Positions 1 to 64,000 of a DNA stretch of 64,000 bases are shown piece after piece. The translations under genes were made by a program, and so were the position numbers. The notes under the pieces were generated by a model. It saw only the letters and a program-made list of their open reading frames with translations. It had not been told where the DNA came from and did not search any database. Numbering within the stretch: the stretch's first letter is position 1; the number at the start of each line of letters is the position of its first letter. Origin of the DNA: Methylocystis silviterrae (GTDB lineage Bacteria > Pseudomonadota > Alphaproteobacteria > Rhizobiales > Beijerinckiaceae). The stretch covers positions 124,001 to 188,000 of the forward strand of contig NZ_JABVWW010000006.1 of assembly GCF_013350005.1 (NCBI RefSeq), written 5' to 3'.

Positions 1-416
<416 letters not shown>

Positions 417-509
417 CTAACGCCTTTCCAGCGATTCTGATAGCGGATTCTATCGGGCCGGGGGCGGTTGCCCCCAGCCAAGAACATCGGATGGCGGATT
501 TGAGGCCCG

Positions 510-1706
510 CTACTGGGTCGGCGCTTTCCAGATCGTCGACGGCGCGGGCTTGGTTTCCGGCGCGACGGGCTTCGGGGCTTCCGCGGCCGGAGCCGGCGCG
601 GCTGGGGCCTCCGTCTTCGGCGCTTCCCACTTCAAGCCGTCAGCCTTCGAGGCGTCGGGCTTCGGCGCTTCGGCGGCGGGCGCAACCGCCTCAGGCTTGG
701 GAGCTTCCACCTTGGGAGCTTCCACCTTGGGGGCTTCCACCTTGGGGGCTTCCACCTTGGGGGCTTCCGCCTTGGGAGCTTCGGCGGGCGGCGCGGCGGG
801 CTTCGGGGCTTCCGCGGCCTGCGGAGCCGTCGTCGCCGGGGCCTCCGTCTTCGGCGCTTCCCACTTCAAGCCGTCAGTCTTCGAGGCGTCGGGCTTCGGC
901 GCTTCGGCGGTGGGCGCAACCGCCTCAGGCTTGGGAGCTTCCGCCTTGGGGGCTTCCGCCTTGGGGGCTTCGGCGGGCGGCGCGACGGGCTTCGGGGCTT
1001 CCGCGGCCGGGGCCTGCGGAGCCGTCGTCGCCGGGGCCTCCGTCTTCGGCGCTTCCCACTTCAAGCCGTCGGTCTTCGACGCGTCGGGCTTTGGCGCTTC
1101 GGCGGCCGGGGGCGTTGCGGGAGCAACCGCTTCAGGCTTGGGAGCTTCGGCAGGCGGCGCGACGGGCTTCGGCGCTTCAGCGGCCGGAGCCTGCGGAGCG
1201 GGCTCCTGCGACGGGCGCAGCGCCGGCGCCTCGGCGGCGGACGGAGTCGTCGCTGGCGGGGTTGCGGCCGGCGGCGTCGCTGCAGCCGGCGGCGCCTCTA
1301 CCGGCGCGCTCTGCTGGCGCTTCTGCTGGGCGCGCTGGAGCTGCTCGAAAATGCTGTCCTTGCCGGGTTCGGGCGCCTTTTCAGGCGCGCCCTGCTCGCC
1401 CTTGCCTTCGGTCTTGGGAAGCTCCTTGAGCTGGATCGATCCTGGGTCGAGCGCCTTGGTCCAGTCGTCGCCGCCCTCGCTGCGCCGCTCCCAGGCCGGC
1501 AGCACGGTCAGCGCGATGCTGGTGATAAAGAAGATCGTCGCGAGAATGCCCGTGGCGCGGGTGAGCGCATTGGCCTGGCCGCGGCCGGTGAAAACGCCGC
1601 TGCCGCCGCCCATGCCGAGCGCGCCGCCCTCCGACTTTTGATAAAGCACCAGAATGACGAGCGCCGTGACCACCATCAGGTGGATCGCGATAATGACCTG
1701 CTGCAT
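510..1706 (-). CDS. secG: SecG preprotein translocase subunit with long repetitive C-terminal tail
   Basis: SecG is the small auxiliary subunit of the SecYEG inner-membrane channel. Residues 1-75 are a normal SecG: two hydrophobic segments (about 3-22 and 52-73) joined by the YQKSEGG...GGGSGVFTGRG loop. The ATG at 1706 (MQQVIIAIHLMVV) is chosen over an upstream in-frame start because it gives the canonical N-terminus. The protein continues to 398 aa, whereas ordinary SecG is about 75-130 aa. The extra 320 residues are Ala/Pro/Lys/Glu-rich repeats: a unit containing DGLKWEAPKTEAPA occurs three times, with a nested EAPKV pentapeptide run. The tail should lie on one side of the membrane; its role is unknown. 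Confidence 0.93.
   Translation of the reverse strand: MQQVIIAIHLMVVTALVILVLYQKSEGGALGMGGGSGVFTGRGQANALTRATGILATIFFITSIALTVLPAWERRSEGGDDWTKALDPGSIQLKELPKTEGKGEQGAPEKAPEPGKDSIFEQLQRAQQKRQQSAPVEAPPAAATPPAATPPATTPSAAEAPALRPSQEPAPQAPAAEAPKPVAPPAEAPKPEAVAPATPPAAEAPKPDASKTDGLKWEAPKTEAPATTAPQAPAAEAPKPVAPPAEAPKAEAPKAEAPKPEAVAPTAEAPKPDASKTDGLKWEAPKTEAPATTAPQAAEAPKPAAPPAEAPKAEAPKVEAPKVEAPKVEAPKVEAPKPEAVAPAAEAPKPDASKADGLKWEAPKTEAPAAPAPAAEAPKPVAPETKPAPSTIWKAPTQ
545..1200. repeat. Nested tandem repeats inside the secG tail
   Basis: On the plus strand, copies of a unit beginning GGGGCCTCCGTCTTCGGCG start near 604, 837 and 1034, so the period is about 195-235 bp. The last period differs because of indels. 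Inside the first interval, at about 699-785, a 15-bp unit (GGGAGCTTCCACCTT and close variants) repeats about five times and encodes the EAPKV pentapeptides. The reading frame is kept throughout, so the expansions are multiples of three. Confidence 0.85.
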
Positions 1707-1818
1707 GTGCACCCTTCCAGCCGCGCCTGAGCCGCGCTCGACGCGCAATCCGTTGGGCGGCCTTTTACACCAAGCGCCACGCGCAAGGAAGGGGATAGGA
1801 CCGTGCGATCAGCCGTCT

Positions 1819-1851
1819 AAACGAAGAATCGCGAGCCTTGCGGCTCGCGAT
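1819..1851 (-). terminator. Probable intrinsic terminator of the 1873-2352 gene
   Basis: A perfect 10-bp inverted repeat (ATCGCGAGCC, loop TTGC) lies 20 bp past the stop of the minus-strand gene. On that strand it is followed by TCTTCGTTT, a modest T-rich tail. Confidence 0.6.
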
Positions 1852-1872
1852 CGCCGGCGTCGTGGACGCCGC

Positions 1873-2352
1873 TCAATAAAAATTGCCGTCCTGGCCCTTC
1901 CACTTCGAGCCTTCTTCGTCGAATCGGGTCTCGTCCTTGAACTCGACGACCTTGCCCGGCTCGATATATTGCTTGTCCTTGATCATCTGGTTCTGGATCG
2001 TCGTCGAATAATAGCTCGTATTGTCCGAACAGCCGGGCTTCACCGCGCCGCCCTCCGGCTTGCATTCGAGATTGGCGCCGTTCGGGAAGCGCACTTTCGC
2101 AGTGTAGTAGAACTCATAGCCGGCGTGACCGGCCCCTTCGACGTCGAGCGGCCAGAAGCGAGTGACTTTGAAGTCCTCGATCACCACGTCCTTGTCGAAC
2201 TTCTTTTTGATGAGATTTTCGAAGACCTTCTTCGCGTCGTCGGGCTTGGGCTCGCAATTGACGAGGCAGAAGGCCTTGGCGGGCGCGACGCCGGCGAGGG
2301 CGCCGAACAGGCTAAGCGCCATAATATGCACGATCGTTTTATAGCTCTTCAT
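1873..2352 (-). CDS. Exported hypothetical protein
   Basis: This gene encodes 159 aa. The start at 2352 is chosen because it is preceded by GGGAGACGCAAAG (a good ribosome site) and begins a clear signal peptide, MKSYKTIVHIMALSLFGALAG...APAKA, with likely cleavage after AKA. The mature part starts FCLVNCEPKPDDAKK and contains four Cys in all (two near the new N-terminus, then CKPEGGAVKPGC), which suggests disulfides in the periplasm. It is rich in Lys, Asp and aromatic residues. I do not recognise the family. It is monocistronic and divergent from leuB. Confidence 0.8.
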   Translation of the reverse strand: MKSYKTIVHIMALSLFGALAGVAPAKAFCLVNCEPKPDDAKKVFENLIKKKFDKDVVIEDFKVTRFWPLDVEGAGHAGYEFYYTAKVRFPNGANLECKPEGGAVKPGCSDNTSYYSTTIQNQMIKDKQYIEPGKVVEFKDETRFDEEGSKWKGQDGNFY

Positions 2353-2597
2353 CTTTGCGTCTCCCAACTGCGCACAGCCTGCGCATCGCTTCCCGCGGAC
2401 GTCGCTCGTTGATTGACGCGTCTCGCGCGAAGCCCCCTTGCGTTTGACATTTTTCAAGCTGCACGGCTTAACGCGCTGCGGCAAGGGCGGCGTGCCGGGC
2501 GAATTGTCGCACGACCAAAAGAGATTTCGCGCGGTTGCGTCGCCTTGTCGCGCGCTCTATTGACGGCGCGAGTTTCAAAGCCGACGACGAGGTATTC

Positions 2598-3707
2598 ATG
2601 GCCGCTTACAAGCTTCTGCTCCTGCCGGGCGACGGCATCGGTCCGGAAATTTCCGCCGAGGCCGAGAAGGTCCTCGCCCTTCTGAACGAAGCGGGCGTCG
2701 CGAGCTTCGAGGTCGAGCGGGGACTCGTCGGCGGCGCAGCCTATGACGCGCATAAGCAAGCCATCAGCGAAGCCGACATGACGCGCGCGCTTGAGGCCGA
2801 CGCCGTGCTGCTCGCCGCCGTCGGCGGGCCGAAATGGGACGGCGTGCCTTATGACCTGCGTCCCGAATCCGGCCTGCTGCGCCTGCGCAAGGATCTGGGT
2901 CTTTTCGCAAATCTGCGCCCCGCGATCTGCTACGCCGCGCTGGCCGACGCTTCTTCTTTGAAGCGCGACATCGTCGACGGTCTCGACATCATGATCGTGC
3001 GCGAATTGACGGGCGGCGTTTATTTCGGCGAACCCAAGGAGATCACCGATCTCGGCAATGGCCAGAAACGCGCCGTCGACACGCAGGTCTACGAGACCTA
3101 TGAGATCGAGCGCATCGGCCGGGTCGCCTTCGAACTGGCGCGCAAGCGCGGGAACAAGGTGACCTCTTCCGAGAAGTCGAATGTGATGAAGTCGGGCTAT
3201 CTGTGGCGCGAGGTCATCACCGCGCTGCATAAGCGCGAATATTCCGACGTGACGCTCGAACATATGCTTGCCGACGCGCTCGGCATGCAGCTCGTCCGCT
3301 GGCCCAAGCAGTTCGACGTGATCGTCACCGACAATCTCTTCGGCGACATGCTGTCCGATGAAGCCGCGATGCTCACCGGTTCGCTCGGCATGTTGCCGTC
3401 GGCTTCGCTCGGCGCAGCGGACGAAAAGGGCAAGCGCCATGCGATGTATGAGCCCTGCCATGGCTCGGCGCCCGACATCGCCGGCAAGGGCATCGCCAAT
3501 CCGATCGCCATGATCGGTTCGCTCGGCATGGCCCTGCGCTACAGCTTCGATCTGCCGAAAGCCGCCGACGCCATCGACGCGGCGATCGCCAATGTGCTGG
3601 CGAAGGGTCTGCGCACGGCGGACATCAAGGGCGACGCGCCGTCGACCGTCTCAACCAAGGAGATGGGCGACGCGATCGTCGCGGAGCTGAAGACGACTCT
3701 GTCTTAG
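2598..3707 (+). CDS. leuB: 3-isopropylmalate dehydrogenase
   Basis: LeuB oxidises and decarboxylates 3-isopropylmalate to 2-oxoisocaproate with NAD in leucine synthesis. The 369-aa protein shows [13 protein letters not shown] at the N-terminus, the Rxxx[14 protein letters not shown] substrate segment, the [14 protein letters not shown] metal-binding motif and the [21 protein letters not shown]-binding loop. All are at the usual places for the family. The ATG at 2598 ([11 protein letters not shown]) gives the normal N-terminus; an upstream in-frame start would add 21 atypical residues. The gene converges on folE with only 11 bp between the stops. Confidence 0.97.
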
Positions 3708-3718
3708 CTCCGCGCGAT

Positions 3719-4291
3719 TTACTTCCCGTGCACCATGCCGAGGAATTCCTCGCGGGTGCGTGGGTCATCGCGGATGACGCCGAGCAGGCGGCTCGTCGTC
3801 AGCAGCGAGCCGGTGGTGTTGACCCCGCGCAGCGTCATGCAGCTGTGCTCCGCCTCGATGACGACGCCGACGCCCTGCGGCTCCAGAATATCCTGGATCG
3901 CTTCGGCGATCTCGGCAGTGAGCTTTTCCTGGATTTGAAGCCGGCGCGCGAAGCCATGCACGACGCGGGCGAGCTTTGAGATGCCGACCACGCGGTTGTT
4001 CGGCAGATAGCCGACATGCGCGCGGCCTGTCACCGGCAGCATATGATGCTCGCAGAAGCTGACGACTCGGATGTCCTTAAGAACCACGAGCTCGTCATAG
4101 CCGCCGACCTCGTCGAAGGTGCGCTTGAGGTAGTCGCGCGGATCGACCTCATAGCCGGCGAAAAGCTCGCGGTAGGAACGCGCCACGCGCTCCGGCGTGT
4201 CGATCAGCCCCTCGCGACGAGGATCGTCTCCCGCCCATTCGATGAGAACCCGCACGGCCGCTTCTGCGTCAGCTTGAGTAGGTTTGGCCAT
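3719..4291 (-). CDS. folE: GTP cyclohydrolase I
   Basis: FolE converts GTP to 7,8-dihydroneopterin triphosphate, the first step of tetrahydrofolate (and other pterin) synthesis. The 190-aa protein carries CEHHMLP, with Zn-binding Cys and His, and the second zinc Cys/His region [28 protein letters not shown] is the typical substrate loop. The ATG at 4291 (MAKPTQ) follows GGAGAGCTGAAGGC, and the longer reading to 4351 adds an unlikely Arg/Ser-rich leader. It is convergent with leuB. Confidence 0.96.
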
Positions 4292-4393
4292 GCCTTCAGC
4301 TCTCCAGGATCGTGGGGACGGATCGCGCCGCCCATCGCTGGATAAAGTCACAGGCTAGAGCGTTTGGCAAAGGCCACTGCCACCCCCATTCGC

Positions 4394-4426
4394 CAAAAGA
4401 AAACGCCGGCGCGCGGGCGCCGGCGT
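4394..4426 (-). terminator. Intrinsic terminator between the 4449 gene and folE
   Basis: A perfect 10-bp stem (ACGCCGGCGC, loop GCGG) is followed on the minus strand by TTTTCTTTTG. It ends transcription of the membrane protein gene at 4449-5561 before folE. Confidence 0.85.
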
Positions 4427-4448
4427 GTCGAATGGAGCCGTTCTCAGG

Positions 4449-5561
4449 TCAGCGTACGAGGCCGCCGATGGCCGATCCGACCGAGTTCACCGAGCGCTTG
4501 ACGAAGCCGAAAGGTCCGTCGCTCGCGGGAGGCGGCGGGGGCGGCGCCGCCAGGGCAGGCTCCGGCGCCGCGACGGCCACCGGCGCTTCGGCGACCGGCT
4601 TGGGTCGGCTGGCGACCGGCTTCGTCGGCTTCTTCTGCTTCACGACCTTTGCGCGCGGCGCGGGTTTTGGCGTTTCGATCGTCTGCTCGGCCGCGCTCGG
4701 CGGCCGCGAAACTGGCGCGGCGGGCGCAGCCGTTTGCGGCGGCTCCAACGCCGCCGCTCTCGGCGGAACGGCCGCCGGCGGCGACGTCGGCGCCGGGGCC
4801 GACGGCGTCGTCGCCGTCATGGGCGTCGTCGCCGTCATGGGCGTCGTCGCCGTCATCGGCGTCGGCGTCGTCATGGGCTGCGGCGCCGTCATTGGAAGCG
4901 GCGCGAGTTGCGGCGCAGCCGCGGCGCCCGGGGGAACAGGAATGCTCGCGCCAAGCGGCGCAGCCGCCGGGCTCGGCGGCGTCATCGCGGCGCCTGCGGC
5001 CGGCGCCGGCTCCGATTGGACGTCCGCGCCAGACGCGGCTTCGGCGGCCGCTGGCGGCGCAGGCTCGGCCGGCGCCCTGGCGCTTTCCTCAAGCGCGGGC
5101 GCTTTGGCGGCCGCTTCGTCCGTCGGCGCTGTCTCTTGCGGTTGCGGCGCGGCGCTGCCGAGAACGGGTTCAGCGGCTTCCGGAGCGGCCAAAGGCGGCG
5201 CCGTGGCCAACGCCGGATCCTCGCTCGGCTCGACCGTGCTCCACGGCCCCAAGACCCAGGTCAAGGCCGCGAGTCCGGCGATCACCACCGCGGCCGCCGC
5301 AAAGAACAAGGCGCGTCTGCCGCCTTCGCGTTCGTCCTCCGGCTCGTCGTAGAATTCTTCGTCGGTCGCATGGACCGCGCTCCAAGCTTCCTCTGCGCGC
5401 GGCGCCTGAGGAGAAGGACCCCGATTGATCGCTGCATTCGTCGGCGGGCGTTCGAAGTCCTGAGCCGTTGGCTCGGGGGCGTGGCCGAGGTCGCGGCGCA
5501 GTAACTCTTTAAACTGGGCAAATTCAGCCATCAGCTCCTTATCGTCGCCGACATCCATCAT
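4449..5561 (-). CDS. Single-pass membrane protein with Ala/Pro-rich periplasmic region
   Basis: This protein has 370 aa and is not a recognised family. Residues 1-80 are acidic and charged (MDVGDDKELMAEFAQFKELLRRDL...) and probably cytoplasmic. A single hydrophobic segment follows at about 84-106 (ALFFAAAAVVIAGLAALTWV). After it come about 240 residues dominated by Ala and Pro, including a hexapeptide run TTPMTA repeated three times, encoded by an 18-bp DNA repeat near 4803-4860. The C-terminus returns to ordinary composition (SDGPFGFVKRSVNSVGSAIGG). The layout resembles envelope-spanning or SPOR/TonB-like linker proteins, but no terminal domain of those is seen. The start may be either of two adjacent ATGs (5561 or 5558). 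Confidence 0.8.
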   Translation of the reverse strand: MMDVGDDKELMAEFAQFKELLRRDLGHAPEPTAQDFERPPTNAAINRGPSPQAPRAEEAWSAVHATDEEFYDEPEDEREGGRRALFFAAAAVVIAGLAALTWVLGPWSTVEPSEDPALATAPPLAAPEAAEPVLGSAAPQPQETAPTDEAAAKAPALEESARAPAEPAPPAAAEAASGADVQSEPAPAAGAAMTPPSPAAAPLGASIPVPPGAAAAPQLAPLPMTAPQPMTTPTPMTATTPMTATTPMTATTPSAPAPTSPPAAVPPRAAALEPPQTAAPAAPVSRPPSAAEQTIETPKPAPRAKVVKQKKPTKPVASRPKPVAEAPVAVAAPEPALAAPPPPPPASDGPFGFVKRSVNSVGSAIGGLVR

Positions 5562-5876
5562 GCCTGAACCCTTTCATTGGCCGCGCGCCAGGGACTCGGC
5601 GATGAGTCGCGCGCGGTCGCACCATCCGCGCTCAGACAATCGTTAAAATGTGGCTGTACTGCGCCGGGTTGCTTTCAAGACATTAAACCTGCTTAATTTC
5701 AGTCTCTTGGATGTGCGTTTACGGCGCAGCTTGCTGCTGCGCGCGCGGCATGCGGCGTAAATTCGCAGCCTTGCTGGAAGATATCCAAATTAACGAAATT
5801 GACCTTTGCGCCGCGCGATTCCTAAAGTTTCGCAGGGCGCGAAGAAACGCGCTTTCTTCTCCAACGGGCTGCTCAA
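5562..5876. other. Divergent intergenic region
   Basis: These 315 bp lie between the divergent 4449-5561 and 5877-7133 genes and presumably hold both promoters. The stretch around 5640-5705 is noticeably AT-richer than its surroundings. No ORF or clear hairpin terminator was seen. Confidence 0.5.
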
Positions 5877-7133
5877 GTGACCCTTTCCTATCTACGCAAG
5901 GCGCGCCGAGCTGCGCTTTGCGCCGTCTTCACAGTGCTCGGCTCCCCGCTCTACGCACAGCCCGCGCCAACGGGCGCCGGCGCGGAGAACGAACGCGGCC
6001 TGACGGCGCTCGAACTCCTCGGCAAGCGCGTGTTCGAAGACGCGAGCCTGTCGCGTCCGGCGGGCGTCTCCTGCGCCTCCTGCCATGACGCTGCGACGGC
6101 CTTTCAAGGCAATAATGGTTCGAGCGTCCCTGCCGTGGCGCGGGGCTCGCTGCCGACGTCTCTGGGCAAGCGCAACACGCCGTCGATCATGTATGCGTCC
6201 TTCGCGCCGCGCTTCGAATTCATCGACGATAAGGATGAAGAGTCCGGCAAGATCGAAAAAATCCCGGCTGGCGGACAGTTCTATGACGGCCGCGCGAGCG
6301 ATCTCCTCGCCCAGGTCGAAGGTCCGATGCTCGATCCGCTCGAAATGAACGCCCCGTCGAAACGCTTCATCGTCGAGACGGTGCGCGATGGCGCCTACGC
6401 CGACCTCGCCCGCCAGGTCTATGGCGACAAAGTTTTCGCCGATCCGGACGCCGCCTTCGTGAAGCTCGCGCAAGCGGTCGTCGCCTTCGAGGCGAGCGCG
6501 CGCTTTCATCCCTTCGCTTCCAAATTCGACGATTATTTGCGCGGGCAAGCGCAGTTGACGGCGCTGGAGAAGAAAGGCTTCGAACTCTTCAAGGACACGA
6601 AGAAGGGCAATTGCCTCGCCTGCCACGCCGGAAAGGAAGATTCGCGCAATCCGCAGGACTGGCTCTTCACCGATTTCACCTATGACGCGCTCGGCGGCCC
6701 AAGAAACAAAGCGATTCCGAGCGCGGCGAAGCCTGAGTCGGCTCCCGATCTTGGCCTGTGCGCGCGACCAGGACTCGCTGAAATCGCCCCTGCGGACTTC
6801 AAGGTCGAGAGCGTCTGCGGCGCGTTCAAAGTGCCGACCTTGCGCAACATCGCCGTCACCGGCCCCTATCTGCACAATGGCGTCTTCGACAAGCTGCGCG
6901 ACGTCGTCGCCTTTTATGCGACGCGCGACACCGATCCCGGCCGCTGGTATCCCAAAGACCGGCGCGGCAAGCCGGAAAAATATGACGACCTGCCGCCCTC
7001 CGCGCATGACAACGTCAACGTCGAAGAGGTTCCCTACGATCGCAAGCCGGGGGAAAAACCGCGGCTGTCCGAAAAAGACATCGACGCCATCGTCGCTTTT
7101 CTCGAAACCTTGACCGATCGCCCAAAACCCTAA
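5877..7133 (+). CDS. Dihaem cytochrome c peroxidase / MauG family protein
   Basis: This is a periplasmic dihaem enzyme of 418 aa. The signal peptide spans residues 1-28 (MTLSYLRKARRAALCAVF...LYAQ). Two haem c sites are seen: CASCH at 66-70 and CLACH at 246-250. The GQFYDGRASDLLAQVEGPML region and the FKVPTLRNIAVTGPYLHNG motif are characteristic of the CcpA/MauG superfamily. Such proteins reduce H2O2 or carry out oxidative protein modification, and sequence alone does not decide which. The start is a GTG without a strong ribosome site; it is chosen because it gives an intact signal peptide. The SmbP-like gene follows after 126 bp. Confidence 0.92.
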   Translation: MTLSYLRKARRAALCAVFTVLGSPLYAQPAPTGAGAENERGLTALELLGKRVFEDASLSRPAGVSCASCHDAATAFQGNNGSSVPAVARGSLPTSLGKRNTPSIMYASFAPRFEFIDDKDEESGKIEKIPAGGQFYDGRASDLLAQVEGPMLDPLEMNAPSKRFIVETVRDGAYADLARQVYGDKVFADPDAAFVKLAQAVVAFEASARFHPFASKFDDYLRGQAQLTALEKKGFELFKDTKKGNCLACHAGKEDSRNPQDWLFTDFTYDALGGPRNKAIPSAAKPESAPDLGLCARPGLAEIAPADFKVESVCGAFKVPTLRNIAVTGPYLHNGVFDKLRDVVAFYATRDTDPGRWYPKDRRGKPEKYDDLPPSAHDNVNVEEVPYDRKPGEKPRLSEKDIDAIVAFLETLTDRPKP

Positions 7134-7259
7134 GGCGCGTCAGCAAGACGCGCAGACATCGCGGCTCTTGCGCGGAACCGTGGGCGCATTAATCTACAAG
7201 AGCGGAGCTGACGGCAACGGTCAAGCCCGCGTTTAATCAAGGTTATTGGGAGGGGAACT

Positions 7260-7598
7260 ATGATCCGCAGAACGTTCATCGCCCTCATCTCACTATCTGT
7301 CGCGGCGTTGTTCTCGCCAATTGCGCTCGCACAGGAAAACCATGTCGCCGAAGCGATCACCCATACGCGCCAGGCGGTGGACGCCGGTCTTGATGGCAAG
7401 GCCGACGGGGTCGTGGAACACGCCAAGGAAGCTTTGAAGCACGCTCAGGCCGCCCAGAAGGAAAAGTCGAACCGCTTCGTGCGCGCCGGCATCGTCCATC
7501 TGAAGCAGGCGATCAAGTTTGGCGAAAAGGGCAACGCCAAGGGCGGCGTCAAGCACGCGAAAGAGGCGCTGGCGAAACTCGACCACGCCCCGCACTAG
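7260..7598 (+). CDS. Small periplasmic metal-binding protein (SmbP-like)
   Basis: The gene encodes 112 aa with a signal peptide (MIRRTFIALISLSVAALF...ALAQ) cleaved near residue 25. The mature part is helical and Lys/Ala/His-rich, with repeats of the form HAKEAL and HLKQAI (VEHAKEALKHAQAA, VHLKQAIKFGEKG, VKHAKEALAKLDHAPH). That pattern of evenly spaced His matches the SmbP copper/metal-binding family described from Nitrosomonas. The ribosome site GGGAGGGGAACT is strong. Its stop overlaps the stop of convergent murI by 4 bp. A periplasmic metal-buffering role beside a haem peroxidase is an inference. Confidence 0.85.
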   Translation: MIRRTFIALISLSVAALFSPIALAQENHVAEAITHTRQAVDAGLDGKADGVVEHAKEALKHAQAAQKEKSNRFVRAGIVHLKQAIKFGEKGNAKGGVKHAKEALAKLDHAPH

Positions 7599-8416
7599 GC
7601 GGTAGGGGCGACAGCGGTCAACGCAAGGCCGTAGCGCGCGAGCGTTGCGTCGAGCGGCGCCGGGGGACGGACGCCGCTGGTGAAGATGATGCTACGGGAG
7701 ACCGGCTGGCCTCCCGGCGCATCTGCGCCGAAGCGCTCGCCAAGCAATTGATCCGCGCGCCGCGCGATCGCTGGCGCGGGGTCAATCCACTCGACCGGCC
7801 AGGGCGCAAGCCGTTTGAACTCGTCGACCAGCAGCGGGTAATGCGTGCAGGCGAGAACGATGGCGTCCGTGCGCCTGCCGCCTTCTTCCTGGAAACAGGG
7901 AGCAATCTCGGCGCCGATGTCGGCGTCTCTCACGCTTTCCCCATGCATGTGGCTCTCAGCGAGACTCGCCAAGCGTTTCGAGCCCACGAGGGTCACCGAG
8001 CAATGTGCGGCGAATTGCGCGATGAGGTTTTGCGTATAGTCGCGCGCCACCGTGCCCTGCGTTCCGAGCACCGAGATCATCTTTGACGTGGTGCGCTCGG
8101 CCGCCGGCTTGATCGCCGGCACCGTGCCGACGAAAGGCAAGGCGGGCCAATGCACGCGCAAATAGGGCAGAACGATCGTCGAAGCGGTGTTGCAGGCGAT
8201 GACCACGATGTCCGGCGCGTGCTCGGCGATCAGCGTCTCCATCAGCTCCACCACGCGTTCGACGAGCTCCGGCTCCTTCCAGGACCCATAAGGAAAGCCG
8301 GCGTCATCCGCGCAATACACATAATCCGCGTGCGGGCGCAGCTTGACGGTCTCGGCGAAGACCGTGAGGCCGCCAAGGCCTGAGTCGAAGATGAGGAGTT
8401 TGGGCGGACGGGTCAT
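7595..8416 (-). CDS. murI: Glutamate racemase
   Basis: MurI interconverts L- and D-glutamate for peptidoglycan. The 273-aa protein shows FDSGLGGLTV at the N-terminus and both catalytic cysteines in their usual motifs (IACNTAS and LACTHYPLL). VLGTQGTVARDYTQNLI is also typical. The ATG at 8416 (MTRPPKLLIFDSG) is preferred over a TTG at 8446 that would add ten residues. The gene is convergent with the SmbP-like gene. Confidence 0.95.
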   Translation of the reverse strand: MTRPPKLLIFDSGLGGLTVFAETVKLRPHADYVYCADDAGFPYGSWKEPELVERVVELMETLIAEHAPDIVVIACNTASTIVLPYLRVHWPALPFVGTVPAIKPAAERTTSKMISVLGTQGTVARDYTQNLIAQFAAHCSVTLVGSKRLASLAESHMHGESVRDADIGAEIAPCFQEEGGRRTDAIVLACTHYPLLVDEFKRLAPWPVEWIDPAPAIARRADQLLGERFGADAPGGQPVSRSIIFTSGVRPPAPLDATLARYGLALTAVAPTA

Positions 8417-8545
8417 GCGCGGCGAATCTCGGAGCCCATAGGACAAGCTTCGAGGAACAAGATCAACATCGTCGAAATTGCGGCGTCAGGCGCGTGGCGC
8501 ACCTGTCCTCGCGATGGCCGTCAGCAGTCGGCGAGACACGCTTGG

Positions 8546-9448
8546 TCAGAACGGCAGATTAAACACCCGCGCCGGCGCCAGCGCGCCCTGGACGATTTCG
8601 CCGAAGGCGACCGGCACGCCACCGCAAGCGGCGTAGACAATGCCCTCATGCGGCGCGTCGCGGCCGCGCAAAATCACCGAGCCGCCGCGCCGCAACCGCG
8701 CCGCCGTGTCGCGATCGACGACGACGCAAGGCAGTTCGGCCAGTCCAGCCTCGACCGACAGCAGCGCCTCAGCGGCCATGTTCTGAGTTTCGATCTCGTC
8801 GAGCGTATAGGCGTCTTCCTCGAGGAAAGGTCCGACGCGGGTGCGTCTCAGCGCCGTGACATGGCCGAAGCAGCCCAATATCCGGCCGAGATCCCGCGCC
8901 ACCGCGCGCACATAAGCGCCCTTGCCGCATTCCATGACGAATGTCGCGTCGTCGCGAGACGCGTCGATCAGCGTCAGCGAGCGGATCCTGACCGCTCGCG
9001 GCTTCAAATCGACCAGCTCCCCCTCGCGGGCGATGTCATAGGCGCGCTCGCCGGCGATTTTGATCGCCGAAAACTGCGGGGGCGTCTGCATGATTTCGCC
9101 GACGAACTGCGGCAGCAGAGCTTCGATTGCGGCGCGCTCCGGCCGCATGGCGCTCTCCCGCATCGCGCGCCCATCAGAATCGTCGGTATCGGTCTCGACG
9201 CCCCAAAGCACGGTGAAGCGATAGGCCTTCTCGCCGTCCTGAACGAAAGGCACGGTCTTTGTCGCTTCCCCGAAGGCGACGGGAAGAATGCCGGACGCGA
9301 GCGGATCGAGGGTGCCCGCATGGCCTGCCTTTTGGGCGTTGTAGATGCGCTTGAGGCGCGACACCGCCTGTGTGGACGTGAGCCCGACAGGCTTATCCAG
9401 CGCCACCCAGCCGTCGACGACAACGCGGTCCGATCTTTTTTTGCTCAT
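8546..9448 (-). CDS. truB: tRNA pseudouridine(55) synthase
   Basis: TruB makes pseudouridine 55 in the T-loop of tRNAs. The 300-aa protein contains [14 protein letters not shown] and the catalytic-aspartate motif [16 protein letters not shown], followed by the [18 protein letters not shown] strand. The C-terminal region ([17 protein letters not shown]) resembles the small PUA-like tail of the family. The ATG overlaps the rbfA stop by 4 bp, so translation is probably coupled. It is the last gene seen in the rimP-nusA-infB operon; the usual rpsO is not next to it here. Confidence 0.97.
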
Positions 9449-9873
9449 TCCTCAACGCCATCCTCTTTGGCGTCGTCGCCATCGGCGAGATCGCGCTTCA
9501 CACGGTCGGAACTGAGCAGCGCGTCGATGCGCGACACATTGTCGAATGTGTCGTCGATGCGAAAGCGGATTTCGGGCGCGAACTTCAAATTCACCTCTTG
9601 CACAATCTCTCCGCGCAAAAATCGCTTGTGGCGATCCAGCGCGGCGAGCACCTCCGGCTCATCCTTGCCGCCAAGCGGAACGACGTAAATCGTCGCGAGC
9701 TTGAGATCGGGACTCATCTTCACCCGCGAAACAGTCACGACATGCTGTTCGAGCACCGGATCGCTGATTTCGCCCCGCGTGAGCAGCCGGGCGGCGGCGT
9801 GGCGCACGAGTTCGCCGACACGCAACATGCGCTGCGACGGCGCGCCCGCCTGTGAGTGATGAACTCTGGACAT
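9445..9873 (-). CDS. rbfA: 30S ribosome-binding factor A
   Basis: RbfA is a KH-like factor for late 30S maturation and 16S 5'-end processing. The 142-aa protein has the family pattern [37 protein letters not shown] and [26 protein letters not shown]. It starts with ATG at 9873 and overlaps truB by 4 bp. A 150-bp gap separates it from infB. Confidence 0.96.
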
Positions 9874-10024
9874 TTTGGACCCGATGATTGCAGTCGTCTC
9901 ACGCCCGCGCCTGTGGCAGACATCCCGCGCATGAAGCGTAACGAATGAAGGTAGCGCGGCTCAGCGCAACGAGGATGGCCGGGACGCGCCCGGCCATGAT
10001 GTTTTTGCGGCGGCGCAGCGCCGC

Positions 10025-12649
<2,625 letters not shown>

Positions 12650-12686
12650 CCAGTTCCCAATCCTGGGTCGCTACGACCCGTTAATT

Positions 12687-13352
12687 TCACTCTGCGCAGC
12701 CGTTCGGCTTCGCTTCGATTTCGTCGCCCATCGCCGTCGCGCCGTCGATGCATACGCCCCGATAGGCTGCGAGTCGACGGCATCGCCCGATGAAAGCCGT
12801 CGTCGGACCGCTCCCGGCGAGGGCAGCATGTATCACATTTGTGCGGCCCAACGCCAAATCCAATTGCAGCGACGAAAATAGGCCGATGACGGGGGTCGTC
12901 GATCCAGCGCGCCGGGCCGCTTGGGCAAGCTTGCGCTTGCCGTCTTCGCCGCCGTCGCGCGCTTCGATAAGCGCGCGGACAGATCCTTGCGCGAGGGCGT
13001 CGGCGACCTTGCCGAAGCCGGCCGCAACGGCGCCCGCCTTATTGGCCAGCGACAGCATCTGCAGACAATCGGCCTCGAGCAATCGGTCGACGTCCTCGGC
13101 CAGTTGCGGCGCGGCGTCGATCTGCGTCTTCAGCGCGCGCGCGAACAGACGCTTTTGCGCCGCCTGCGCCACGACGTCGGCGCGCGCCGTCACCCAGACG
13201 CCGCGGCCAGGGAGCCGCGCCTTGATGTCGGGCGCGAGCGCGCCGTCCGGCCCGCGCACAAAGCGGATCATCGCCTCGGGCGCGCCGCTCTGGCGCGTCA
13301 CGATGCAGGTCCTCTCCGAAACATGCGGCTCGCGCGTCATGCCCTCGATCAA
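12687..13352 (-). CDS. ylxR: YlxR-type RNA-binding protein fused to an L7Ae-like domain
   Basis: This 221-aa protein is located between nusA and infB, the standard position of ylxR (DUF448). Residues about 10-80 show the YlxR pattern ERTCIVTRQSGAPEAMIRFV...GRGVWVTA. The remainder (DCLQMLSLANKAGAVAAGFGKVADAL...) looks like an L7Ae/L30e-type RNA-binding domain, a fusion common in Alphaproteobacteria where Firmicutes have separate ylxR and ylxQ genes. YlxR is reported as a nucleoid or RNA-associated regulator; the function here is not shown. Starts at 13352 or 13340 are both possible, and the first begins only 4 bp after the nusA stop. Confidence 0.88.
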   Translation of the reverse strand: MIEGMTREPHVSERTCIVTRQSGAPEAMIRFVRGPDGALAPDIKARLPGRGVWVTARADVVAQAAQKRLFARALKTQIDAAPQLAEDVDRLLEADCLQMLSLANKAGAVAAGFGKVADALAQGSVRALIEARDGGEDGKRKLAQAARRAGSTTPVIGLFSSLQLDLALGRTNVIHAALAGSGPTTAFIGRCRRLAAYRGVCIDGATAMGDEIEAKPNGCAE

Positions 13353-13356
13353 TCCG

Positions 13357-14952
13357 CTATTCGCCTTCCGCCGGAGCTTCAGCCTCGACTTCGGTTGTCG
13401 CCACCGGCTCCTCGATCCAGCCCACGCGCACCCGCGCGAACATGATCATCGCTTCAGCCTCTTCACGCGACAGATCAATGCCTTCGAAAAAGCCCTCGTG
13501 CTTGGTCGTCTCGCCATCCTTCTTCTCGCTCCAGCCGACGAGGTCGTCCGGCACGCAGCCGGCGAAATCCTCCATCGTCTTCACGTCGTTCTCGCCGAGC
13601 TTGACCATCATCGCGCTCGTCAGGCCCTCGATCTCGCGCAGGTCGTCGGCGACGCCAAGCGCCTTTCGGCGCTCTTCGTTCTCCGCCTCGATGCGCTCCA
13701 GATAGTTCTTGGCGCGGTTCTGAATTTCCGCGGCGGTATCCTCGTCGAAGCCCTCGATCGTCGCGAGTTCAGGAAGTTCGACATAGGCGAGCTCCTCGAC
13801 CGAGCGGAAGCCCTCGGACGCCAGCAGCCGCCCGACGACCTCGTCGACGTCGATGGCGTTCATGAACGACTTCGTGCGTTCGACGAATTCCCTCTGCCGG
13901 CGCTCCGACTCTTCGGCCTCAGTGAGAATGTCGATGTCCCAGCCCGTCAGCTGTGAGGCGAGACGCACATTCTGGCCGCGCCGCCCGATCGCCAGCGAAA
14001 GCTGATCGTCAGGCACCACGACCTCGATGCGTGAACTGTCCTCGTCGAGGACGACCTTGACCACTTCCGCCGGCTGCAACGCATTGACGATGAAGGTCGC
14101 GGCGTCCGCGGACCAGGGAATGATGTCGATGCGCTCGCCCTGCAGCTCGCCGACGACCGCCTGAACGCGGGAGCCGCGCATGCCGACGCAGGCGCCGACC
14201 GGATCAATCGAGGAATCGCGCGACACCACAGCGATCTTGGCGCGCGAACCGGGATCGCGGGCGACCGACTTCACCTCGATGACGCCGTCATAGATCTCCG
14301 GCACTTCCTGCTTGAACAGCTTCGCCATGAATTGCGGATGGGTGCGCGAGAGGAAGATCTGCGGGCCCCGCTGCTCGCGGCGCACATCGTAGACATAGGC
14401 GCGGGCTCGATCGCCCGGGCGGAACATTTCGCGCGGAATCATCTCGTCGCGGCGGATAATGGCTTCGCCGCGGCCAAGGTCGATGACGACATTGCCGTAT
14501 TCGACGCGCTTGACCACGCCGTTGACGATTTCGCCGATGCGATCCTTGTATTCCTCATACTGGCGGTCACGCTCGGCCTCGCGCACTTTCTGCACGATGA
14601 TCTGCTTTGCAGACTGCGCGGCGATGCGGCCGAAGTCGAAAGGCGGCAGCGTTTCGGAGATCCAGTCGCCGGACTGCGCCGCCGGATTGCGCTTGCGCGC
14701 TTCGGCGAGCGAAATCTGCGTCGAGTCGTTTTCCACCTCGTCGACGACAAGCAGCAGCCGCGAGAAGCGAACTTCGCCCGTCTTGGAATTGATCTCGGCG
14801 CGCACTTCGGTTTCCTGGCCGTAGCGCGAGCGCGCCGCCTTCTGCAGCGCGTCCTCCATCGACGCGATGACGATCGAACGGTCGATCGACTTTTCGCGCG
14901 CGACGGCTTCGGCGATCTGCAAAATCTCAAGTCGGTTGGCGCTGACGGCCAT
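13357..14952 (-). CDS. nusA: Transcription termination/antitermination factor NusA
   Basis: NusA binds RNA polymerase and modulates pausing, termination and antitermination. The 531-aa protein has the N-terminal polymerase-binding domain (MAVSANRLEILQIAEAVARE), the S1 domain (IVNGVVKRVEYGNVVIDLGRGEAII), two KH domains (CVGMRGSRVQAVVGELQGERIDI and LSLAIGRRGQNVRLASQL), and acidic C-terminal helix-hairpin repeats (EVVGRLLASEGFRSVEELAYV). The length and order match alphaproteobacterial NusA. It starts 2 bp after the rimP stop. Confidence 0.98.
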   Translation of the reverse strand: MAVSANRLEILQIAEAVAREKSIDRSIVIASMEDALQKAARSRYGQETEVRAEINSKTGEVRFSRLLLVVDEVENDSTQISLAEARKRNPAAQSGDWISETLPPFDFGRIAAQSAKQIIVQKVREAERDRQYEEYKDRIGEIVNGVVKRVEYGNVVIDLGRGEAIIRRDEMIPREMFRPGDRARAYVYDVRREQRGPQIFLSRTHPQFMAKLFKQEVPEIYDGVIEVKSVARDPGSRAKIAVVSRDSSIDPVGACVGMRGSRVQAVVGELQGERIDIIPWSADAATFIVNALQPAEVVKVVLDEDSSRIEVVVPDDQLSLAIGRRGQNVRLASQLTGWDIDILTEAEESERRQREFVERTKSFMNAIDVDEVVGRLLASEGFRSVEELAYVELPELATIEGFDEDTAAEIQNRAKNYLERIEAENEERRKALGVADDLREIEGLTSAMMVKLGENDVKTMEDFAGCVPDDLVGWSEKKDGETTKHEGFFEGIDLSREEAEAMIMFARVRVGWIEEPVATTEVEAEAPAEGE

Positions 14953-14954
14953 TG

Positions 14955-15710
14955 TTAGTCTCCCCTCGAACGGCCGGAGGGCTTTGGTTTGCCGCCGGCC
15001 TTCTTGAACTGGGTTTGAACGCCGGCCGGAGCCAGCGGTTTTTGCTTCTGTTGCGCGGGGCCGCGAAAGCGCCCCGGCCCGCGGCGCGGACGTTCCTCCG
15101 CGTCCGCCTCCTCCTGCTTCTCTTCAGTCTGTTGGAGCTTTCCAGCCCGCAGCGATTCGCGGATGAGCGCCTCGGTCAGCACCAGCCGGCCTTCGTCGAG
15201 GTCGGCGAGCGGCAGCGACACGGCTTTTTCTTCGTCCGAGCGCGCGTCGGTGCGCTCCAGCGCGAGCGTCGCGCCTTGCCCCTCGCCTTCGACGCCGCGA
15301 ATGACGCCGCGAAAGCGCTTGCGTCCGCTCGCCACGGGATGGGTCAGTTCGATCTTGACTTCGTGACCGATGGCGCGGTGAAAATCCGACAGACGCACCA
15401 GCGGACGATCGACGCCCGGTGAAGAAATCTCCAGACGATATTCGCTGGCGATGAGATCGGCGACATCGAGTTCGGGCGACAACGCCTGGCTCGCCGCCTC
15501 GCAATCATTAACGGTCATCGTTCCGTCCGGACGCTCCGCCATGATCTGCAGAATCGGTCCGTTCTGCTGCAAGAGCCGCACGCGCACCAGTCGGTAGCCC
15601 AACTGCGCCAGCACCGGCTCTACAAGATGCGCTACGCGCGCGGCGACGCCGGTCTCACTGACGAGACGCGGTTCGTCAAAGGTCGTGCTGGCGGCGGCGT
15701 TTTGCGTCAA
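14955..15710 (-). CDS. rimP: Ribosome maturation factor RimP
   Basis: RimP assists 30S assembly. The protein shows [38 protein letters not shown] and [14 protein letters not shown], all signature segments. I chose the TTG at 15710 (251 aa), which follows AAGGACAAGGC. An upstream TTG at 15845 is in frame, but translation from it would have to cross the leader hairpin at 15744-15774 and the added residues do not look like RimP. The C-terminal 60 residues are a basic Gln/Lys/Pro-rich tail common in Rhizobiales. It is the first gene of the nusA-infB operon. Confidence 0.92.
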
Positions 15711-15743
15711 GCCTTGTCCTTGAAGCTCTCGAACGATCAAAGC

Positions 15744-15774
15744 AAAAAGAGCGGGTCCCCGGAGGGCCCCACTC
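15744..15774 (-). terminator. Leader terminator (possible attenuator) before rimP
   Basis: On the minus strand, a GC-rich hairpin (GAG/CTC and GGG/CCC arms, positions 15749-15774) is followed directly by TTTTT. It ends 34 bp before the chosen rimP start, inside the leader. It could end upstream transcription or attenuate the operon. Confidence 0.65.
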
Positions 15775-15985
15775 TCAATCGGCGACCATCCGAGAATGAT
15801 CGTTATGAGATGAAGTTCGGCCCTATATGGCAGGAGAAGGCCCAAAAATCAAGAAATCTTGAGACCCATCGCAGGGGAATGGGGTGAAGGATTGTTTTCC
15901 TTACCCTCATCCTTGTAGCTTAAACCGTGCCGGAGCGTCATTGGATGCAGCCTGGCGCCGCTGACGCCACGCATGGAAACGCTGT

Positions 15986-16867
15986 TCAGGGGGGAAGTAA
16001 TCGGGCGACACAGGCGTTGACGGAATCGCGCCATTGCGGCAGCGCGACGCCGTAAACGGCTTGAAGCTTGGCGTTGTCGAGCCGTGAATTCGCCGGACGG
16101 CGGGCGGGCGTCGGATAGTCTGCGGTGGCGATGCGCTTGACGCGCACGGGCTTGCGGCCCTGCCTCTCCGCCGCGGAAAAGATCGCGTCCGCCATGTCCG
16201 CCCAGCTTGCCTCGCCCCGCCCGGTCATGTGGAAAACGCCGCGCAGACGCGGATCGGAATCGTCGACCAGCCTTTCGGCGATGGCGAGCAACGCGTCGGC
16301 GATGTCGAGCGCGTTCGTCGGATTGCCGATCTGATCGGCGACGACGCCGATTTCATCGCGCGTTTCGCCAAGACGCAGCATCGTCTTGACGAAATTCGTT
16401 CCAAACGGACTGTAAACCCAGGCGGTGCGCAAAACGGCGCAATTCTCGCAGCGCGCGGCAATCTGCCTTTCGCCTTCGAGCTTCGAACGTCCATAGGCCC
16501 CGGTCGGGCCGGGTTCGTCGTCTTCGCGATAGGGGCGATCGAGCGTTCCATCGAAGACGTAGTCGGTCGAAAGATGCAGCAGCGGCACCTTCAGTTCGGC
16601 GGCGGTTTCGGCGACGAAGCCCGCGCCCGCGCCATTGACGCGCATCGCGACGTCGGGTTCGCTCTCGGCCTTGTCGACCTGAGTGTAGGCGGCGGCGTTG
16701 ACGATGGCGTCGCAGCGCACGCTGCGCAGCGACGCGAGAACCATGTCGCGCGAGGAGAGGTCGAAGCGCGGACGGCCGAGCGCGAGCATTTCGACGCCTC
16801 TCGGCGCGCGCTCGATGAGGGAGCTGACGACCTGGCCGGTAAGGCCGGTGACGGCGATGCGCTTCAT
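15986..16867 (-). CDS. rfbD: dTDP-4-dehydrorhamnose reductase
   Basis: RfbD/RmlD reduces dTDP-4-keto-L-rhamnose to dTDP-L-rhamnose with NAD(P)H for surface polysaccharides. The 293-aa protein starts MKRIAVTGLTGQVVSSL (Rossmann fold), with VNAAAYTQVDKAESEP, LSTDYVFDGT and the short-chain-dehydrogenase YGRSKLEGE catalytic Tyr-Lys pair. The ATG at 16867 follows AAAGTGGGCAGG. The open frame continues upstream to 17032, but that part is decayed rfbC sequence read in phase (see the pseudogene). Confidence 0.95.
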   Translation of the reverse strand: MKRIAVTGLTGQVVSSLIERAPRGVEMLALGRPRFDLSSRDMVLASLRSVRCDAIVNAAAYTQVDKAESEPDVAMRVNGAGAGFVAETAAELKVPLLHLSTDYVFDGTLDRPYREDDEPGPTGAYGRSKLEGERQIAARCENCAVLRTAWVYSPFGTNFVKTMLRLGETRDEIGVVADQIGNPTNALDIADALLAIAERLVDDSDPRLRGVFHMTGRGEASWADMADAIFSAAERQGRKPVRVKRIATADYPTPARRPANSRLDNAKLQAVYGVALPQWRDSVNACVARLLPP

Positions 16868-16877
16868 CCTGCCCACT

Positions 16878-17107
16878 TTACCCAAAAACCTCCGCCAGAT
16901 CACGCAGCCGCGGCCATTTGCGATCCTGTCCGACAGCACGGCGTTTCCGGCGGCGGCGGGCCACGCGATCCCGATGTCAGGGTCGTCCCAGGCGACGCCG
17001 CAATCATACCGCGGCGAATCGAAGTTCGTCACTTTGTCGATGACTTCCGTATCGGGCTCGAGCGTGACGAAACCATGCGCGAATCCGACAGACAGCCCCC
17101 TGTCGCG
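16878..17107 (-). pseudogene. rfbC: C-terminal remnant of rfbC (dTDP-4-dehydrorhamnose 3,5-epimerase)
   Basis: Right after the rfbB stop the minus strand reads LSVGFAHGFVTLEPDTEVID and then YDCGVAWDDPDIGIAWP, the conserved last third of RfbC. The N-terminal two-thirds are absent. Near 16923 one base is missing: LSDR continues in another frame as RKWPRLRDLAEVFG and then TAA at 16880-16878, the expected RfbC ending. So the gene is both 5'-truncated and frameshifted. About 75 codons survive. A functional epimerase must be encoded elsewhere if dTDP-rhamnose is made. Confidence 0.85.
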
Positions 17108-17109
17108 CG

Positions 17110-18186
17110 TCAGGCGACGGCGTCTTCATCTTGCTCGGCAAGCACGCCGACGCGCTCGCCCCGATAGGCGCCCGAACGGATCGCTTGCCACCAATCCGAA
17201 TTGTCGAGATACCAGCGCACGGTTTTGCGAAGACCAGTTTCGAACCGCTCGGCCGGCCGCCATCCGAGTTCGCGCTCGATCTTGGAGGCGTCGATGGCGT
17301 AGCGCGGATCATGTCCCGGCCGATCGGCGACGAAGGCGATGAGATCGCGGTGCGGTCCGGCGCGCCGCGGACGGAATTCGTCCATGAGGTCGCAGATCGC
17401 TTCGACCACGTCGATATTGCGCCATTCATTGCGTCCGCCGACGTTATAGGATTCGCCGACTTCCCCTTCGCGCGCAACGCGCATCAGCGCGAAGGCGTGG
17501 TCCTCGACATAAAGCCAGTCGCGCACATTCTCGCCGCGCCCATAGACCGGCAGCGGCTTCTCCTCGATCGCGTTGATGATGGTGAGCGGAATGAGCTTCT
17601 CGGGAAAATGATAGGGGCCATAATTGTTGGAGCAATTGGTGACGATCGTCGGAAGACCATATGTGTGGCGCCAGGCCCGCACGAGATGATCCGACCCCGC
17701 CTTGGACGCCGAATAGGGCGACGTCGGCGCATAGGGCGTGTCTTCGCGGAACAGGCCTTCCGCGCCGAGCGCGCCGAACACCTCATCGGTGGAGATATGT
17801 ATGAAGCGGAAGGCGCGCGCGTGGGCGCGATCGAGCCGCCGCCAATAGTCGAGCGCCGCCCGCAGCATGACGAATGTGCCGACGACATTGGTTTCGACGA
17901 AGGCGGCCGGCCCGTCGATCGAGCGATCGACATGGCTTTCGGCCGCAAGATGCATCACGACGTCGGGCTGAAAATCCTCGAAGGCGCGCGCGACCGCCGC
18001 CACGTCGCAGATATCGGCTTGAACAAAGGAAAAACGCGGACTGTCGGCGATCGTCCGCAGCGATGTGAGATTTCCCGCATAGGTGAGCTTGTCGAGAACG
18101 AGAATCTGGTCGACGCTCTTGCCGATCACGGCGCGCGCAACGGCCGAGCCGATGAACCCCGCGCCCCCGGTGATCAATATCTTCAT
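17110..18186 (-). CDS. rfbB: dTDP-glucose 4,6-dehydratase
   Basis: RfbB/RmlB converts dTDP-glucose to dTDP-4-keto-6-deoxyglucose. The 358-aa protein has [20 protein letters not shown] (NAD-binding), [20 protein letters not shown] and the catalytic [15 protein letters not shown], all typical. The ATG at 18186 gives the normal N-terminus; the longer frame to 18318 runs into the dispersed repeat at 18211-18325. rfbA is not present in the window. Confidence 0.96.
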
Positions 18187-18210
18187 CAAAGGCCCGCTTC
18201 TCGCGATCGA

Positions 18211-18325
18211 CTCCGCCCTGAAATTCGCGCCCTCACGCCCGCCAGGGCGAGCCTTATTGCGAAGGCGGCGGTTGTCGCTCAAGCCGTTTACGCGGACTCT
18301 GTGGCGGAACAACGTCATGGCGCTG
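18211..18325. repeat. Dispersed intergenic repeat, copy 1
   Basis: About 100 bp is nearly identical to 40886-41014. Shared blocks include CCCTCACGCCCGCCAGGGCG, TTGTCGCTCAAGCCG and TTACGCGGACTCTGTGGCGG, with only a few substitutions and one 1-bp indel across the core. The core contains a short inverted repeat (CGCCCT...AGGGCG). This copy lies between rfbB and cysNC. Confidence 0.85.
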
Positions 18326-18366
18326 ACCTGAACGACGTCTTGCGCCGCTATACGCTCAGCAATTCG

Positions 18367-20268
18367 CTATACGCTCAGCAATTTGTTCGCCTCGAGATAA
18401 GCGATAATCTGGTCAGCAATGGCTTCGGCCGAGTGTTCGGCGGAACTGAGCCTTAATTCCGGGGATTCCGGCGCTTCGTAGGGCTGATCAACGCCGGTAA
18501 AATTCTTGATCTCGCCGGCGAGCGCGCGCCTATACAAGCCCTTGGGATCACGCTCCTTGCAGACATCGAGCGGCGTGTCGATGAAAATCTCGATGAACTC
18601 CTGTTCTCCGACGAGCGAGCGCACCATCCTCCGTTCAGCGCGGAAGGGGGAAATGAAGGCGCAAAGCACGATCAAGCCCGCCTCGACCATCAGTTTCGCG
18701 ACTTCTCCCACCCGACGGATGTTTTCGACGCGGTCGGCTTCGGTAAAGCCGAGGTCCTTATTGAGGCCGTGCCGCACATTGTCGCCGTCGAGCATCAGCG
18801 TATGGGCGTGACGTTCGACAAGCTTGGATTCGACGAGATTGGCGATCGTCGATTTTCCCGCGCCGGAAAGCCCGGTAAACCATAGGACCGCGGGCGTCTG
18901 ATGTTTGAGACGCGCGCGCGTCGCCTTGGAGACGGATTGCTCCTGAAGATGGATATTCGTGGCGCGGCGCAGAGGAAAGGCGATGATCCCTGCGGCGGCG
19001 GTCGCATTGGTGAAGCGGTCGATGAGGATAAAAGCGCCCGTCGTGCGGTTTTCATCGTAAGAATCAAAAGCGACGGGCGCGGCGGTGGCGACGTTGCAAA
19101 AGCCGATCTCATTGAGGCTCAGCGTCTTGGCGGCGCTCTTTGCGCCAGTGTCGACATCGAGCTTGTGCTTGATGTCTGTCACGCTCGCGGCAAGAGATCG
19201 GCCGTTGATCTTGATCAGGTAGGAACGGCCAGGCAGAAGGCTGTCGTCGCTCATCCAAATAAGATGCGCGGCGAATTGGTCGGCGACGTTCGGGCGCGTT
19301 GTCGGATGGCAGAGAACGTCGCCGCGAGACGCGTCGATTTCGTCGGCGAAGGTCACCATAACTGAGTCCGGCGCAGCGGCGCTGAACAGGTCTCCGCCCA
19401 TGGCGACGATACGCGCGATCTTGGTTTTCCGTCCGGAGGCCGCCGCCACGATTTCATCGCCGACCTGGATGCGGCCGGAAGCGATGGCGCCGGCGAAGCC
19501 TCGGAAGGCGTCGCTTCGGCGATTGACCCATTGCACCGGCAGCCGCAGCGGCGCATCGGCGCCATCCGTCTCAACGTCGACGTTTTCGAGATAGGCCAGG
19601 AGACTGGGGCCGTCACGCCACGGCATATCCGCCGAGCCGGCGACGACATTGTCGCCGTAGCGGGCGGAGATGGGAATTGCTTGGACGGAGCGAAAGGCGA
19701 GCGATGCGGCGACGCTTTCAAATTCGCCGACAATTCTTTCAAACGCGGCTTGGTCGTAATCAACAAGATCCATTTTGTTGACGGCCAGCACGATGTGCCG
19801 AACGCCAAGGAGAGAGGCGATCGTCGCATGTCGCCGCGTCTGAGTCAGCAGACCCTTGCGGGCGTCGACGAGCAGTATGGCCAACTCGGCGTTAGACGCT
19901 GCCGTCGCCATGTTGCGCGTATACTGCTCATGGCCGGGCGCGTCGGCCATGATGAACGAACGCGCGGGCGTGGAGAAATAGCGGTAAGCGACATCGATCG
20001 TGATGCCTTGCTCGCGTTCGGCCTCAAGTCCGTCGACCTGCAAGGCGAAATCGATCTCCTCGCCCAAAGCGCCATGCCGCAGCGAGTCGCTGCGCAGAGC
20101 GGCAAGTTGATCGTCGAAGATCAGCTGACGTTCATAGAGAAGACGCCCAACGAGCGTTGACTTGCCGTCGTCGACCGATCCGCAGGTCAAGACCCGCAAA
20201 GTGGGTCGCGGCGGGTTCGGCTGCGCTTTCGAGAGGATTGCCGCATCTGCGATAAACGGGGCGGTCAT
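18367..20268 (-). CDS. cysNC: Bifunctional sulfate adenylyltransferase subunit 1 / adenylylsulfate kinase
   Basis: This fusion makes APS (with CysD) and then PAPS. In the 633-aa protein, residues 1-430 form a CysN GTPase ([36 protein letters not shown]). Residues about 450-633 form the CysC kinase ([48 protein letters not shown]). The ATG shares one base with the cysD stop, so the two are coupled. The same architecture is found in NodQ of rhizobia. It can serve cysteine synthesis or, given the neighbouring rfb genes, sulfation of surface polysaccharide; the window does not decide. Confidence 0.96.
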
Positions 20269-21170
20269 CAGAAATAGCCCTCGCGCTTCTTTCGCTCCAT
20301 CGACGCAGACTCATCGAAATCGATCAGCCTGCCCTGACGTTCAGAGGTCGAGGCATGTCGCATTTCCGCGATGATCGCCTCCAGCGTAGCCGCCTCCGAC
20401 TCAATCGCTCCAGTCAGCGGATAGCAGCCCAGCGTTCGAAAGCGTACGCGCCGCGTCTCGACGACCTCTTCTGGCGCCAGCGGAAACCGTTCATCATCGA
20501 CCATGATGTAAGCGCCGTTGCGGCGGACGATCGGCCGTTCCTTTGCGAGATAAAGAGGCACGACCGGGATGTTTTCCGCGGCGATGTAATCCCAGACGTC
20601 GGTCTCGGTCCAATTCGACAGCGGGAAGATTCGCATGGTCTCGCCAGCGCCGAGGCGAGTGTTGAATATCCGCCAAAGCTCGGGGCGCTGACTCTTAGGA
20701 TCCCAACCGTGGGAGGCAGTTCGATGCGAGAAGATGCGCTCCTTCGCCCGACTTTTCTCCTCGTCGCGACGCGCGCCGCCGAAGGCCGCGTCGAATCCGC
20801 CTTCGTTCAGCGCCTGTCTAAGCGCCTCGGTTTTCATTGCTTGCGTGTATGCGGATGAGGAGCATGTGAAAGGCGAGACGCCGCGCTTTCGCCCGTCTTC
20901 ATTTGTGTGAACGATCAAATCCATTTCGACGCGCGCCGCGGTTTGGTCGCGGAACGCAATCATTTCGCGAAACTTCCACGTGGTGTCGACATGCAACAGC
21001 GGGAAGGGCGGCTTGGCTGGAAAAAAGGCTTTGAGCGCGAGATGCAACATCACGCTCGAATCCTTGCCGATAGAATAGAGCATCACCGGACGCCGGAACT
21101 CGGCCACGGCTTCTCGCAAAATGAAAACCGCTTCGGCTTCGAGCCGGCGCAGATGGGGCGTGAGAGGCAT
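20268..21170 (-). CDS. cysD: Sulfate adenylyltransferase subunit 2
   Basis: CysD is the catalytic ATP-sulfurylase subunit that forms APS with CysN. The 300-aa protein contains the PP-loop [36 protein letters not shown] and [19 protein letters not shown], and ends [11 protein letters not shown], all conserved. The stop overlaps the cysNC start by one base. No cysH, cysI or cysG lies nearby. Confidence 0.97.
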
Positions 21171-21266
21171 TCTTCCTCAAAAATTAGGAAATCAACTCAT
21201 AATGCTCGACGGCAAAGGAGTTGAAAATGTGATTTACTGCGTCTTGCATAGAACCTCAACGGCGTC

Positions 21267-21545
21267 TCATGCGGTGGATGCGGACCTTAAAAATGCAACT
21301 ATGTGCGCTGCAAAGATTGGCCAGGGCGTGAGCCGGGCGCCGTCGTCAGGAGCGATGTAGGGTAGACCATTTGGCTGATATACAACATTGCCCCGCCCAT
21401 CTGTGAGAAGCTTAGATGGGACGCTGCCGGAGACACAAACCCAGTCGCTAAAGTGGTATTCCCCAAGCACTGCTTTAACGTCGGCGCGAGTAGGAACTAA
21501 GAAGCGAGCGTTCGCGGGTGCATACACCTTGAATTGGTTTTCCAT
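21267..21545 (-). CDS. Small hypothetical protein
   Basis: This ORF encodes 92 aa and starts at ATG 21545 after AGAGGCGGATAAGG, a good ribosome site. The sequence (MENQFKVYAPANARFLVPTR...) has no signal peptide, membrane segment or recognisable motif. Composition is ordinary and not of the Arg/Ala-rich type produced by shadow frames, which supports a real gene. It sits between cysD and the transposase, in the accessory islet. Confidence 0.6.
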   Translation of the reverse strand: MENQFKVYAPANARFLVPTRADVKAVLGEYHFSDWVCVSGSVPSKLLTDGRGNVVYQPNGLPYIAPDDGARLTPWPIFAAHIVAFLRSASTA

Positions 21546-21640
21546 CCTTATCCGCCTCTCTTATTGATCAACCGAATGCAAACTGAACTATTTCATCGGT
21601 AAATAGATGATGGCTGGAAATAGAAAAGGGGATTATCCCC

Positions 21641-21669
21641 TTGACGCAAGTATGAGGCTATGGCATAGT
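21641..21669 (+). promoter_or_regulatory. Sigma70-like promoter of the transposase
   Basis: TTGACG at 21641-21646 and CATAGT at 21664-21669 are separated by 17 bp. The expected transcript start is near 21676, about 16 bp before the transposase start. A short palindrome (AGGGGAT/ATCCCCT) precedes the -35 box. Confidence 0.5.
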
Positions 21670-21691
21670 TTCCGTCATTGGAGCTATGCAG

Positions 21692-22618
21692 ATGACGTCT
21701 CGTAAGCGCACCCGCCCATCAAAAGCCGGACAACGCGAAAGCAGCGTCCAAGCGTTTTCCGTCCGCGATTTTTTCGCGACCTTTCCGAATGACGACGCCT
21801 GCCTTATTCGGGTTATGGAAGTCCGCTACGGCCTTCGCCACGTCTGCGGCAAGTGCGGCGTCGAAAGCACCTTTCACAAGATCACGGGTCGCCGCGCCTT
21901 CGCCTGTGCGGCCTGCGGCGATCATGTCTACCCGTGCGCCGGGACGATCTTTCAGGACAGCCGGACGCCGCTGCAAACGTGGTTTTACGCGATCTACCTC
22001 TTTATCGCGACGCGCCACGGCGTGAGCGGCAAGGAACTGCAACGGACGCTCGGCGTCACCTATAAGACGGCGTGGCGCATCGGCCAGCAAATCCGCGACC
22101 TGATGACGAAGGCCGATGGCTTCGAAATGCTCAAGGGCCACGTCGAACTCGACGAAGCCTATGTGGGTGGCAAGCGTTCCGGCAAGCGCGGTCGCGGCGC
22201 GGAAGGCAAGACGATTGTCATGGGCCTCAAAGAACGTGGCGGCAAAATCGCGACGCAGGTGATTGAGAACGTCAAAACTGACACGCTGCGCAGGGTCGTA
22301 CTCGAAAACGTCGAGAAAGGCGCAACCGTATCGACGGACGAACTTATTTCCTATGGTTTACTGGAGGACGACGGCTACAAGCACGGTTCCGTGAAACACG
22401 GCGCGAAGGAATGGGCGTATTACGACTATCGCCACGACGCGACGCATCACACGAACAATGTCGAGAGCTTTTGGAAACTGTTTAAGAAGTCGGTCGCTTC
22501 AACGCACATTCACATCAGCGCGAAGCACATGGACCGTTACCTCGGCGAGTTTTCTTTCCGCTCGAACCATCGCCAGATGCGGAACGCGATGTTTGATCTT
22601 CTAGTTGCGGCGCTTTGA
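21692..22618 (+). CDS. IS1595-family transposase
   Basis: This 308-aa protein contains an N-terminal zinc-ribbon (CGKCGVESTFHKITGRRAFACAACG), a helical region (LQRTLGVTYKTAWRIGQQIR) and the ISXO2-like catalytic core (HVELDEAYVGGKRSGKRGRG, IVMGLKERGG, VSTDELISYGLL, HHTNNVESFWKLFKKSV). These give the D-D-N-E-H pattern of IS1595 elements. The ATG at 21692 is chosen because GGAG lies 8 bp upstream; an ATG at 21686 is too close to it. I could not identify convincing terminal inverted repeats by eye. Confidence 0.9.
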   Translation: MTSRKRTRPSKAGQRESSVQAFSVRDFFATFPNDDACLIRVMEVRYGLRHVCGKCGVESTFHKITGRRAFACAACGDHVYPCAGTIFQDSRTPLQTWFYAIYLFIATRHGVSGKELQRTLGVTYKTAWRIGQQIRDLMTKADGFEMLKGHVELDEAYVGGKRSGKRGRGAEGKTIVMGLKERGGKIATQVIENVKTDTLRRVVLENVEKGATVSTDELISYGLLEDDGYKHGSVKHGAKEWAYYDYRHDATHHTNNVESFWKLFKKSVASTHIHISAKHMDRYLGEFSFRSNHRQMRNAMFDLLVAAL

Positions 22619-22739
22619 TCAGCTTCTCAGCCAAAGCATCGAAGGCCGCGCGGTCCACCGGGGCGCCGCCGCGCGCCTCTTCTTGGGCGATAAAGTCCTG
22701 TAATCGCCCGGATTTTACGGCCTCTGCAAGCGTTAACAT
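22515..22739 (-). CDS. Small protein overlapping the transposase 3' end antisense
   Basis: This ORF encodes 74 aa: MLTLAEAVKSGRLQDFIAQE, then a helical Ala/Glu segment, ending in a basic Ser/Arg tail. It starts after AAGGAATCCAGC. Its last 104 bp overlap the transposase 3' end on the opposite strand. From memory, similar small ORFs sit at the end of related IS1595 elements, which I could not check here. Function unknown; it may be an element-encoded accessory protein. Confidence 0.6.
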   Translation of the reverse strand: MLTLAEAVKSGRLQDFIAQEEARGGAPVDRAAFDALAEKLIKAPQLEDQTSRSASGDGSSGKKTRRGNGPCASR

Positions 22740-23039
22740 GCTGGATTCCTTGACGTATTCGAAAGCGCATGTTACAGAAAAATGCGCAGCGGCGCACCCG
22801 GTTTGGACCCGGATCGCGCCGCTGTTCCTTACCCTTTTGGAAGGGGTAGGTGGGAATGGGGCCTTAGCCCCATGCCCGTATTAAGAGGAGCGGGAAAACG
22901 AGGGGGCCTAGCCCTCGGTTCCCGGGGTTTCCAGCCCCTTTGCGGTTCACCACCGCCGCCTCCTTTCTAAACCAGCGAGATAGCTGGTGTTATCCCCCGG
23001 TCCGAGGGATTAGTGAGGCCCCAGGCGAAAGCCGGGGCC
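22740..23039. other. Intergenic region right of the IS
   Basis: 300 bp without a credible gene. It is rich in G/C runs with several imperfect inverted repeats around 22795-22960 and ends in the terminator at 23015. It may include the right end of the insertion sequence. Confidence 0.4.
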
Positions 23040-23050
23040 TTATTCTTTCA
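23015..23050 (+). terminator. Intrinsic terminator, plus strand
   Basis: AGGCCCC-A-GGC, loop GAAA, GCC-GGGGCCT, then TATTCTTTC. This hairpin ends plus-strand transcription coming from the transposase and overlaps the 3' end of the convergent gene at 23040. Confidence 0.65.
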
Positions 23051-23474
23051 CGCCGTCGAGGTTCATCCTCCACAAGGCATCAGCGCCAGCGACCCTGATC
23101 ACGCGCCCCTTTTCCACCAGATGTTCAATAGCGCGGCGTACCGAAGTGCTAGCCAAATTGGTCCCGGTCTGATCAAAAACCAGTTTCTGAATTTCAATGG
23201 GGGCCACTGGTTTCCCGGATGTTTTCAAAAACGCCTCTTCTACGAGTTGGCGAGTTAGTCCCCTCGGAGTTGTGAGCTTCGTATCTTCGCTCACGCGGCC
23301 TTTCGCAGCGACCTCAACGGACTTTTTCTCCCTTTTTGTCGGGAGCCCGAGCGCCTGTTGCATGTCCCTGATGGCGGCGGCGTAACCCTCTTCGTAAGCA
23401 GCCTTTCGCGCCGCTTCAATTTGGGACTTGATCCATTCGGCCGCGTCCAGTTCCACCAAATCCATCCTCGCCAT
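23040..23474 (-). CDS. Hypothetical protein with a winged-helix-like C-terminus
   Basis: This protein has 144 aa. Residues 1-50 are predicted helical (LDAAEWIKSQIEAARKAAYEEG...). A basic linker follows, and then a segment (LTRQLVEEAFLKTSGKPVA, TNLASTSVRRAIEHLVEKGR, VIRVAGADALWRMN) with the helix-helix-helix-wing pattern of winged-helix DNA-binding domains. I do not recognise a family. It is probably a DNA-binding protein of the accessory islet. Confidence 0.65.
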   Translation of the reverse strand: MARMDLVELDAAEWIKSQIEAARKAAYEEGYAAAIRDMQQALGLPTKREKKSVEVAAKGRVSEDTKLTTPRGLTRQLVEEAFLKTSGKPVAPIEIQKLVFDQTGTNLASTSVRRAIEHLVEKGRVIRVAGADALWRMNLDGVKE

Positions 23475-23592
23475 CGCCGGGTAACGACTCTGATTTATGC
23501 GAAGTGGCGGGAGCGGTCAAGGCGCAAGCGGTGGGAATGGGGATAAAACTGGCGCCAAAATCAATAACTTACATCATAAGTATTATTGCAGA

Positions 23593-23979
23593 CTACGTAC
23601 TTGCCTCAAGGGTATAATCCCCATAGAAAATTAACAATACTCCTGATATTCCGATAATTGCTAATAATAAAATTAAACGCCCAGGAATTTTAAAATATAG
23701 CGCGATAGGAAGAGAAGAAACTATAAATGCGGTAAGCGCCACGAGAGCAATCACAGTCCACCCCGCGACTGGTGGTGCTTCTTCCATGAACGACGGGGGT
23801 ATCAGTCCAAAAAATGGAAATACAAGACAAGACACCACAACGAAGACGATAATCATGCCAATAGGAGGCAGCGCCACAAACTGGAATAGAAGAAAAACGA
23901 AGATCAGCACGGCCTTCGAATGGAATTCCAGGCTCGCAAAATCAACGAGCCCCCCGCGACGCCATAGGCTCTGGTTCAC
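23593..23979 (-). CDS. Small polytopic membrane protein
   Basis: The ORF encodes 128 aa with about four hydrophobic segments (near 23-40, 43-62, 72-92 and 100-118), and a GTG start at 23979 preceded by GAGGGGAATATAGA. The coding DNA is AT-richer than the surroundings and uses Ile/Phe codons rare elsewhere in the window, so it looks acquired. It follows the 97-aa ORF by 12 bp. No family recognised. Confidence 0.6.
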   Translation of the reverse strand: MNQSLWRRGGLVDFASLEFHSKAVLIFVFLLFQFVALPPIGMIIVFVVVSCLVFPFFGLIPPSFMEEAPPVAGWTVIALVALTAFIVSSLPIALYFKIPGRLILLLAIIGISGVLLIFYGDYTLEAST

Positions 23980-23991
23980 TCTATATTCCCC

Positions 23992-24285
23992 TCAAATGAA
24001 CACATCGGCGTTCGCAGACGGGATCAAAAGTATGGCTTTCGCACCGATTCCCCGCGTGCGCATACTCGACGAAAAGGTGGCCTTCGGATTTCGTCCGCGC
24101 ATGCGCCGACTCTCCGCTGCAATTTCGGCCGCCGCCAGCATCATGCGCCGTCCTTCCCCTGAAAATAAGGCGATAGACCGACTGCCCGGGCTACCCGCGC
24201 CCGCGATTTGGCTCCTGGAGAGGCACCCCACGGTAACGACGCCGTATGGAACATTGATCCCAGTGCGCGAACGAAAGCAGTCCAT
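23992..24285 (-). CDS. Possible small protein upstream of the membrane protein
   Basis: This ORF encodes 97 aa, starting at ATG 24285 with GGGAG 8 bp upstream and ending 12 bp before the membrane protein gene, so it could be the first gene of a two-gene operon. The sequence (MDCFRSRTGINVPYGVVTVG...) is Ser/Arg/Ala-rich without clear motifs. A longer plus-strand frame covers the same DNA, so which strand codes is not certain. Confidence 0.4.
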   Translation of the reverse strand: MDCFRSRTGINVPYGVVTVGCLSRSQIAGAGSPGSRSIALFSGEGRRMMLAAAEIAAESRRMRGRNPKATFSSSMRTRGIGAKAILLIPSANADVFI

Positions 24286-24306
24286 TACTTAATCTCCCGA
24301 GAATGG

Positions 24307-24930
24307 TCAGCAAAACACGTCGACCGCGTAAACATGTAGATCAATCTTCTTAACTATGCTGTGACACTGCGGGTTTGTGATCAGGCTGCTCTTGCGTCTC
24401 ATAGCGCTCATCCACTCCGCTGACCGAACCGTGTGGGCAATCTGGTCGCTATCGTCGAAAATCAGCACTGATCTGCTCACGTAGTTGTCGAGAGCGCCAG
24501 GCAGGAACGGAGCGTCAACATTTCGCTTGGTTGCAAGAATATCGAGTTTTAGACCGTCATTGTTTTGCGGTATTTTCGAAATAGCCTCTCTGAATTCACG
24601 TTGATGAATCACCCAGTGAATTCTGGCAGGCGCCAAATTCAGCACGACATACAAGATCCCGGACGCGGACGCGCAAATACCGATCATCGATAGACAACCA
24701 GTCTCGCGCCTGAACACTAAGTTTGATACCGCTAAGACAGTCAAGCCAAAGAAGTACACAATTAAGCCTACTATTAAAAAATTAACAAGGATCTCAACAA
24801 CCGAATATAACATTAAGGACTCATCTGAAACGTAATACGTGGATTCACTAATGAATAGTTTTAGCGTCATAGCGCTTAGCGCAATGTACGCACCTTTCAA
24901 GAAAAAATTATAGGCTTTAAGGTCACTCAT
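24307..24930 (-). CDS. Hypothetical membrane protein
   Basis: The gene encodes 207 aa from ATG 24930 (MSDLKAYNFFLKGAYIALSA). Three or four hydrophobic stretches occupy residues about 12-30, 38-75 and 85-105. A soluble C-terminal half of about 95 residues follows, containing VDAPFLPGALDNYVSRSVLI and ending in VYAVDVFC. Local DNA is AT-rich. A longer frame reaches 25110, but its added N-terminus is Arg/Pro-rich. No recognised family. Confidence 0.6.
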   Translation of the reverse strand: MSDLKAYNFFLKGAYIALSAMTLKLFISESTYYVSDESLMLYSVVEILVNFLIVGLIVYFFGLTVLAVSNLVFRRETGCLSMIGICASASGILYVVLNLAPARIHWVIHQREFREAISKIPQNNDGLKLDILATKRNVDAPFLPGALDNYVSRSVLIFDDSDQIAHTVRSAEWMSAMRRKSSLITNPQCHSIVKKIDLHVYAVDVFC

Positions 24931-25478
24931 ATGACACTGACATGCGGCGCGGAAAATCGGTGAGATTCTGGCGATCCGGACCACGCTCGCAGGAGTCTGG
25001 CTCATCCCCTCTATAGTTTTCCGCCGCTCCGGCCGGCGCGGCGCCGCTGACAAACACCCCGGAAAAAAGAACCGCCCCAGCCGGGGCGCAGCAAACGAGG
25101 ACTTGCGCAAATATGCGTTGAAAAAGCCTCAAGACAAATCTTCCCGTCATTCGCCGCTATACGGGGGCAGGCAACGCCAATAATCTTTAAGCAGACTAAC
25201 CGCTTCGCTTACGCCGTCAAGCCGCTTTCAGATAAGTAAATCGGGATTTTTTCCCGCTCGTTACGGAATTATACAGTTTAACCCTGCCCGCCGTCCCGTC
25301 GATCGGCGACGCGACTGTGGAGCCGTCGGCGTCAGCGGCGGCTTCGATAGTGAGCGCTTAACCCGGGGCGTTCGATCTTGAGCCAGAACATTGCGCCCGA
25401 TCGGTCACAAGATCAGGCTCCGAAGCCGCGCGAACAACGCGTTCATGAATCGGCCTTCAGAACGATCTCCGACCGCAC
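24931..25478. other. Intergenic region between islet and efflux operon
   Basis: 548 bp without a supported gene (part could be a 5' extension of the 24307 gene). It contains a small inverted repeat CGGGA-TTTTT-TCCCG near 25242. Nothing else was seen. Confidence 0.4.
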
Positions 25479-28400
25479 TTATGAATGCGCTGGCGACACA
25501 AGATCCAGCGCGGCCTTCTTGCGTGACCCCGAATGGTCCGCCGCGAGGACGAGATAGACCGCGGGCAGGACAAACAGCGTGAACAAGGTGCCGATGGAAA
25601 GGCCCGAGGCGATCACCAGACCCATGTTGAAGCGCGACGCCGCGCCCGCGCCCGCCGCCATGACGAGCGGCAATACGCCGAGCACCATCGCCGCGGTGGT
25701 CATAAGGATCGGACGCAGGCGAATGGACGTGGCCTCCAGGATCGCTTCCCGTTTCGACATGCCGCCATGTTGCAATTCATTGGCGAACTCCACGATCAGA
25801 ATGCCGTGTTTGCTGATCAGGCCCATCAACGTCACGAGGCCAACCTGGGTGTAAATATTGATGCTCGCGCCGCCAAAGCCGAGCATGATGAACACCAGCG
25901 CGCCGGCGATCGACATCGGGACGGATACGAGAATGATCAGCGGATCGCGGAAGCTCTCGAATTGCGCGGCCAGCGCCAGAAAGATGATGATGAGGGCGAA
26001 GCCAAACGTCACCGCGAAGCCGCTCGACTCCTGAATGAACTGGCGCGAGGGTCCGGCATAGTCGATCGTATAGGTCGAGGGCAATGTTTGGCGCGCGATC
26101 TCTTTCAGCGTGTCGAGCGCCTCGCCGGCGATGACGCCAGGCGCGGCCACGCCAGAAATCGTCACCGAATTAATCTGCTGGAAATGATTGAGCGACTCGG
26201 GAACGATGGTGGTTTCGAGCTTGGCGACGGTCGAAAGCGGCGCCAAGGAGCCGTCCGCCGTCTTGATGTAATAATTCAAGATCTGATCCGGATTCAGTCG
26301 AAACCGTTGGGCGACCTGCGGAATGACTTTGTACGAACGGCCGGCGAGCCCGAAATATTGTGTATAGCCGCCGCTCAGCGCGGTGGTGAGCGCGCCGCCG
26401 ACGTCGACCATTCTCAGGCCGAGTTGCGCGGTCTTTTCGCGGTCGATGACAAGCGACAACTGCGGCTGATCGATCTTGAGATCGGTGTCGAGGAACATGA
26501 ACTTTCCCGTCGCCAGAGCTTTCGACAGGAATTCGCGGGAGATACCGTCCATCTTCTCGAAAGGGTCGGTGCTCTGGAAGACAAATTGAATCGGCAAGCC
26601 CATCGAGCCGGGAAGCGGCGGCGGCTGGAAGGCGACGAAGCGCACACCCGCAACGGCGCTCAGCTCCTGTTGGAGCATATGCTGCAAGTCCTCCGCCCCG
26701 ACCTTGCGCTCATCCGAAGGCTTGAGCACGACGCCGGTCAGATTCGCCGACGGCGAATTGATCTGGAACACGCTGTCGGTCTCTGGATGCTTGGCGATGA
26801 TTTTATATGCCTGATCGGCGTAGTACAGCTTTTGTTGAAGAGTGGCGTTGGGCGCCGGAGTCGCCTGCGCCAGAATGATGCCCTGATCCTCGTTTGGCGC
26901 GAGTTCGCTCTTGGCGCTGGCGTAGAGCCAATAAATGCTCGAAAGCACCAGCCCGCCGAAGACGAGCGTCACCGGGACGTAATTGAGGGAGGAGTCCAGC
27001 AGCCGGTGATAGCGATCCCGCACGGCGTCCATCCGAGCGTCGATGAAGCCGACGATGCGGGACTCAAGCGTCTCCTCGCCTCGCTTCGGGGGCTTGAGCG
27101 CCAACGCGCAGCTCACCGGCGAGAGGGTGAGCGCGACAATGCCCGACACGGTGACCGCCGCCGCCAGAGTGAAAGCGAATTCGACGAAGAGCGCGCCGGT
27201 GAGGCCGCCCTGAAAGCCGATCGGCACATAGACGGCGATCAGCACGATCGTCATGGCGATGATCGGCCCCGCGAGTTCGCGCGCCGCCAGCAGCGCGGCG
27301 TCGACAGGCGTCAGGCCTTCGCCGAGATGCCGGTTGACGTTTTCGACGACAATGATGGCGTCGTCGACCACGAGGCCGATCGCCAGCACGAGCGCCAGAA
27401 GCGTCAGCAGATTGATCGAGAAGCCGAAAGCGAGGAGAAACGTCAGCGAGCCGATGAGCGAAAGAGGGATCGCCATGATCGGGATCAGCACCGAGCGCCA
27501 TGATCCCAAAAACACGAAGACGACGGCGGTGACGATGAGGACCGCTTCGATGAGCGTGTGAATCACCTCGTCGATGGAGCTGTTCACGAAATTCGTCGTG
27601 TCGTAGACGATCTCGCTATTCAAGCCTTGCGGCAGCGCTTTGACAATGTCGGGATAGGCGTCTTTGACGCCTTTGACGACATCGAGCAGATTCGCGTTCG
27701 GCGCCACGAGAATGCCGATATACACCGCCTGCTTGCCGTCGAAGGACACCGAGGATTCATAGTCGTCCGCGCCGAGCGTGACGTTGGCGACGTCGCGCAG
27801 CTTCACATTGGCGCCGTTCACCTGTTTGACGACGAGGTTGCGAAACTCCTCGAGTGAATGGAGCGACGTCGCCGCCGAGAGATTGACCTGAACCCATTGG
27901 CCTTTGGTCGAGCCGAGGCCGGCGATATAATCATTGCTCTGGAGGGACGCCGCCACTTCGCTGGCGGTGAGTCCATAGGCGGCGAGCTTCACCGGATCGA
28001 GCCAGGCTCTAAGCGCAAAGGTCTTGCCGCCGATAAGCTCCGCCGTCTGCACGCCCGGCACCGATTGCAGACGCGGCTGCACGACGCGAATGAGGTAATC
28101 CGTCACCTGGCTCGGCGTGAGGATGTCGCTGTTGAAGCCAAGGTACATGGCGTCAGTCGTTTGGCCGATCTTGACGGTGATGACGGGACGCTGCACGGCC
28201 TGCGGCAATTGGTTGAGCACCGAATCGATCTTGGTGCTGATCTCGGTGAGCGCCTTGCCGGAATCATAGTTCAGCCGCAGATTGGCGGTGATCGTGCTCA
28301 CCCCGATCTGACTCGTCGAGGTGAGATAGTCGATGCCATTCGCCTGCGCGATGGCGTTTTCGAGCGGCGTCGTAACGAAACCGGCGACGGTCGCCGGATC

Positions 28401-28562
28401 GGCGCCAAAATAGGACGTCATCACCGTGACAACGGCGTTTTGCGTGCGCGGATATTGCAGCACGGGCAAAGTCGCCAGCGATCTCAGGCCAAGCACCAGG
28501 ATCAGCAGGCTCACCACACTGGCGAGCACCGGGCGGCGTACGAAAATGTCAGTGAAACGCAT
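25479..28562 (-). CDS. RND multidrug efflux transporter, inner-membrane pump
   Basis: This is a 1027-aa HAE1-type proton antiporter (AcrB/MexF class). It begins MRFTDIFVRRPVLASVVSLL, the typical first transmembrane segment. NGIDYLTSTSQIGVSTITA is the porter-domain signature, and LVLAIGLVVDDAIIVVENV in TM4 carries the paired aspartates of the proton relay. LTLSPVSCALALK and the SVPMSIAGALVFIMLGF repeats of the second half are also present. The ATG at 28562 follows GGAG; the much longer open frame upstream is a shadow of the adaptor gene. It is the last gene of the three-gene efflux operon. Confidence 0.95.
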   Translation of the reverse strand: MRFTDIFVRRPVLASVVSLLILVLGLRSLATLPVLQYPRTQNAVVTVMTSYFGADPATVAGFVTTPLENAIAQANGIDYLTSTSQIGVSTITANLRLNYDSGKALTEISTKIDSVLNQLPQAVQRPVITVKIGQTTDAMYLGFNSDILTPSQVTDYLIRVVQPRLQSVPGVQTAELIGGKTFALRAWLDPVKLAAYGLTASEVAASLQSNDYIAGLGSTKGQWVQVNLSAATSLHSLEEFRNLVVKQVNGANVKLRDVANVTLGADDYESSVSFDGKQAVYIGILVAPNANLLDVVKGVKDAYPDIVKALPQGLNSEIVYDTTNFVNSSIDEVIHTLIEAVLIVTAVVFVFLGSWRSVLIPIMAIPLSLIGSLTFLLAFGFSINLLTLLALVLAIGLVVDDAIIVVENVNRHLGEGLTPVDAALLAARELAGPIIAMTIVLIAVYVPIGFQGGLTGALFVEFAFTLAAAVTVSGIVALTLSPVSCALALKPPKRGEETLESRIVGFIDARMDAVRDRYHRLLDSSLNYVPVTLVFGGLVLSSIYWLYASAKSELAPNEDQGIILAQATPAPNATLQQKLYYADQAYKIIAKHPETDSVFQINSPSANLTGVVLKPSDERKVGAEDLQHMLQQELSAVAGVRFVAFQPPPLPGSMGLPIQFVFQSTDPFEKMDGISREFLSKALATGKFMFLDTDLKIDQPQLSLVIDREKTAQLGLRMVDVGGALTTALSGGYTQYFGLAGRSYKVIPQVAQRFRLNPDQILNYYIKTADGSLAPLSTVAKLETTIVPESLNHFQQINSVTISGVAAPGVIAGEALDTLKEIARQTLPSTYTIDYAGPSRQFIQESSGFAVTFGFALIIIFLALAAQFESFRDPLIILVSVPMSIAGALVFIMLGFGGASINIYTQVGLVTLMGLISKHGILIVEFANELQHGGMSKREAILEATSIRLRPILMTTAAMVLGVLPLVMAAGAGAASRFNMGLVIASGLSIGTLFTLFVLPAVYLVLAADHSGSRKKAALDLVSPAHS

Positions 28563-28578
28563 CTTGCGAAATCTCCGT

Positions 28579-29760
28579 TCACTGATCCACGGGCTTGGGA
28601 TAGGCATCGACAGGCGGTGACGGCTCTTGCGAAATGGCGAGCGGCGCGCCGTTGCGCAGCTTGACCTGACCGGCCGTGACGACCGTGGCGCCTTCGGGCA
28701 CCCCTTCGAGCACCGAGACTTCGTCGCCGCGCGCCTCGCCGAGCCGAACGAAGGCTTGATGCGCGACGAGCCCGGAGCCTTGTGGAGTCTTCTTATCGGC
28801 GCTCTCCTCGCTTTTTTGCGCAAGGAACACCGAATTGCCGAAAGGCGCATAGACGATCGCCGTTTGCGGCAGCGTGATGAGGCGTTGGGGCTTGCCGGTC
28901 GCGATTTCCACCGAAGCGAACATGCCGGGCCGCAGCTTGCGTTCGCCATTGGCGAGGCTCGCGCGTATCTGCACGTTGCGGCTCGCGAGATCCACCTTGG
29001 AGCTGATGGCGTCGATCTTGCCCGTAAAGCTCTGGCCGGGAAAGGCGTCGACCGTCGCGGCGATGGTTTGTCCGACCGAGACGCCATTCAAGTCCTGCTG
29101 GGGGAGGACAAAGTCGAGAAAAATCGGATCGAGCGCCTGCAAGGTCACGATCACCGTTCCGGCGCCGATATATTGGCCAAGATCGATCTGGCGGATGCCG
29201 AGCCTTCCGGCAAAGGGCGCGAGCAGAGTCTTTTGCGCGATCACCGCCTCCTGCTGCACGACTTGGGCGTTGGCGCTTCTCAGATTGGCGACGTCCGAAT
29301 CCACCGTCGCCTGGCTCACGGCCTTGATTTTGAGTTGCGACTGGTCGCGGCGCAGGTTGATGGCGTTGAGCTCCGCCGTGGCTTTCAACGCTTCGAGCCG
29401 GGCGTTGTCCGTATCCTTGCGCAGCTCGACGAGAATCTTCCCCGCCTCGACGTCCTGGCCCGACTGGAAGTGGATTTTCTCAACGATGCCGGAGGTTTCG
29501 AGCGCGAGGTCCGCGCCATTGACGGCGCGGAACGTGCCGATCGCTGAAAACTTCGGGCGCCATTCCCGATAAGCGGCCGTCGTCACCGACACGGTCTGCG
29601 GCGGATTGGCCATGGAGGCGAGGAACCGCCCGATCATCATCGAGCGGAAACTGACGAAGCCGTAAAGGGCTGCGAACACGAGGGCGACGCTCGCCAGCAT
29701 GATCATCATGGGCTTGAACATCGATCCGAGACGGTCTTGCAAAAGCGTGTTAACGGGCAC
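28579..29760 (-). CDS. RND efflux periplasmic adaptor (membrane fusion protein)
   Basis: This 393-aa HlyD/AcrA-type adaptor has an N-terminal membrane anchor (MIMLASVALVFAALYGFVSF) and the split lipoyl domain (ALETSGIVEKIHFQSGQDVEAGKILVEL and LLAPFAGRLGIRQIDLGQYIGAG). A helical hairpin and beta-barrel (LRPGMFASVEIATG) complete it. The start is probably GTG 29760, which overlaps the outer-membrane gene by 11 bp; an internal ATG at 29721 is an alternative. It ends 16 bp before the pump gene. Confidence 0.94.
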   Translation of the reverse strand: MPVNTLLQDRLGSMFKPMMIMLASVALVFAALYGFVSFRSMMIGRFLASMANPPQTVSVTTAAYREWRPKFSAIGTFRAVNGADLALETSGIVEKIHFQSGQDVEAGKILVELRKDTDNARLEALKATAELNAINLRRDQSQLKIKAVSQATVDSDVANLRSANAQVVQQEAVIAQKTLLAPFAGRLGIRQIDLGQYIGAGTVIVTLQALDPIFLDFVLPQQDLNGVSVGQTIAATVDAFPGQSFTGKIDAISSKVDLASRNVQIRASLANGERKLRPGMFASVEIATGKPQRLITLPQTAIVYAPFGNSVFLAQKSEESADKKTPQGSGLVAHQAFVRLGEARGDEVSVLEGVPEGATVVTAGQVKLRNGAPLAISQEPSPPVDAYPKPVDQ

Positions 29761-31444
29761 GGGAGCGTTCCTCAGCCTCGGCGCGTATGGCCGCCGCGAT
29801 CGGCAGGGTTGAAATGAGGTCGGTGGGTTTGGGAAGCGACGCCGGCGTCTCGTCGATGCGATTCCACCAACCGCCGCCGAGCGCCTGCATCAGCGCCGCC
29901 GTGTCGGAGAAGCGCGCGGCCTGCGCCTGGACACGATTGAGACGGGCGTTGAGCAGAGTCTGCGCGGCGTTGAGCACCGTCGGATAGGTGGTCGAGCCGG
30001 CCGAATATTGGGCTTGCGAGATATCCAGGCTTTCGGCGGCGGCCTTTTCCGCCGCAACCTGCGCACGCAGCGTCTCCGCGTCATGCTTGATCGCCTGCAA
30101 TGCGTTGGCGACATTCTGGAAGGCGCTGATCACGGTCGCGCGATATTGCGCTTCCGCCTGTTCGAGCGCGGCGAGCTTCGCCTCGCGCTGATGGAACAAT
30201 CTGCCGGCGTCGAACGCCTGGCCGGAGAGCTGCGTCGCAAGATTGTAGACCGAGGTCTGCGGCAAGAATAATTGCGAGAAATTCGAAGCCTGACTGCCGC
30301 CATTGCCCGTCAGCGTGAGCTGCGGCAGCATATTTGCCGTGGCGACGCCCACATTGGCGCTTGCCTGATGCAACTGCGCCTCCGCCGAAAGAACGTCAGG
30401 ACGCTGGCGCACCAGATTGGACGGTAGGCTAAGCGGCAGATCACGCGGCAGATGCAGATGCTCGATGTCGATCGCCTCGCCCTTGTCGTCATTAGGAAAG
30501 CGGCCGAGATAGGCCATGAGCTGATTGCGCGTCTGCGCTCGCGCCTTTTCGAGCGGCGGCAGCGTCGCTTGCGCCTGAGCGACAAGCGCCTTTTCCGAGA
30601 CGACGTCGGCCGCGCTCACGGCGCCGAGTTCGAAGCGCTTCTGCAATATGTCGAGCTGCTTCTGATAGGCGGCGATGAGATCGCGCGTGACCTTGATCTG
30701 AGACGCATACAAGGAATCGGTGATCGCCGCCGTCACGACATTGGCGGTGAGCGCGAGATAGGTCGCCTCGAGCTGGTATCGCTGATATTCGGCCGCGGCG
30801 ACATCGCTCTCGACCGTAAGCACCGTCTTGCCGAAGACGTCGGGCGTGAACGACACAGCGGCATTCGAATTATGGAGCGTATAGATGAACGCCGTCGGTC
30901 CGCTCGACGAGGAGCTTTGCGATCCGCTCGACGAGGAGCTTTGCATGAGGCTGCCGAATTGCGCCGTCGTCGATTGCGTGCGCGCCACGCTCTGGGTCAG
31001 CGTGGCCGACGGAAAGAAAGAACCCACATCGGCTTCCGTGTTTTCCCGCGCCTGGCGAAGCGCCGCTTCCGCGGCCGCGATGGTTGGATGATTGTTCACC
31101 GCCTCGGCCACCAGCGCCGAAATCTGCTTCGAGTGGAACAGTCGCCACCATTGTCCCGGAATGTCGCGGCCAGGAACGAGCCTTTGTGCGCCGCCGCCCG
31201 CGATGGCCGCCGATTGGGTGATGTTGGCAGGCTTGCCCACCGCATAGCCCGCGCCCAAGGGCGCATCGGGCGCGGCAAAGTCAGGACCCACCGCGCAGCC
31301 GGAAAGCAGCACGGCAAGCAAAAACCCCAACGCCGCCGCCCTACCCTTTGAGCTAAGCAATGTCCTTTGGGGCCGATCGAGGTTTCGCGCCTTCGGCCTT
31401 TCCTGCGGAACAGCGAGGCGATTCCCCACAAGCGGGTTGAGCAA
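29750..31444 (-). CDS. Outer-membrane efflux lipoprotein (NodT/OprM family)
   Basis: This is the TolC-like exit duct of the pump. The protein is up to 564 aa, with a lipobox LLSGC after a hydrophobic signal (RAAALGFLLAVLLSGCAVGPDF). The two OEP repeats follow (HPTIAAAEAALRQARENTEADVGSFFPS... and RPDVLSAEAQLHQASANVGVATANMLP). A Ser-rich insert has a duplicated SSSSSG block (near 30900-30945). The true start is uncertain: TTG 31444, GTG 31429 or a later TTG would all keep the lipobox. It is the first gene of the operon. Confidence 0.92.
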   Translation of the reverse strand: MLNPLVGNRLAVPQERPKARNLDRPQRTLLSSKGRAAALGFLLAVLLSGCAVGPDFAAPDAPLGAGYAVGKPANITQSAAIAGGGAQRLVPGRDIPGQWWRLFHSKQISALVAEAVNNHPTIAAAEAALRQARENTEADVGSFFPSATLTQSVARTQSTTAQFGSLMQSSSSSGSQSSSSSGPTAFIYTLHNSNAAVSFTPDVFGKTVLTVESDVAAAEYQRYQLEATYLALTANVVTAAITDSLYASQIKVTRDLIAAYQKQLDILQKRFELGAVSAADVVSEKALVAQAQATLPPLEKARAQTRNQLMAYLGRFPNDDKGEAIDIEHLHLPRDLPLSLPSNLVRQRPDVLSAEAQLHQASANVGVATANMLPQLTLTGNGGSQASNFSQLFLPQTSVYNLATQLSGQAFDAGRLFHQREAKLAALEQAEAQYRATVISAFQNVANALQAIKHDAETLRAQVAAEKAAAESLDISQAQYSAGSTTYPTVLNAAQTLLNARLNRVQAQAARFSDTAALMQALGGGWWNRIDETPASLPKPTDLISTLPIAAAIRAEAEERSRAR

Positions 31445-31492
31445 AGGCCGGAATATTTGAGGCGCCCTCCATAATCATATTGGGTCAGGTTG

Positions 31493-31509
31493 AACTGAAC
31501 TGTTCAGTT
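31493..31509. promoter_or_regulatory. Operator 1 for the TetR regulator
   Basis: A perfect palindrome, AACTGAAC-T-GTTCAGTT, between the divergent efflux operon and tetR. On the minus strand a TATGAT -10-like box lies about 17 bp beyond it, so binding would block the efflux promoter. Confidence 0.7.
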
Positions 31510-31547
31510 TTATGCTTGCCCTTTGGCGCCTGTCAACGCTAAAATTG

Positions 31548-31564
31548 AACTGGGTCGTTTAGTT
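31548..31564. promoter_or_regulatory. Operator 2 (imperfect copy)
   Basis: AACTGGGT-C-GTTTAGTT has the same arm layout as operator 1 with a few mismatches. The centres are 55 bp apart, about five helical turns. It lies on the tetR side and may give autoregulation. Confidence 0.55.
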
Positions 31565-31726
31565 TGAAACTTTTCGAAAGTGGGCCGATAGATGACGTCA
31601 CGCCACCGGCTTTGCCGGTTCAGCCTCGGTGGAGGCGTGGTGAATGAGCGTATGGCGCGGGGGCAGAGCCTTGAAGCAAGAGTCGGCGGCGTTGCCGGTA
31701 TGAAGACTGAAATCGAGGAACCCGCC

Positions 31727-32416
31727 ATGAAGAGCCCGTCGATGGATCATGCGGCGGCAGGATCGACGGAGGCGCATGTTGCGGGACGGAAGGAATGTTC
31801 CGTGATCGCGGCCGCGCGAAAATTATTCCTCGAACAGGGATTCGCCGAGACGAGCATGGACGCGATCGCGCGGTCCGCTTGCGTGTCGAAGGCGACGCTC
31901 TACGCTTACTTTCCGAGCAAGGAGGCTTTGTTCGCCCATTTGATCGAAGGGGAATGCCGCCTGAAAGCGAGCAGGCTGCAGATGCCAGATCTCGACATCG
32001 GCCTTGTCGAGGCGCTTCGAAGCTTCGCGCGTCAATTTGTCGAGGTGTATTTGACGCCGGAGTCGATGGCGTTTTTTCAGGCGATTTCCAGTGTGCGCAT
32101 GCGCTTTCCGCAACTTTGCAGGCTCTTCTTTGAAAGTGGGCCGAAAAACGAGCTCATGCGCGTCGCGGCGTTGCTCGAAGAGGCCAAAGACCGCGGCCTC
32201 CTGACGTTCTCAGACGCGAATGAAGCCGCTAGCCATTTTTTGAGTCTTGTCCGCGGGGACCTACCGCTTCACACGGCGCTCGGTCTCGAACCGGGAGCCG
32301 AAGCCTCCGTTAACGCGAAGGTCGACGCCGGAATTGATGCTTTTCTGAGAGCATACAGGCGAGAGGGAACTTCGCGCATTGCAACGAGATGTCGCAACAG
32401 GACCACTTCAAACTAA
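31727..32416 (+). CDS. TetR/AcrR-family transcriptional regulator
   Basis: This 229-aa protein has the N-terminal helix-turn-helix: AARKLFLEQGFAETSMDAIA then ACVSKATLYAYFPSKEALF. It is divergent from the RND efflux operon, and its C-terminal ligand domain is variable, as expected. The ATG at 31727 is chosen because GAGGAAC precedes it; upstream ATGs at 31700 and earlier remain possible. It probably represses the efflux operon through the two palindromes upstream and is released by a pump substrate. Confidence 0.9.
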   Translation: MKSPSMDHAAAGSTEAHVAGRKECSVIAAARKLFLEQGFAETSMDAIARSACVSKATLYAYFPSKEALFAHLIEGECRLKASRLQMPDLDIGLVEALRSFARQFVEVYLTPESMAFFQAISSVRMRFPQLCRLFFESGPKNELMRVAALLEEAKDRGLLTFSDANEAASHFLSLVRGDLPLHTALGLEPGAEASVNAKVDAGIDAFLRAYRREGTSRIATRCRNRTTSN

Positions 32417-32622
32417 TTTTACGATGCGAATATCGTTTGATCGCCACCTCATCTATCCATTTTGCTCACCACCTTAGACGACCCGCGAGCGAGCTATGTG
32501 AGCGGCCTCGACCGACCGAAATCCTAATAGCGCCTTTACATCATTCCCGCGCAACTTGCGGTTCGTAATTCTCGTTCGGCGAAGACCGAAGCGAGAACGC
32601 GACATTAAAGCGAGATGCGCTC

Positions 32623-32736
32623 ATGCCTCTATCTGTCATTGGCCTCGGCGTCGCGGCCTTTATCTTTGTGATCGCGAACAATCTGGTTCACGAGATGCGC
32701 GCGCGGCGTGCGCGCATTGATTCACGGCGCCGGTGA
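32623..32736 (+). CDS. Tiny membrane peptide upstream of kdpF (first)
   Basis: This 37-residue ORF has one hydrophobic helix (IGLGVAAFIFVIANNLV) followed by an Arg-rich tail (MRARRARIDSRRR), i.e. N-out, C-in by the positive-inside rule. It lies 15 bp before a second tiny ORF and in front of kdpFABC. Comparable single-helix peptides with kdp operons are KdpF-like accessory subunits. Its ribosome site is weak (GCGAG). Confidence 0.6.
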   Translation: MPLSVIGLGVAAFIFVIANNLVHEMRARRARIDSRRR

Positions 32737-32751
32737 GCGCGGAGAGGACAC

Positions 32752-32835
32752 ATGCTCGATATTCTGTACGTTGGCCTCGGTCTTTTCCTGTTTGCGATCG
32801 TTGGCGCCTATGCGCGGGCCTGCGGGCGCCTTTAG
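32752..32835 (+). CDS. Tiny membrane peptide upstream of kdpF (second)
   Basis: A 27-residue ORF with a good ribosome site (GGAGAGG). It is one hydrophobic helix (ILYVGLGLFLFAIVGAYA) ending ACGRL. It lies between the first tiny ORF and kdpF, 10 bp before the latter. From memory, similar peptides precede kdpF in other Alphaproteobacteria. It may stabilise KdpA or be a second KdpF-type subunit. Confidence 0.65.
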   Translation: MLDILYVGLGLFLFAIVGAYARACGRL

Positions 32836-32845
32836 GAGTGCCGCA

Positions 32846-32932
32846 ATGTTTGAACCTGTCATTGGACTGATCGTCGCCGTTCTTCTCGGCGCCTATCTCG
32901 CCTATACGCTGCTCCATCCGGAAAAATTCTAA
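32846..32932 (+). CDS. kdpF: K+-transporting ATPase subunit KdpF
   Basis: This 28-residue single-helix peptide ([20 protein letters not shown], ending LLHPEKF) matches KdpF, which stabilises the KdpABC complex in the inner membrane. The ribosome site TTTAGGAG is clear. It lies 31 bp before kdpA. Confidence 0.88.
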
Positions 32933-32963
32933 AGGGAGGCTCGGCGCATGCCGGGCGTTCGCC

Positions 32964-34673
32964 ATGACGTCCATTGGGCTGGCGCAAATCGCCATCGTCC
33001 TGCTTGCCGTTATTGTCGCGGCTATACCGCTCGGCAATTACATAGCCGCCGTCTTAGCGGGAGAGCGCGGCCTGCTCTCTCCCGCGCTCTCGCCCATTGA
33101 GCGCGTCTTCTACAGACTCGCCGGCGTTGATCCTGCGCGGGAGCAAAACTGGCTCGCATACACGATGGCCATGCTGGCCTTCAGCGTGATCGGCTTTGTT
33201 TCGCTTTACGCGCTGCAACGGTTGCAGGCTTATCTGCCGCTCAATCCTCAGGGCTTTAGCGGGGTTCCCGCCGAACTCGCCTTCAACACCTCGATGAGCT
33301 TCGTCACCAACACCAATTGGCAGAACTACGGCGGCGAGTCGACGATGAGTCACCTGACGCAGATGCTCGGCCTAACGGTGCACAATTTTTTATCCGCCGC
33401 CACCGGCCTTGCGATGGCGTTTGCGCTGGTGCGCGGTTTCTCGCGCGCCGAATCGCCGACCATCGGCAATTTCTGGGTCGACCTCACCCGTTCGACGCTA
33501 TACGTGCTCCTGCCGATGTCGATCGTCGTCGCGCTCGCCCTGGTCGCTCTCGGCGTGCCGCAAACGCTTCAAGGCTCGATCGAAGCGACGACGCTCGAGG
33601 GCGCGAAGCAGACGCTGGCCATAGGCCCGGTCGCGAGCCAAGAGGCGATCAAGGAACTCGGCACCAATGGCGGGGGCTTCTTCAACGCCAATTCCGCGCA
33701 TCCTTTCGAGAGCCCGAGCGCCCTTTCCAACATGCTGGAAATCTGGGCTCTGCTCGTCATCCCCTTCGCGACGGCCTTCGCCTTTGGGCGTGCGGTCTTT
33801 GACTATAGACAAGGTCGCGCGATCGCCATCACCATGATGATCGTGCTCGTCGCGGGCGTATCAGTCGCGTACTGGGCCGAGGCAGGCGGCAATCCCTTGC
33901 TGACCGAGATCGGCGTCGATCCATCGCCTGGAAATATGGAAGGCAAGGAGGTCCGCTTCGGCCCTGCGATGAGCGCGCTATTTGCAACGTCGACCACGGG
34001 CACGAGCTGCGGCGCAGTCAACTCGATGCATGACTCCTTCATGCCGCTCGGCGGTCTCGTGCCCTTGTTCAACATGCTGATGGGCAGCATCGCGCCGGGC
34101 GGCGTCGGCGCCGGGCTCTACGGCTTTCTGGTGCTGGCGATCATCGCCGTTTTCATCGCCGGGCTTATGGTCGGCCGCACGCCGGAATACCTCGGCAAGA
34201 AGATTGAGACGCGCGAGATGAAGCTCGCGATGCTGGCGGTGCTGATCTATCCGCTCAGCGTGCTTGTCTTCACCGGCGTTTCAGTCATGCTTCAGACTGG
34301 CCTCGCCAGTCTGAACAATGCCGGCCCGCACGGGCTTTCCGAAATCCTTTACGCATTCGCTTCAGCGACGGATAACAACGGATCGGCTTTCGCAGGCCTG
34401 ACGGGCAATACGCCTTGGTACAACACGACGCTCGGCGTCGCGATGCTGCTGGGACGCTTCGCCTTCGTCATTCCCGTGTTGGCGATCGCCGGCGCGTTCG
34501 CGGCGAAAAAGAAGGGCGCCTCTTCGGTGGGAACCTTCCCAACGCATGGACCACTCTTCATCGGCCTACTGCTCGGCGTCATCGTCGTCCTGTATCTGCT
34601 GCAATATTTTCCCGCGCTCGCGCTCGGCCCGATCGTCGAACACTTCGCGCTGCTTGCCGGAAAAACCTTCTAA
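32964..34673 (+). CDS. kdpA: K+-transporting ATPase subunit KdpA
   Basis: KdpA is the channel-like potassium-selecting subunit, related to Trk/Ktr transporters. The 569-aa polytopic protein shows all four selectivity regions: [49 protein letters not shown] and [16 protein letters not shown] strong GGGAGG lies about 25 bp upstream of the ATG, close instead to an out-of-frame ATG at 32948. Initiation may therefore depend on coupling to kdpF. No in-frame start fits that ribosome site better. Confidence 0.97.
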
Positions 34674-34685
34674 GGAGCATGTCAG

Positions 34686-36734
34686 ATGTCGCATAAAGTC
34701 GCCGCGCCCGGCTTATTCGACGCCGCGATCACGAAGCGCGCCGCCGTCGACGCCTTCAGGAAGCTCGATCCGAGACGCCTCGCCCGCAATCCGGTGATCT
34801 TCGTCACGGAAATCGTGTCGGCGGTGGTCACGGCGTTCTATGTGCGCGATCTCCTTGCGCAGAACGGCGCCGCCTTTTTCTCGGGGCAGATCGCCGCCTG
34901 GCTGTGGTTCACCGTGCTCTTCGCCAATTTCGCCGAAGCGGTGGCGGAGGGACGCGGAAAGGCGCAGGCGGACGCCTTGCGCAGGACGCGCAGCGACTCA
35001 AACGCTAAGCGGTTGATTGATCCGCAGAACAAGAGCGGCATGAAGGACGTCTATGAAGGCGTTTCGGCGCTCGATCTCAAACTCGGCGACCTGGTGCTGG
35101 TCGAGGCGGGCGAACTCATCCCCGGCGACGGCGAAGTGATCGAAGGCGTCGCCTCGGTCAACGAGTCGGCGATCACAGGCGAGTCCGCGCCGGTCATCCG
35201 CGAGGCGGGCGGCGATCGTTCCGCCGTGACCGGCGGCACGACGGTTCTCTCCGACTGGATCAAGGTCAAGATCACCGCGGCGCCCGGTTCGACCTTTATC
35301 GATCGGATGATCGCGCTCGTCGAGGGCGCGCAGCGGCAGAAAACGCCGAATGAGCTGGCGCTGTCGATTCTCCTGTCCGGACTGACCATCATTTTTCTCA
35401 TCGTCTGCGTGACGCTTTGGCCGCTCGCGATCTACTCCGGCGCGGCGATTTCGGTCACCGTGCTGATCGCGCTGCTCGTCTGTCTGATCCCGACGACGAT
35501 CGGCGGACTCTTATCGGCGATTGGCATCGCCGGCATGGATCGGCTGATCCGCTTCAATGTCATCGCCACCTCGGGTCGCGCTGTGGAGGCGGCGGGCGAC
35601 GTGGACACGCTGCTCCTCGACAAGACCGGCACCATCACCTTCGGCAATCGCATGGCGGACGAGTTCGTTTCGATCGAAGGCGTTTCGGAGCACGCCTTTG
35701 TCGAAGCCGCTTTGCTGGCCTCGCTCGCCGATGAAACGCCGGAGGGGAGGTCGATCGTCGCTCTGGCGAAAAGCGCGCTTGGTTCTTCGACGCCCGACCT
35801 CGGCCCGGACGCGCAGATCGTCCCCTTTTCGGCGCACACGCGCATTTCCGGCGTTGATCTTCCCGGCCGGACGCTGCGCAAGGGCGCCGTCGACGCGGTC
35901 GCGGCGCATGCTAAGTCCGTTCCCGTTGATTTCGAAGGCGCGGTCGAGCGCATCTCGCGTTCGGGCGGCACGCCCCTCGCCGTGTCGGAAAACGGCATGC
36001 TGCTGGGCGTCATTCATCTCAAAGACATCATCAAGCCCGACATAAAATCGCGCTTCGCCGCCTTGCGCGCGATGGGCGTCAAAACCGTGATGGTCACCGG
36101 CGACAATCCCATTACCGCCGCGGCGATCGCCGGAGAAGCGGGAGTCGACGACTTCATCGCGCAAGCCAAGCCCGAGGACAAACTCGCCTATATTCGTAAG
36201 GAGCAGCAGGGCGGCCGCCTGATCGCTATGTGCGGCGACGGCACCAATGACGCGCCGGCGCTGGCTCAGGCGGACGTTGGCGTCGCCATGCAGACGGGCA
36301 CGCAGGCGGCGCGCGAAGCCGGCAATATGGTCGACCTCGACAGCGATCCGACAAAGCTCATCGAGATCGTCGCGATCGGCAAACAGCTGCTGATGACGCG
36401 CGGTTCGCTGACCACCTTCTCGATCGCCAATGACGTCGCCAAATATTTCGCGATCATCCCCGCGCTGTTTGTCGTCGCCTATCCCGAACTGGAGGCGATC
36501 AACATCATGAAGCTCGCCTCGCCGCAGTCGGCCATTCTCTCGGCGGTGATCTTCAACGCGCTCATCATTATCGCGCTCATCCCGCTCGCGCTGAAGGGCG
36601 TCCCGTACCGGCCCGTGGGCGCCGCCGCCTTGTTGCGGCGAAATCTGCTGATCTACGGGCTCGGCGGGCTCGTCGCGCCGTTCATCGGCATCAAGCTCAT
36701 CGACCTCGCCGTCTCGGCCATTCATCTCGCGTAA
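34686..36734 (+). CDS. kdpB: K+-transporting ATPase subunit KdpB
   Basis: KdpB is the P-type ATPase that drives KdpA. The 682-aa protein has the actuator motif ITGESAPVI, the phosphorylation site [13 protein letters not shown], the nucleotide-binding segment [14 protein letters not shown], and the hinge [19 protein letters not shown]. It starts 12 bp after kdpA, behind AAGGAG. It is complete and of normal length. Confidence 0.98.
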
Positions 36735-36745
36735 GGAGCTCTCAG

Positions 36746-37345
36746 ATGCTCTCCCAAATTCGTGCGGCGATCGTCATGATCGTTCTTTTCACCGCGCTGA
36801 CCGGAATCGTCTATCCGCTCGCGATCACCGGGGTCGCACAACTCGCCCTGCCGACGCAGGCGAATGGAAGCGTGATCGAACGCGACGGAACAGTGATCGG
36901 CTCGGCGCTGATCGGACAGAACTTTGCCTCCGATCGCTATTTTCACGGCCGGCCTTCGGCAACGACAGGCTCCGACCCAGCTGATCCTTCCAAGACGGTC
37001 GACGCGCCCTACAACGCAGCGAACTCGATGGGCTCCAATCTCGGGCCGACGTCGAAGAAGCTTGTCGACCGCGTCAATGCGACGATCGAGGCGGAGTTCG
37101 CCGCCGGCCGGATTGACGTCGTCGCCGCTGATGCCGCGACGACATCCGCCTCCGGCCTTGATCCGCATATTTCGCCGCAGTTCGCGCTGGCGCAGGCGGG
37201 AGCCGTCGCCAAGGCCCGCAGTCTCAGCGAGTCGCAGGTGCGCGCCGTTGTCGAAGCGAATGTCGAAGGGCGCATTCTTGGCGCGATCGGCGAGCCGCGC
37301 GTAAATGTGCTCTTGCTGAATTTGGCTCTTGATCGCTTACAATAG
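36746..37345 (+). CDS. kdpC: K+-transporting ATPase subunit KdpC
   Basis: KdpC is the single-pass accessory subunit of KdpFABC. The 199-aa protein has one N-terminal helix ([19 protein letters not shown]), then [19 protein letters not shown] and [17 protein letters not shown], both diagnostic. It lies 11 bp after kdpB behind AAGGAG and is followed by kdpD after 27 bp. Confidence 0.97.
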
Positions 37346-37372
37346 AGGTGATGCCCCAGAAGGTAGACGTCT

Positions 37373-40072
37373 TTGGCCCGCGATGACGGAGACTTCGACC
37401 GCCGACCCGACCCCGATGCTCTCCTTGCCCTGAGCGACAAGGAGAGCAAAGGGAAACTTCGCGTGTTCCTCGGCGCTGCGCCCGGCGTCGGCAAGACCTA
37501 CGCGATGCTGGCGCGCGCGCAGACGGTCAAGGCCGAGGGCGTCGATGTTGTCGTAGGCGTCGCGGAAACTCACGGACGCTCTGAGACGCAAGCGCTCCTC
37601 AACGGTCTTGAGACGCTTCCACGCCGCAAATGCGAATACCGCGGTCGGATCATCGAGGAATTCGACATCGACGCGGCGCTGGCGCGAAAGCCTCAGCTCG
37701 TCGTCGTCGACGAACTCGCGCACACCAACGCGCCCGACAGCCGCCATCCCAAACGCTGGCAGGATGTCGAGGAGCTGCTTGACGCCGGCATCGACGTCTG
37801 GACGACGCTCAATGTCCAGCATCTTGAAAGCCTCGCCGACGTCGTATCGCGCGTCACCGGCGTCGCGGTGCGCGAGACCGTGCCGGATCGCGTCCTGCAG
37901 AACGCCGCCGACGTCATCCTTGTCGACATCACGCCGGAAGAACTGCTGCAGCGACTAAAGGATGGCAAGGTCTATGTTCCCGAGACCGCGAGACGCGCGA
38001 CGCAGAATTTCTTCACGCCGCGCAACCTCACGGCGCTGCGCGAACTCGCCCTGCGTCGAACCGCGGAACGCGTCGACGATCAGATGGTCGACTTCCTTCG
38101 GCAAGGCGCGATTGAGGGACCCTGGGCGACGGCGGAACGCTTGCTCGTCTGCGTCGGCCGTGATGCAAACTCCGAGGCGGTGGTTCGCGCCGGCGCACGC
38201 CTCGCCACGGCCCTCAACGCCACATGGATTGCGCTTTACGTCGAGCGCGCCGGCCAGGAAGAAGAATCTGCTGAGGTCGTGCGAAGCGTCGACCAGGCGC
38301 TCAGGCTCGCGGAACGGCTCGGGGCGGAAATCGCCCGCACGCCAGGCGACGATCTTGCAGGCGAAGCGCTGCGTTTCGCGCGACGCGAGAATATCACGCA
38401 GATCGTCTTGGGCCGATCGCGCGCACGGCCTTTTTCTCGACTGCTGCGGCGCTCGCTGACCGACGAAATTCTTCGGCGGTCGACCGATATCGCGGTTCAC
38501 GTCGTCGTGCAGGAGGACAGCCCGCCGCAAAAACGACAGGCTCGGAAATTGCCGACCTTGTCGCAGACATGGCTCGGCTTCGGCGGCGCTGCGGTCTCCG
38601 TCATGATGACGGTCCTCGTCGGTTACGGCCTCGAGCGCTGGCTCGGCCTCGTCAATCCGTCGGTCATCTTCCTGCTTCCCGTCGTGCTTTGCGCCGTGTG
38701 GCTCGGGATGTGGTCCGCGATCATTGCCGCGGTTCTGTCCTTTTTCGCCTGCGACTTTTTCTTTTTCAGTCCGCGCTATGAACTCACCATTTCGCAACCG
38801 CAGGAATTTCTAACGCTCGTCGTCGCGTTGGTGGTCGCCGTCATAACGGGAATGCTCGCGAGCAAGATGCACACTTACGCGCAAAACATGCGGCAGCGGT
38901 CTCAAGCCGTGCAGTCGCTGTTCGAATTCTCTCGCAAACTCTCCACGATAGCGACGCCCGACGACATTCTCTGGGCCTCCACTCTGCAGATTCAGAAAGC
39001 CGGCGAAGCGTCCAGCGTCATCATGCTGATCCCCGAAGAGGGCGGTTTGAAAGTGTCGGCGGCCTGGCCGCCGGTCGATCGGATGGACGCCGGCGAACTT
39101 GCCGCCGCCCGTTGGGCGCTGGAAAAAGCCGAGCCCGCCGGATGGCGGACGGATACGCTGCCGAATGTGCGTTTTCAATTCCGGCCTCTCGCGACGGCGC
39201 GCGGCGTCGTCGCCGTTTGCGGGATCGAGCCCAAGACGCCCGAGGAGCCGCTTTCCGCCGCCGCGGAAAGCACGATTTCTTCACTGATAGAACAGACGGC
39301 GATCGCGATCGACCGTTCGATGCTCGTCGGCGAATCTGTCAAGGCGGCGGCTCTCGAGGAAAATGAAAAATTGCGGACGATTCTGCTCTCCGCCCTGTCG
39401 CATGATCTGCGCACGCCGCTGACCTCGATCACCGGCGCGGTGACGAGCCTGCGCGAACTTGGCGAGAAGCTTCCGCTGGAGGATCGCAAAGACCTTCTGC
39501 TGTCGATTGAAGAAGAGGCCGGGCGCCTGTCGCGCTTCATCGCCAATATGCTCGACATGTCGCGCATCGAGTCGGGCGCGCTGGCGCCGCGCAGCGATCT
39601 CGTCGATGTGGCGGAGGTGATCCGCGGCGTCCTCGATAGAGCCAAGAAAGCTTTTCCAGGCAAGGATACTTCGATCAGCATCGCGCCCGACCTTCCGCCT
39701 ATTCGCGGCGACGCCAATCTGCTCGGACAGGTTCTCTTCAATCTGATCGACAATGCGCATAAATACGGCGGACCTGCCGGCGCGATCATTCACGCCCGGC
39801 GCGAAGGCGGCGACGTCGTCATCACCGTGACCGACGAAGGGCCTGGCGTGAAAGCAGCCGACCTCGAGCGCATTTTCGAGAAATTTTTTCGTAGCGGGCG
39901 TGTTGACGGCCGCAAGGCCGGAACTGGGCTGGGCCTCTCGATCTGCCGCGGTCTGGTCAGGGCCATGGGCGGAACCATCGTCGCGCAAAGCCCTGCTGCC
40001 CGCCGTCGAGGCACGAGACTCATCATGCGTTTTCCGGCCGCGGGCGAATCGAAGCGGGGCGTGGCGGCATGA
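37373..40072 (+). CDS. kdpD: Potassium sensor histidine kinase KdpD
   Basis: KdpD senses K+ limitation and phosphorylates KdpE. The 899-aa protein has an N-terminal KdpD domain with a Walker A (FLGAAPGVGKTYAMLARAQ, about 33-50). Next come a universal-stress-protein-like domain (LLVCVGRDANSEAVVRAGAR), four transmembrane helices near 395-500, a GAF-like domain, the HisKA phospho-acceptor (LLSALSHDLRTPLTSITG) and the HATPase (NLIDNAHKYGGPAG and DEGPGV). The start is probably TTG at 37373 with GAAGG upstream. It overlaps kdpE by 4 bp. Confidence 0.96.
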   Translation: MARDDGDFDRRPDPDALLALSDKESKGKLRVFLGAAPGVGKTYAMLARAQTVKAEGVDVVVGVAETHGRSETQALLNGLETLPRRKCEYRGRIIEEFDIDAALARKPQLVVVDELAHTNAPDSRHPKRWQDVEELLDAGIDVWTTLNVQHLESLADVVSRVTGVAVRETVPDRVLQNAADVILVDITPEELLQRLKDGKVYVPETARRATQNFFTPRNLTALRELALRRTAERVDDQMVDFLRQGAIEGPWATAERLLVCVGRDANSEAVVRAGARLATALNATWIALYVERAGQEEESAEVVRSVDQALRLAERLGAEIARTPGDDLAGEALRFARRENITQIVLGRSRARPFSRLLRRSLTDEILRRSTDIAVHVVVQEDSPPQKRQARKLPTLSQTWLGFGGAAVSVMMTVLVGYGLERWLGLVNPSVIFLLPVVLCAVWLGMWSAIIAAVLSFFACDFFFFSPRYELTISQPQEFLTLVVALVVAVITGMLASKMHTYAQNMRQRSQAVQSLFEFSRKLSTIATPDDILWASTLQIQKAGEASSVIMLIPEEGGLKVSAAWPPVDRMDAGELAAARWALEKAEPAGWRTDTLPNVRFQFRPLATARGVVAVCGIEPKTPEEPLSAAAESTISSLIEQTAIAIDRSMLVGESVKAAALEENEKLRTILLSALSHDLRTPLTSITGAVTSLRELGEKLPLEDRKDLLLSIEEEAGRLSRFIANMLDMSRIESGALAPRSDLVDVAEVIRGVLDRAKKAFPGKDTSISIAPDLPPIRGDANLLGQVLFNLIDNAHKYGGPAGAIIHARREGGDVVITVTDEGPGVKAADLERIFEKFFRSGRVDGRKAGTGLGLSICRGLVRAMGGTIVAQSPAARRRGTRLIMRFPAAGESKRGVAA

Positions 40073-40758
40073 GCGGCGCGCGCGTCCTCGTCGTCGACGA
40101 TGAACCTCAAATACAGCGCGTCTTGCGGCCTTCGCTGACGGCGAGCGGCTACGAGGTGCGTGAAGCGGCGACAGGCCGCGAGGCGCTGGCGGCTGTAGGC
40201 GAACATTCGCCCGACCTCATCATTCTCGATCTTGGCCTTCCCGACATGGACGGCAAGGAAGTGCTGCGAAAGCTGCGAATCCTTACGCGAACGCCGGTGA
40301 TCGTTCTCTCGGCGCGCGACCGGGAATCCGAAAAAATCGCCGCGCTCGACCTCGGCGCGGATGATTATGTCGAGAAGCCATTCGCAATGGGAGAGCTGCT
40401 GGCGCGCATCCGCACGGCCTTACGTCATTCACAGGATACGGCTTTGGAGTCGGAACGCGTTGCGCTCGACGGGCTTGTCGTGAATTTGCATAAGCGCATG
40501 GTGACGAAAAACGGCGCGCCGGTGAAACTGACGCCGAAGGAATTCGATCTTCTGGCTTTTCTCGCGCGACATTCGGGCCGACCGTTGACGCACCGGGAAA
40601 TCCTCAAGACCGTTTGGGGGCCTGCGCATCAGAACGACAGTCAATATTTACGCGTCTTCGTCGGCCAGCTACGAGCGAAGATAGAGGAAAACGCCGCGAC
40701 GCCCAAAATCATCGTGACCGAACCCGGCGTCGGCTACCGATGTATCGAGTCCGAGTGA
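40069..40758 (+). CDS. kdpE: Response regulator KdpE
   Basis: This OmpR-family activator of kdpFABC is 229 aa. Its receiver domain has VVDDEPQ, the phospho-acceptor in LIILDLGLPDMDG and the lysine in DYVEKPFAMGELLARIR. The C-terminal winged helix carries LTPKEFDLLAFLARHSGRPL and VGQLRAKIEENAATP. The ATG overlaps the kdpD stop, so the two are translationally coupled. It completes a contiguous kdpFABCDE unit. Confidence 0.97.
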   Translation: MSGARVLVVDDEPQIQRVLRPSLTASGYEVREAATGREALAAVGEHSPDLIILDLGLPDMDGKEVLRKLRILTRTPVIVLSARDRESEKIAALDLGADDYVEKPFAMGELLARIRTALRHSQDTALESERVALDGLVVNLHKRMVTKNGAPVKLTPKEFDLLAFLARHSGRPLTHREILKTVWGPAHQNDSQYLRVFVGQLRAKIEENAATPKIIVTEPGVGYRCIESE

Positions 40759-41145
40759 GAGGGACTTGTCCTGTGACCGGTCACGCTGCGTTTAAACGCA
40801 AGACTCCAGCTTCATCACATTCATAGGCTTTATCAGGCACTTAATTTGATCATTTGCATTTGATTTTGATAATGGAGGCGTCAGATCCGCCCTGCGCACT
40901 TCGCAAATCCGCTTCGCGCCCTCACGCCCGCCAGGGCGAGCCCTATTGCGAAGGCAACGGTTGTCGCTCAAGCCGTTACGCGGACTCTGTGGCGGAACAA
41001 CGTCGTGGCGCTGCACAAGAATGTCCGCGCGGGCGCACGCGCGATGGCGCTGAATTGCGCGATTGCTGCGCGCGCGGATATGCTTCCCCAGACTTCAGCT
41101 TCGCATGGCCACGGCGCCATGCCTCACGCTCGGGCGCGGCCGTCA
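40759..41145. other. Intergenic region with dispersed repeat
   Basis: 387 bp after kdpE. It holds the second copy of the dispersed repeat (40886-41014) and a palindromic GTGACCGGTCAC near 40774. No T-tailed terminator was recognised. An upstream extension of the next gene (GTG at 41005) is possible. Confidence 0.5.
40886..41014. repeat. Dispersed intergenic repeat, copy 2
   Basis: Nearly identical to 18211-18325 over about 100 bp and in the same orientation relative to the plus strand. It has a small insertion (around 40895-40910) relative to copy 1. It ends at CGTCGTGGCGCTG where copy 1 has CGTCATGGCGCTG. Confidence 0.85.
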
Positions 41146-43152
41146 ATGTGGAGAGAGCAGTTCGACTATTACTGGGATGGGCGGCGCCGGCTGGCCATCG
41201 GCTGGTTCGAAGGCGCCGAACGCGCGGCGGTCCGGCCGGAACTCACGGTCGTCTCGGCGCGCGACGAGCGCTTTACGAGCGCGCCCACGCTCGTCGACGT
41301 CATCGGCGCCGCGCGCTGGCGCGCCCGCATCATTATCGTTGATGTGCCGCCTGAGCATCGATTCGTCCGACTGACCGCCGCCGACGGGGCCGAACTCATC
41401 CTGGCCCTCTCCGCGGAGCGCGAGCTGCCGCAGGGCGGCGACTGGCGTCTGCTCCTGACCTTGCTGCCGGACGCCGGCGGCGCCGACCCCGTCGCCTTTC
41501 GGCTGGCGGCGTTTCCGGCGCGGGGCGACGTCGAACGGCTGTCGCGCGAGCAGACCGCGGCGGCCGGCGCGCGATTGGTATGGGCGATCGGCCAGCGCCG
41601 CGTCGTCGAACGCGCCGACAACGCCGTCGTCATCCGCCTCGCGCCGACGCGCCGCATCTTCCCGGCCTATCAAAGCCGACTCGTCCTGGAGGCGGCGCCG
41701 TTCGAATCGTCGGCGGCCGCCGACGCGCGCGAGGCGCCCTTCGCCATCATGGAGCATTGGCTGCGCGAATCCGGCGCGCCGCGCATTATCCTTCGCCTGC
41801 GAATTCCCGATTCGATCGAAGAGAGCGCCACACTGCTCGGCCGATGCAGCGTCGCGCTGGCGATGAACCAGCGCCGGCGGCTGAAAGGCTGGACGCTCGA
41901 GCAGCGGTCGGCGGGAGAACCCGCCGTGGATCCGCTCACCTTCGACGACCTGCGGCAGGCGACGGGCGATCCGCATGAACATCCGGACGCGGCGGAAACG
42001 GCGGAGTCGGTCGTCGTCGGCAATCTTCTGGCGCTGCTTGTCGATCCCGAAGAGGCGGAGGTCGATGGAATCGCCTTGCGTCGCAGCCGCGAGAAAGCCG
42101 CCCCCGGCATGGGCGAAACCGCGGAAATCGAATTTTACGGCGCGGCCCTCGGCGACGACGTCGGCATCGTTTGCCCGGCCGCGGGGCCCGGCGATCTCGG
42201 CATCGCCCCGATTGATCCCGGCGGGCCCGCCTTCGCGCGGCTTTTTCGCGTTGAAGGCGACGGACTCGCGCCGCGCCGCGCGACGGATGACGACGGCCTT
42301 CTCGATGAGCTCATGCGCCGCGCCGGCGACGCCGCGCGCGCCGCGACCGGCGCAGCCGCCCGCGCCGTGGCCGAACGCGCCGCCGGTCTGAAAGGCCGGC
42401 GCGACAAGTTTGTCGCTTCGCTGAACGGCGCTCTGGCGCGCGCGGAAGTCGCTGCGCGTTTCGAGCCGCCGGGCCTGTGGGATGCGCTCGAGCCCTTGGC
42501 GCAAGCGAGCTTCGCCGCGCTCGTCATCGGCGAGACGGGGCCGGCCCGCGCGCGTCTGCAGCAACTCGGCGGCTATGGCGCCTTCTGCGCCGATCCCGCG
42601 CTTGCCGCAGTGATTGCGGAGGGCGGCGAATTTGCGCAGTCCGCGCGCCTTTCCGCCGAAACCGCGCCAGCGCGCGGCGCGCCTTCTCTGCTTGCTCGCT
42701 ATCTCGACGCGTGCGGCGCCCAAGGCATGGCGCCGGCTGGCGTTGACGCCACGCAAGAAGCGCGGCTCATGCGCGCGCTCTTGAAGGAACCGGACGTCGC
42801 CGCGTTGTGCGAGGCGCGCGTCGCTCTGGCAATCGACGACGGCGTCCGGCGCGAAGCGGCGAAGGCGGCACGACTTATCGTCGACGCCGCCGCGATCGAG
42901 CGGGCGTGCGCGCATTTTGCGGAAGCTGGCGCGAGGGACGCCGCCGACATGCTCAACGCCTATCTTGACGTACGGCGCGCCGGCGGCTGGACGCCGCCGC
43001 ACGAAGCGCCGACTCTCGCCGCGCTCGTCGCGCGCGCCGGCGTCGAACTCGACGCCGCGCGGCTCGAAGCCGAAAGCCTCGCGCAGGCGCCGCCGGCTCA
43101 GGAGCGGTCGAAGGGATTATTGGCTGCGATGCGCGGCTTGTTTGGACGCTGA
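41146..43152 (+). CDS. Large hypothetical protein, no recognised domain
   Basis: This protein has 668 aa from ATG 41146 (MWREQFDYYWDGRRRLAIGW); the frame extends to 41005, but the added residues come from the repeat and look non-coding. It has no signal peptide or membrane segment. The N-terminal half looks like beta-rich soluble sequence with two DxPPEHRF/RLRIPDSIEESATLLGRCSVAL-like segments. The C-terminal half (about 430-668) is Ala/Arg-rich helix, ending LLAAMRGLFGR. The coding frame is long and continuous, with amino acids typical of this genome, so I regard it as real. It is probably an alphaproteobacterial orphan. Confidence 0.75.
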   Translation: MWREQFDYYWDGRRRLAIGWFEGAERAAVRPELTVVSARDERFTSAPTLVDVIGAARWRARIIIVDVPPEHRFVRLTAADGAELILALSAERELPQGGDWRLLLTLLPDAGGADPVAFRLAAFPARGDVERLSREQTAAAGARLVWAIGQRRVVERADNAVVIRLAPTRRIFPAYQSRLVLEAAPFESSAAADAREAPFAIMEHWLRESGAPRIILRLRIPDSIEESATLLGRCSVALAMNQRRRLKGWTLEQRSAGEPAVDPLTFDDLRQATGDPHEHPDAAETAESVVVGNLLALLVDPEEAEVDGIALRRSREKAAPGMGETAEIEFYGAALGDDVGIVCPAAGPGDLGIAPIDPGGPAFARLFRVEGDGLAPRRATDDDGLLDELMRRAGDAARAATGAAARAVAERAAGLKGRRDKFVASLNGALARAEVAARFEPPGLWDALEPLAQASFAALVIGETGPARARLQQLGGYGAFCADPALAAVIAEGGEFAQSARLSAETAPARGAPSLLARYLDACGAQGMAPAGVDATQEARLMRALLKEPDVAALCEARVALAIDDGVRREAAKAARLIVDAAAIERACAHFAEAGARDAADMLNAYLDVRRAGGWTPPHEAPTLAALVARAGVELDAARLEAESLAQAPPAQERSKGLLAAMRGLFGR

Positions 43153-43295
43153 TGGCCAAGGCCCGCGCGGATTCCCCGCTCGCTTGCAAAGCTGCGAAAG
43201 CGACAACGAGGTCCCTTCTCAAGAATGTGACACTGAATTGGAATATTCTGCCGCGGAACGCGTGGCGCAAGCAACGCTGAAAACTTCGGTGCCTC

Positions 43296-44183
43296 ATGCC
43301 CTTTTCCAAATTGAGCCGCGAGCAAAAGCGGACGACTCTGAATGAGCTCCGGCAGTCGCTTTTTCAGCACGAACTCTGGTACGAGAATTTCAACAGAACG
43401 ATCATTTGCGATCAGGCTCCCGACGAGCGGGACCTCCAGGAAGATGCGAACCACAGGTGGCCGCTCGGACAATGGCTGCATGGCGCCGGCGCCAATCGTC
43501 TGGGTTCGCACCCAAGTTTTTCCCAGATTTTGGTCGCGCATGAGCTTATGCACCGGCACGCCGCAATCATGCTGCGAACCGCGTCGGAGCACCGGTCCAT
43601 TCCTCTCGACGACTATGAATTATTCCTGTCGGCCCTCAAGCAGGTTCGCGCCCAATTGGTGACCATCAAGCACGAACTCGAGGATGAGCTTCGTAATCGC
43701 GATCCGTTGACGGGCGCGGGGAACCATATCGCGATGTTGACGGCGTTGAGCGAGCGGCAGGCCCTCGCGCCGAGACCCACATGTCTCGCGATGATGGATC
43801 TGGATCACTTCAGGGAGGTGAACGACACATACGGCCACACGCTCGGCGATGAATTTCTCGTGCAATACGCAGAATTCGTGATGTCCCACTTGCGGCCCCA
43901 TGATGAGTTTTTTCGCTTTGGAGGCGAGAAGTTCCTCTACTGCGCCGCGGATGCGGACCTGGAACAGGGTCGCGCAGTCGCAGAGCAGTTACGAAAAGGC
44001 TTATCGGACAGGGAATTCTTCGTCGAAGGCTATTTGCCGCTCACGGTAACGGCTTCCTTCGGGCTTGCGCTCCTCGACCCATCCGTTCCGGTCGAGCAAT
44101 CGATTGAGCGCGCCGACCAGGCGTTGCACGCCGCCAAAGCCGCAGGTCGCGATCGGATCGCGAATTGGCAGGCGCCAAACTAG
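43296..44183 (+). CDS. GGDEF protein with an N-terminal zinc-binding-like (CZB) domain
   Basis: This 295-aa protein has the layout of E. coli DgcZ. N-terminal helices contain His25 (QHELW), PLGQWLHG and His82/His86 (AHELMHRH), as in CZB domains. The position of the zinc-ligand Cys appears to be Trp55. The C-terminal GGDEF domain has DPLTGAGNH, MMDLDHFREVNDTYGH and an intact inhibitory RxxD (R200-D203), exactly five residues before the signature. The signature itself reads GGEKF, with Lys in place of the fourth acidic residue. Diguanylate cyclase activity is therefore doubtful; c-di-GMP binding is possible. Confidence 0.9.
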   Translation: MPFSKLSREQKRTTLNELRQSLFQHELWYENFNRTIICDQAPDERDLQEDANHRWPLGQWLHGAGANRLGSHPSFSQILVAHELMHRHAAIMLRTASEHRSIPLDDYELFLSALKQVRAQLVTIKHELEDELRNRDPLTGAGNHIAMLTALSERQALAPRPTCLAMMDLDHFREVNDTYGHTLGDEFLVQYAEFVMSHLRPHDEFFRFGGEKFLYCAADADLEQGRAVAEQLRKGLSDREFFVEGYLPLTVTASFGLALLDPSVPVEQSIERADQALHAAKAAGRDRIANWQAPN

Positions 44184-44768
44184 CCCAACAGGGGTGGACG
44201 AACTCGCACGCGCCGCTGAGGCGGCACGCGACTCGCACAGCAGCGACCCGGCCGCCGCGGCGCACCCACTGACGAGCGGTAGAACTCGCCCGTCACGAGA
44301 GCGTAACCGACAGGCGATAGCGATGCGGCTTTCAAAACCCGGAAAATTTCACCCCGCCGGCGCCGAGTCGGCGGGGCTCTTTGGCATGCTGAGGAGAGCG
44401 TGACGAATAGGCGCGCGATCACGGACAAGGTCCTCTCGGCCTTGGAGGGCGGTTCCTGCTCATCTAGCACTGAACGCCGTTCAATCGCGGCGCGGTTTAT
44501 TCGCCGCGCCTCCGAAGGATTTTGTGGCGAGAAGCTGCTCGCCCACGTACATGGCGATCGCCCCGAAGGCGACAATACGAGATTTGACGGTAGGCGCTTT
44601 TATAGCGGTCACCCGAAGACAAGAGGACCAAGCTGCGGTTCTCGCCATTTATGACGTTGCCATTCTGCTTCGTCAGGCGAATAACTTGGGTCTGTAATCG
44701 ATCGTGGCCGATGCACACTTGGCTCAGACCATCAATTCCATGCAAAGTCACGGGTTCAAGAGGACGAC
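44184..44768. other. Intergenic region
   Basis: 585 bp without a supported gene. It contains the terminator at 44352-44382. A short minus-strand frame ending MYVGEQLLATKSFGGAANKP lies near 44475-44590 but lacks a ribosome site, and I do not call it. Confidence 0.5.
44352..44382 (+). terminator. Intrinsic terminator downstream of the GGDEF gene
   Basis: Stem CCCCGCCG/CGGCGGGG with a 9-nt loop, followed by CTCTTT, 170 bp after the stop of the GGDEF gene on the same strand. Confidence 0.55.
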
Positions 44769-44951
44769 ATGACAGATAGCCACAAAACCGAAGTGGAAAT
44801 TTTGCAGCAGTGGATTGAGGCTGTCGGCGGCGGCATCTCTCTTGGAGAGAGCCTGTTGAAATCTGTAGAGGTGTCAAAAAGAGGCGATAAGCTGACGATC
44901 GTGCTGAAGAAAAAGAAGCAGAAAAAAGGGTCCGACCAAACACAGCCATAG
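44769..44951 (+). CDS. Small hypothetical protein
   Basis: This ORF encodes 60 aa, starting at ATG 44769 after AAGAGGACGAC. The sequence (MTDSHKTEVEILQQWIEAVG...) has an acidic N-terminal helix, a GGGISLGESLL turn and a strongly basic C-terminus (LKKKKQKKGSD). No family recognised. It lies 76 bp upstream of the CYTH-CHAD gene and may be co-transcribed. Confidence 0.6.
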   Translation: MTDSHKTEVEILQQWIEAVGGGISLGESLLKSVEVSKRGDKLTIVLKKKKQKKGSDQTQP

Positions 44952-45027
44952 TCGCTCCGGACCGACCCGCCGCGGTAGCGCCTGTGGAGCGCTACGCGCC
45001 GCTACAAAAGTGATATAAATTCGTCAC

Positions 45028-46578
45028 ATGAGCGAGATCGAGCTAAAACTCTTGCTGGACAAGAAGATGTCGAGTGAGATTTGGGCGCGTGTGAAGGCGT
45101 CGAAGCTGACCCACGGCGCTCCTGTGACGAGAACGCTCAGAAGCATTTATCTCGATACGCCCGAGCACGCACTGAACAAAGCGGGAATTGCGCTGAGGCT
45201 CAGGCGCGATGGGCGGCGGTGGATTCAGGGCGTAAAAACCAGGGCGACATTGCATGGCGGCCTTTCGCAGGTCGGCGAGGTAGAGAACCCGGCGCCTGGC
45301 GGACGCCTGTGTCTCGATGCAATTTCTGACTCATCGATTCGGGAGGAGATCGTTGACCGCGTCAACGGCGCCCCGCTTCAGCCCGTTTGCGAGACGGTGA
45401 TCACGCGCAGGACGAGCGAGCTGACGCTTTCGGACGGGACGCGCGCGGAGCTCGCGCTCGACATTGGCGAAGTTCGGGCCGGCGAACGCTCCGCTGAACT
45501 CTCCGAATTGGAAATCGAACTCCTCGCAGGCAACGCAAGCGGACTGTTCGACATTGCACAAATTCTGGTTCCTGATGGCGGGTTGCGGTTCTCCCGACTA
45601 TCCAAGGCCGCCCGCGGCTATTTGTTAGCCGAAGAGGGGCGGATCGATCAGCCGCTCGCACCGCGCAATGCTCAAGATATTTTGCTCGATCCGGCGCAAA
45701 CCGCCGAGCAAGCGGCGCGTGACGTCTTGCGCGAATGCCTCGATCAGATCGCCACGAATGTGCTCGTCGTACGCCAGCTGGACGACGACGAAGGACCGCA
45801 TCAGCTGAGGATCGGCCTGCGGCGGTTGCGCAGCGCATTCTCGGTCTATGCTTCAGTGTTGGGAAACGCGGTGATGAAACGGCTCGACGGCGAGGCGCGT
45901 TGGCTTGGCCGGGAGGTCGGGAGTCTGAGGGATCTCGATGTGGTGGCGAACGACATGGCGCGGCGAGAAGCCGAAACTCATCCCGACGAGCCTGGACTTT
46001 CGGCCCTCGCCGATGTGGTCTTGCGGCAGGCGCGAGAACGGCGCGAGCAGCTGCGCAAGCTTCTTGCCGGCGCGCGCGTGCAGGCGTTCCTCATTGATCT
46101 TGCGCGGTTCGTGGAGACGCGTGGCTGGCTTGTCGCGCAGGATTTCGGCCAGACCGAGCGGCTGGCGGCGCCGATTGCGGCCTTAGCGCGCCAGTCTCTC
46201 AACAAGCGTTGGAAGAAGACCGCTAAGCATGCTCAGGGACTTGCGACGCTGACCGTTGAACAGCGCCACGAGCTGCGCAAAGAGCTCAAAAAGCTGCGCT
46301 ATGCGGTCGAGTTCTTTTGCTCCTTATATCCGGCGAAACGAATCGATCCTTTCTTGAAGCATCTTAAGAAGCTGCAGACCGTGTTTGGCGACCTCAACGA
46401 CGCCGCGACAATGAAAGCCATGTTCACGGGAACGGATGTCCCCGGCGCCGACGCTCCATCGGTACAGCGCGCCATCGGCTGGATGATCGGGGCGAGTCAG
46501 GCGCGCGCCGAGTTGGGCTGGATCGGCGCCAAGGCGCTTTGGAGAGATCTCGAGCATACCCGCCCGTTCTGGAAATGA
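45028..46578 (+). CDS. CYTH-CHAD domain protein (inorganic triphosphatase-like)
   Basis: In this 516-aa protein, residues 1-200 form a CYTH domain starting with the metal/triphosphate signature EIELKL (ExExK). It continues with IYLDTPEHALNKAGIALRLR and GVKTRATLHGG. Residues about 225-510 form a CHAD domain of conserved-His helices (HQLRIGLRRLRSAFSVY, QRHELRKELKKLRYAVEFF). The same fusion in E. coli YgiF hydrolyses inorganic triphosphate; CHAD domains bind polyphosphate. The start at 45028 is preceded only by a weak ribosome site. Confidence 0.9.
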   Translation: MSEIELKLLLDKKMSSEIWARVKASKLTHGAPVTRTLRSIYLDTPEHALNKAGIALRLRRDGRRWIQGVKTRATLHGGLSQVGEVENPAPGGRLCLDAISDSSIREEIVDRVNGAPLQPVCETVITRRTSELTLSDGTRAELALDIGEVRAGERSAELSELEIELLAGNASGLFDIAQILVPDGGLRFSRLSKAARGYLLAEEGRIDQPLAPRNAQDILLDPAQTAEQAARDVLRECLDQIATNVLVVRQLDDDEGPHQLRIGLRRLRSAFSVYASVLGNAVMKRLDGEARWLGREVGSLRDLDVVANDMARREAETHPDEPGLSALADVVLRQARERREQLRKLLAGARVQAFLIDLARFVETRGWLVAQDFGQTERLAAPIAALARQSLNKRWKKTAKHAQGLATLTVEQRHELRKELKKLRYAVEFFCSLYPAKRIDPFLKHLKKLQTVFGDLNDAATMKAMFTGTDVPGADAPSVQRAIGWMIGASQARAELGWIGAKALWRDLEHTRPFWK

Positions 46579-46737
46579 CGACGTCGCAATCGGCGCGCTA
46601 ATGGGCGTTTCCTTGGTAATCTTTGATCGCCCTTGGCGCTATGTTACCAGGTAAATGGTTGGACGTTGAGATTGCGGCGCGCGATACGATGCGCGCTGAC
46701 TTGTTGATGGATGTCGGATATTGGGAGACTGAAATCT

Positions 46738-47586
46738 ATGCAGAGCGATCCGTTCAGCGAGATCAACGCCACCTTCCGAATGCTTTACGGCGCAAATCGC
46801 GACGAGGTGTTCGCATCGACGCCGGTCTCGGCGATCACATTGATCGGGACCGGCGAAATCTGGCGTATCGAGCATGGCGCAGTCGTAAAATCCTATCCGC
46901 CAACGCCGTGGCTAACTCACGTCAAGTCGCTGATGCATGCGGTCATCGGCGTCCAGGGAACCTGGGCACGCCTGGTGCGTGGGAAGGACCTCGAGTCCGC
47001 ACGGCTCGCGGCTGTCCGCCTGAATAGGGCGCTGGAGGAGGCTGTCTCGCGTTTGTCGCGTGAGCTGCCCGCCGAACTTGTGTCTCCCGCGCAAATCGTT
47101 CTCGGTCAGCTGCTTCAGCTCTCAGTCAACTGGGCCGCAGGTCAGATGGCGACGCCTGCGGAGCTCCCGGAAGCTCTCGAAAAGGTTCAGGTCGAACTTG
47201 AAAAGATTATCACCGCGGTGGGAGAGGCGGTCTACGCATCCATCGTCAGAGGCTTGCACGGCTTCATCGACGAGACCGACCCTGCAGTTTGGGAGAGCTG
47301 TCTCGTCTGCGTTTGCGGCGTGGCCTTTGGGCGCCGCGACAATGTCGAAATCGCAGCCGCCATGTCGTTGATGGGCGAAGAGTCGGTCGGAACGCGGCTT
47401 CTCTATCTCGAGAATGCGCATGATCTGCCTCAGGCCATGGCGTGTTTGGCTGCGGCTCTCGCCGATAGGGATCTCGGAGAAGGCGTTTTCAATGATCCCT
47501 ATCGCATGTGGCGCGATCTTCTGGGCGACGTCGCCGCGAGGCATGTTGGTAAAGGTTTCTTCCCGACGCTCGGCCGCGATCGATGA
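46738..47586 (+). CDS. Hypothetical protein
   Basis: This protein has 282 aa from ATG 46738, chosen because GGGAG lies 11 bp upstream; an ATG at 46711 would add nine residues. It is mostly helical and soluble, with a Cys-rich patch (WESCLVCVCGVAFGRRD, near residue 195) that could bind metal or form disulfides. There is no signal peptide. Family not recognised. Confidence 0.65.
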   Translation: MQSDPFSEINATFRMLYGANRDEVFASTPVSAITLIGTGEIWRIEHGAVVKSYPPTPWLTHVKSLMHAVIGVQGTWARLVRGKDLESARLAAVRLNRALEEAVSRLSRELPAELVSPAQIVLGQLLQLSVNWAAGQMATPAELPEALEKVQVELEKIITAVGEAVYASIVRGLHGFIDETDPAVWESCLVCVCGVAFGRRDNVEIAAAMSLMGEESVGTRLLYLENAHDLPQAMACLAAALADRDLGEGVFNDPYRMWRDLLGDVAARHVGKGFFPTLGRDR

Positions 47587-47637
47587 CGATTGTGTTCTGC
47601 GCGTCGGCCAGAGCCGACTGCGCGCGACCGCGAAGCG

Positions 47638-47766
47638 TCAGAAGAGCCCCGCATTATAGATGGCGACGTGACTGAATTCGCCAAGGGCCATGGCGATGTT
47701 GAGCGCTTCGGCGGCCAATGTGATGGCGACGACTCCGAAAATTCCTGTCGTGATGATCGGTCCCAT
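47638..47766 (-). CDS. 42-residue hydrophobic small protein
   Basis: The ORF starts at ATG 47766 behind AGAAGGGAGAACGTC, one of the strongest ribosome sites in the window, and ends at TGA 47638. The peptide is hydrophobic throughout (GPIITTGIFGVVAITLAAEA, then a short amphipathic end NIAMALGEFSHVAIYNAGLF). It probably forms one membrane helix. It converges on the 46738-47586 gene. Confidence 0.6.
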   Translation of the reverse strand: MGPIITTGIFGVVAITLAAEALNIAMALGEFSHVAIYNAGLF

Positions 47767-47907
47767 GACGTTCTCCCTTCTGCGTTAATCAGAAGTTAAG
47801 GAGAGACGCGCGCTGGCGCTGTGCGCCGACGCACAAGCCGTGAACGCCGGAAATCGCCCGGCTCAAGCGAATTCGCGGTAGCGTTGGACTGAGCTACCCG
47901 CTCGTCT

Positions 47908-47952
47908 AGAGCGCGGCTCGCGAAAAAGTGGGAACCGGTTTTTCGCGTAGAG
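47908..47952. repeat. Imperfect inverted repeats of alphaproteobacterial intergenic type
   Basis: GCGAAAAA-GTGGGAACC-GGTTTTTCGC, flanked by AGAGCGCG/CGCGCTCT arms. From memory, this GAAAAAGTGGGAACCGG motif is widespread in intergenic repeats of Rhizobiales. Confidence 0.6.
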
Positions 47953-47975
47953 CGCGCTCTAAACTTTGGGAATCA

Positions 47976-48017
47976 ATCACGCTGCATTTGGGCGATTCCG
48001 CCCAAATGCAGCGTGAT
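47976..48017 (-). terminator. 19-bp perfect hairpin abutting the kinase stop
   Basis: ATCACGCTGCATTTGGGCG pairs perfectly with 47999-48017 around the loop ATTC. It begins at the base after the kinase stop codon. There is no T-run, so it may act as a processing or 3'-stabilising hairpin, or be a repeat element, and not a simple intrinsic terminator. Confidence 0.6.
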
Positions 48018-49724
48018 CTAGCGATAAAAAAGCGAGATCGCCAACAAGAGCGCCAGCAGCAAACAGAGCGTTTGCCAGAATATGACAGGGTTGCGTTCGT
48101 AGAGGGATTTTTTGCGCAGCGTCAACGGCTGCGCGCGCGCCGAGCCGTTTTCAAGCTCGAAGGCAAACTCCAACACGTCGCCGAAACGATCGGCGCGCTC
48201 GACGGCGATCGCTTTGACGATGGCGGCGTCGAGCCAGGCCGGAAGGTCGGGTCTCTTGTGGGCAAGCGGCGGCGGCTTGGTGAAGCGAGGTCGGCTGAAG
48301 GGCTCGATTTCGCCGTAAGGATAGCAACGGCTGAACATGCGATAGACCGTCGCTCCGAGCGCATAAAGATCGGACGCTTCATCGCCGGCGGCGCCGTCGA
48401 AAAGCTCCGGAGCCATATAGCTCGGCGTGCCCGGCGCATGCGCTTCCGGCAAATTCTCAAGATTCGGCGCGCGACAGACGCCGAGATCGACGAGACGCAG
48501 CCCGCCATCCTTGAGCAATATAATGTTATCCGGTTTGATGTCGCGATGGATGACGCCGCAGCGGTGCAGGGTCGCGATGGCGCGCGACAGGCGCGTGGCG
48601 ATCGAGGCGCCCTCAGCAAGGTCGATGCGCGGTTCGCGCCGCAGCCGCCGCTCCAACGTCTCGCCATCGTAATATGGCATCACCGAATACAGCCGGCTTT
48701 GTCTGCCCGGGTACAGTTCGACGACTTCGCCGATGAACGGACTTCTCACCCGCGCCGCAACCCAGGCTTCATTGACGAAGGCGAGCCGGTAGGCTGCGTC
48801 ATTGGCGACGCGCGGATGCGGAAATTTCAAAACGACCGCTTTTCCGTTCTGCGTATCCGTCGCCCGCATCAGCCGACTGTAGCGCCCTTCGGAAAGAAGG
48901 TCGTCAATTCGAAAATCGTCGACAAGATCCCCGATCGCCGGCAGCTCGCCAATCCGCAAGGCTGCGAAGGCGCGCGACAGGGCGCGCTCGTCGGCGGGCG
49001 GAACATCGACGACGTCAACGACAAGCGCAGTGACATTGTCATGGCTGCCCGCCTCGAGCGCCGTCTGAACAATCCTTTCCGACGTTTCCTGCGGCCCGCC
49101 CCTTTCGGCGAGCAGCGCACGAAGCTTCGCGTCTGGCAACACGCCATGAACGCCGTCCGAACACAGCAGAAATCGATCATGCACATTGAGACTATGCATT
49201 CCTTGGTCGAATAAAAGCGCATCGTCGAAGCCGACCGCGCGAAGCAGCGCATGCGCGAAATCACCGCGACCTAAGGTGTGATCTTTCGTCAGTCTTTCGA
49301 GGCCGGCGCCAGCGAGTCGGTAGACGCGCGTATCGCCAACATGGAGAATAAAGGCCGTTCGGCGCGACAGGATCAGCGCGCTGAACGTCGTCGCCATGCC
49401 TTGCAAAGCGGGGTCGACTCTCGACTGCGCGGCGATCCAACTGTTGGCCGCTTCGAGCGAGCGGGCGGCGGCGCGACTGACGCCCAAAGTCTCCGGCTGC
49501 GCATAGTAGCCGTCGATGAAGGCGCGCACGGCGGTTTCAGCCGCCGCGCGTCCGCCCTTGTGGCCGCCAACGCCATCGGCGACGGCGGCGACGACGCCTT
49601 GTAAGGCGCCGGCGCCGCCTGAACCCAGGCAAAATGCGACATAGTCCTGATTGTCGGGCCGTCGGCCTTTTTGCGTCGCAAAGCCCGCTTCGATTCGAAG
49701 ATCATGAACGACGCGGACCGACAC
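48018..49724 (-). CDS. PP2C phosphatase-Ser/Thr kinase fusion of the nas operon
   Basis: This is a 568-aa membrane-anchored signalling protein. Residues 1-240 are a PP2C phosphatase (RRPDNQDYVAF, VAAVADGVGGHKGGRAAA, LHVGDTRVYRL, LLCSDGVHGVL, SHDNVTALVVD), with the metal-binding aspartates present. Residues about 265-525 are a eukaryotic-type kinase: invariant Lys in VVLKFPHP, catalytic HRDIKPDNI, DLG in place of DFG (VDLGVCR), and SYMAPELF. A C-terminal helix (WQTLCLLLALLLAISLFY) anchors it. The GTG start at 49724 follows GAGGAAC and lies 14 bp after the nitrate transporter, so it is co-transcribed. Such fusions recur beside nitrate-assimilation genes; the target is unknown. Confidence 0.92.
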   Translation of the reverse strand: MSVRVVHDLRIEAGFATQKGRRPDNQDYVAFCLGSGGAGALQGVVAAVADGVGGHKGGRAAAETAVRAFIDGYYAQPETLGVSRAAARSLEAANSWIAAQSRVDPALQGMATTFSALILSRRTAFILHVGDTRVYRLAGAGLERLTKDHTLGRGDFAHALLRAVGFDDALLFDQGMHSLNVHDRFLLCSDGVHGVLPDAKLRALLAERGGPQETSERIVQTALEAGSHDNVTALVVDVVDVPPADERALSRAFAALRIGELPAIGDLVDDFRIDDLLSEGRYSRLMRATDTQNGKAVVLKFPHPRVANDAAYRLAFVNEAWVAARVRSPFIGEVVELYPGRQSRLYSVMPYYDGETLERRLRREPRIDLAEGASIATRLSRAIATLHRCGVIHRDIKPDNIILLKDGGLRLVDLGVCRAPNLENLPEAHAPGTPSYMAPELFDGAAGDEASDLYALGATVYRMFSRCYPYGEIEPFSRPRFTKPPPLAHKRPDLPAWLDAAIVKAIAVERADRFGDVLEFAFELENGSARAQPLTLRKKSLYERNPVIFWQTLCLLLALLLAISLFYR

Positions 49725-49738
49725 GGCTGTTCCTCAGC

Positions 49739-51001
49739 TCAGATTCGCGCGCCGGAAACGGCGCCCCAGGTCGTCCGCCAGCGCGTCTTAACGAAGATCA
49801 AACCGACGAGACCGAGCAGCGCAAGGAAACCGAAGAAGACGAACCCGGCGGTGAAGCCGCCCGTCGCTCCTTTGGAGTAAGCGAGCGTCTTGGCGAGGAA
49901 AAATCCGCCAAACCCACCCGCGGCGCCGACGAGGCCCGTCATCGCGCCGATCTCCCGGCGGAACCGCTGCGGCAGCAATTGAAACACCGCGCCATTGCCC
50001 ATGCCGAGCGATAGCACGCCGACAGAGAACAGCGCCACCGCTGCAAAGGCGACGGGCGGCAGCTGCATCAGACCCCATCCCGCAACGCCTTTCGCCGGGG
50101 CCGGTCCCGCCGGCAGAAAGGCGACGGCGAAATAGCAGGCGGAAACGAGAACGAAGAGGAAGCACAACGTCTTCACCCCGCCGATGCGGTCCGCGATATA
50201 GCCGCCGACGGGCCTGAAACCAGAACCGAAGGCGACGATCAGCGCCACCATGAGGCCCGCGGCGACTCCCGTGGCGTGATACTGCGTCGTGAAATAGAGC
50301 GGAAGCGCCGAAGCAAGGCCAACGAAGCCGCCGAAGGTGATGAAGTAGAAAAACATGAACCAGCGGCTGTCGGAGTCCGCGAGCATTCTGCCGTAGTCGC
50401 CAAGCGCAATCGTCGTTTTGCCGCCGGGCGCGTCCTTAGCGGCCAGCGAATAAATGAGCAGCACCAAAACCATCAGCGCGAGCAATACGCCATAAACGGC
50501 CTGCCAACCGTAGGCCTCGGCGATCGAGGGCGCAAAAAGCGTGTCGAGCACGACCCCCATATTGCCGGCGCCGGCGATGCCCATCACCAGACCCTGATAT
50601 TGCGGCGGATACCAGCGGCCGGCCTGCGGCAAGGCGACGGCGAAGGACGCGCCGGCGACGCCGAGGGACAAGCCGAAAAGCGCGATGGCGATCGAACTGT
50701 TCAGGCCAAAGACGCACACCAGAGATACGGCGAACATCACGATCGCCTGCGCGAGGATGCCCGTCATCTTCGGGCCGATCGCGTCGGCGAGGAGGCCGAG
50801 CGGAACGCGGAAGAATGCGCCGCCGAGAACCGGAATCGCGACAAGCGAGAGTTTGTCCTCGACGGAAATCGGCATGTCTTTGGCGATGTAGATCATCAGC
50901 GGGCCGAGTGAGACCCAAGCCATGAAGCTGATATCAAAGTAGAGGAAGGCCGCAAGCAGCGTCGGCCAATGACCGGCCTTTTTAAAATCCGACAGTTTCA
51001 T
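49739..51001 (-). CDS. narK: Nitrate/nitrite transporter (NarK/NasA, MFS)
   Basis: This is a 420-aa major-facilitator protein with about twelve hydrophobic helices. NarK-type signatures include the GxxxGxxxG-rich GLVMGIAGAGNMGVVLDTLF and GAMTGLVGAAGGFGGFFLAK, the two nitrate signature segments. FRVPLGLLADAIGPK contains the conserved Arg of TM2. It overlaps the nitrate reductase gene by 20 bp and is followed by the kinase fusion. It imports nitrate for assimilation. Confidence 0.95.
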   Translation of the reverse strand: MKLSDFKKAGHWPTLLAAFLYFDISFMAWVSLGPLMIYIAKDMPISVEDKLSLVAIPVLGGAFFRVPLGLLADAIGPKMTGILAQAIVMFAVSLVCVFGLNSSIAIALFGLSLGVAGASFAVALPQAGRWYPPQYQGLVMGIAGAGNMGVVLDTLFAPSIAEAYGWQAVYGVLLALMVLVLLIYSLAAKDAPGGKTTIALGDYGRMLADSDSRWFMFFYFITFGGFVGLASALPLYFTTQYHATGVAAGLMVALIVAFGSGFRPVGGYIADRIGGVKTLCFLFVLVSACYFAVAFLPAGPAPAKGVAGWGLMQLPPVAFAAVALFSVGVLSLGMGNGAVFQLLPQRFRREIGAMTGLVGAAGGFGGFFLAKTLAYSKGATGGFTAGFVFFGFLALLGLVGLIFVKTRWRTTWGAVSGARI

Positions 51002-53774
51002 CAGATGCTCCTTCTTTCATGCTTGTTTGGTCCTCTCGCGCCGAATCCATCGCAGACTCGGCGGCGAGAGAAACCTTGATGAGACGTTGAATTTCCGGTC
51101 GGCAGGAGCCGCAATTGGTGCCTGCGCGGGTGGCCTTGCCGACGTCGAGCGCTGAGCGGCAGCCTTGCTGGATCGCGGCTTCGATTTTCTTTTGGCCGAC
51201 GCTAAAGCATGAACAGACGAGCGGACCGTCATCCGTCAGCTGTCGGCCCGAGCGACCGGACAACAGCGAAAGCCGCGCTGACTGATCGAGACGATCGCGG
51301 GCGAAGAGTTCGAGCGCCAAATCCCAAGATGGCGAAACAGGCGCCAGCGCCCAGATGAGCGCTGCGCGCTCCCCGACGAAGGCTGCGCCCGAGAGAAGGC
51401 TCTTCGTTTCATCGATCAATTGAATGACGTCTTCACTCGTCGCCGCGGCGCGGATGACGTCTGTCCAGCCGTCATCTGACAGGTCGCCGGCGACGCGGTA
51501 GCCGTAGCCATTGCCGACGGCGACCCGCGCCCACCATACGCCGTCGGGCAGCGTGATCGAGCCGCGCGAGAGGAGGAAGCCCTGACGCGCAAAGCGCAAA
51601 GGCGTGACGATGGCGGGCGTCGCCTTGGATTCCGGCTGACCCGAGAAGGGGTCAACGAAGGGCGCGACGAGCGCGCCGATGCGCGCATCCTCGGCGGTTT
51701 CATCGGTCCAGTGGATCGGCGCGAAAACATGCCCCGCAGGCTGGCGATCCGTCGCCACCGCACGCAAGACGCAGCTTCCATAGGGCGTCGCGATGCGAGC
51801 GAAGCCGCCGTCTTCTACGGCACAGCGCTCAGCGTCCGACGGATTGATCTCCACGAAGGGTTCAGGAAGATGCCGCGCAAGGCGAGGGCTCGCGCCCGTG
51901 CGCGTCATCGTGTGCCATTGATCGCGGATGCGGCCGGTGTTGAGCCGGAGCGGAAAGTCCTTCGTCAATGTGGTCGCCAACGTCGGCGTCGCCGGCGCGA
52001 TGAATGTGGCTCGACCGCCTTGCGAGAAGAACGCGCCGTCGGCGAAGAGGCGCGCGCGGCCCTTGCCGTCGCCATCGCGGATTGGCCACTGCGTCGGCTC
52101 GAGCGCGTCATATTCAGCGTCGCTCAGCCGCGCGAGACCGCCAATATCGAAAGCCCGCGCTCCGTCATTCTCGAATGCCGAAAGCGCGGCGTGTTCGCGG
52201 AAAACATCTGCAGATGAGCGATAATCAAAGCCTGCAAAGCCCATGCGTCGCGCGACATCCGCGAAGATCGCCCAGTCGGCGCGCGTTTCTCCCGGGGCAG
52301 GCATAAAGGCGCGCTGACGAGAGATTCGGCGCTCCGAATTCGTCACCGCGCCGCTCTTTTCGCCCCACGCCTGCGCCGGCAGGAGCAAATGCGCGCCGCT
52401 ATTGATCGTATCGTTCGACGTCACATTATCGGAGACGATGAAGAGTTCGAGCTTGCTAAGAGCGGCGCGCGCGGCATTGGCGTTTGGAAGCGACGCCGCC
52501 GGATTGGTGCCGACGACCCACAGCGCCTTGATGTCGCCGCGCGCGATGGCGTCGAACATCTGCACCGCCTTCAGCCCCTCGCGCGTCGCCATGCGCGGCG
52601 CATTCCAGAAGCGGCGAACGCGGTCGATGTATGCGGGCTCGAAGCCCATATGGGCGGCGAGGCTGTTGGCGAGCCCGCCGACTTCGCGCCCACCCATGGC
52701 GTTGGGCTGACCCGTGAGCGAAAAGGGCGACGCGCCGGACTTGCCGACGCGGCCCGTCGCGAGATGGCAATTGATGATCGCGTTGACTTTGTCCGTTCCC
52801 TGCGCCGATTGATTGACGCCCTGCGAGAATGCCGTGACCGTGCGGGGCGTTTGCGCGAACCATCCGAAGAAGGACGCAATGTCGACCTCGCGCAGTCCGG
52901 TCGACGCGGCAGTCGCTTCGATCGACGGCGCGAGACTCCGCGCGGCCTTCAGTGAGCGCTCCAGGCCAGCCGTATGACGGCCGATGTAATCCGTGTCGAA
53001 GGCGCCGAGCTTCGCGAGATAGACAAGCAGGCCGCAAAACAGCGCCTGATCCGCGCCTGGCCTGATCTGCAGAAACAGGTCGGCGCTTTCAGCCGTCGGC
53101 GTGCGGCGCGTGTCGATGACGACGAGCTTGGCGCCGCGCTCCTCCTTGTTGCGCATGATGCGCTGGAACAGAATGGGATGACACCAGGCGGCGTTGGAGC
53201 CGACGAGCACGATGAGATCGGCTTCGTCCAGATCCTCGTAACAGCCCGGCACGGCGTCGGCGCCGAAGGCGCGCTTGTGGCCCGCGACCGTGGAGGCCAT
53301 GCACAGGCGCGAATTCGTGTCGACGTTGGCCGAGCCGATAAAGCCCTTCATCAGCTTGTTGGCGACGTAATAGTCCTCGGTCAGCAGCTGACCGGAGAGA
53401 TAGACCGCGACGGCGTCGGGACCGTGCTGGTCGACGATGCGGCGAAATCCGTCCGCGGCTTGGTCCAGCGCCGTATCCCAACTCGCGCGCGCGAAGGCGC
53501 CGTCAGACTGACGGCGCATCGGATAGAGAAGGCGCCCCTCCAACCCAAGCGTTTCGCCGAGAGCTGAGCCCTTAGAACAGAGCCGGCCGAAATTTGCAGG
53601 ATGGGTCGGATCGCCAATCACGTCGGCGCCATTTGCGGACGCGAGCACGCCGCAGCCGACGCCGCAGTAAGGACATGTAGAACGCGTCGCGGCCGCCTGA
53701 ATCGATGGCGCGCGCTCTTGCAGATTTTCTTGCGGCGCAGGCGCCAGGACTTCATCGAGCATGAGCGGCCTCAA
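50982..53774 (-). CDS. nasA: Assimilatory nitrate reductase catalytic subunit
   Basis: This is a 930-aa cytoplasmic Mo-bis-MGD enzyme reducing nitrate to nitrite. The N-terminal [4Fe-4S] motif is CPYCGVGCGV...GRLCSKG, and the molybdenum-ligand Cys lies in NSRLCMAS. Typical cofactor-binding segments follow (VGSNAAWCHPILFQRIM, VVGTNPAASLPN). The C-terminus carries a BFD-like [2Fe-2S] domain (LVCSCFSVGQKKIEAAIQQG, then NCGSCRPEIQRLI), as in NasC/NasA of other bacteria. The start overlaps the upstream flavoprotein gene by 4 bp. The electron donor is probably the FAD reductase at 57113. Confidence 0.96.
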   Translation of the reverse strand: MRPLMLDEVLAPAPQENLQERAPSIQAAATRSTCPYCGVGCGVLASANGADVIGDPTHPANFGRLCSKGSALGETLGLEGRLLYPMRRQSDGAFARASWDTALDQAADGFRRIVDQHGPDAVAVYLSGQLLTEDYYVANKLMKGFIGSANVDTNSRLCMASTVAGHKRAFGADAVPGCYEDLDEADLIVLVGSNAAWCHPILFQRIMRNKEERGAKLVVIDTRRTPTAESADLFLQIRPGADQALFCGLLVYLAKLGAFDTDYIGRHTAGLERSLKAARSLAPSIEATAASTGLREVDIASFFGWFAQTPRTVTAFSQGVNQSAQGTDKVNAIINCHLATGRVGKSGASPFSLTGQPNAMGGREVGGLANSLAAHMGFEPAYIDRVRRFWNAPRMATREGLKAVQMFDAIARGDIKALWVVGTNPAASLPNANAARAALSKLELFIVSDNVTSNDTINSGAHLLLPAQAWGEKSGAVTNSERRISRQRAFMPAPGETRADWAIFADVARRMGFAGFDYRSSADVFREHAALSAFENDGARAFDIGGLARLSDAEYDALEPTQWPIRDGDGKGRARLFADGAFFSQGGRATFIAPATPTLATTLTKDFPLRLNTGRIRDQWHTMTRTGASPRLARHLPEPFVEINPSDAERCAVEDGGFARIATPYGSCVLRAVATDRQPAGHVFAPIHWTDETAEDARIGALVAPFVDPFSGQPESKATPAIVTPLRFARQGFLLSRGSITLPDGVWWARVAVGNGYGYRVAGDLSDDGWTDVIRAAATSEDVIQLIDETKSLLSGAAFVGERAALIWALAPVSPSWDLALELFARDRLDQSARLSLLSGRSGRQLTDDGPLVCSCFSVGQKKIEAAIQQGCRSALDVGKATRAGTNCGSCRPEIQRLIKVSLAAESAMDSAREDQTSMKEGASDETVGF

Positions 53775-55360
53775 TAGACGTCCTGTTGATAGCGCCCGCT
53801 CTTCTTGAGCTGCGCGACGAAGGCGACCGCTTCATCGGCGTTGCGGGCGCCGAATTCGGCGACGACGTCGACAAGCGCGCGTTCGACATCCTTGGCCATG
53901 CGCTGCGCATCGCCGCAGACGTAAAAATGCGCGCCTTCCGCAAGCCACGCCCATAATTCACGGCCGGACTGGCGCATGCGGTCCTGCACATAGAATTTTT
54001 CCGCGCCATCACGTGACCAGGCGAGCGACAGACGCGTGAGCAGATTTGTCGCCTTCATCGTTTCGAATTCGTCGGCGTAGAAGAAATCGCAGGCCGAACG
54101 CTGGTGTCCAAAGAAGAGCCAGTTCCTGCCGGGCGCGCGGGTCGCCGCGCGCTCCTGCAGAAAGGCGCGAAATGGCGCGACGCCGGTGCCAGGCCCGATC
54201 ATGATGATCGGCGTCGCGGGATCATCCGGCAGGGCGAAGCCATGCGCCGACTGCACATAGACCGGAAGGCTGTCGCCTGGCGCGATGCGCTCGGCCAGAA
54301 AGGTCGAGGCGACGCCAAGACGCTTGCGCTTGCCGACGACATATCGAACCGCGTCGACCGTCAGCGAGAGGCGTCCCGGCGTCGCCTTGGGGGACGAGGA
54401 GATGGAGTAAAGGCGCGGCTGCAGCGGATCCAGCGCTTCGACAAAGGCTTCCGGATGTGGCCGGGCGCCTGGAAATTTCTGAAGCACGGAGAGCACGTCG
54501 AGCGTTGCCGCGTCGCCGTCAGGATCTTTGCCCTGCGCCAGCAAACGCGCTTTTTCACGCTGTCCGCCGCCGGTAATGAAGGAGATCAACTCGAAAAGCG
54601 CATCAGGCGCCGGAGATAGCGAAACCTCGCTTAGCAATGCTTCGCGCAGAGTTGAGTTACGCACGGGCGTCACATGCGAGGCGCCGAGCATGGCGATGAT
54701 CTGATCGACGAGGCCAAGATCATTTTTCGGAAACACGCCGAAACTGTCGCCGACCTTGTAGCTGAGTTCGCTGGCGCCGAGATCGAAATCGACGTGCCAG
54801 GTCTCCTTCTCCGAGCCTTCCATGTTCAGCCGACGGCGCGAAGTAAACGTCGCAAGCGCCGGATTGTCGCGCGAGCAGCCGGGCGCCGAAGCGACAGTGG
54901 GTCCAACTTGCGCAACAATGGTGGGCGCCGGCGAAGGCTGATCCAGCTCCGCCGCAAGCGCCTTCAGCATGCGCGCCGTGTCCTTGCCGCCGGGTGCGCA
55001 GAGATTGAGGCGAGCCTCCTTGCGCGCCGCGAGCGCGTCCGCATAGGTCTCGCAATTATAGCCGCACTGGCCGCAGTCTTGTTGCGCCATGGCCGCCATC
55101 AGGCGACGACGCAACGGACGGCCTTGCGCAAGCTGCATGCGCGATTCGAGCGCCAGCGTCTGGTCATGCCACGGCGCCTCGCCATCGTCGCTATCGGCGC
55201 CAGCCATGACGGCGGCGTTGGCCTCTGGCGAGAGCGGCGTGATCGAGCTGTCATCGGGCGCGGCAAAGCCGGCAAAGAAGCCGCTGAGCCAGGCGCGCTG
55301 CTCGGGCGTGAAAGGCGCGTTCGGCGGAATGAGAAAAGGCGGAGAGGACATATGGGTCAC
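53771..55360 (-). CDS. Iron-sulfur flavoprotein, CysJ-like reductase without FMN domain
   Basis: This 529-aa protein is the probable electron donor for the NirA-type nitrite reductase. The C-terminal 370 residues are a CysJ/cytochrome P450 reductase-type FAD/NADPH module: RLYSISSSP for FAD, GPGTGVAPFRAFLQER and YVCGDAQRM for NADPH, and a terminal RYQQDVY. The flavodoxin domain expected in CysJ is absent. In its place residues about 90-130 hold CGQCGYNC...LNLCAPGG, a four-cysteine iron-sulfur motif. The N-terminus (EQRAWLSGFFAGF) resembles that of the adjacent NirA. It overlaps both neighbouring genes by 4 bp. Confidence 0.9.
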   Translation of the reverse strand: MTHMSSPPFLIPPNAPFTPEQRAWLSGFFAGFAAPDDSSITPLSPEANAAVMAGADSDDGEAPWHDQTLALESRMQLAQGRPLRRRLMAAMAQQDCGQCGYNCETYADALAARKEARLNLCAPGGKDTARMLKALAAELDQPSPAPTIVAQVGPTVASAPGCSRDNPALATFTSRRRLNMEGSEKETWHVDFDLGASELSYKVGDSFGVFPKNDLGLVDQIIAMLGASHVTPVRNSTLREALLSEVSLSPAPDALFELISFITGGGQREKARLLAQGKDPDGDAATLDVLSVLQKFPGARPHPEAFVEALDPLQPRLYSISSSPKATPGRLSLTVDAVRYVVGKRKRLGVASTFLAERIAPGDSLPVYVQSAHGFALPDDPATPIIMIGPGTGVAPFRAFLQERAATRAPGRNWLFFGHQRSACDFFYADEFETMKATNLLTRLSLAWSRDGAEKFYVQDRMRQSGRELWAWLAEGAHFYVCGDAQRMAKDVERALVDVVAEFGARNADEAVAFVAQLKKSGRYQQDVY

Positions 55361-57111
55361 GCCACGCTCTCCTCATTGGCGAGACGGCGAAGCGTCTCGA
55401 TGTTGTGACGGTGCGCGAAGCCGACGAAGGTTTCGTCCGCGTTCGCCCGGTTCTTTCGATAGGCGCGCAGAATTCTCGCCACCATTGCCGGCGCTTCTTC
55501 CGCTTTCACATTTTGATAAAATTCGGAGGCAATGCGTGCGTCTTCCGCAAAGCCGCCGCCGACGAAAATGTGATAGCCCTCGACCGTGTCGCCCTCGTCA
55601 TTCACCGGCACGCGCGCGCCGATCAGTCCGATGTCTCCGATGTAATGCTGCGCGCATGAATGATGGCAGCCGGTCAAGTGAATGTTGATCGGCGTGTCGA
55701 TGGGCGCCGCCGTCTCGCAATAGGCGGCGATTTCTTCGGCATGCCGCTTGGTGTCGGCGGCGGCGAAGCGGCAGCCGAAATTGCCTGTGCAGGCGACGAG
55801 TCCGGCGCGAATCGGCGAGGCTTGCGTCGAAAGACCCAGCGCCTCGATCATCGCGACAGATTCCGCGACGTGCTCGTCGGCGACGCCGGTGATCAGCACA
55901 TTCTGCCAGACCGTGAGACGCAGCCCGCCGTCGCCGAATTGGCGCGCGATCTCGGCGAGACCGCGCGCCTGCTCGGGGGTGAAACGACCGACCGGCAGCA
56001 TTACGCCGATCCAATTGAAGCCCGGCTGCTTTTGCAGATGCACGCCGATATGCGCGGCGCGATCCTGACGCGGGCGGGAGTCGATCGCAGCGGCGTCTAC
56101 GCGAAGCAGCTTGCGGCCCAGCTTTTCTTCGACGGCGGCGAGGAATTTGTCGAAGCCCCACGCGTCGAGCACATATTTGAGCCGCGCCTTCGCTCGGTTG
56201 GTGCGATCGCCTTGTTCAATGAAGACCCGCAGAACCTTGTCGGCGACCTCCACCGCCTCGTCCGGCGAAACGATCACGCCCGTATCGCGGGCAAAATCCT
56301 TGTGACCGGTAATGCCGCCAAGCGCGAGACGGAAATAGACGCCCGGCGCGACTCCATGCTCGTCGTTCACGACAACGGCCTGAAAGCCGATGTCATTGGT
56401 GTCTTCCAGCGCACCGATCAATCCCGCGCCGTCAAAGGCGATGTTGAATTTGCGCGGCAGACCATACAGCGAGCGGTCGTTGAGGATGTGATGGTGCATC
56501 GCGCGCGCATAGGGACGCGTATCGATGAGTTCCTGCGGATCGACGCCGGCGGTCGGCGTGCCGGTGATGTTGCGGATATTGTCGGCGCCGGAGCCCTTGC
56601 TCCACAGTCCGAGATCCTGAATCGCCTCCAAAATATTGGTTGCGTTTTTCGGCGCGATCTCGCGGATCTGGATATTGGCGCGCGTCGTCACATGCAGATA
56701 GCCGCCGCCATAATTTTCCGCGAGATCCGCAAGCCCGGCGAACTGCCAATGCGTGAGCGCGCCATTAGGAATGCGCAGCCGGCACATATAGGAATCCTGC
56801 GCCGGCGCGACATAGAAGAGTCCATAGTAGCGCCAGCGAAAATTGTCGGCGGGCTTTGGCGGCGCATTCTCCTTCGCCTGAGCGGCAAGCCGCGGCCAGG
56901 CGTCGAATGGATGCTCTTCGCGCTTCCATTTTTCCTGATCGTTAAGCTTGCCGCCTGCGGCGATGACGCGATCCTGCGCCGAGATATGCGCGGCGTCCGG
57001 TCCCATCGGCTGCGCTTGCGCGGGCATCGCCTTTTGTCCGCCGCGCGCGGAGAAGCCGGCTGCAAAACCTTCGAGATAGCGCTTCTGATCGAGCGTGAAA
57101 TCGACGGACAT
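55357..57111 (-). CDS. nirA: NirA-type sirohaem nitrite (or sulfite) reductase
   Basis: This 584-aa protein has duplicated sirohaem-reductase folds: DSYMCRLRIPNGALTHWQF and VTTRANIQIREI near the front, then GVMLPVGRFTPEQARGLAEI and LTVWQNVLITGV. The [4Fe-4S]-sirohaem ligands are CTGNFGC and GCHHSC. Its place between nitrate reductase and nitrate-regulated genes indicates six-electron reduction of nitrite to ammonium, though the fold alone also fits sulfite reductase. It starts 2 bp after the FAD reductase stop. Confidence 0.93.
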   Translation of the reverse strand: MSVDFTLDQKRYLEGFAAGFSARGGQKAMPAQAQPMGPDAAHISAQDRVIAAGGKLNDQEKWKREEHPFDAWPRLAAQAKENAPPKPADNFRWRYYGLFYVAPAQDSYMCRLRIPNGALTHWQFAGLADLAENYGGGYLHVTTRANIQIREIAPKNATNILEAIQDLGLWSKGSGADNIRNITGTPTAGVDPQELIDTRPYARAMHHHILNDRSLYGLPRKFNIAFDGAGLIGALEDTNDIGFQAVVVNDEHGVAPGVYFRLALGGITGHKDFARDTGVIVSPDEAVEVADKVLRVFIEQGDRTNRAKARLKYVLDAWGFDKFLAAVEEKLGRKLLRVDAAAIDSRPRQDRAAHIGVHLQKQPGFNWIGVMLPVGRFTPEQARGLAEIARQFGDGGLRLTVWQNVLITGVADEHVAESVAMIEALGLSTQASPIRAGLVACTGNFGCRFAAADTKRHAEEIAAYCETAAPIDTPINIHLTGCHHSCAQHYIGDIGLIGARVPVNDEGDTVEGYHIFVGGGFAEDARIASEFYQNVKAEEAPAMVARILRAYRKNRANADETFVGFAHRHNIETLRRLANEESVA

Positions 57112-57112
57112 T

Positions 57113-58342
57113 TCAGGCCGCCTCTTGCATCGGCGCGCCGAACATCAATTCGTCGCGCATAGATGAAATGTCCGCGCCGGAGCGGATGAGATCGAGAACA
57201 TTCGCGGCTCCGTTCGTATCTCCCACCAGGATCGCGCCCACCAGCCTGTCGTCGCGCTCGACAAGCTTGCGATAGAGGCCCATGCGCGGGTCCTTGCAGA
57301 CGATGCGGCGCGCATCGCCTTCGCCGAGATAATCGCCGGCCGAAAAAACACGCACGCCGGAGACTTTCAGATTGGTGGAGACGACGCTGCCGCCATAGGA
57401 CGCGTCTTGTCCGGCGAGTCGCATGGCGAGAACGCGGCCCTGCTCATAGGCAGGCTCGACGAGGCCATAACAGACGCCGCGATGTTCGGCGCATTCGCCG
57501 ATGGCGAAAACGCCGGGTTCGCTCGTCTTGAGGCCATCGTCGACCTTCACGCCTCGCCCGACGTCAAGACCGGCCTGTCGCGCGAGTTCGGCGTTGGGCT
57601 GAATGCCGACGGCGAAAATCACGGCGTCGGCTGGAATCGTTTGTCCGTCGGCGAACTCTACATTCTCGACTCGGCCCGAACCGCTGATGCGCGTCGCATT
57701 GGCGTTCAGAAGCACGCGCACGCCTTTTTCTTCAACGAGTAGACGCAGGATGTCGGCGCCGGCCGCATCGAGTTGGCGCTCCATCAGCCGATCCATGACA
57801 TGGGCGAGTGTCACGTCGACGCCGCGTCGCGCTAGGCCATAGGCCGCCTCCAGTCCGAGAAGGCCGCCGCCAATCACAAGCGCGCGCATCTCCTTTCCCA
57901 GCCGGGACAGCGCCTCGACATCCCTTACGTCGCGAAACACGTGAACGCCCGGAAGATCGGCGCCCTCGATCGGCAGCCTTGCCGCGCGCGAACCCGTGGC
58001 GAGCGCGACTTTCGAATAGTCGACACTCTCTCCATTATCGAGAAGGAGTCGCCGCGACGCGGCGTTGATCTTTATGACCTTGCAGCCGCTCAGAACCTCA
58101 ACGCCGGCGGCGCGCCACCATTGCCGGGGCTTGAGTTCGATGTCGTCGACCGACAATTCCCCGGCCAGCACTGAAGACAGCAGCACGCGATTATAGGCAA
58201 GCCGCGGTTCGTCTCCGATCACGAGAATGTCGTATCGACCCAGCGCCCGGTTCGTCAGCTCCTCGACGAAACGCGTGGCGGCCATGCCGGCGCCGACGAC
58301 GACAAGCTTCTCGCGACTTCTGCAATCCTGCAATCCAGTCAT
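57113..58342 (-). CDS. FAD-dependent NAD(P)H reductase (NirB N-terminal/NasB-like)
   Basis: In this 409-aa protein, two dinucleotide folds are evident, VVVGAGMAATRFVEEL for FAD and VIGGGLLGLEAAYGLARRG for NAD(P)H, with GVFAIGECAEHRG near the C-terminus. It matches the first third of NirB and stops before the [2Fe-2S] and sirohaem parts, so it is a stand-alone reductase. It is probably the NADH:nitrate-reductase electron donor, feeding the BFD domain of NasA. It is the first gene after the NasT-regulated leader. The start at 58342 has only a weak ribosome site (CAGAG). Confidence 0.88.
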   Translation of the reverse strand: MTGLQDCRSREKLVVVGAGMAATRFVEELTNRALGRYDILVIGDEPRLAYNRVLLSSVLAGELSVDDIELKPRQWWRAAGVEVLSGCKVIKINAASRRLLLDNGESVDYSKVALATGSRAARLPIEGADLPGVHVFRDVRDVEALSRLGKEMRALVIGGGLLGLEAAYGLARRGVDVTLAHVMDRLMERQLDAAGADILRLLVEEKGVRVLLNANATRISGSGRVENVEFADGQTIPADAVIFAVGIQPNAELARQAGLDVGRGVKVDDGLKTSEPGVFAIGECAEHRGVCYGLVEPAYEQGRVLAMRLAGQDASYGGSVVSTNLKVSGVRVFSAGDYLGEGDARRIVCKDPRMGLYRKLVERDDRLVGAILVGDTNGAANVLDLIRSGADISSMRDELMFGAPMQEAA

Positions 58343-58422
58343 GTGTCGACTCTGCTGAACGGCCGAACGGTCCGGTCACAGGTCGCTTTGCCTTACGGGT
58401 GATGAGAACGGGCAAGACGACC

Positions 58423-58452
58423 GAAGCGCGACGCAAATTGCGAAATCGCTTC
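58423..58452 (-). terminator. Candidate leader terminator/anti-antiterminator hairpin
   Basis: GAAGCG pairs with CGCTTC with an inner CGCA/TGCG stem, just after the second ANTAR hairpin. It is followed by GGTCGTCTTGCCC, only modestly T-rich, so terminator function is uncertain. Confidence 0.35.
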
Positions 58453-58459
58453 TGTGACG

Positions 58460-58508
58460 GAGCCCAGCTTTGGGCTCGTTCCGGCGGACCGGCGGTCGTC
58501 GTTGACCG
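58460..58508 (-). ncRNA. ANTAR-target leader RNA (P1 and P2 stem-loops) for NasT
   Basis: On the minus strand P1 is CGGTC-AACGAC-GACCG (58508-58493) and P2 is GAGCCC-AAAGCT-GGGCTC (58477-58460). Both have six-base loops with A at position 1 and G at position 4, the rule known for ANTAR-protein targets. The linker is 15 nt. P1 starts about where a transcript from the sigma54-like promoter would begin. NasT, an ANTAR protein, is encoded just upstream. Confidence 0.7.
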
Positions 58509-58518
58509 ATGAGGTGAT

Positions 58519-58535
58519 TGCACATTTCGGGCCAG
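58519..58535 (-). promoter_or_regulatory. Sigma54-like promoter of the nas operon
   Basis: The minus strand reads CTGGCCCGAAATGTGCA. GG and GC are exactly 10 bp apart, as in -24/-12 promoters (consensus TGGCACG-N4-TTGCA), with a few deviations. The predicted transcript start is at about 58509. Confidence 0.55.
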
Positions 58536-58619
58536 AGGCGCCGGCGTGGTTTTTCCCGAGGAATGCGGGCGTTTGGCGCTGACCAACGGCAGCAGGCTGC
58601 GTTGTATGGCGCCGAATGC

Positions 58620-58638
58620 TTAGGCGCGAGGCGCCTAA
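58620..58638. repeat. Palindrome shared with the 61911 region, copy A
   Basis: TTAGGCGCGAGGCGCCTAA is a perfect 8-bp inverted repeat around GAG. Fourteen of fifteen core bases recur at 61911-61925 upstream of the outer-membrane gene. It could be a protein-binding site or part of a transcript hairpin after nasS. Confidence 0.6.
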
Positions 58639-58669
58639 CGGCTGGCGCTTTTGAGCAGCGATTCAGCGC

Positions 58670-59818
58670 TCACAGGCGCTGTCCGATATCGAAGCCGGCG
58701 AGATAGTCCGCGTAGCTTCGGCCGCCGAAAGAGGGTCCCGCAAAGGCCCCGATTTCGCGCTGAATGTGCGCGCATTCGATCGCGGCGTCAAAAAGATCCG
58801 GACGCAGGACGCTCTTCGCGCGATCGGCCATCTCTGGCGAATGGCGCGTCTGCCCCCAGCGGAGCATCTGCGCATAGATCCATTCAGCTTGCCGTGGATC
58901 CGGCCGCATGGCGCCGTCTCTTCCGATGATAAGGTAATTGGCGTCGCTTCGTTCGTCGCGCGCCTTGACGCGCAAATGGCCCGTGAGAACGCGGCGGATG
59001 ATCTCGGCGTCGACGCCGACATATTCCGGTCGCGAGAGAATTTGCGAAACCTCGCCTAGGTTTTGCGGCTCGTCGACGAAGGAGGCCCCCCTATCGAGCG
59101 CGCGGATCAGCGCAGCGACGAGATTCTGGTCATCGTCGGCGAAGCTTTCGCGCAGAGCGAGGACTTTCTCGGGCGCGCTCGCGAAAATCTCGCAGCCGAA
59201 ATGCAGAATGACGCCAACGCCGGCGTCGACCGCGACAGAACTCCAGGGCGCGCCGACACAAAAGCCGTCGAGCTGACCGCGCGCCAGATTTTCGACCATG
59301 TAAGGGGGCGGGAGAACGATCAACCGCAGGTCTTCATCCGGATCGACGCCGCCTTCCGCCATCCAGTAGCGCAGCTGATAATTGTGCATGGAAAAAGGAA
59401 AGGTCATGCCGAAGGTCAGAGGCTCACGTCCCTCGGCCCGTCGCCGCGCGACGAGCTTGACGAGCGCGCGCGCGGTTTGCGCCGGATGCGCGACCTCGCC
59501 TTCCGCGGCGAGTTCGGCATAAAGCGCCGTGGACACCGCGATCGCATTGCCGTTCATCGCGAGATTCATCGGCGCGACAAGCGGGACTCGCACATGGCCC
59601 AGTCCGAGCGTGGAAGCGACCGCCATTGGCGCCAGAAGATGCGCCGCATCGAAACGGCCGATGGCGAGCTTGTCTCTAATGTTCGCCCAGGACACTTCGC
59701 GGATCAGTTCGATGTCGAGACCTTCCGCCTTGGCGAAGCCCTTATGCGCGGCAATCAACAGCGCGGCGGCGTCGACGAGCGGAATGAAGCCGATTTTCAC
59801 ATGCGCTTCGCCGCTCAT
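58670..59818 (-). CDS. nasS: Nitrate-responsive sensor NasS (NrtA/CmpA-like, cytoplasmic)
   Basis: This 382-aa protein of the NrtA/CmpA nitrate-binding family contains VKIGFIPLVDAAALLIAAHKGFAKAEGLDIEL, FDAAHLLAPMAVASTLGLG, FPFSMHNYQLRYWM and GFCVGAPWSSVAVDAGVG. There is no signal peptide or transporter gene beside it, which separates NasS from periplasmic NrtA. In known systems NasS holds NasT inactive and releases it on nitrate or nitrite binding. Its ATG overlaps the nasT stop by 4 bp, so the two proteins are made together. Confidence 0.93.
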   Translation of the reverse strand: MSGEAHVKIGFIPLVDAAALLIAAHKGFAKAEGLDIELIREVSWANIRDKLAIGRFDAAHLLAPMAVASTLGLGHVRVPLVAPMNLAMNGNAIAVSTALYAELAAEGEVAHPAQTARALVKLVARRRAEGREPLTFGMTFPFSMHNYQLRYWMAEGGVDPDEDLRLIVLPPPYMVENLARGQLDGFCVGAPWSSVAVDAGVGVILHFGCEIFASAPEKVLALRESFADDDQNLVAALIRALDRGASFVDEPQNLGEVSQILSRPEYVGVDAEIIRRVLTGHLRVKARDERSDANYLIIGRDGAMRPDPRQAEWIYAQMLRWGQTRHSPEMADRAKSVLRPDLFDAAIECAHIQREIGAFAGPSFGGRSYADYLAGFDIGQRL

Positions 59819-60483
59819 TTAAACATCTCCGCCGCAGTGATGACCGAGCGTGCAATTTCGATAATCTTTTTGTTTTCGCGCATGGCGGCGCCGCGCATCA
59901 ATTTGTAGGCGTCTTCTTCGGACAGCTTCTTCGCCTTCATCAATATGCCTTTGGCGCGTTCGATCGTCTTGCGCTCCTCGAGATCGGATTTGGCCTGATC
60001 GAGATCATCCTGAAGCTTCGAGAAGGCGTTGAACCGCGACACGCACAGATCGAGGATCGATTTGATGCGCTCCTTTTTCAACCCGTCGACGATATAGGCC
60101 GAGACGCCAGCGTCGACCGAGGCTTGAATCGACGCCGTATCGCTCTGATCGACAAACATGGCGATCGGCCGACGCACGGCGCGACTGACCTGAAACATTT
60201 GTTCAAGCGTATCGCGCGAAGGATTCTCGAGATCGATCAGGATCACGTCAGGGTCGCTGGCGTAGATGTGCTTCAGCAGATTGTGCATTTCGCTGATGCG
60301 CTCGACCTGTGTGAAGCCGGCGTCACGCAGTCCCTCCTCGAGGATCAACGAGCGAATGGGGCTTTCGTCGACAATGACGATCTTCAATTCACGGCGTCCA
60401 GTGAGCGCATGTATGGGTCGCGCCAGCGGCGGCGCATCGCTGTAAAGCTCCGCGATCCGCCCGCCGGGCCGAGACCAACGCAC
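59815..60483 (-). CDS. nasT: Nitrate antitermination regulator NasT (receiver-ANTAR)
   Basis: This protein of up to 222 aa has a pseudo-receiver domain (IVIVDESPIRSLILEEGL, DPDVILIDLENPSRDTLEQM) followed by a coiled segment and the C-terminal ANTAR domain (RKTIERAKGILMKAKKLSEEDAYKLMRGAAM). It binds two-hairpin leader RNAs and prevents termination when NasS is occupied by nitrate. The GTG start at 60483 lies just after the stop of the outer-membrane gene. A later TTG near 60387 would give a more usual length (about 190 aa), so the start is uncertain. Confidence 0.94.
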   Translation of the reverse strand: MRWSRPGGRIAELYSDAPPLARPIHALTGRRELKIVIVDESPIRSLILEEGLRDAGFTQVERISEMHNLLKHIYASDPDVILIDLENPSRDTLEQMFQVSRAVRRPIAMFVDQSDTASIQASVDAGVSAYIVDGLKKERIKSILDLCVSRFNAFSKLQDDLDQAKSDLEERKTIERAKGILMKAKKLSEEDAYKLMRGAAMRENKKIIEIARSVITAAEMFK

Positions 60484-60484
60484 G

Positions 60485-61738
60485 TTATATCTTGAAGCGC
60501 AACGACATGCCCGCCTGCCAGTTCTTCATGATCTGCGGACCGTTGAGATTCTGATAGACGGGCAAACCTGCCTCGACCGCGACCGTCACATTGTCATAGC
60601 CGATAAATTTGCCGCTGATCGTCGCGCCGCCGAAGAGTTCGACCCGCTGCCCGCCGTAAAAGGCCGGATTTGCCGGCACGGCCGGGCCGCGGATTTCCGG
60701 ATCGAAGCCGCGAATCGGGCCCTGCGTCGAACCGCTCACGCGGAAGGTAGTGGTGAGTCCGGGCGTCCAAGTGTAGCCGCCCCAGGCGTTGAATTCATGC
60801 AGATCGCCCCATCGGTAGCCCCCGGAAGGATTGGGACCGAGCGGGAAGCGCAGGCGATATTCGAGCAGGTAGTCCCAGGAATAGCCCAGTGAATTTGCGG
60901 CCAGAGGGAAGCGCCCGCGATAGCCGAGCCCCCACGACCACGGTCCCAGATAGCCCGCATAGACAATGCCAGGTAGCAAATCGAATGTGCCCGTGCCGGG
61001 CTGCATCCCATAGAACGCGCGGATGTTGCGGCGGGAACCGTCGGGCAGAAGAAAGTCCTTGAACGTGGCGGTGTAGCTGCCGGCTGGCAAGGAGATGCCG
61101 AGAGAGAGCTGGATGCGGTGGACGTCGTCCTGATAGATGCGATAGACGCCCGACAACGTGACGTCGGCAAGGCTCGTCGTTCCCGGCAAACTTCTGCCAA
61201 GCGGCAGGATTCCGGCCGTCCCTTTCCAGGTAAGGGCGTTGAGATTTTTCTCGATCATGCCGGCCGTGAGAACCACCGCGAAATCTTTTGTGACGCCGTA
61301 GCTGAGCCCGACAATCTGGGTCGCAACCGCAATATTTTGCGGAATGATGCGCAATGTCTGCTTGGGATTGAGAAAGAACGGCACCGTCGTGACGATATAT
61401 TCGTTGGAGACCGTGCGCGTTCCCATCTTGATGCCCGACAGATTGGCGAACACCGGCGTAATGGAGAAAACGAGTTTTCCGGCAGCCGGCATATCGGCGC
61501 CGAAGACCCCCATGGGCGCCGGCGGCGGCGGAGGCGGCGCGACCGGCGCGAGGGACGGCGGCGGCGCTTGAAGTTGTATCGCAGTCGCCTCGGACGACGC
61601 GTTCTTGCGGGGCGCGGCGTTCGCGTCGGTCGCGACGAGCGCGGCCGCCACGACTATCAATCTCGCGCCGCGCCATGGCGGCTGTCGGCGCATCGATCGC
61701 TGGGACTGTGCTCTCTTCATCGCGAACCTCATCTGCAT
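60485..61738 (-). CDS. Outer-membrane beta-barrel protein of the nas locus
   Basis: This protein has 417 aa from ATG 61738; nearby in-frame ATGs at 61732 and 61720 would also keep the signal peptide, which ends VVAAALVATDANA. A Pro-rich linker (PPPPPPAPMG) follows. The rest is alternating hydrophobic/aromatic beta strands ending in MSLRFKI, typical of outer-membrane barrels. It resembles the Phenol_MetA_deg-type transporter group. It is the first gene of an operon with nasT and nasS (1 bp before nasT), suggesting a nitrate-regulated porin; the substrate is inferred. Confidence 0.8.
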   Translation of the reverse strand: MQMRFAMKRAQSQRSMRRQPPWRGARLIVVAAALVATDANAAPRKNASSEATAIQLQAPPPSLAPVAPPPPPPAPMGVFGADMPAAGKLVFSITPVFANLSGIKMGTRTVSNEYIVTTVPFFLNPKQTLRIIPQNIAVATQIVGLSYGVTKDFAVVLTAGMIEKNLNALTWKGTAGILPLGRSLPGTTSLADVTLSGVYRIYQDDVHRIQLSLGISLPAGSYTATFKDFLLPDGSRRNIRAFYGMQPGTGTFDLLPGIVYAGYLGPWSWGLGYRGRFPLAANSLGYSWDYLLEYRLRFPLGPNPSGGYRWGDLHEFNAWGGYTWTPGLTTTFRVSGSTQGPIRGFDPEIRGPAVPANPAFYGGQRVELFGGATISGKFIGYDNVTVAVEAGLPVYQNLNGPQIMKNWQAGMSLRFKI

Positions 61739-61763
61739 CTCGCCTGCGCGCGCCCCAGAAACG

Positions 61764-61813
61764 AAAAAAGCCGCTGCCTGAACGCCTGCGAAGCAGACGT
61801 TCAGGACAGCGGC
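61764..61813 (-). terminator. Strong leader terminator before the outer-membrane gene
   Basis: GCCGCTG pairs with CAGCGGC and CCTGAACG with CGTTCAGG (one bulged base), capped by CTGC/GCAG, then six T residues on the minus strand. It is the strongest intrinsic terminator in the window. It lies inside the leader of a gene it precedes, a hallmark of attenuation. Confidence 0.85.
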
Positions 61814-61823
61814 GATGCTGGGG

Positions 61824-61839
61824 GGCCCTTCTGTGGACC
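61824..61839 (-). ncRNA. ANTAR-like hexaloop hairpin in the outer-membrane gene leader
   Basis: GGTCC-ACAGAA-GGGCC on the minus strand forms five pairs (one G-U). The six-base loop has A at 1 and G at 4. It ends 10 nt before the terminator stem. A matching P1 hexaloop was not found; the hairpin upstream (61846-61859) has loop GCTTGC or TT. Confidence 0.45.
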
Positions 61840-61876
61840 GGGTGACGTCGCAAGCGACGCCCTCGCGCCAAACGGA

Positions 61877-61892
61877 TGCAATGAAGGCGCCA
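61877..61892 (-). promoter_or_regulatory. Sigma54-like promoter of the outer-membrane-nasTS operon
   Basis: The minus strand reads TGGCGCCTTCATTGCA. GG and GC are 10 bp apart and the -12 element TTGCA is perfect. The predicted transcript start is at about 61866. Confidence 0.65.
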
Positions 61893-61910
61893 CCTACAGC
61901 CAAGCTGTAT

Positions 61911-61925
61911 GGCGCGAGTCGCCTA
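61911..61925. repeat. Palindrome shared with 58620, copy B
   Basis: GGCGCGAGTCGCCTA matches copy A (GGCGCGAGGCGCCTA) at 14 of 15 positions. Confidence 0.55.
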
Positions 61926-62489
61926 GTCGCGCTGAACGACAGGCTTTTGCGAGCGTTTGCGGTTACACACGCTGGCAAGCAAAACGGCCCCGAGGAACCA
62001 TTCGCGTGGCGCGCTTTGCTTGAGAGGCGGCAGCGAACGCCGAAAAAATTCGCATTCTGCCGCCAACAGCGACAGCCGCCCGGATTTTCTTGACCGGCTG
62101 TATGATGCAGCGCCGTGGGAGGAACGGTCTATCATCGGGCCACGACGTCGACGATTTTTACATTACGGAGATCGTCAGCTCGCCGAGCTTGAAACCGAAT
62201 TCGCTCGAGCCGCTCGACCATTCGAAGCTAAGATGAGCTTGCTGGACGCGACGAGTGCGTGCGGCTTCCGCAGCGCCCTCGCCCGATGAAATATCGGATG
62301 GGCCCTATAACCGCCGCCGGGCTTCCGAGTCCCGGCGCGAGGGGACCACGGCGACGCCTTCGAAGACTGAAAACGGCTAACGAGACGTCTTCAGACGTGT
62401 TTGAGATGAGTGCTTGGTGCCAGGAGAGGACTCGATGTTATTTTTTAACCATCTGAAAATATTTATAAAAATGCATGTGACAATTTGTC

Positions 62490-62577
62490 CAAACCCAGGC
62501 GATACCCCCACCGATCCCCCGGGACTCGGAGACTACCCAGGTTCGAGTCCGAAACGCGAACCGCCCGCGCGGTTTTT
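62490..62577 (+). ncRNA. Possible small RNA ending in an intrinsic terminator
   Basis: Downstream of an AT-rich stretch, the stem GGACTCG/CGAGTCC (loop about 15 nt) is followed 8 bp later by a canonical terminator on the plus strand. No ORF feeds that terminator, so a short non-coding transcript is plausible. The 5' end is a guess. Confidence 0.35.
62559..62577 (+). terminator. Intrinsic terminator, plus strand
   Basis: AACCGC-CCGC-GCGGTT followed by a T-run. Confidence 0.75.
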
Positions 62578-62599
62578 CGCTCTCGCTAGATCACTTTGA

Positions 62600-62630
62600 A
62601 TGAAAAAGAGCCGCTTGCAAGCGGCTCTTT
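62600..62630 (-). terminator. Intrinsic terminator of the 62655 gene (bidirectional)
   Basis: AAAGAGCCGCTT-GC-AAGCGGCTCTTT is a perfect palindrome 25 bp past the stop of the minus-strand gene, with a T-run on that strand. Confidence 0.85.
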
Positions 62631-62654
62631 CATTGCATCGTGTCGACGTGACTC

Positions 62655-62918
62655 TTATCGCCGACGCGCGTCATGCGACGAGCGTCCGCCGTTCGATTGT
62701 CGTCGCTGCGCCGGCGCGTCGTCCTTGTCGTCGTCGGTGATCTCGCGGCACACAATCTTTCCGTCGAGCGGGAAGGCTTGCAACATGATGTTGAAGCCGC
62801 CGCCGTCTTTGTGCGGAAAGACGAGTCCGACGTTTAGCCAAAAGTCGTCCTGGCCTTCGCGGCGAATGACTGAATAGGCGCGATGCGTCGGCTGCTTGGG
62901 TGCTTCTTTCTCCGCCAT
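62655..62918 (-). CDS. Small conserved hypothetical protein
   Basis: The gene encodes 87 aa with an excellent ribosome site (GGAAGGAGTTTCCA before ATG 62918). The core FWLNVGLVFPHKDGGGFNIM then LQAFPLDGKIVCRE looks like a compact beta-rich domain. From memory, comparable small proteins occur near replication or conjugation genes in Alphaproteobacteria. The C-terminus is Arg/Ser/Asp-rich and probably disordered. It has its own terminator. Confidence 0.75.
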   Translation of the reverse strand: MAEKEAPKQPTHRAYSVIRREGQDDFWLNVGLVFPHKDGGGFNIMLQAFPLDGKIVCREITDDDKDDAPAQRRQSNGGRSSHDARRR

Positions 62919-63579
62919 TGGAAACTCCTTCCGGCAAGGTTGCGATGTCCTGCGTAGGCAGGCGGCGAGGGACGCACAGCCCCGCCGCCCGCCCGCGCGG
63001 ATCGCAAAATTGAGGAAGTTTCCGGAGACTGACTTTCAGGGTACGCCGCAAGAAAGAGCCGTCAAGGGTGCGCGAATTTTGTCGCTTCGGCGACCGTTTC
63101 TGAAGCGACCGGCGAAACGATTTTTGGATGCGACGAAATAGGCGCAACGTCAGCGCATTGCGTCGCTTGCTGACGGCGCATCGCCTCGAATTCGCGCCAC
63201 GAGCACCCATGCATTTCGCATGGTCTCGCCCCCGCGCTTTGGTGAGAGAAGAAAGCCAGGAGAAGGTCGGCCGACCTATATCGGCTCATTAATCAGCTCA
63301 TATATTCCGAATCAATGACCCGATTAATGTCTTCGAAAAAGCTTTCTTCGTGATTTCAGATTCTTATGGAAGTCCGTCGTCGGACAATTCAGCCAGACCC
63401 GATAGGTGTTTTCCTCCATTCGAGCCGGCGGCCGGCGAGGCACTCTTGGGATGGCTTGGGGAAAGAGAGGGGGAAATTGTGGGGGAAACCGTTTCCCTCA
63501 CTTGGCGATGACAACAATCTGATTTCTTGAGAGGTTGGCAGCGCACCTGCGCCCGACCCAATAGCCTTTTTAGCTCTTG
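62919..63579. other. Gene-free region near the right end
   Basis: 661 bp without a supported gene; it presumably contains the promoter of the 62655 gene. A GGGGGAAACCGTTTCCCTC-like inverted repeat lies near 63480-63500. Confidence 0.45.
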
Positions 63580-64000
63580 TTAGAGCAGCAGCCGCCGCAG
63601 CGAACCATCGACGCCGCGCCATGCTGCGGTCAGCGGATCGGCGCTGTGAAGCGCTTCGCGCGAGGCGAAGAGGAAGAGAGAAGAACCCGCCGCCCCCGGC
63701 GGCTGGATGGATCGCAGCGCCTCGATCATCGAGCGGACGCGATTGTCGTCGCTGGCGACGAACAGCACGCGGAAATGCTTCCAGCCGAACTTCCGCTCGA
63801 AGATGCGGGAGACATAGGCCGAAAGATAAGAGCGAAGTTTGCGCTCGATGCTGGTCTGGGAAAAATCTACTCGCGTGATCGGCATTGTGCCTCGGTCAAT
63901 CTCGGTGAGGAAGTTTCGCGGCGCGCCCTTCCTCAAGTCGATGGCGAAGGCGATGTCGGGGATAAGTCCGATCTCCTGGCGCCCCCCCTGGTGCGAAACC
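63580..64000 (-). CDS. Replication-relaxation (mobilisation) family protein, C-terminal part
   Basis: 140 codons are visible; the 5' end lies beyond the window. The frame is open to the edge (QEIGLIPDIAFAIDLRKGAP, then FLTEIDRGTMPITR, KLRSYLSAYVSRIFERKFGW, KHFRVLFVASDDNRVRSMIE). The pattern LxPDxAFxxD...FxxEIDRGTMP is that of replication-relaxation proteins, winged-helix/nuclease-like proteins found with plasmid or ICE transfer genes. It suggests the window ends in or beside an integrated element. Confidence 0.75.
   Translation of the reverse strand, partial: VSHQGGRQEIGLIPDIAFAIDLRKGAPRNFLTEIDRGTMPITRVDFSQTSIERKLRSYLSAYVSRIFERKFGWKHFRVLFVASDDNRVRSMIEALRSIQPPGAAGSSLFLFASREALHSADPLTAAWRGVDGSLRRLLL

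Follow-up and report, generated by a model that had tools for sequence, protein, structure and literature searches.

A predicted sigma54-started nas leader with putative NasT-bound ANTAR hairpins, and a terminator-type sister leader before nasT-nasS, in Methylocystis silviterrae

The cited literature establishes ANTAR leaders, NasS-NasT and the control of nas genes by Ntr (PMC3369931, PMC3795266, PMC5424462, PMC6759348, PMC3369936), and the kind of system described here is therefore already known. Leaders of the nasF/eut type carry two tandem hairpins whose hexaloops have A at position 1 and G at position 4 (A1/G4), and are associated with nitrogen genes (PMC3369931, PMC3369936, sections cited). 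In Klebsiella oxytoca, nasF is subject to general nitrogen control as well as ANTAR control in the leader, as would be the case here, but the regulator is the one-component NasR instead of NasS-NasT, and the leader holds an intrinsic terminator (PMC5424462, PMC3369936, as excerpted). Paracoccus denitrificans resembles the present locus in having nasT-nasS upstream of nas, Ntr control, and a NasT-bound, two-hairpin, non-coding leader of about 200 bp before nasA; in that species the test of an NtrC site concerned nasT, and the cited portions call the nasA site not yet identified (PMC3795266, PMC5424462). Most actinobacterial ANTAR RNAs lack a recognised intrinsic terminator, like the leader described below, but in about 37% of them the RNA overlaps the start codon or the ribosome site, an arrangement shown to repress in mycobacteria (PMC8164766, cited part). 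Furthermore, a sigma54 survey predicted promoters before ANTAR genes and reported enrichment at NAD(P)H-nitrite reductases (PMC12316311, cited part). The nas leader of Methylocystis silviterrae shares the tandem A1/G4 hairpins with the nasF/eut type and differs from it in that the first hairpin, P1, lies at the predicted 5′ end, the linker to the second hairpin, P2, contains a hairpin of its own, and no intrinsic terminator overlapping P2 was found. In contrast to the described Paracoccus arrangement, a sigma54 box abuts the nas ANTAR hairpin, and the nasT-nasS operon has a box of its own, followed by a terminator leader.

The window, by which we mean the whole stretch of 64,000 nucleotides that was analysed, carries a nas operon on its minus strand. 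Its first gene (57113-58342) encodes a nasB-like FAD/NAD(P)H nitrite reductase subunit, matching TIGR02374 over residues 13-405 with 405 bits, which is under the full-length cut-off. It is followed by a NirA-family siroheme reductase (55357-57111; NF007126, 1002 bits) and a CysJ-like flavoprotein reductase (53771-55360; NF004859, 865 bits), both above cut-off, and by a molybdopterin oxidoreductase with a BFD domain (50982-53774) that is by context an assimilatory nitrate reductase; its top NCBIfam match was formate dehydrogenase alpha, followed by NasC, both under cut-off. A NarK-type nitrate/nitrite MFS transporter (49739-51001; TIGR00886, under cut-off) completes this set of minus-strand genes. 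Upstream, on the same strand, domain matches identified nasS (58670-59818), an NMT1_2-type sensor protein, and nasT (59815-60483), with a receiver and an ANTAR domain; the receiver-ANTAR gene thus adjoins an NMT1-type sensor gene, which we took as the mark of a NasS-NasT pair. NasT gave the sole ANTAR domain match in the genome. The original prediction had placed nasT immediately upstream of the leader; it is nasS that directly precedes it, with nasT lying before nasS. A 327-bp gap on the minus strand separates nasS (59818-58670) from the nasB-like gene (58342-57113), and this gap contains an untranslated leader of 165 nt without a U tract.

Within the gap we confirmed a -24/-12 promoter-like box, TGGCCCGAAATGTGCA, at 58534-58519 on the minus strand, with the exact GG-N10-GC spacing that had been claimed for it. 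The box has a TGGC-type -24 and a TTGCW-type -12 element, shows one mismatch to the sigma54 consensus TGGCNCGNNNNTTGCW, and was the top-scoring of 140 positions upstream of P1 when the general sigma54 site weights were applied. By convention the C of the GC element is numbered -12, and with the box numbered in this way the predicted transcription start falls at the base of P1, at 58508 (or 58507, a G), as originally proposed; the near-constant distance between box and P1 in relatives (see below) is consistent with this assignment. Sites of the -24/-12 type are not enriched in the window, where 38 were found with up to 2 mismatches as compared with a shuffled mean of 55, and the box alone is therefore no evidence of a promoter. 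The two minus-strand hairpins were likewise found where the original prediction (58460-58535) had them: P1, CGGTC-AACGAC-GACCG, at 58508-58493, and P2, GAGCCC-AAAGCT-GGGCTC, at 58477-58460, each with A1 and G4 in its hexaloop. Tandem pairs of A1/G4 hexaloops are by themselves not unusual at the composition of this DNA, with 2 in the window and a mean of 1.1 (maximum 4) in shuffles, which favours the idea that the hairpins could be a chance or DNA-level feature of a sigma54 promoter. When a GG-N10-GC box at 24-30 nt upstream was required as well, however, the window yielded a single instance and 60 dinucleotide shuffles none, by criteria that were chosen after the finding was known. The Rfam collection gave zero families at gathering score in the window; close to the leader there were two matches at E 7-8, which lay on the opposite strand and were taken as chance.

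Further evidence against a chance feature came from P2, in which 4 of the 6 pairs showed changes on both sides and 97.1% of alignment cells were paired. Its covariation amounted to 0.208 against 0.132 in shuffled alignments and at most 0.086 in slid controls; the shuffles never reached the observed value (0/500), a count that is no probability since the sequences are related and close orthologues are non-independent. Set A1 (a label unrelated to the loop position) held 13 of 19 leaders and set A3 held 17 sequences, rows having been dropped. In the P2 loop of relatives, extracted with a script that imposed neither base, G4 was present in 26/26 leaders and A1 in 22/26, with G at position 1 in the remaining four (L013, L015, L027 and L033). 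P1 was nearly invariant across the leaders, and it lacks covariation because it scarcely varies. The proposed covariation check of both stems was thus passed by P2, while P1 was too constant to be judged.

The P1-P2 linker of the M. silviterrae leader is 16 nt long and contains a predicted 4-bp hairpin, CCGG-TCCG-CCGG, at 58492-58481 on the minus strand. Linkers of the nas-type leaders measured 13-19 nt, and a hairpin of at least 4 pairs was present in 10 of the 12 leader types in the linker table, with a differing sequence in the second family; this count had no chance control. In the Enterococcus faecalis eut/EutV leaders, linkers are 5-12 nt long and induction was harmed at 14 nt, according to the cited part of PMC3369931. 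On the basis of these EutV lengths we infer that the spacer hairpin may bring the long linker down in length. The leaders L034 and G006 fit this idea poorly, their linkers being long and devoid of a 4-bp spacer hairpin. L122 (G032:C153), a second leader of the nas type within one genome with 9% contamination, has by eye a linker of 7 nt and no spacer hairpin. A long-range pairing of the spacer sequence CCGGTCC with GGACC ahead of the start codon seemed compensated in four leaders, was absent in the G006 leader (L124), and was discarded.

The box and P1 were retained in 16 of 16 copies, comprising our own and those of 15 close relatives. When 140 upstream positions were scored, the best sigma54-like site preceded P1's GGTC by 27 nt in 24 of the 25 genus copies, in one of which a neighbouring repeat's box scored equally, and by 26 nt in the remaining copy; the RNA models used in the searches, R1 and R2, contain just 2 nt upstream of this GGTC. 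In the second family the distance was 27 nt in 4/6 and 28 nt in 2/6 leaders, and three of the six boxes end in GT, not GC. One locus, L091 (G029:C164), carries promoter and P1-P2 as a 100-bp direct repeat, which in this 64%-complete genome may be real or an assembly artefact.

With R2 the element was detected at 25 places in 23 of the 39 genus genomes (E < 1e-8), and 6 of 15 second-family genomes had it at E <= 1e-4; in the latter family it lies upstream of an nrtA-like gene in the 5 compared loci. In L034 and L036-L039 of that family, the nrtA-like gene after the element has an RR-type signal and a GAGGG ribosome site. An ANTAR domain match was present in 31 of the 39 genus genomes and lacking in 8, three of them at least 97% complete. 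At E < 1e-8 the element occurred in 23 of the 31 ANTAR genomes and in none of the 8 others, and the other 8 ANTAR genomes have the sister type of leader described below, so that by the criteria used one or the other leader was present in 31/31 genomes with an ANTAR protein as compared with 0/8 without. Weaker R2 matches (E above 1e-5) exist in the genus, some of them in genomes without ANTAR protein; G201:C30 (L139) matched at E 3.2e-5. Candidates without P1 and box were set aside, namely weak matches in the relatives G005, G013 and G018; so was G000:C4, a weak second match within the own genome (E about 0.001), which likewise has neither P1 nor a box. At the level of the order (R1, 297 genomes), 7 of 30 fetched matches had nas context and box; in the other 23, including L035, L040 and L041 at E < 1e-3, tblastn found no nas gene and inspection by eye no box, and they were rejected. 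At the level of the class (R2, 385 genomes), none of 29 fetched out of 57 non-own matches had a correctly placed box by eye; searches over 40 genomes had stricter filters, and these order- and class-level results do not establish absence elsewhere. Together with the compensatory changes in P2 and the shuffles of the pair-plus-box architecture, the co-occurrence with ANTAR proteins makes a chance or DNA-level origin of the hairpins extremely unlikely. We therefore conclude that, as originally predicted, the minus-strand hairpins are most likely an ANTAR-target RNA for the NasT encoded upstream, a reading supported by hexaloops, P2 covariation and genome distribution.

A sister leader precedes the porin-like-nasT-nasS operon, spanning 61892-61764 on the minus strand. 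It comprises a sigma54 box, TGGCGCCTTCATTGCA (61877-61892), with a predicted start at 61866; two A1/G4 hexaloops, in P1 GGTCC-ACAGAA-GGGCC and P2 CAGC-ATCGCC-GCTG (61807-61839); and a strong intrinsic terminator, GCCGCTG...CAGCGGC followed by T6 (61764-61813), whose 5′ arm overlaps P2. The terminator region folds at -47.1 kcal/mol over 85 nt (z -8.2). The design would imply a feedback of NasT upon its own operon. A mechanical open reading frame (60485-61978, minus strand) crosses this leader; the likelier starts are in-frame ATGs at 61738, 61732 and 61720, past the terminator. Its product, called porin-like by guess, gave no Pfam or NCBIfam match at E 0.001.

A pattern for P2 plus terminator matched at 33 places, spread over 25 of the 39 genus genomes, against 1 match for the reversed control; this exact pattern of the classic leader occurred in 25 of the 31 ANTAR genomes, in 0 of the 8 genomes without ANTAR protein, and once in the own genome. 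Both leader types are also present in Methylocystis rosea SV97. In all 30 classic leaders that were fetched, the best sigma54-like site lay 50-72 nt before P2. Their P1 loop has A1 in 28/30; G4 was imposed by the script and is uninformative. In seven genomes the classic leader is flanked by nasS and an nrtA-like gene, and nasB lies further along. In L132 (G713:C4), whose genome gave three ANTAR matches, there are two closely spaced nasT-nasS pairs, and after one of the two comes a classic leader before another gene.

Conceivably, the nas leader could itself be a classic attenuator of the nasF/eut kind, in which P2 competes with an intrinsic terminator inside the leader. This is the general model for ANTAR leaders in the cited part of PMC3369936 and the design of the sister leader in the same window, and antitermination had been assumed in the original prediction. 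We found no intrinsic terminator after P2 in the nas leader, either from T-runs or in automatic scans of the minus strand from P2 to the gene. The longest T-run was 2-3 in 23 of 26 nas-type leaders, 4 in 2 and 5 in 1, whereas T4-T8 follows the P2-overlapping stem in 30/30 classic leaders. Since the simple automatic scan also missed the clear sister terminator, it counts as a weak negative, and the scarcity of T-runs is the main negative evidence. In addition, no later hairpin displaced P2 in the predicted folds. Terminator switching is therefore not supported at the nas leader, and we consider classic attenuation improbable there.

The region between P2 and the gene is predicted to hold a hairpin P3 (58423-58452), a block GGTCGTCTTGCC (58411-58422) that complements P1, and GGCAAAGCGACC (58381-58392), all on the minus strand. 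Of 27 leaders, 22 have the core of this anti-P1 block, GGTCGTC, without a change; extended to GGTCGTCTTGCC, it complements most of P1. Folds in which the anti-P1 pairing was enforced lay 0-4.4 kcal/mol above the best one in those 12 of 14 leaders where the block was recognised (14 of the 27 leaders were folded). Among shuffles, 0.8-7.5% in the genus and 6.8-54% in the second family equalled the strength of the duplex with P1, and the anti-P1 fold is therefore suggestive, not shown. The mixed modelling evidence thus suggests that GGTCGTCTTGCC could form a fold competing with P1; another possible cause of its conservation is that it doubles as the 5′ arm of a predicted hairpin P4, of which GGCAAAGCGACC would be the 3′ arm. 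Here and below, the duplex-strength and ribosome-site counts, like the T-run counts, refer to 26 of the 27 leaders (G032b left out).

One possible consequence of such a fold is translational control, whereby the anti-P1 fold would mask the ribosome site without NasT and NasT would free it. In line with this, the ribosome-site stretch of 15 of 16 close orthologues was predicted to be opener when P1/P2 was enforced than when anti-P1 was, leader conservation extends right to the ATG, and a translational level of nas regulation was proposed in Paracoccus (PMC5424462, section cited). The other nine leaders, however, split into 5 that agreed, 2 that were level and 2 that were opposite. Moreover, the start-codon stretch was opener with P1/P2 in 7 of the 16 close orthologues, equally open in 2 and less open in 7, which include the leader of the window itself, and the modelled openness of this stretch gives masking no support. 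The modelling consists of thermodynamic folds, and we regard translational control as conceivable but rather unlikely. A Rho-dependent end of transcription in the leader, blocked by NasT at the 5′ end, would suit an untranslated leader of this length that has no U tract; this alternative is deduced from the layout, and we are similarly doubtful of it.

We consider it very probable, judging from sequence and comparison, that the nas operon has a sigma54-started leader with P1 and P2 bound by NasT, and that nitrogen hunger and nitrate are both required, in agreement with the dual input originally proposed. RNA polymerase with sigma54 would start at 58508 or 58507 once nitrogen limitation is signalled by a bound activator, in all likelihood NtrC. 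Genes for RpoN (420 bits) and NtrC (701 bits) are present in the genome, above the respective cut-offs, which fits the earlier claim of NtrC control; matches to a Paracoccus-type NtrC consensus upstream of the box were obtained only with 2-3 substitutions, none of them convincing, so that NtrC is a presumed activator. A conserved candidate activator-binding site is the block GGCGCC-N16-GGCGCC at 58608-58635, about 74-101 bp upstream of the box, with both GGCGCC motifs conserved in 15/15 aligned copies (own included; of 16, L008 was left out as cut by a contig end). The match here is exact; the block is not rare, however, because 4 matches occur in the window with 1 mismatch allowed versus 2.4 expected. 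By eye, similarly spaced GGCGCC pairs also lie upstream of several nrtA leaders.

After initiation, the first transcribed bases would fold as P1, and the spacer hairpin would put P2 near P1. Nitrate would free NasT from NasS, and NasT would then bind both A1/G4 hexaloops, a step proposed because Paracoccus NasS-NasT and other ANTAR leaders behave in this way. Bound NasT would stabilise P1 and P2; with NasT absent, GGTCGTCTTGCC could pair with P1 and refold the leader. This refolding may lower expression by masking of the ribosome site or Rho-dependent ending, not by an intrinsic terminator, a suggestion that we make tentatively and with the balance somewhat against it. Expression of nas would thereby require nitrogen hunger plus nitrate, while the textbook, terminator-type sister leader would let NasT control its own operon. 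Equally tentative is the view of the nas leader as a terminator-less bistable switch, built from a sigma54-fixed 5′ end, the spacer hairpin and the GGTCGTCTTGCC antisense block, in which NasT would pick P1-P2 over the anti-P1 fold and so decide on translation masking or Rho exposure, alongside the textbook sister.

What looks new is the shared geometry of sigma54 box and P1, together with the spacer hairpin, the absence of a recognisable terminator and the occurrence of two designs in one genome; a limited literature search found no description of such an arrangement. Judging from the near-constant distance between box and P1, promoter and RNA switch may have evolved as a single unit, and their joint signature could be used to seek ANTAR targets. 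In one genome of the methanotroph genus Methylocystis, a single regulator would serve neighbouring operons through leaders of two designs, which offers a natural comparison of ANTAR action with and without an intrinsic terminator.
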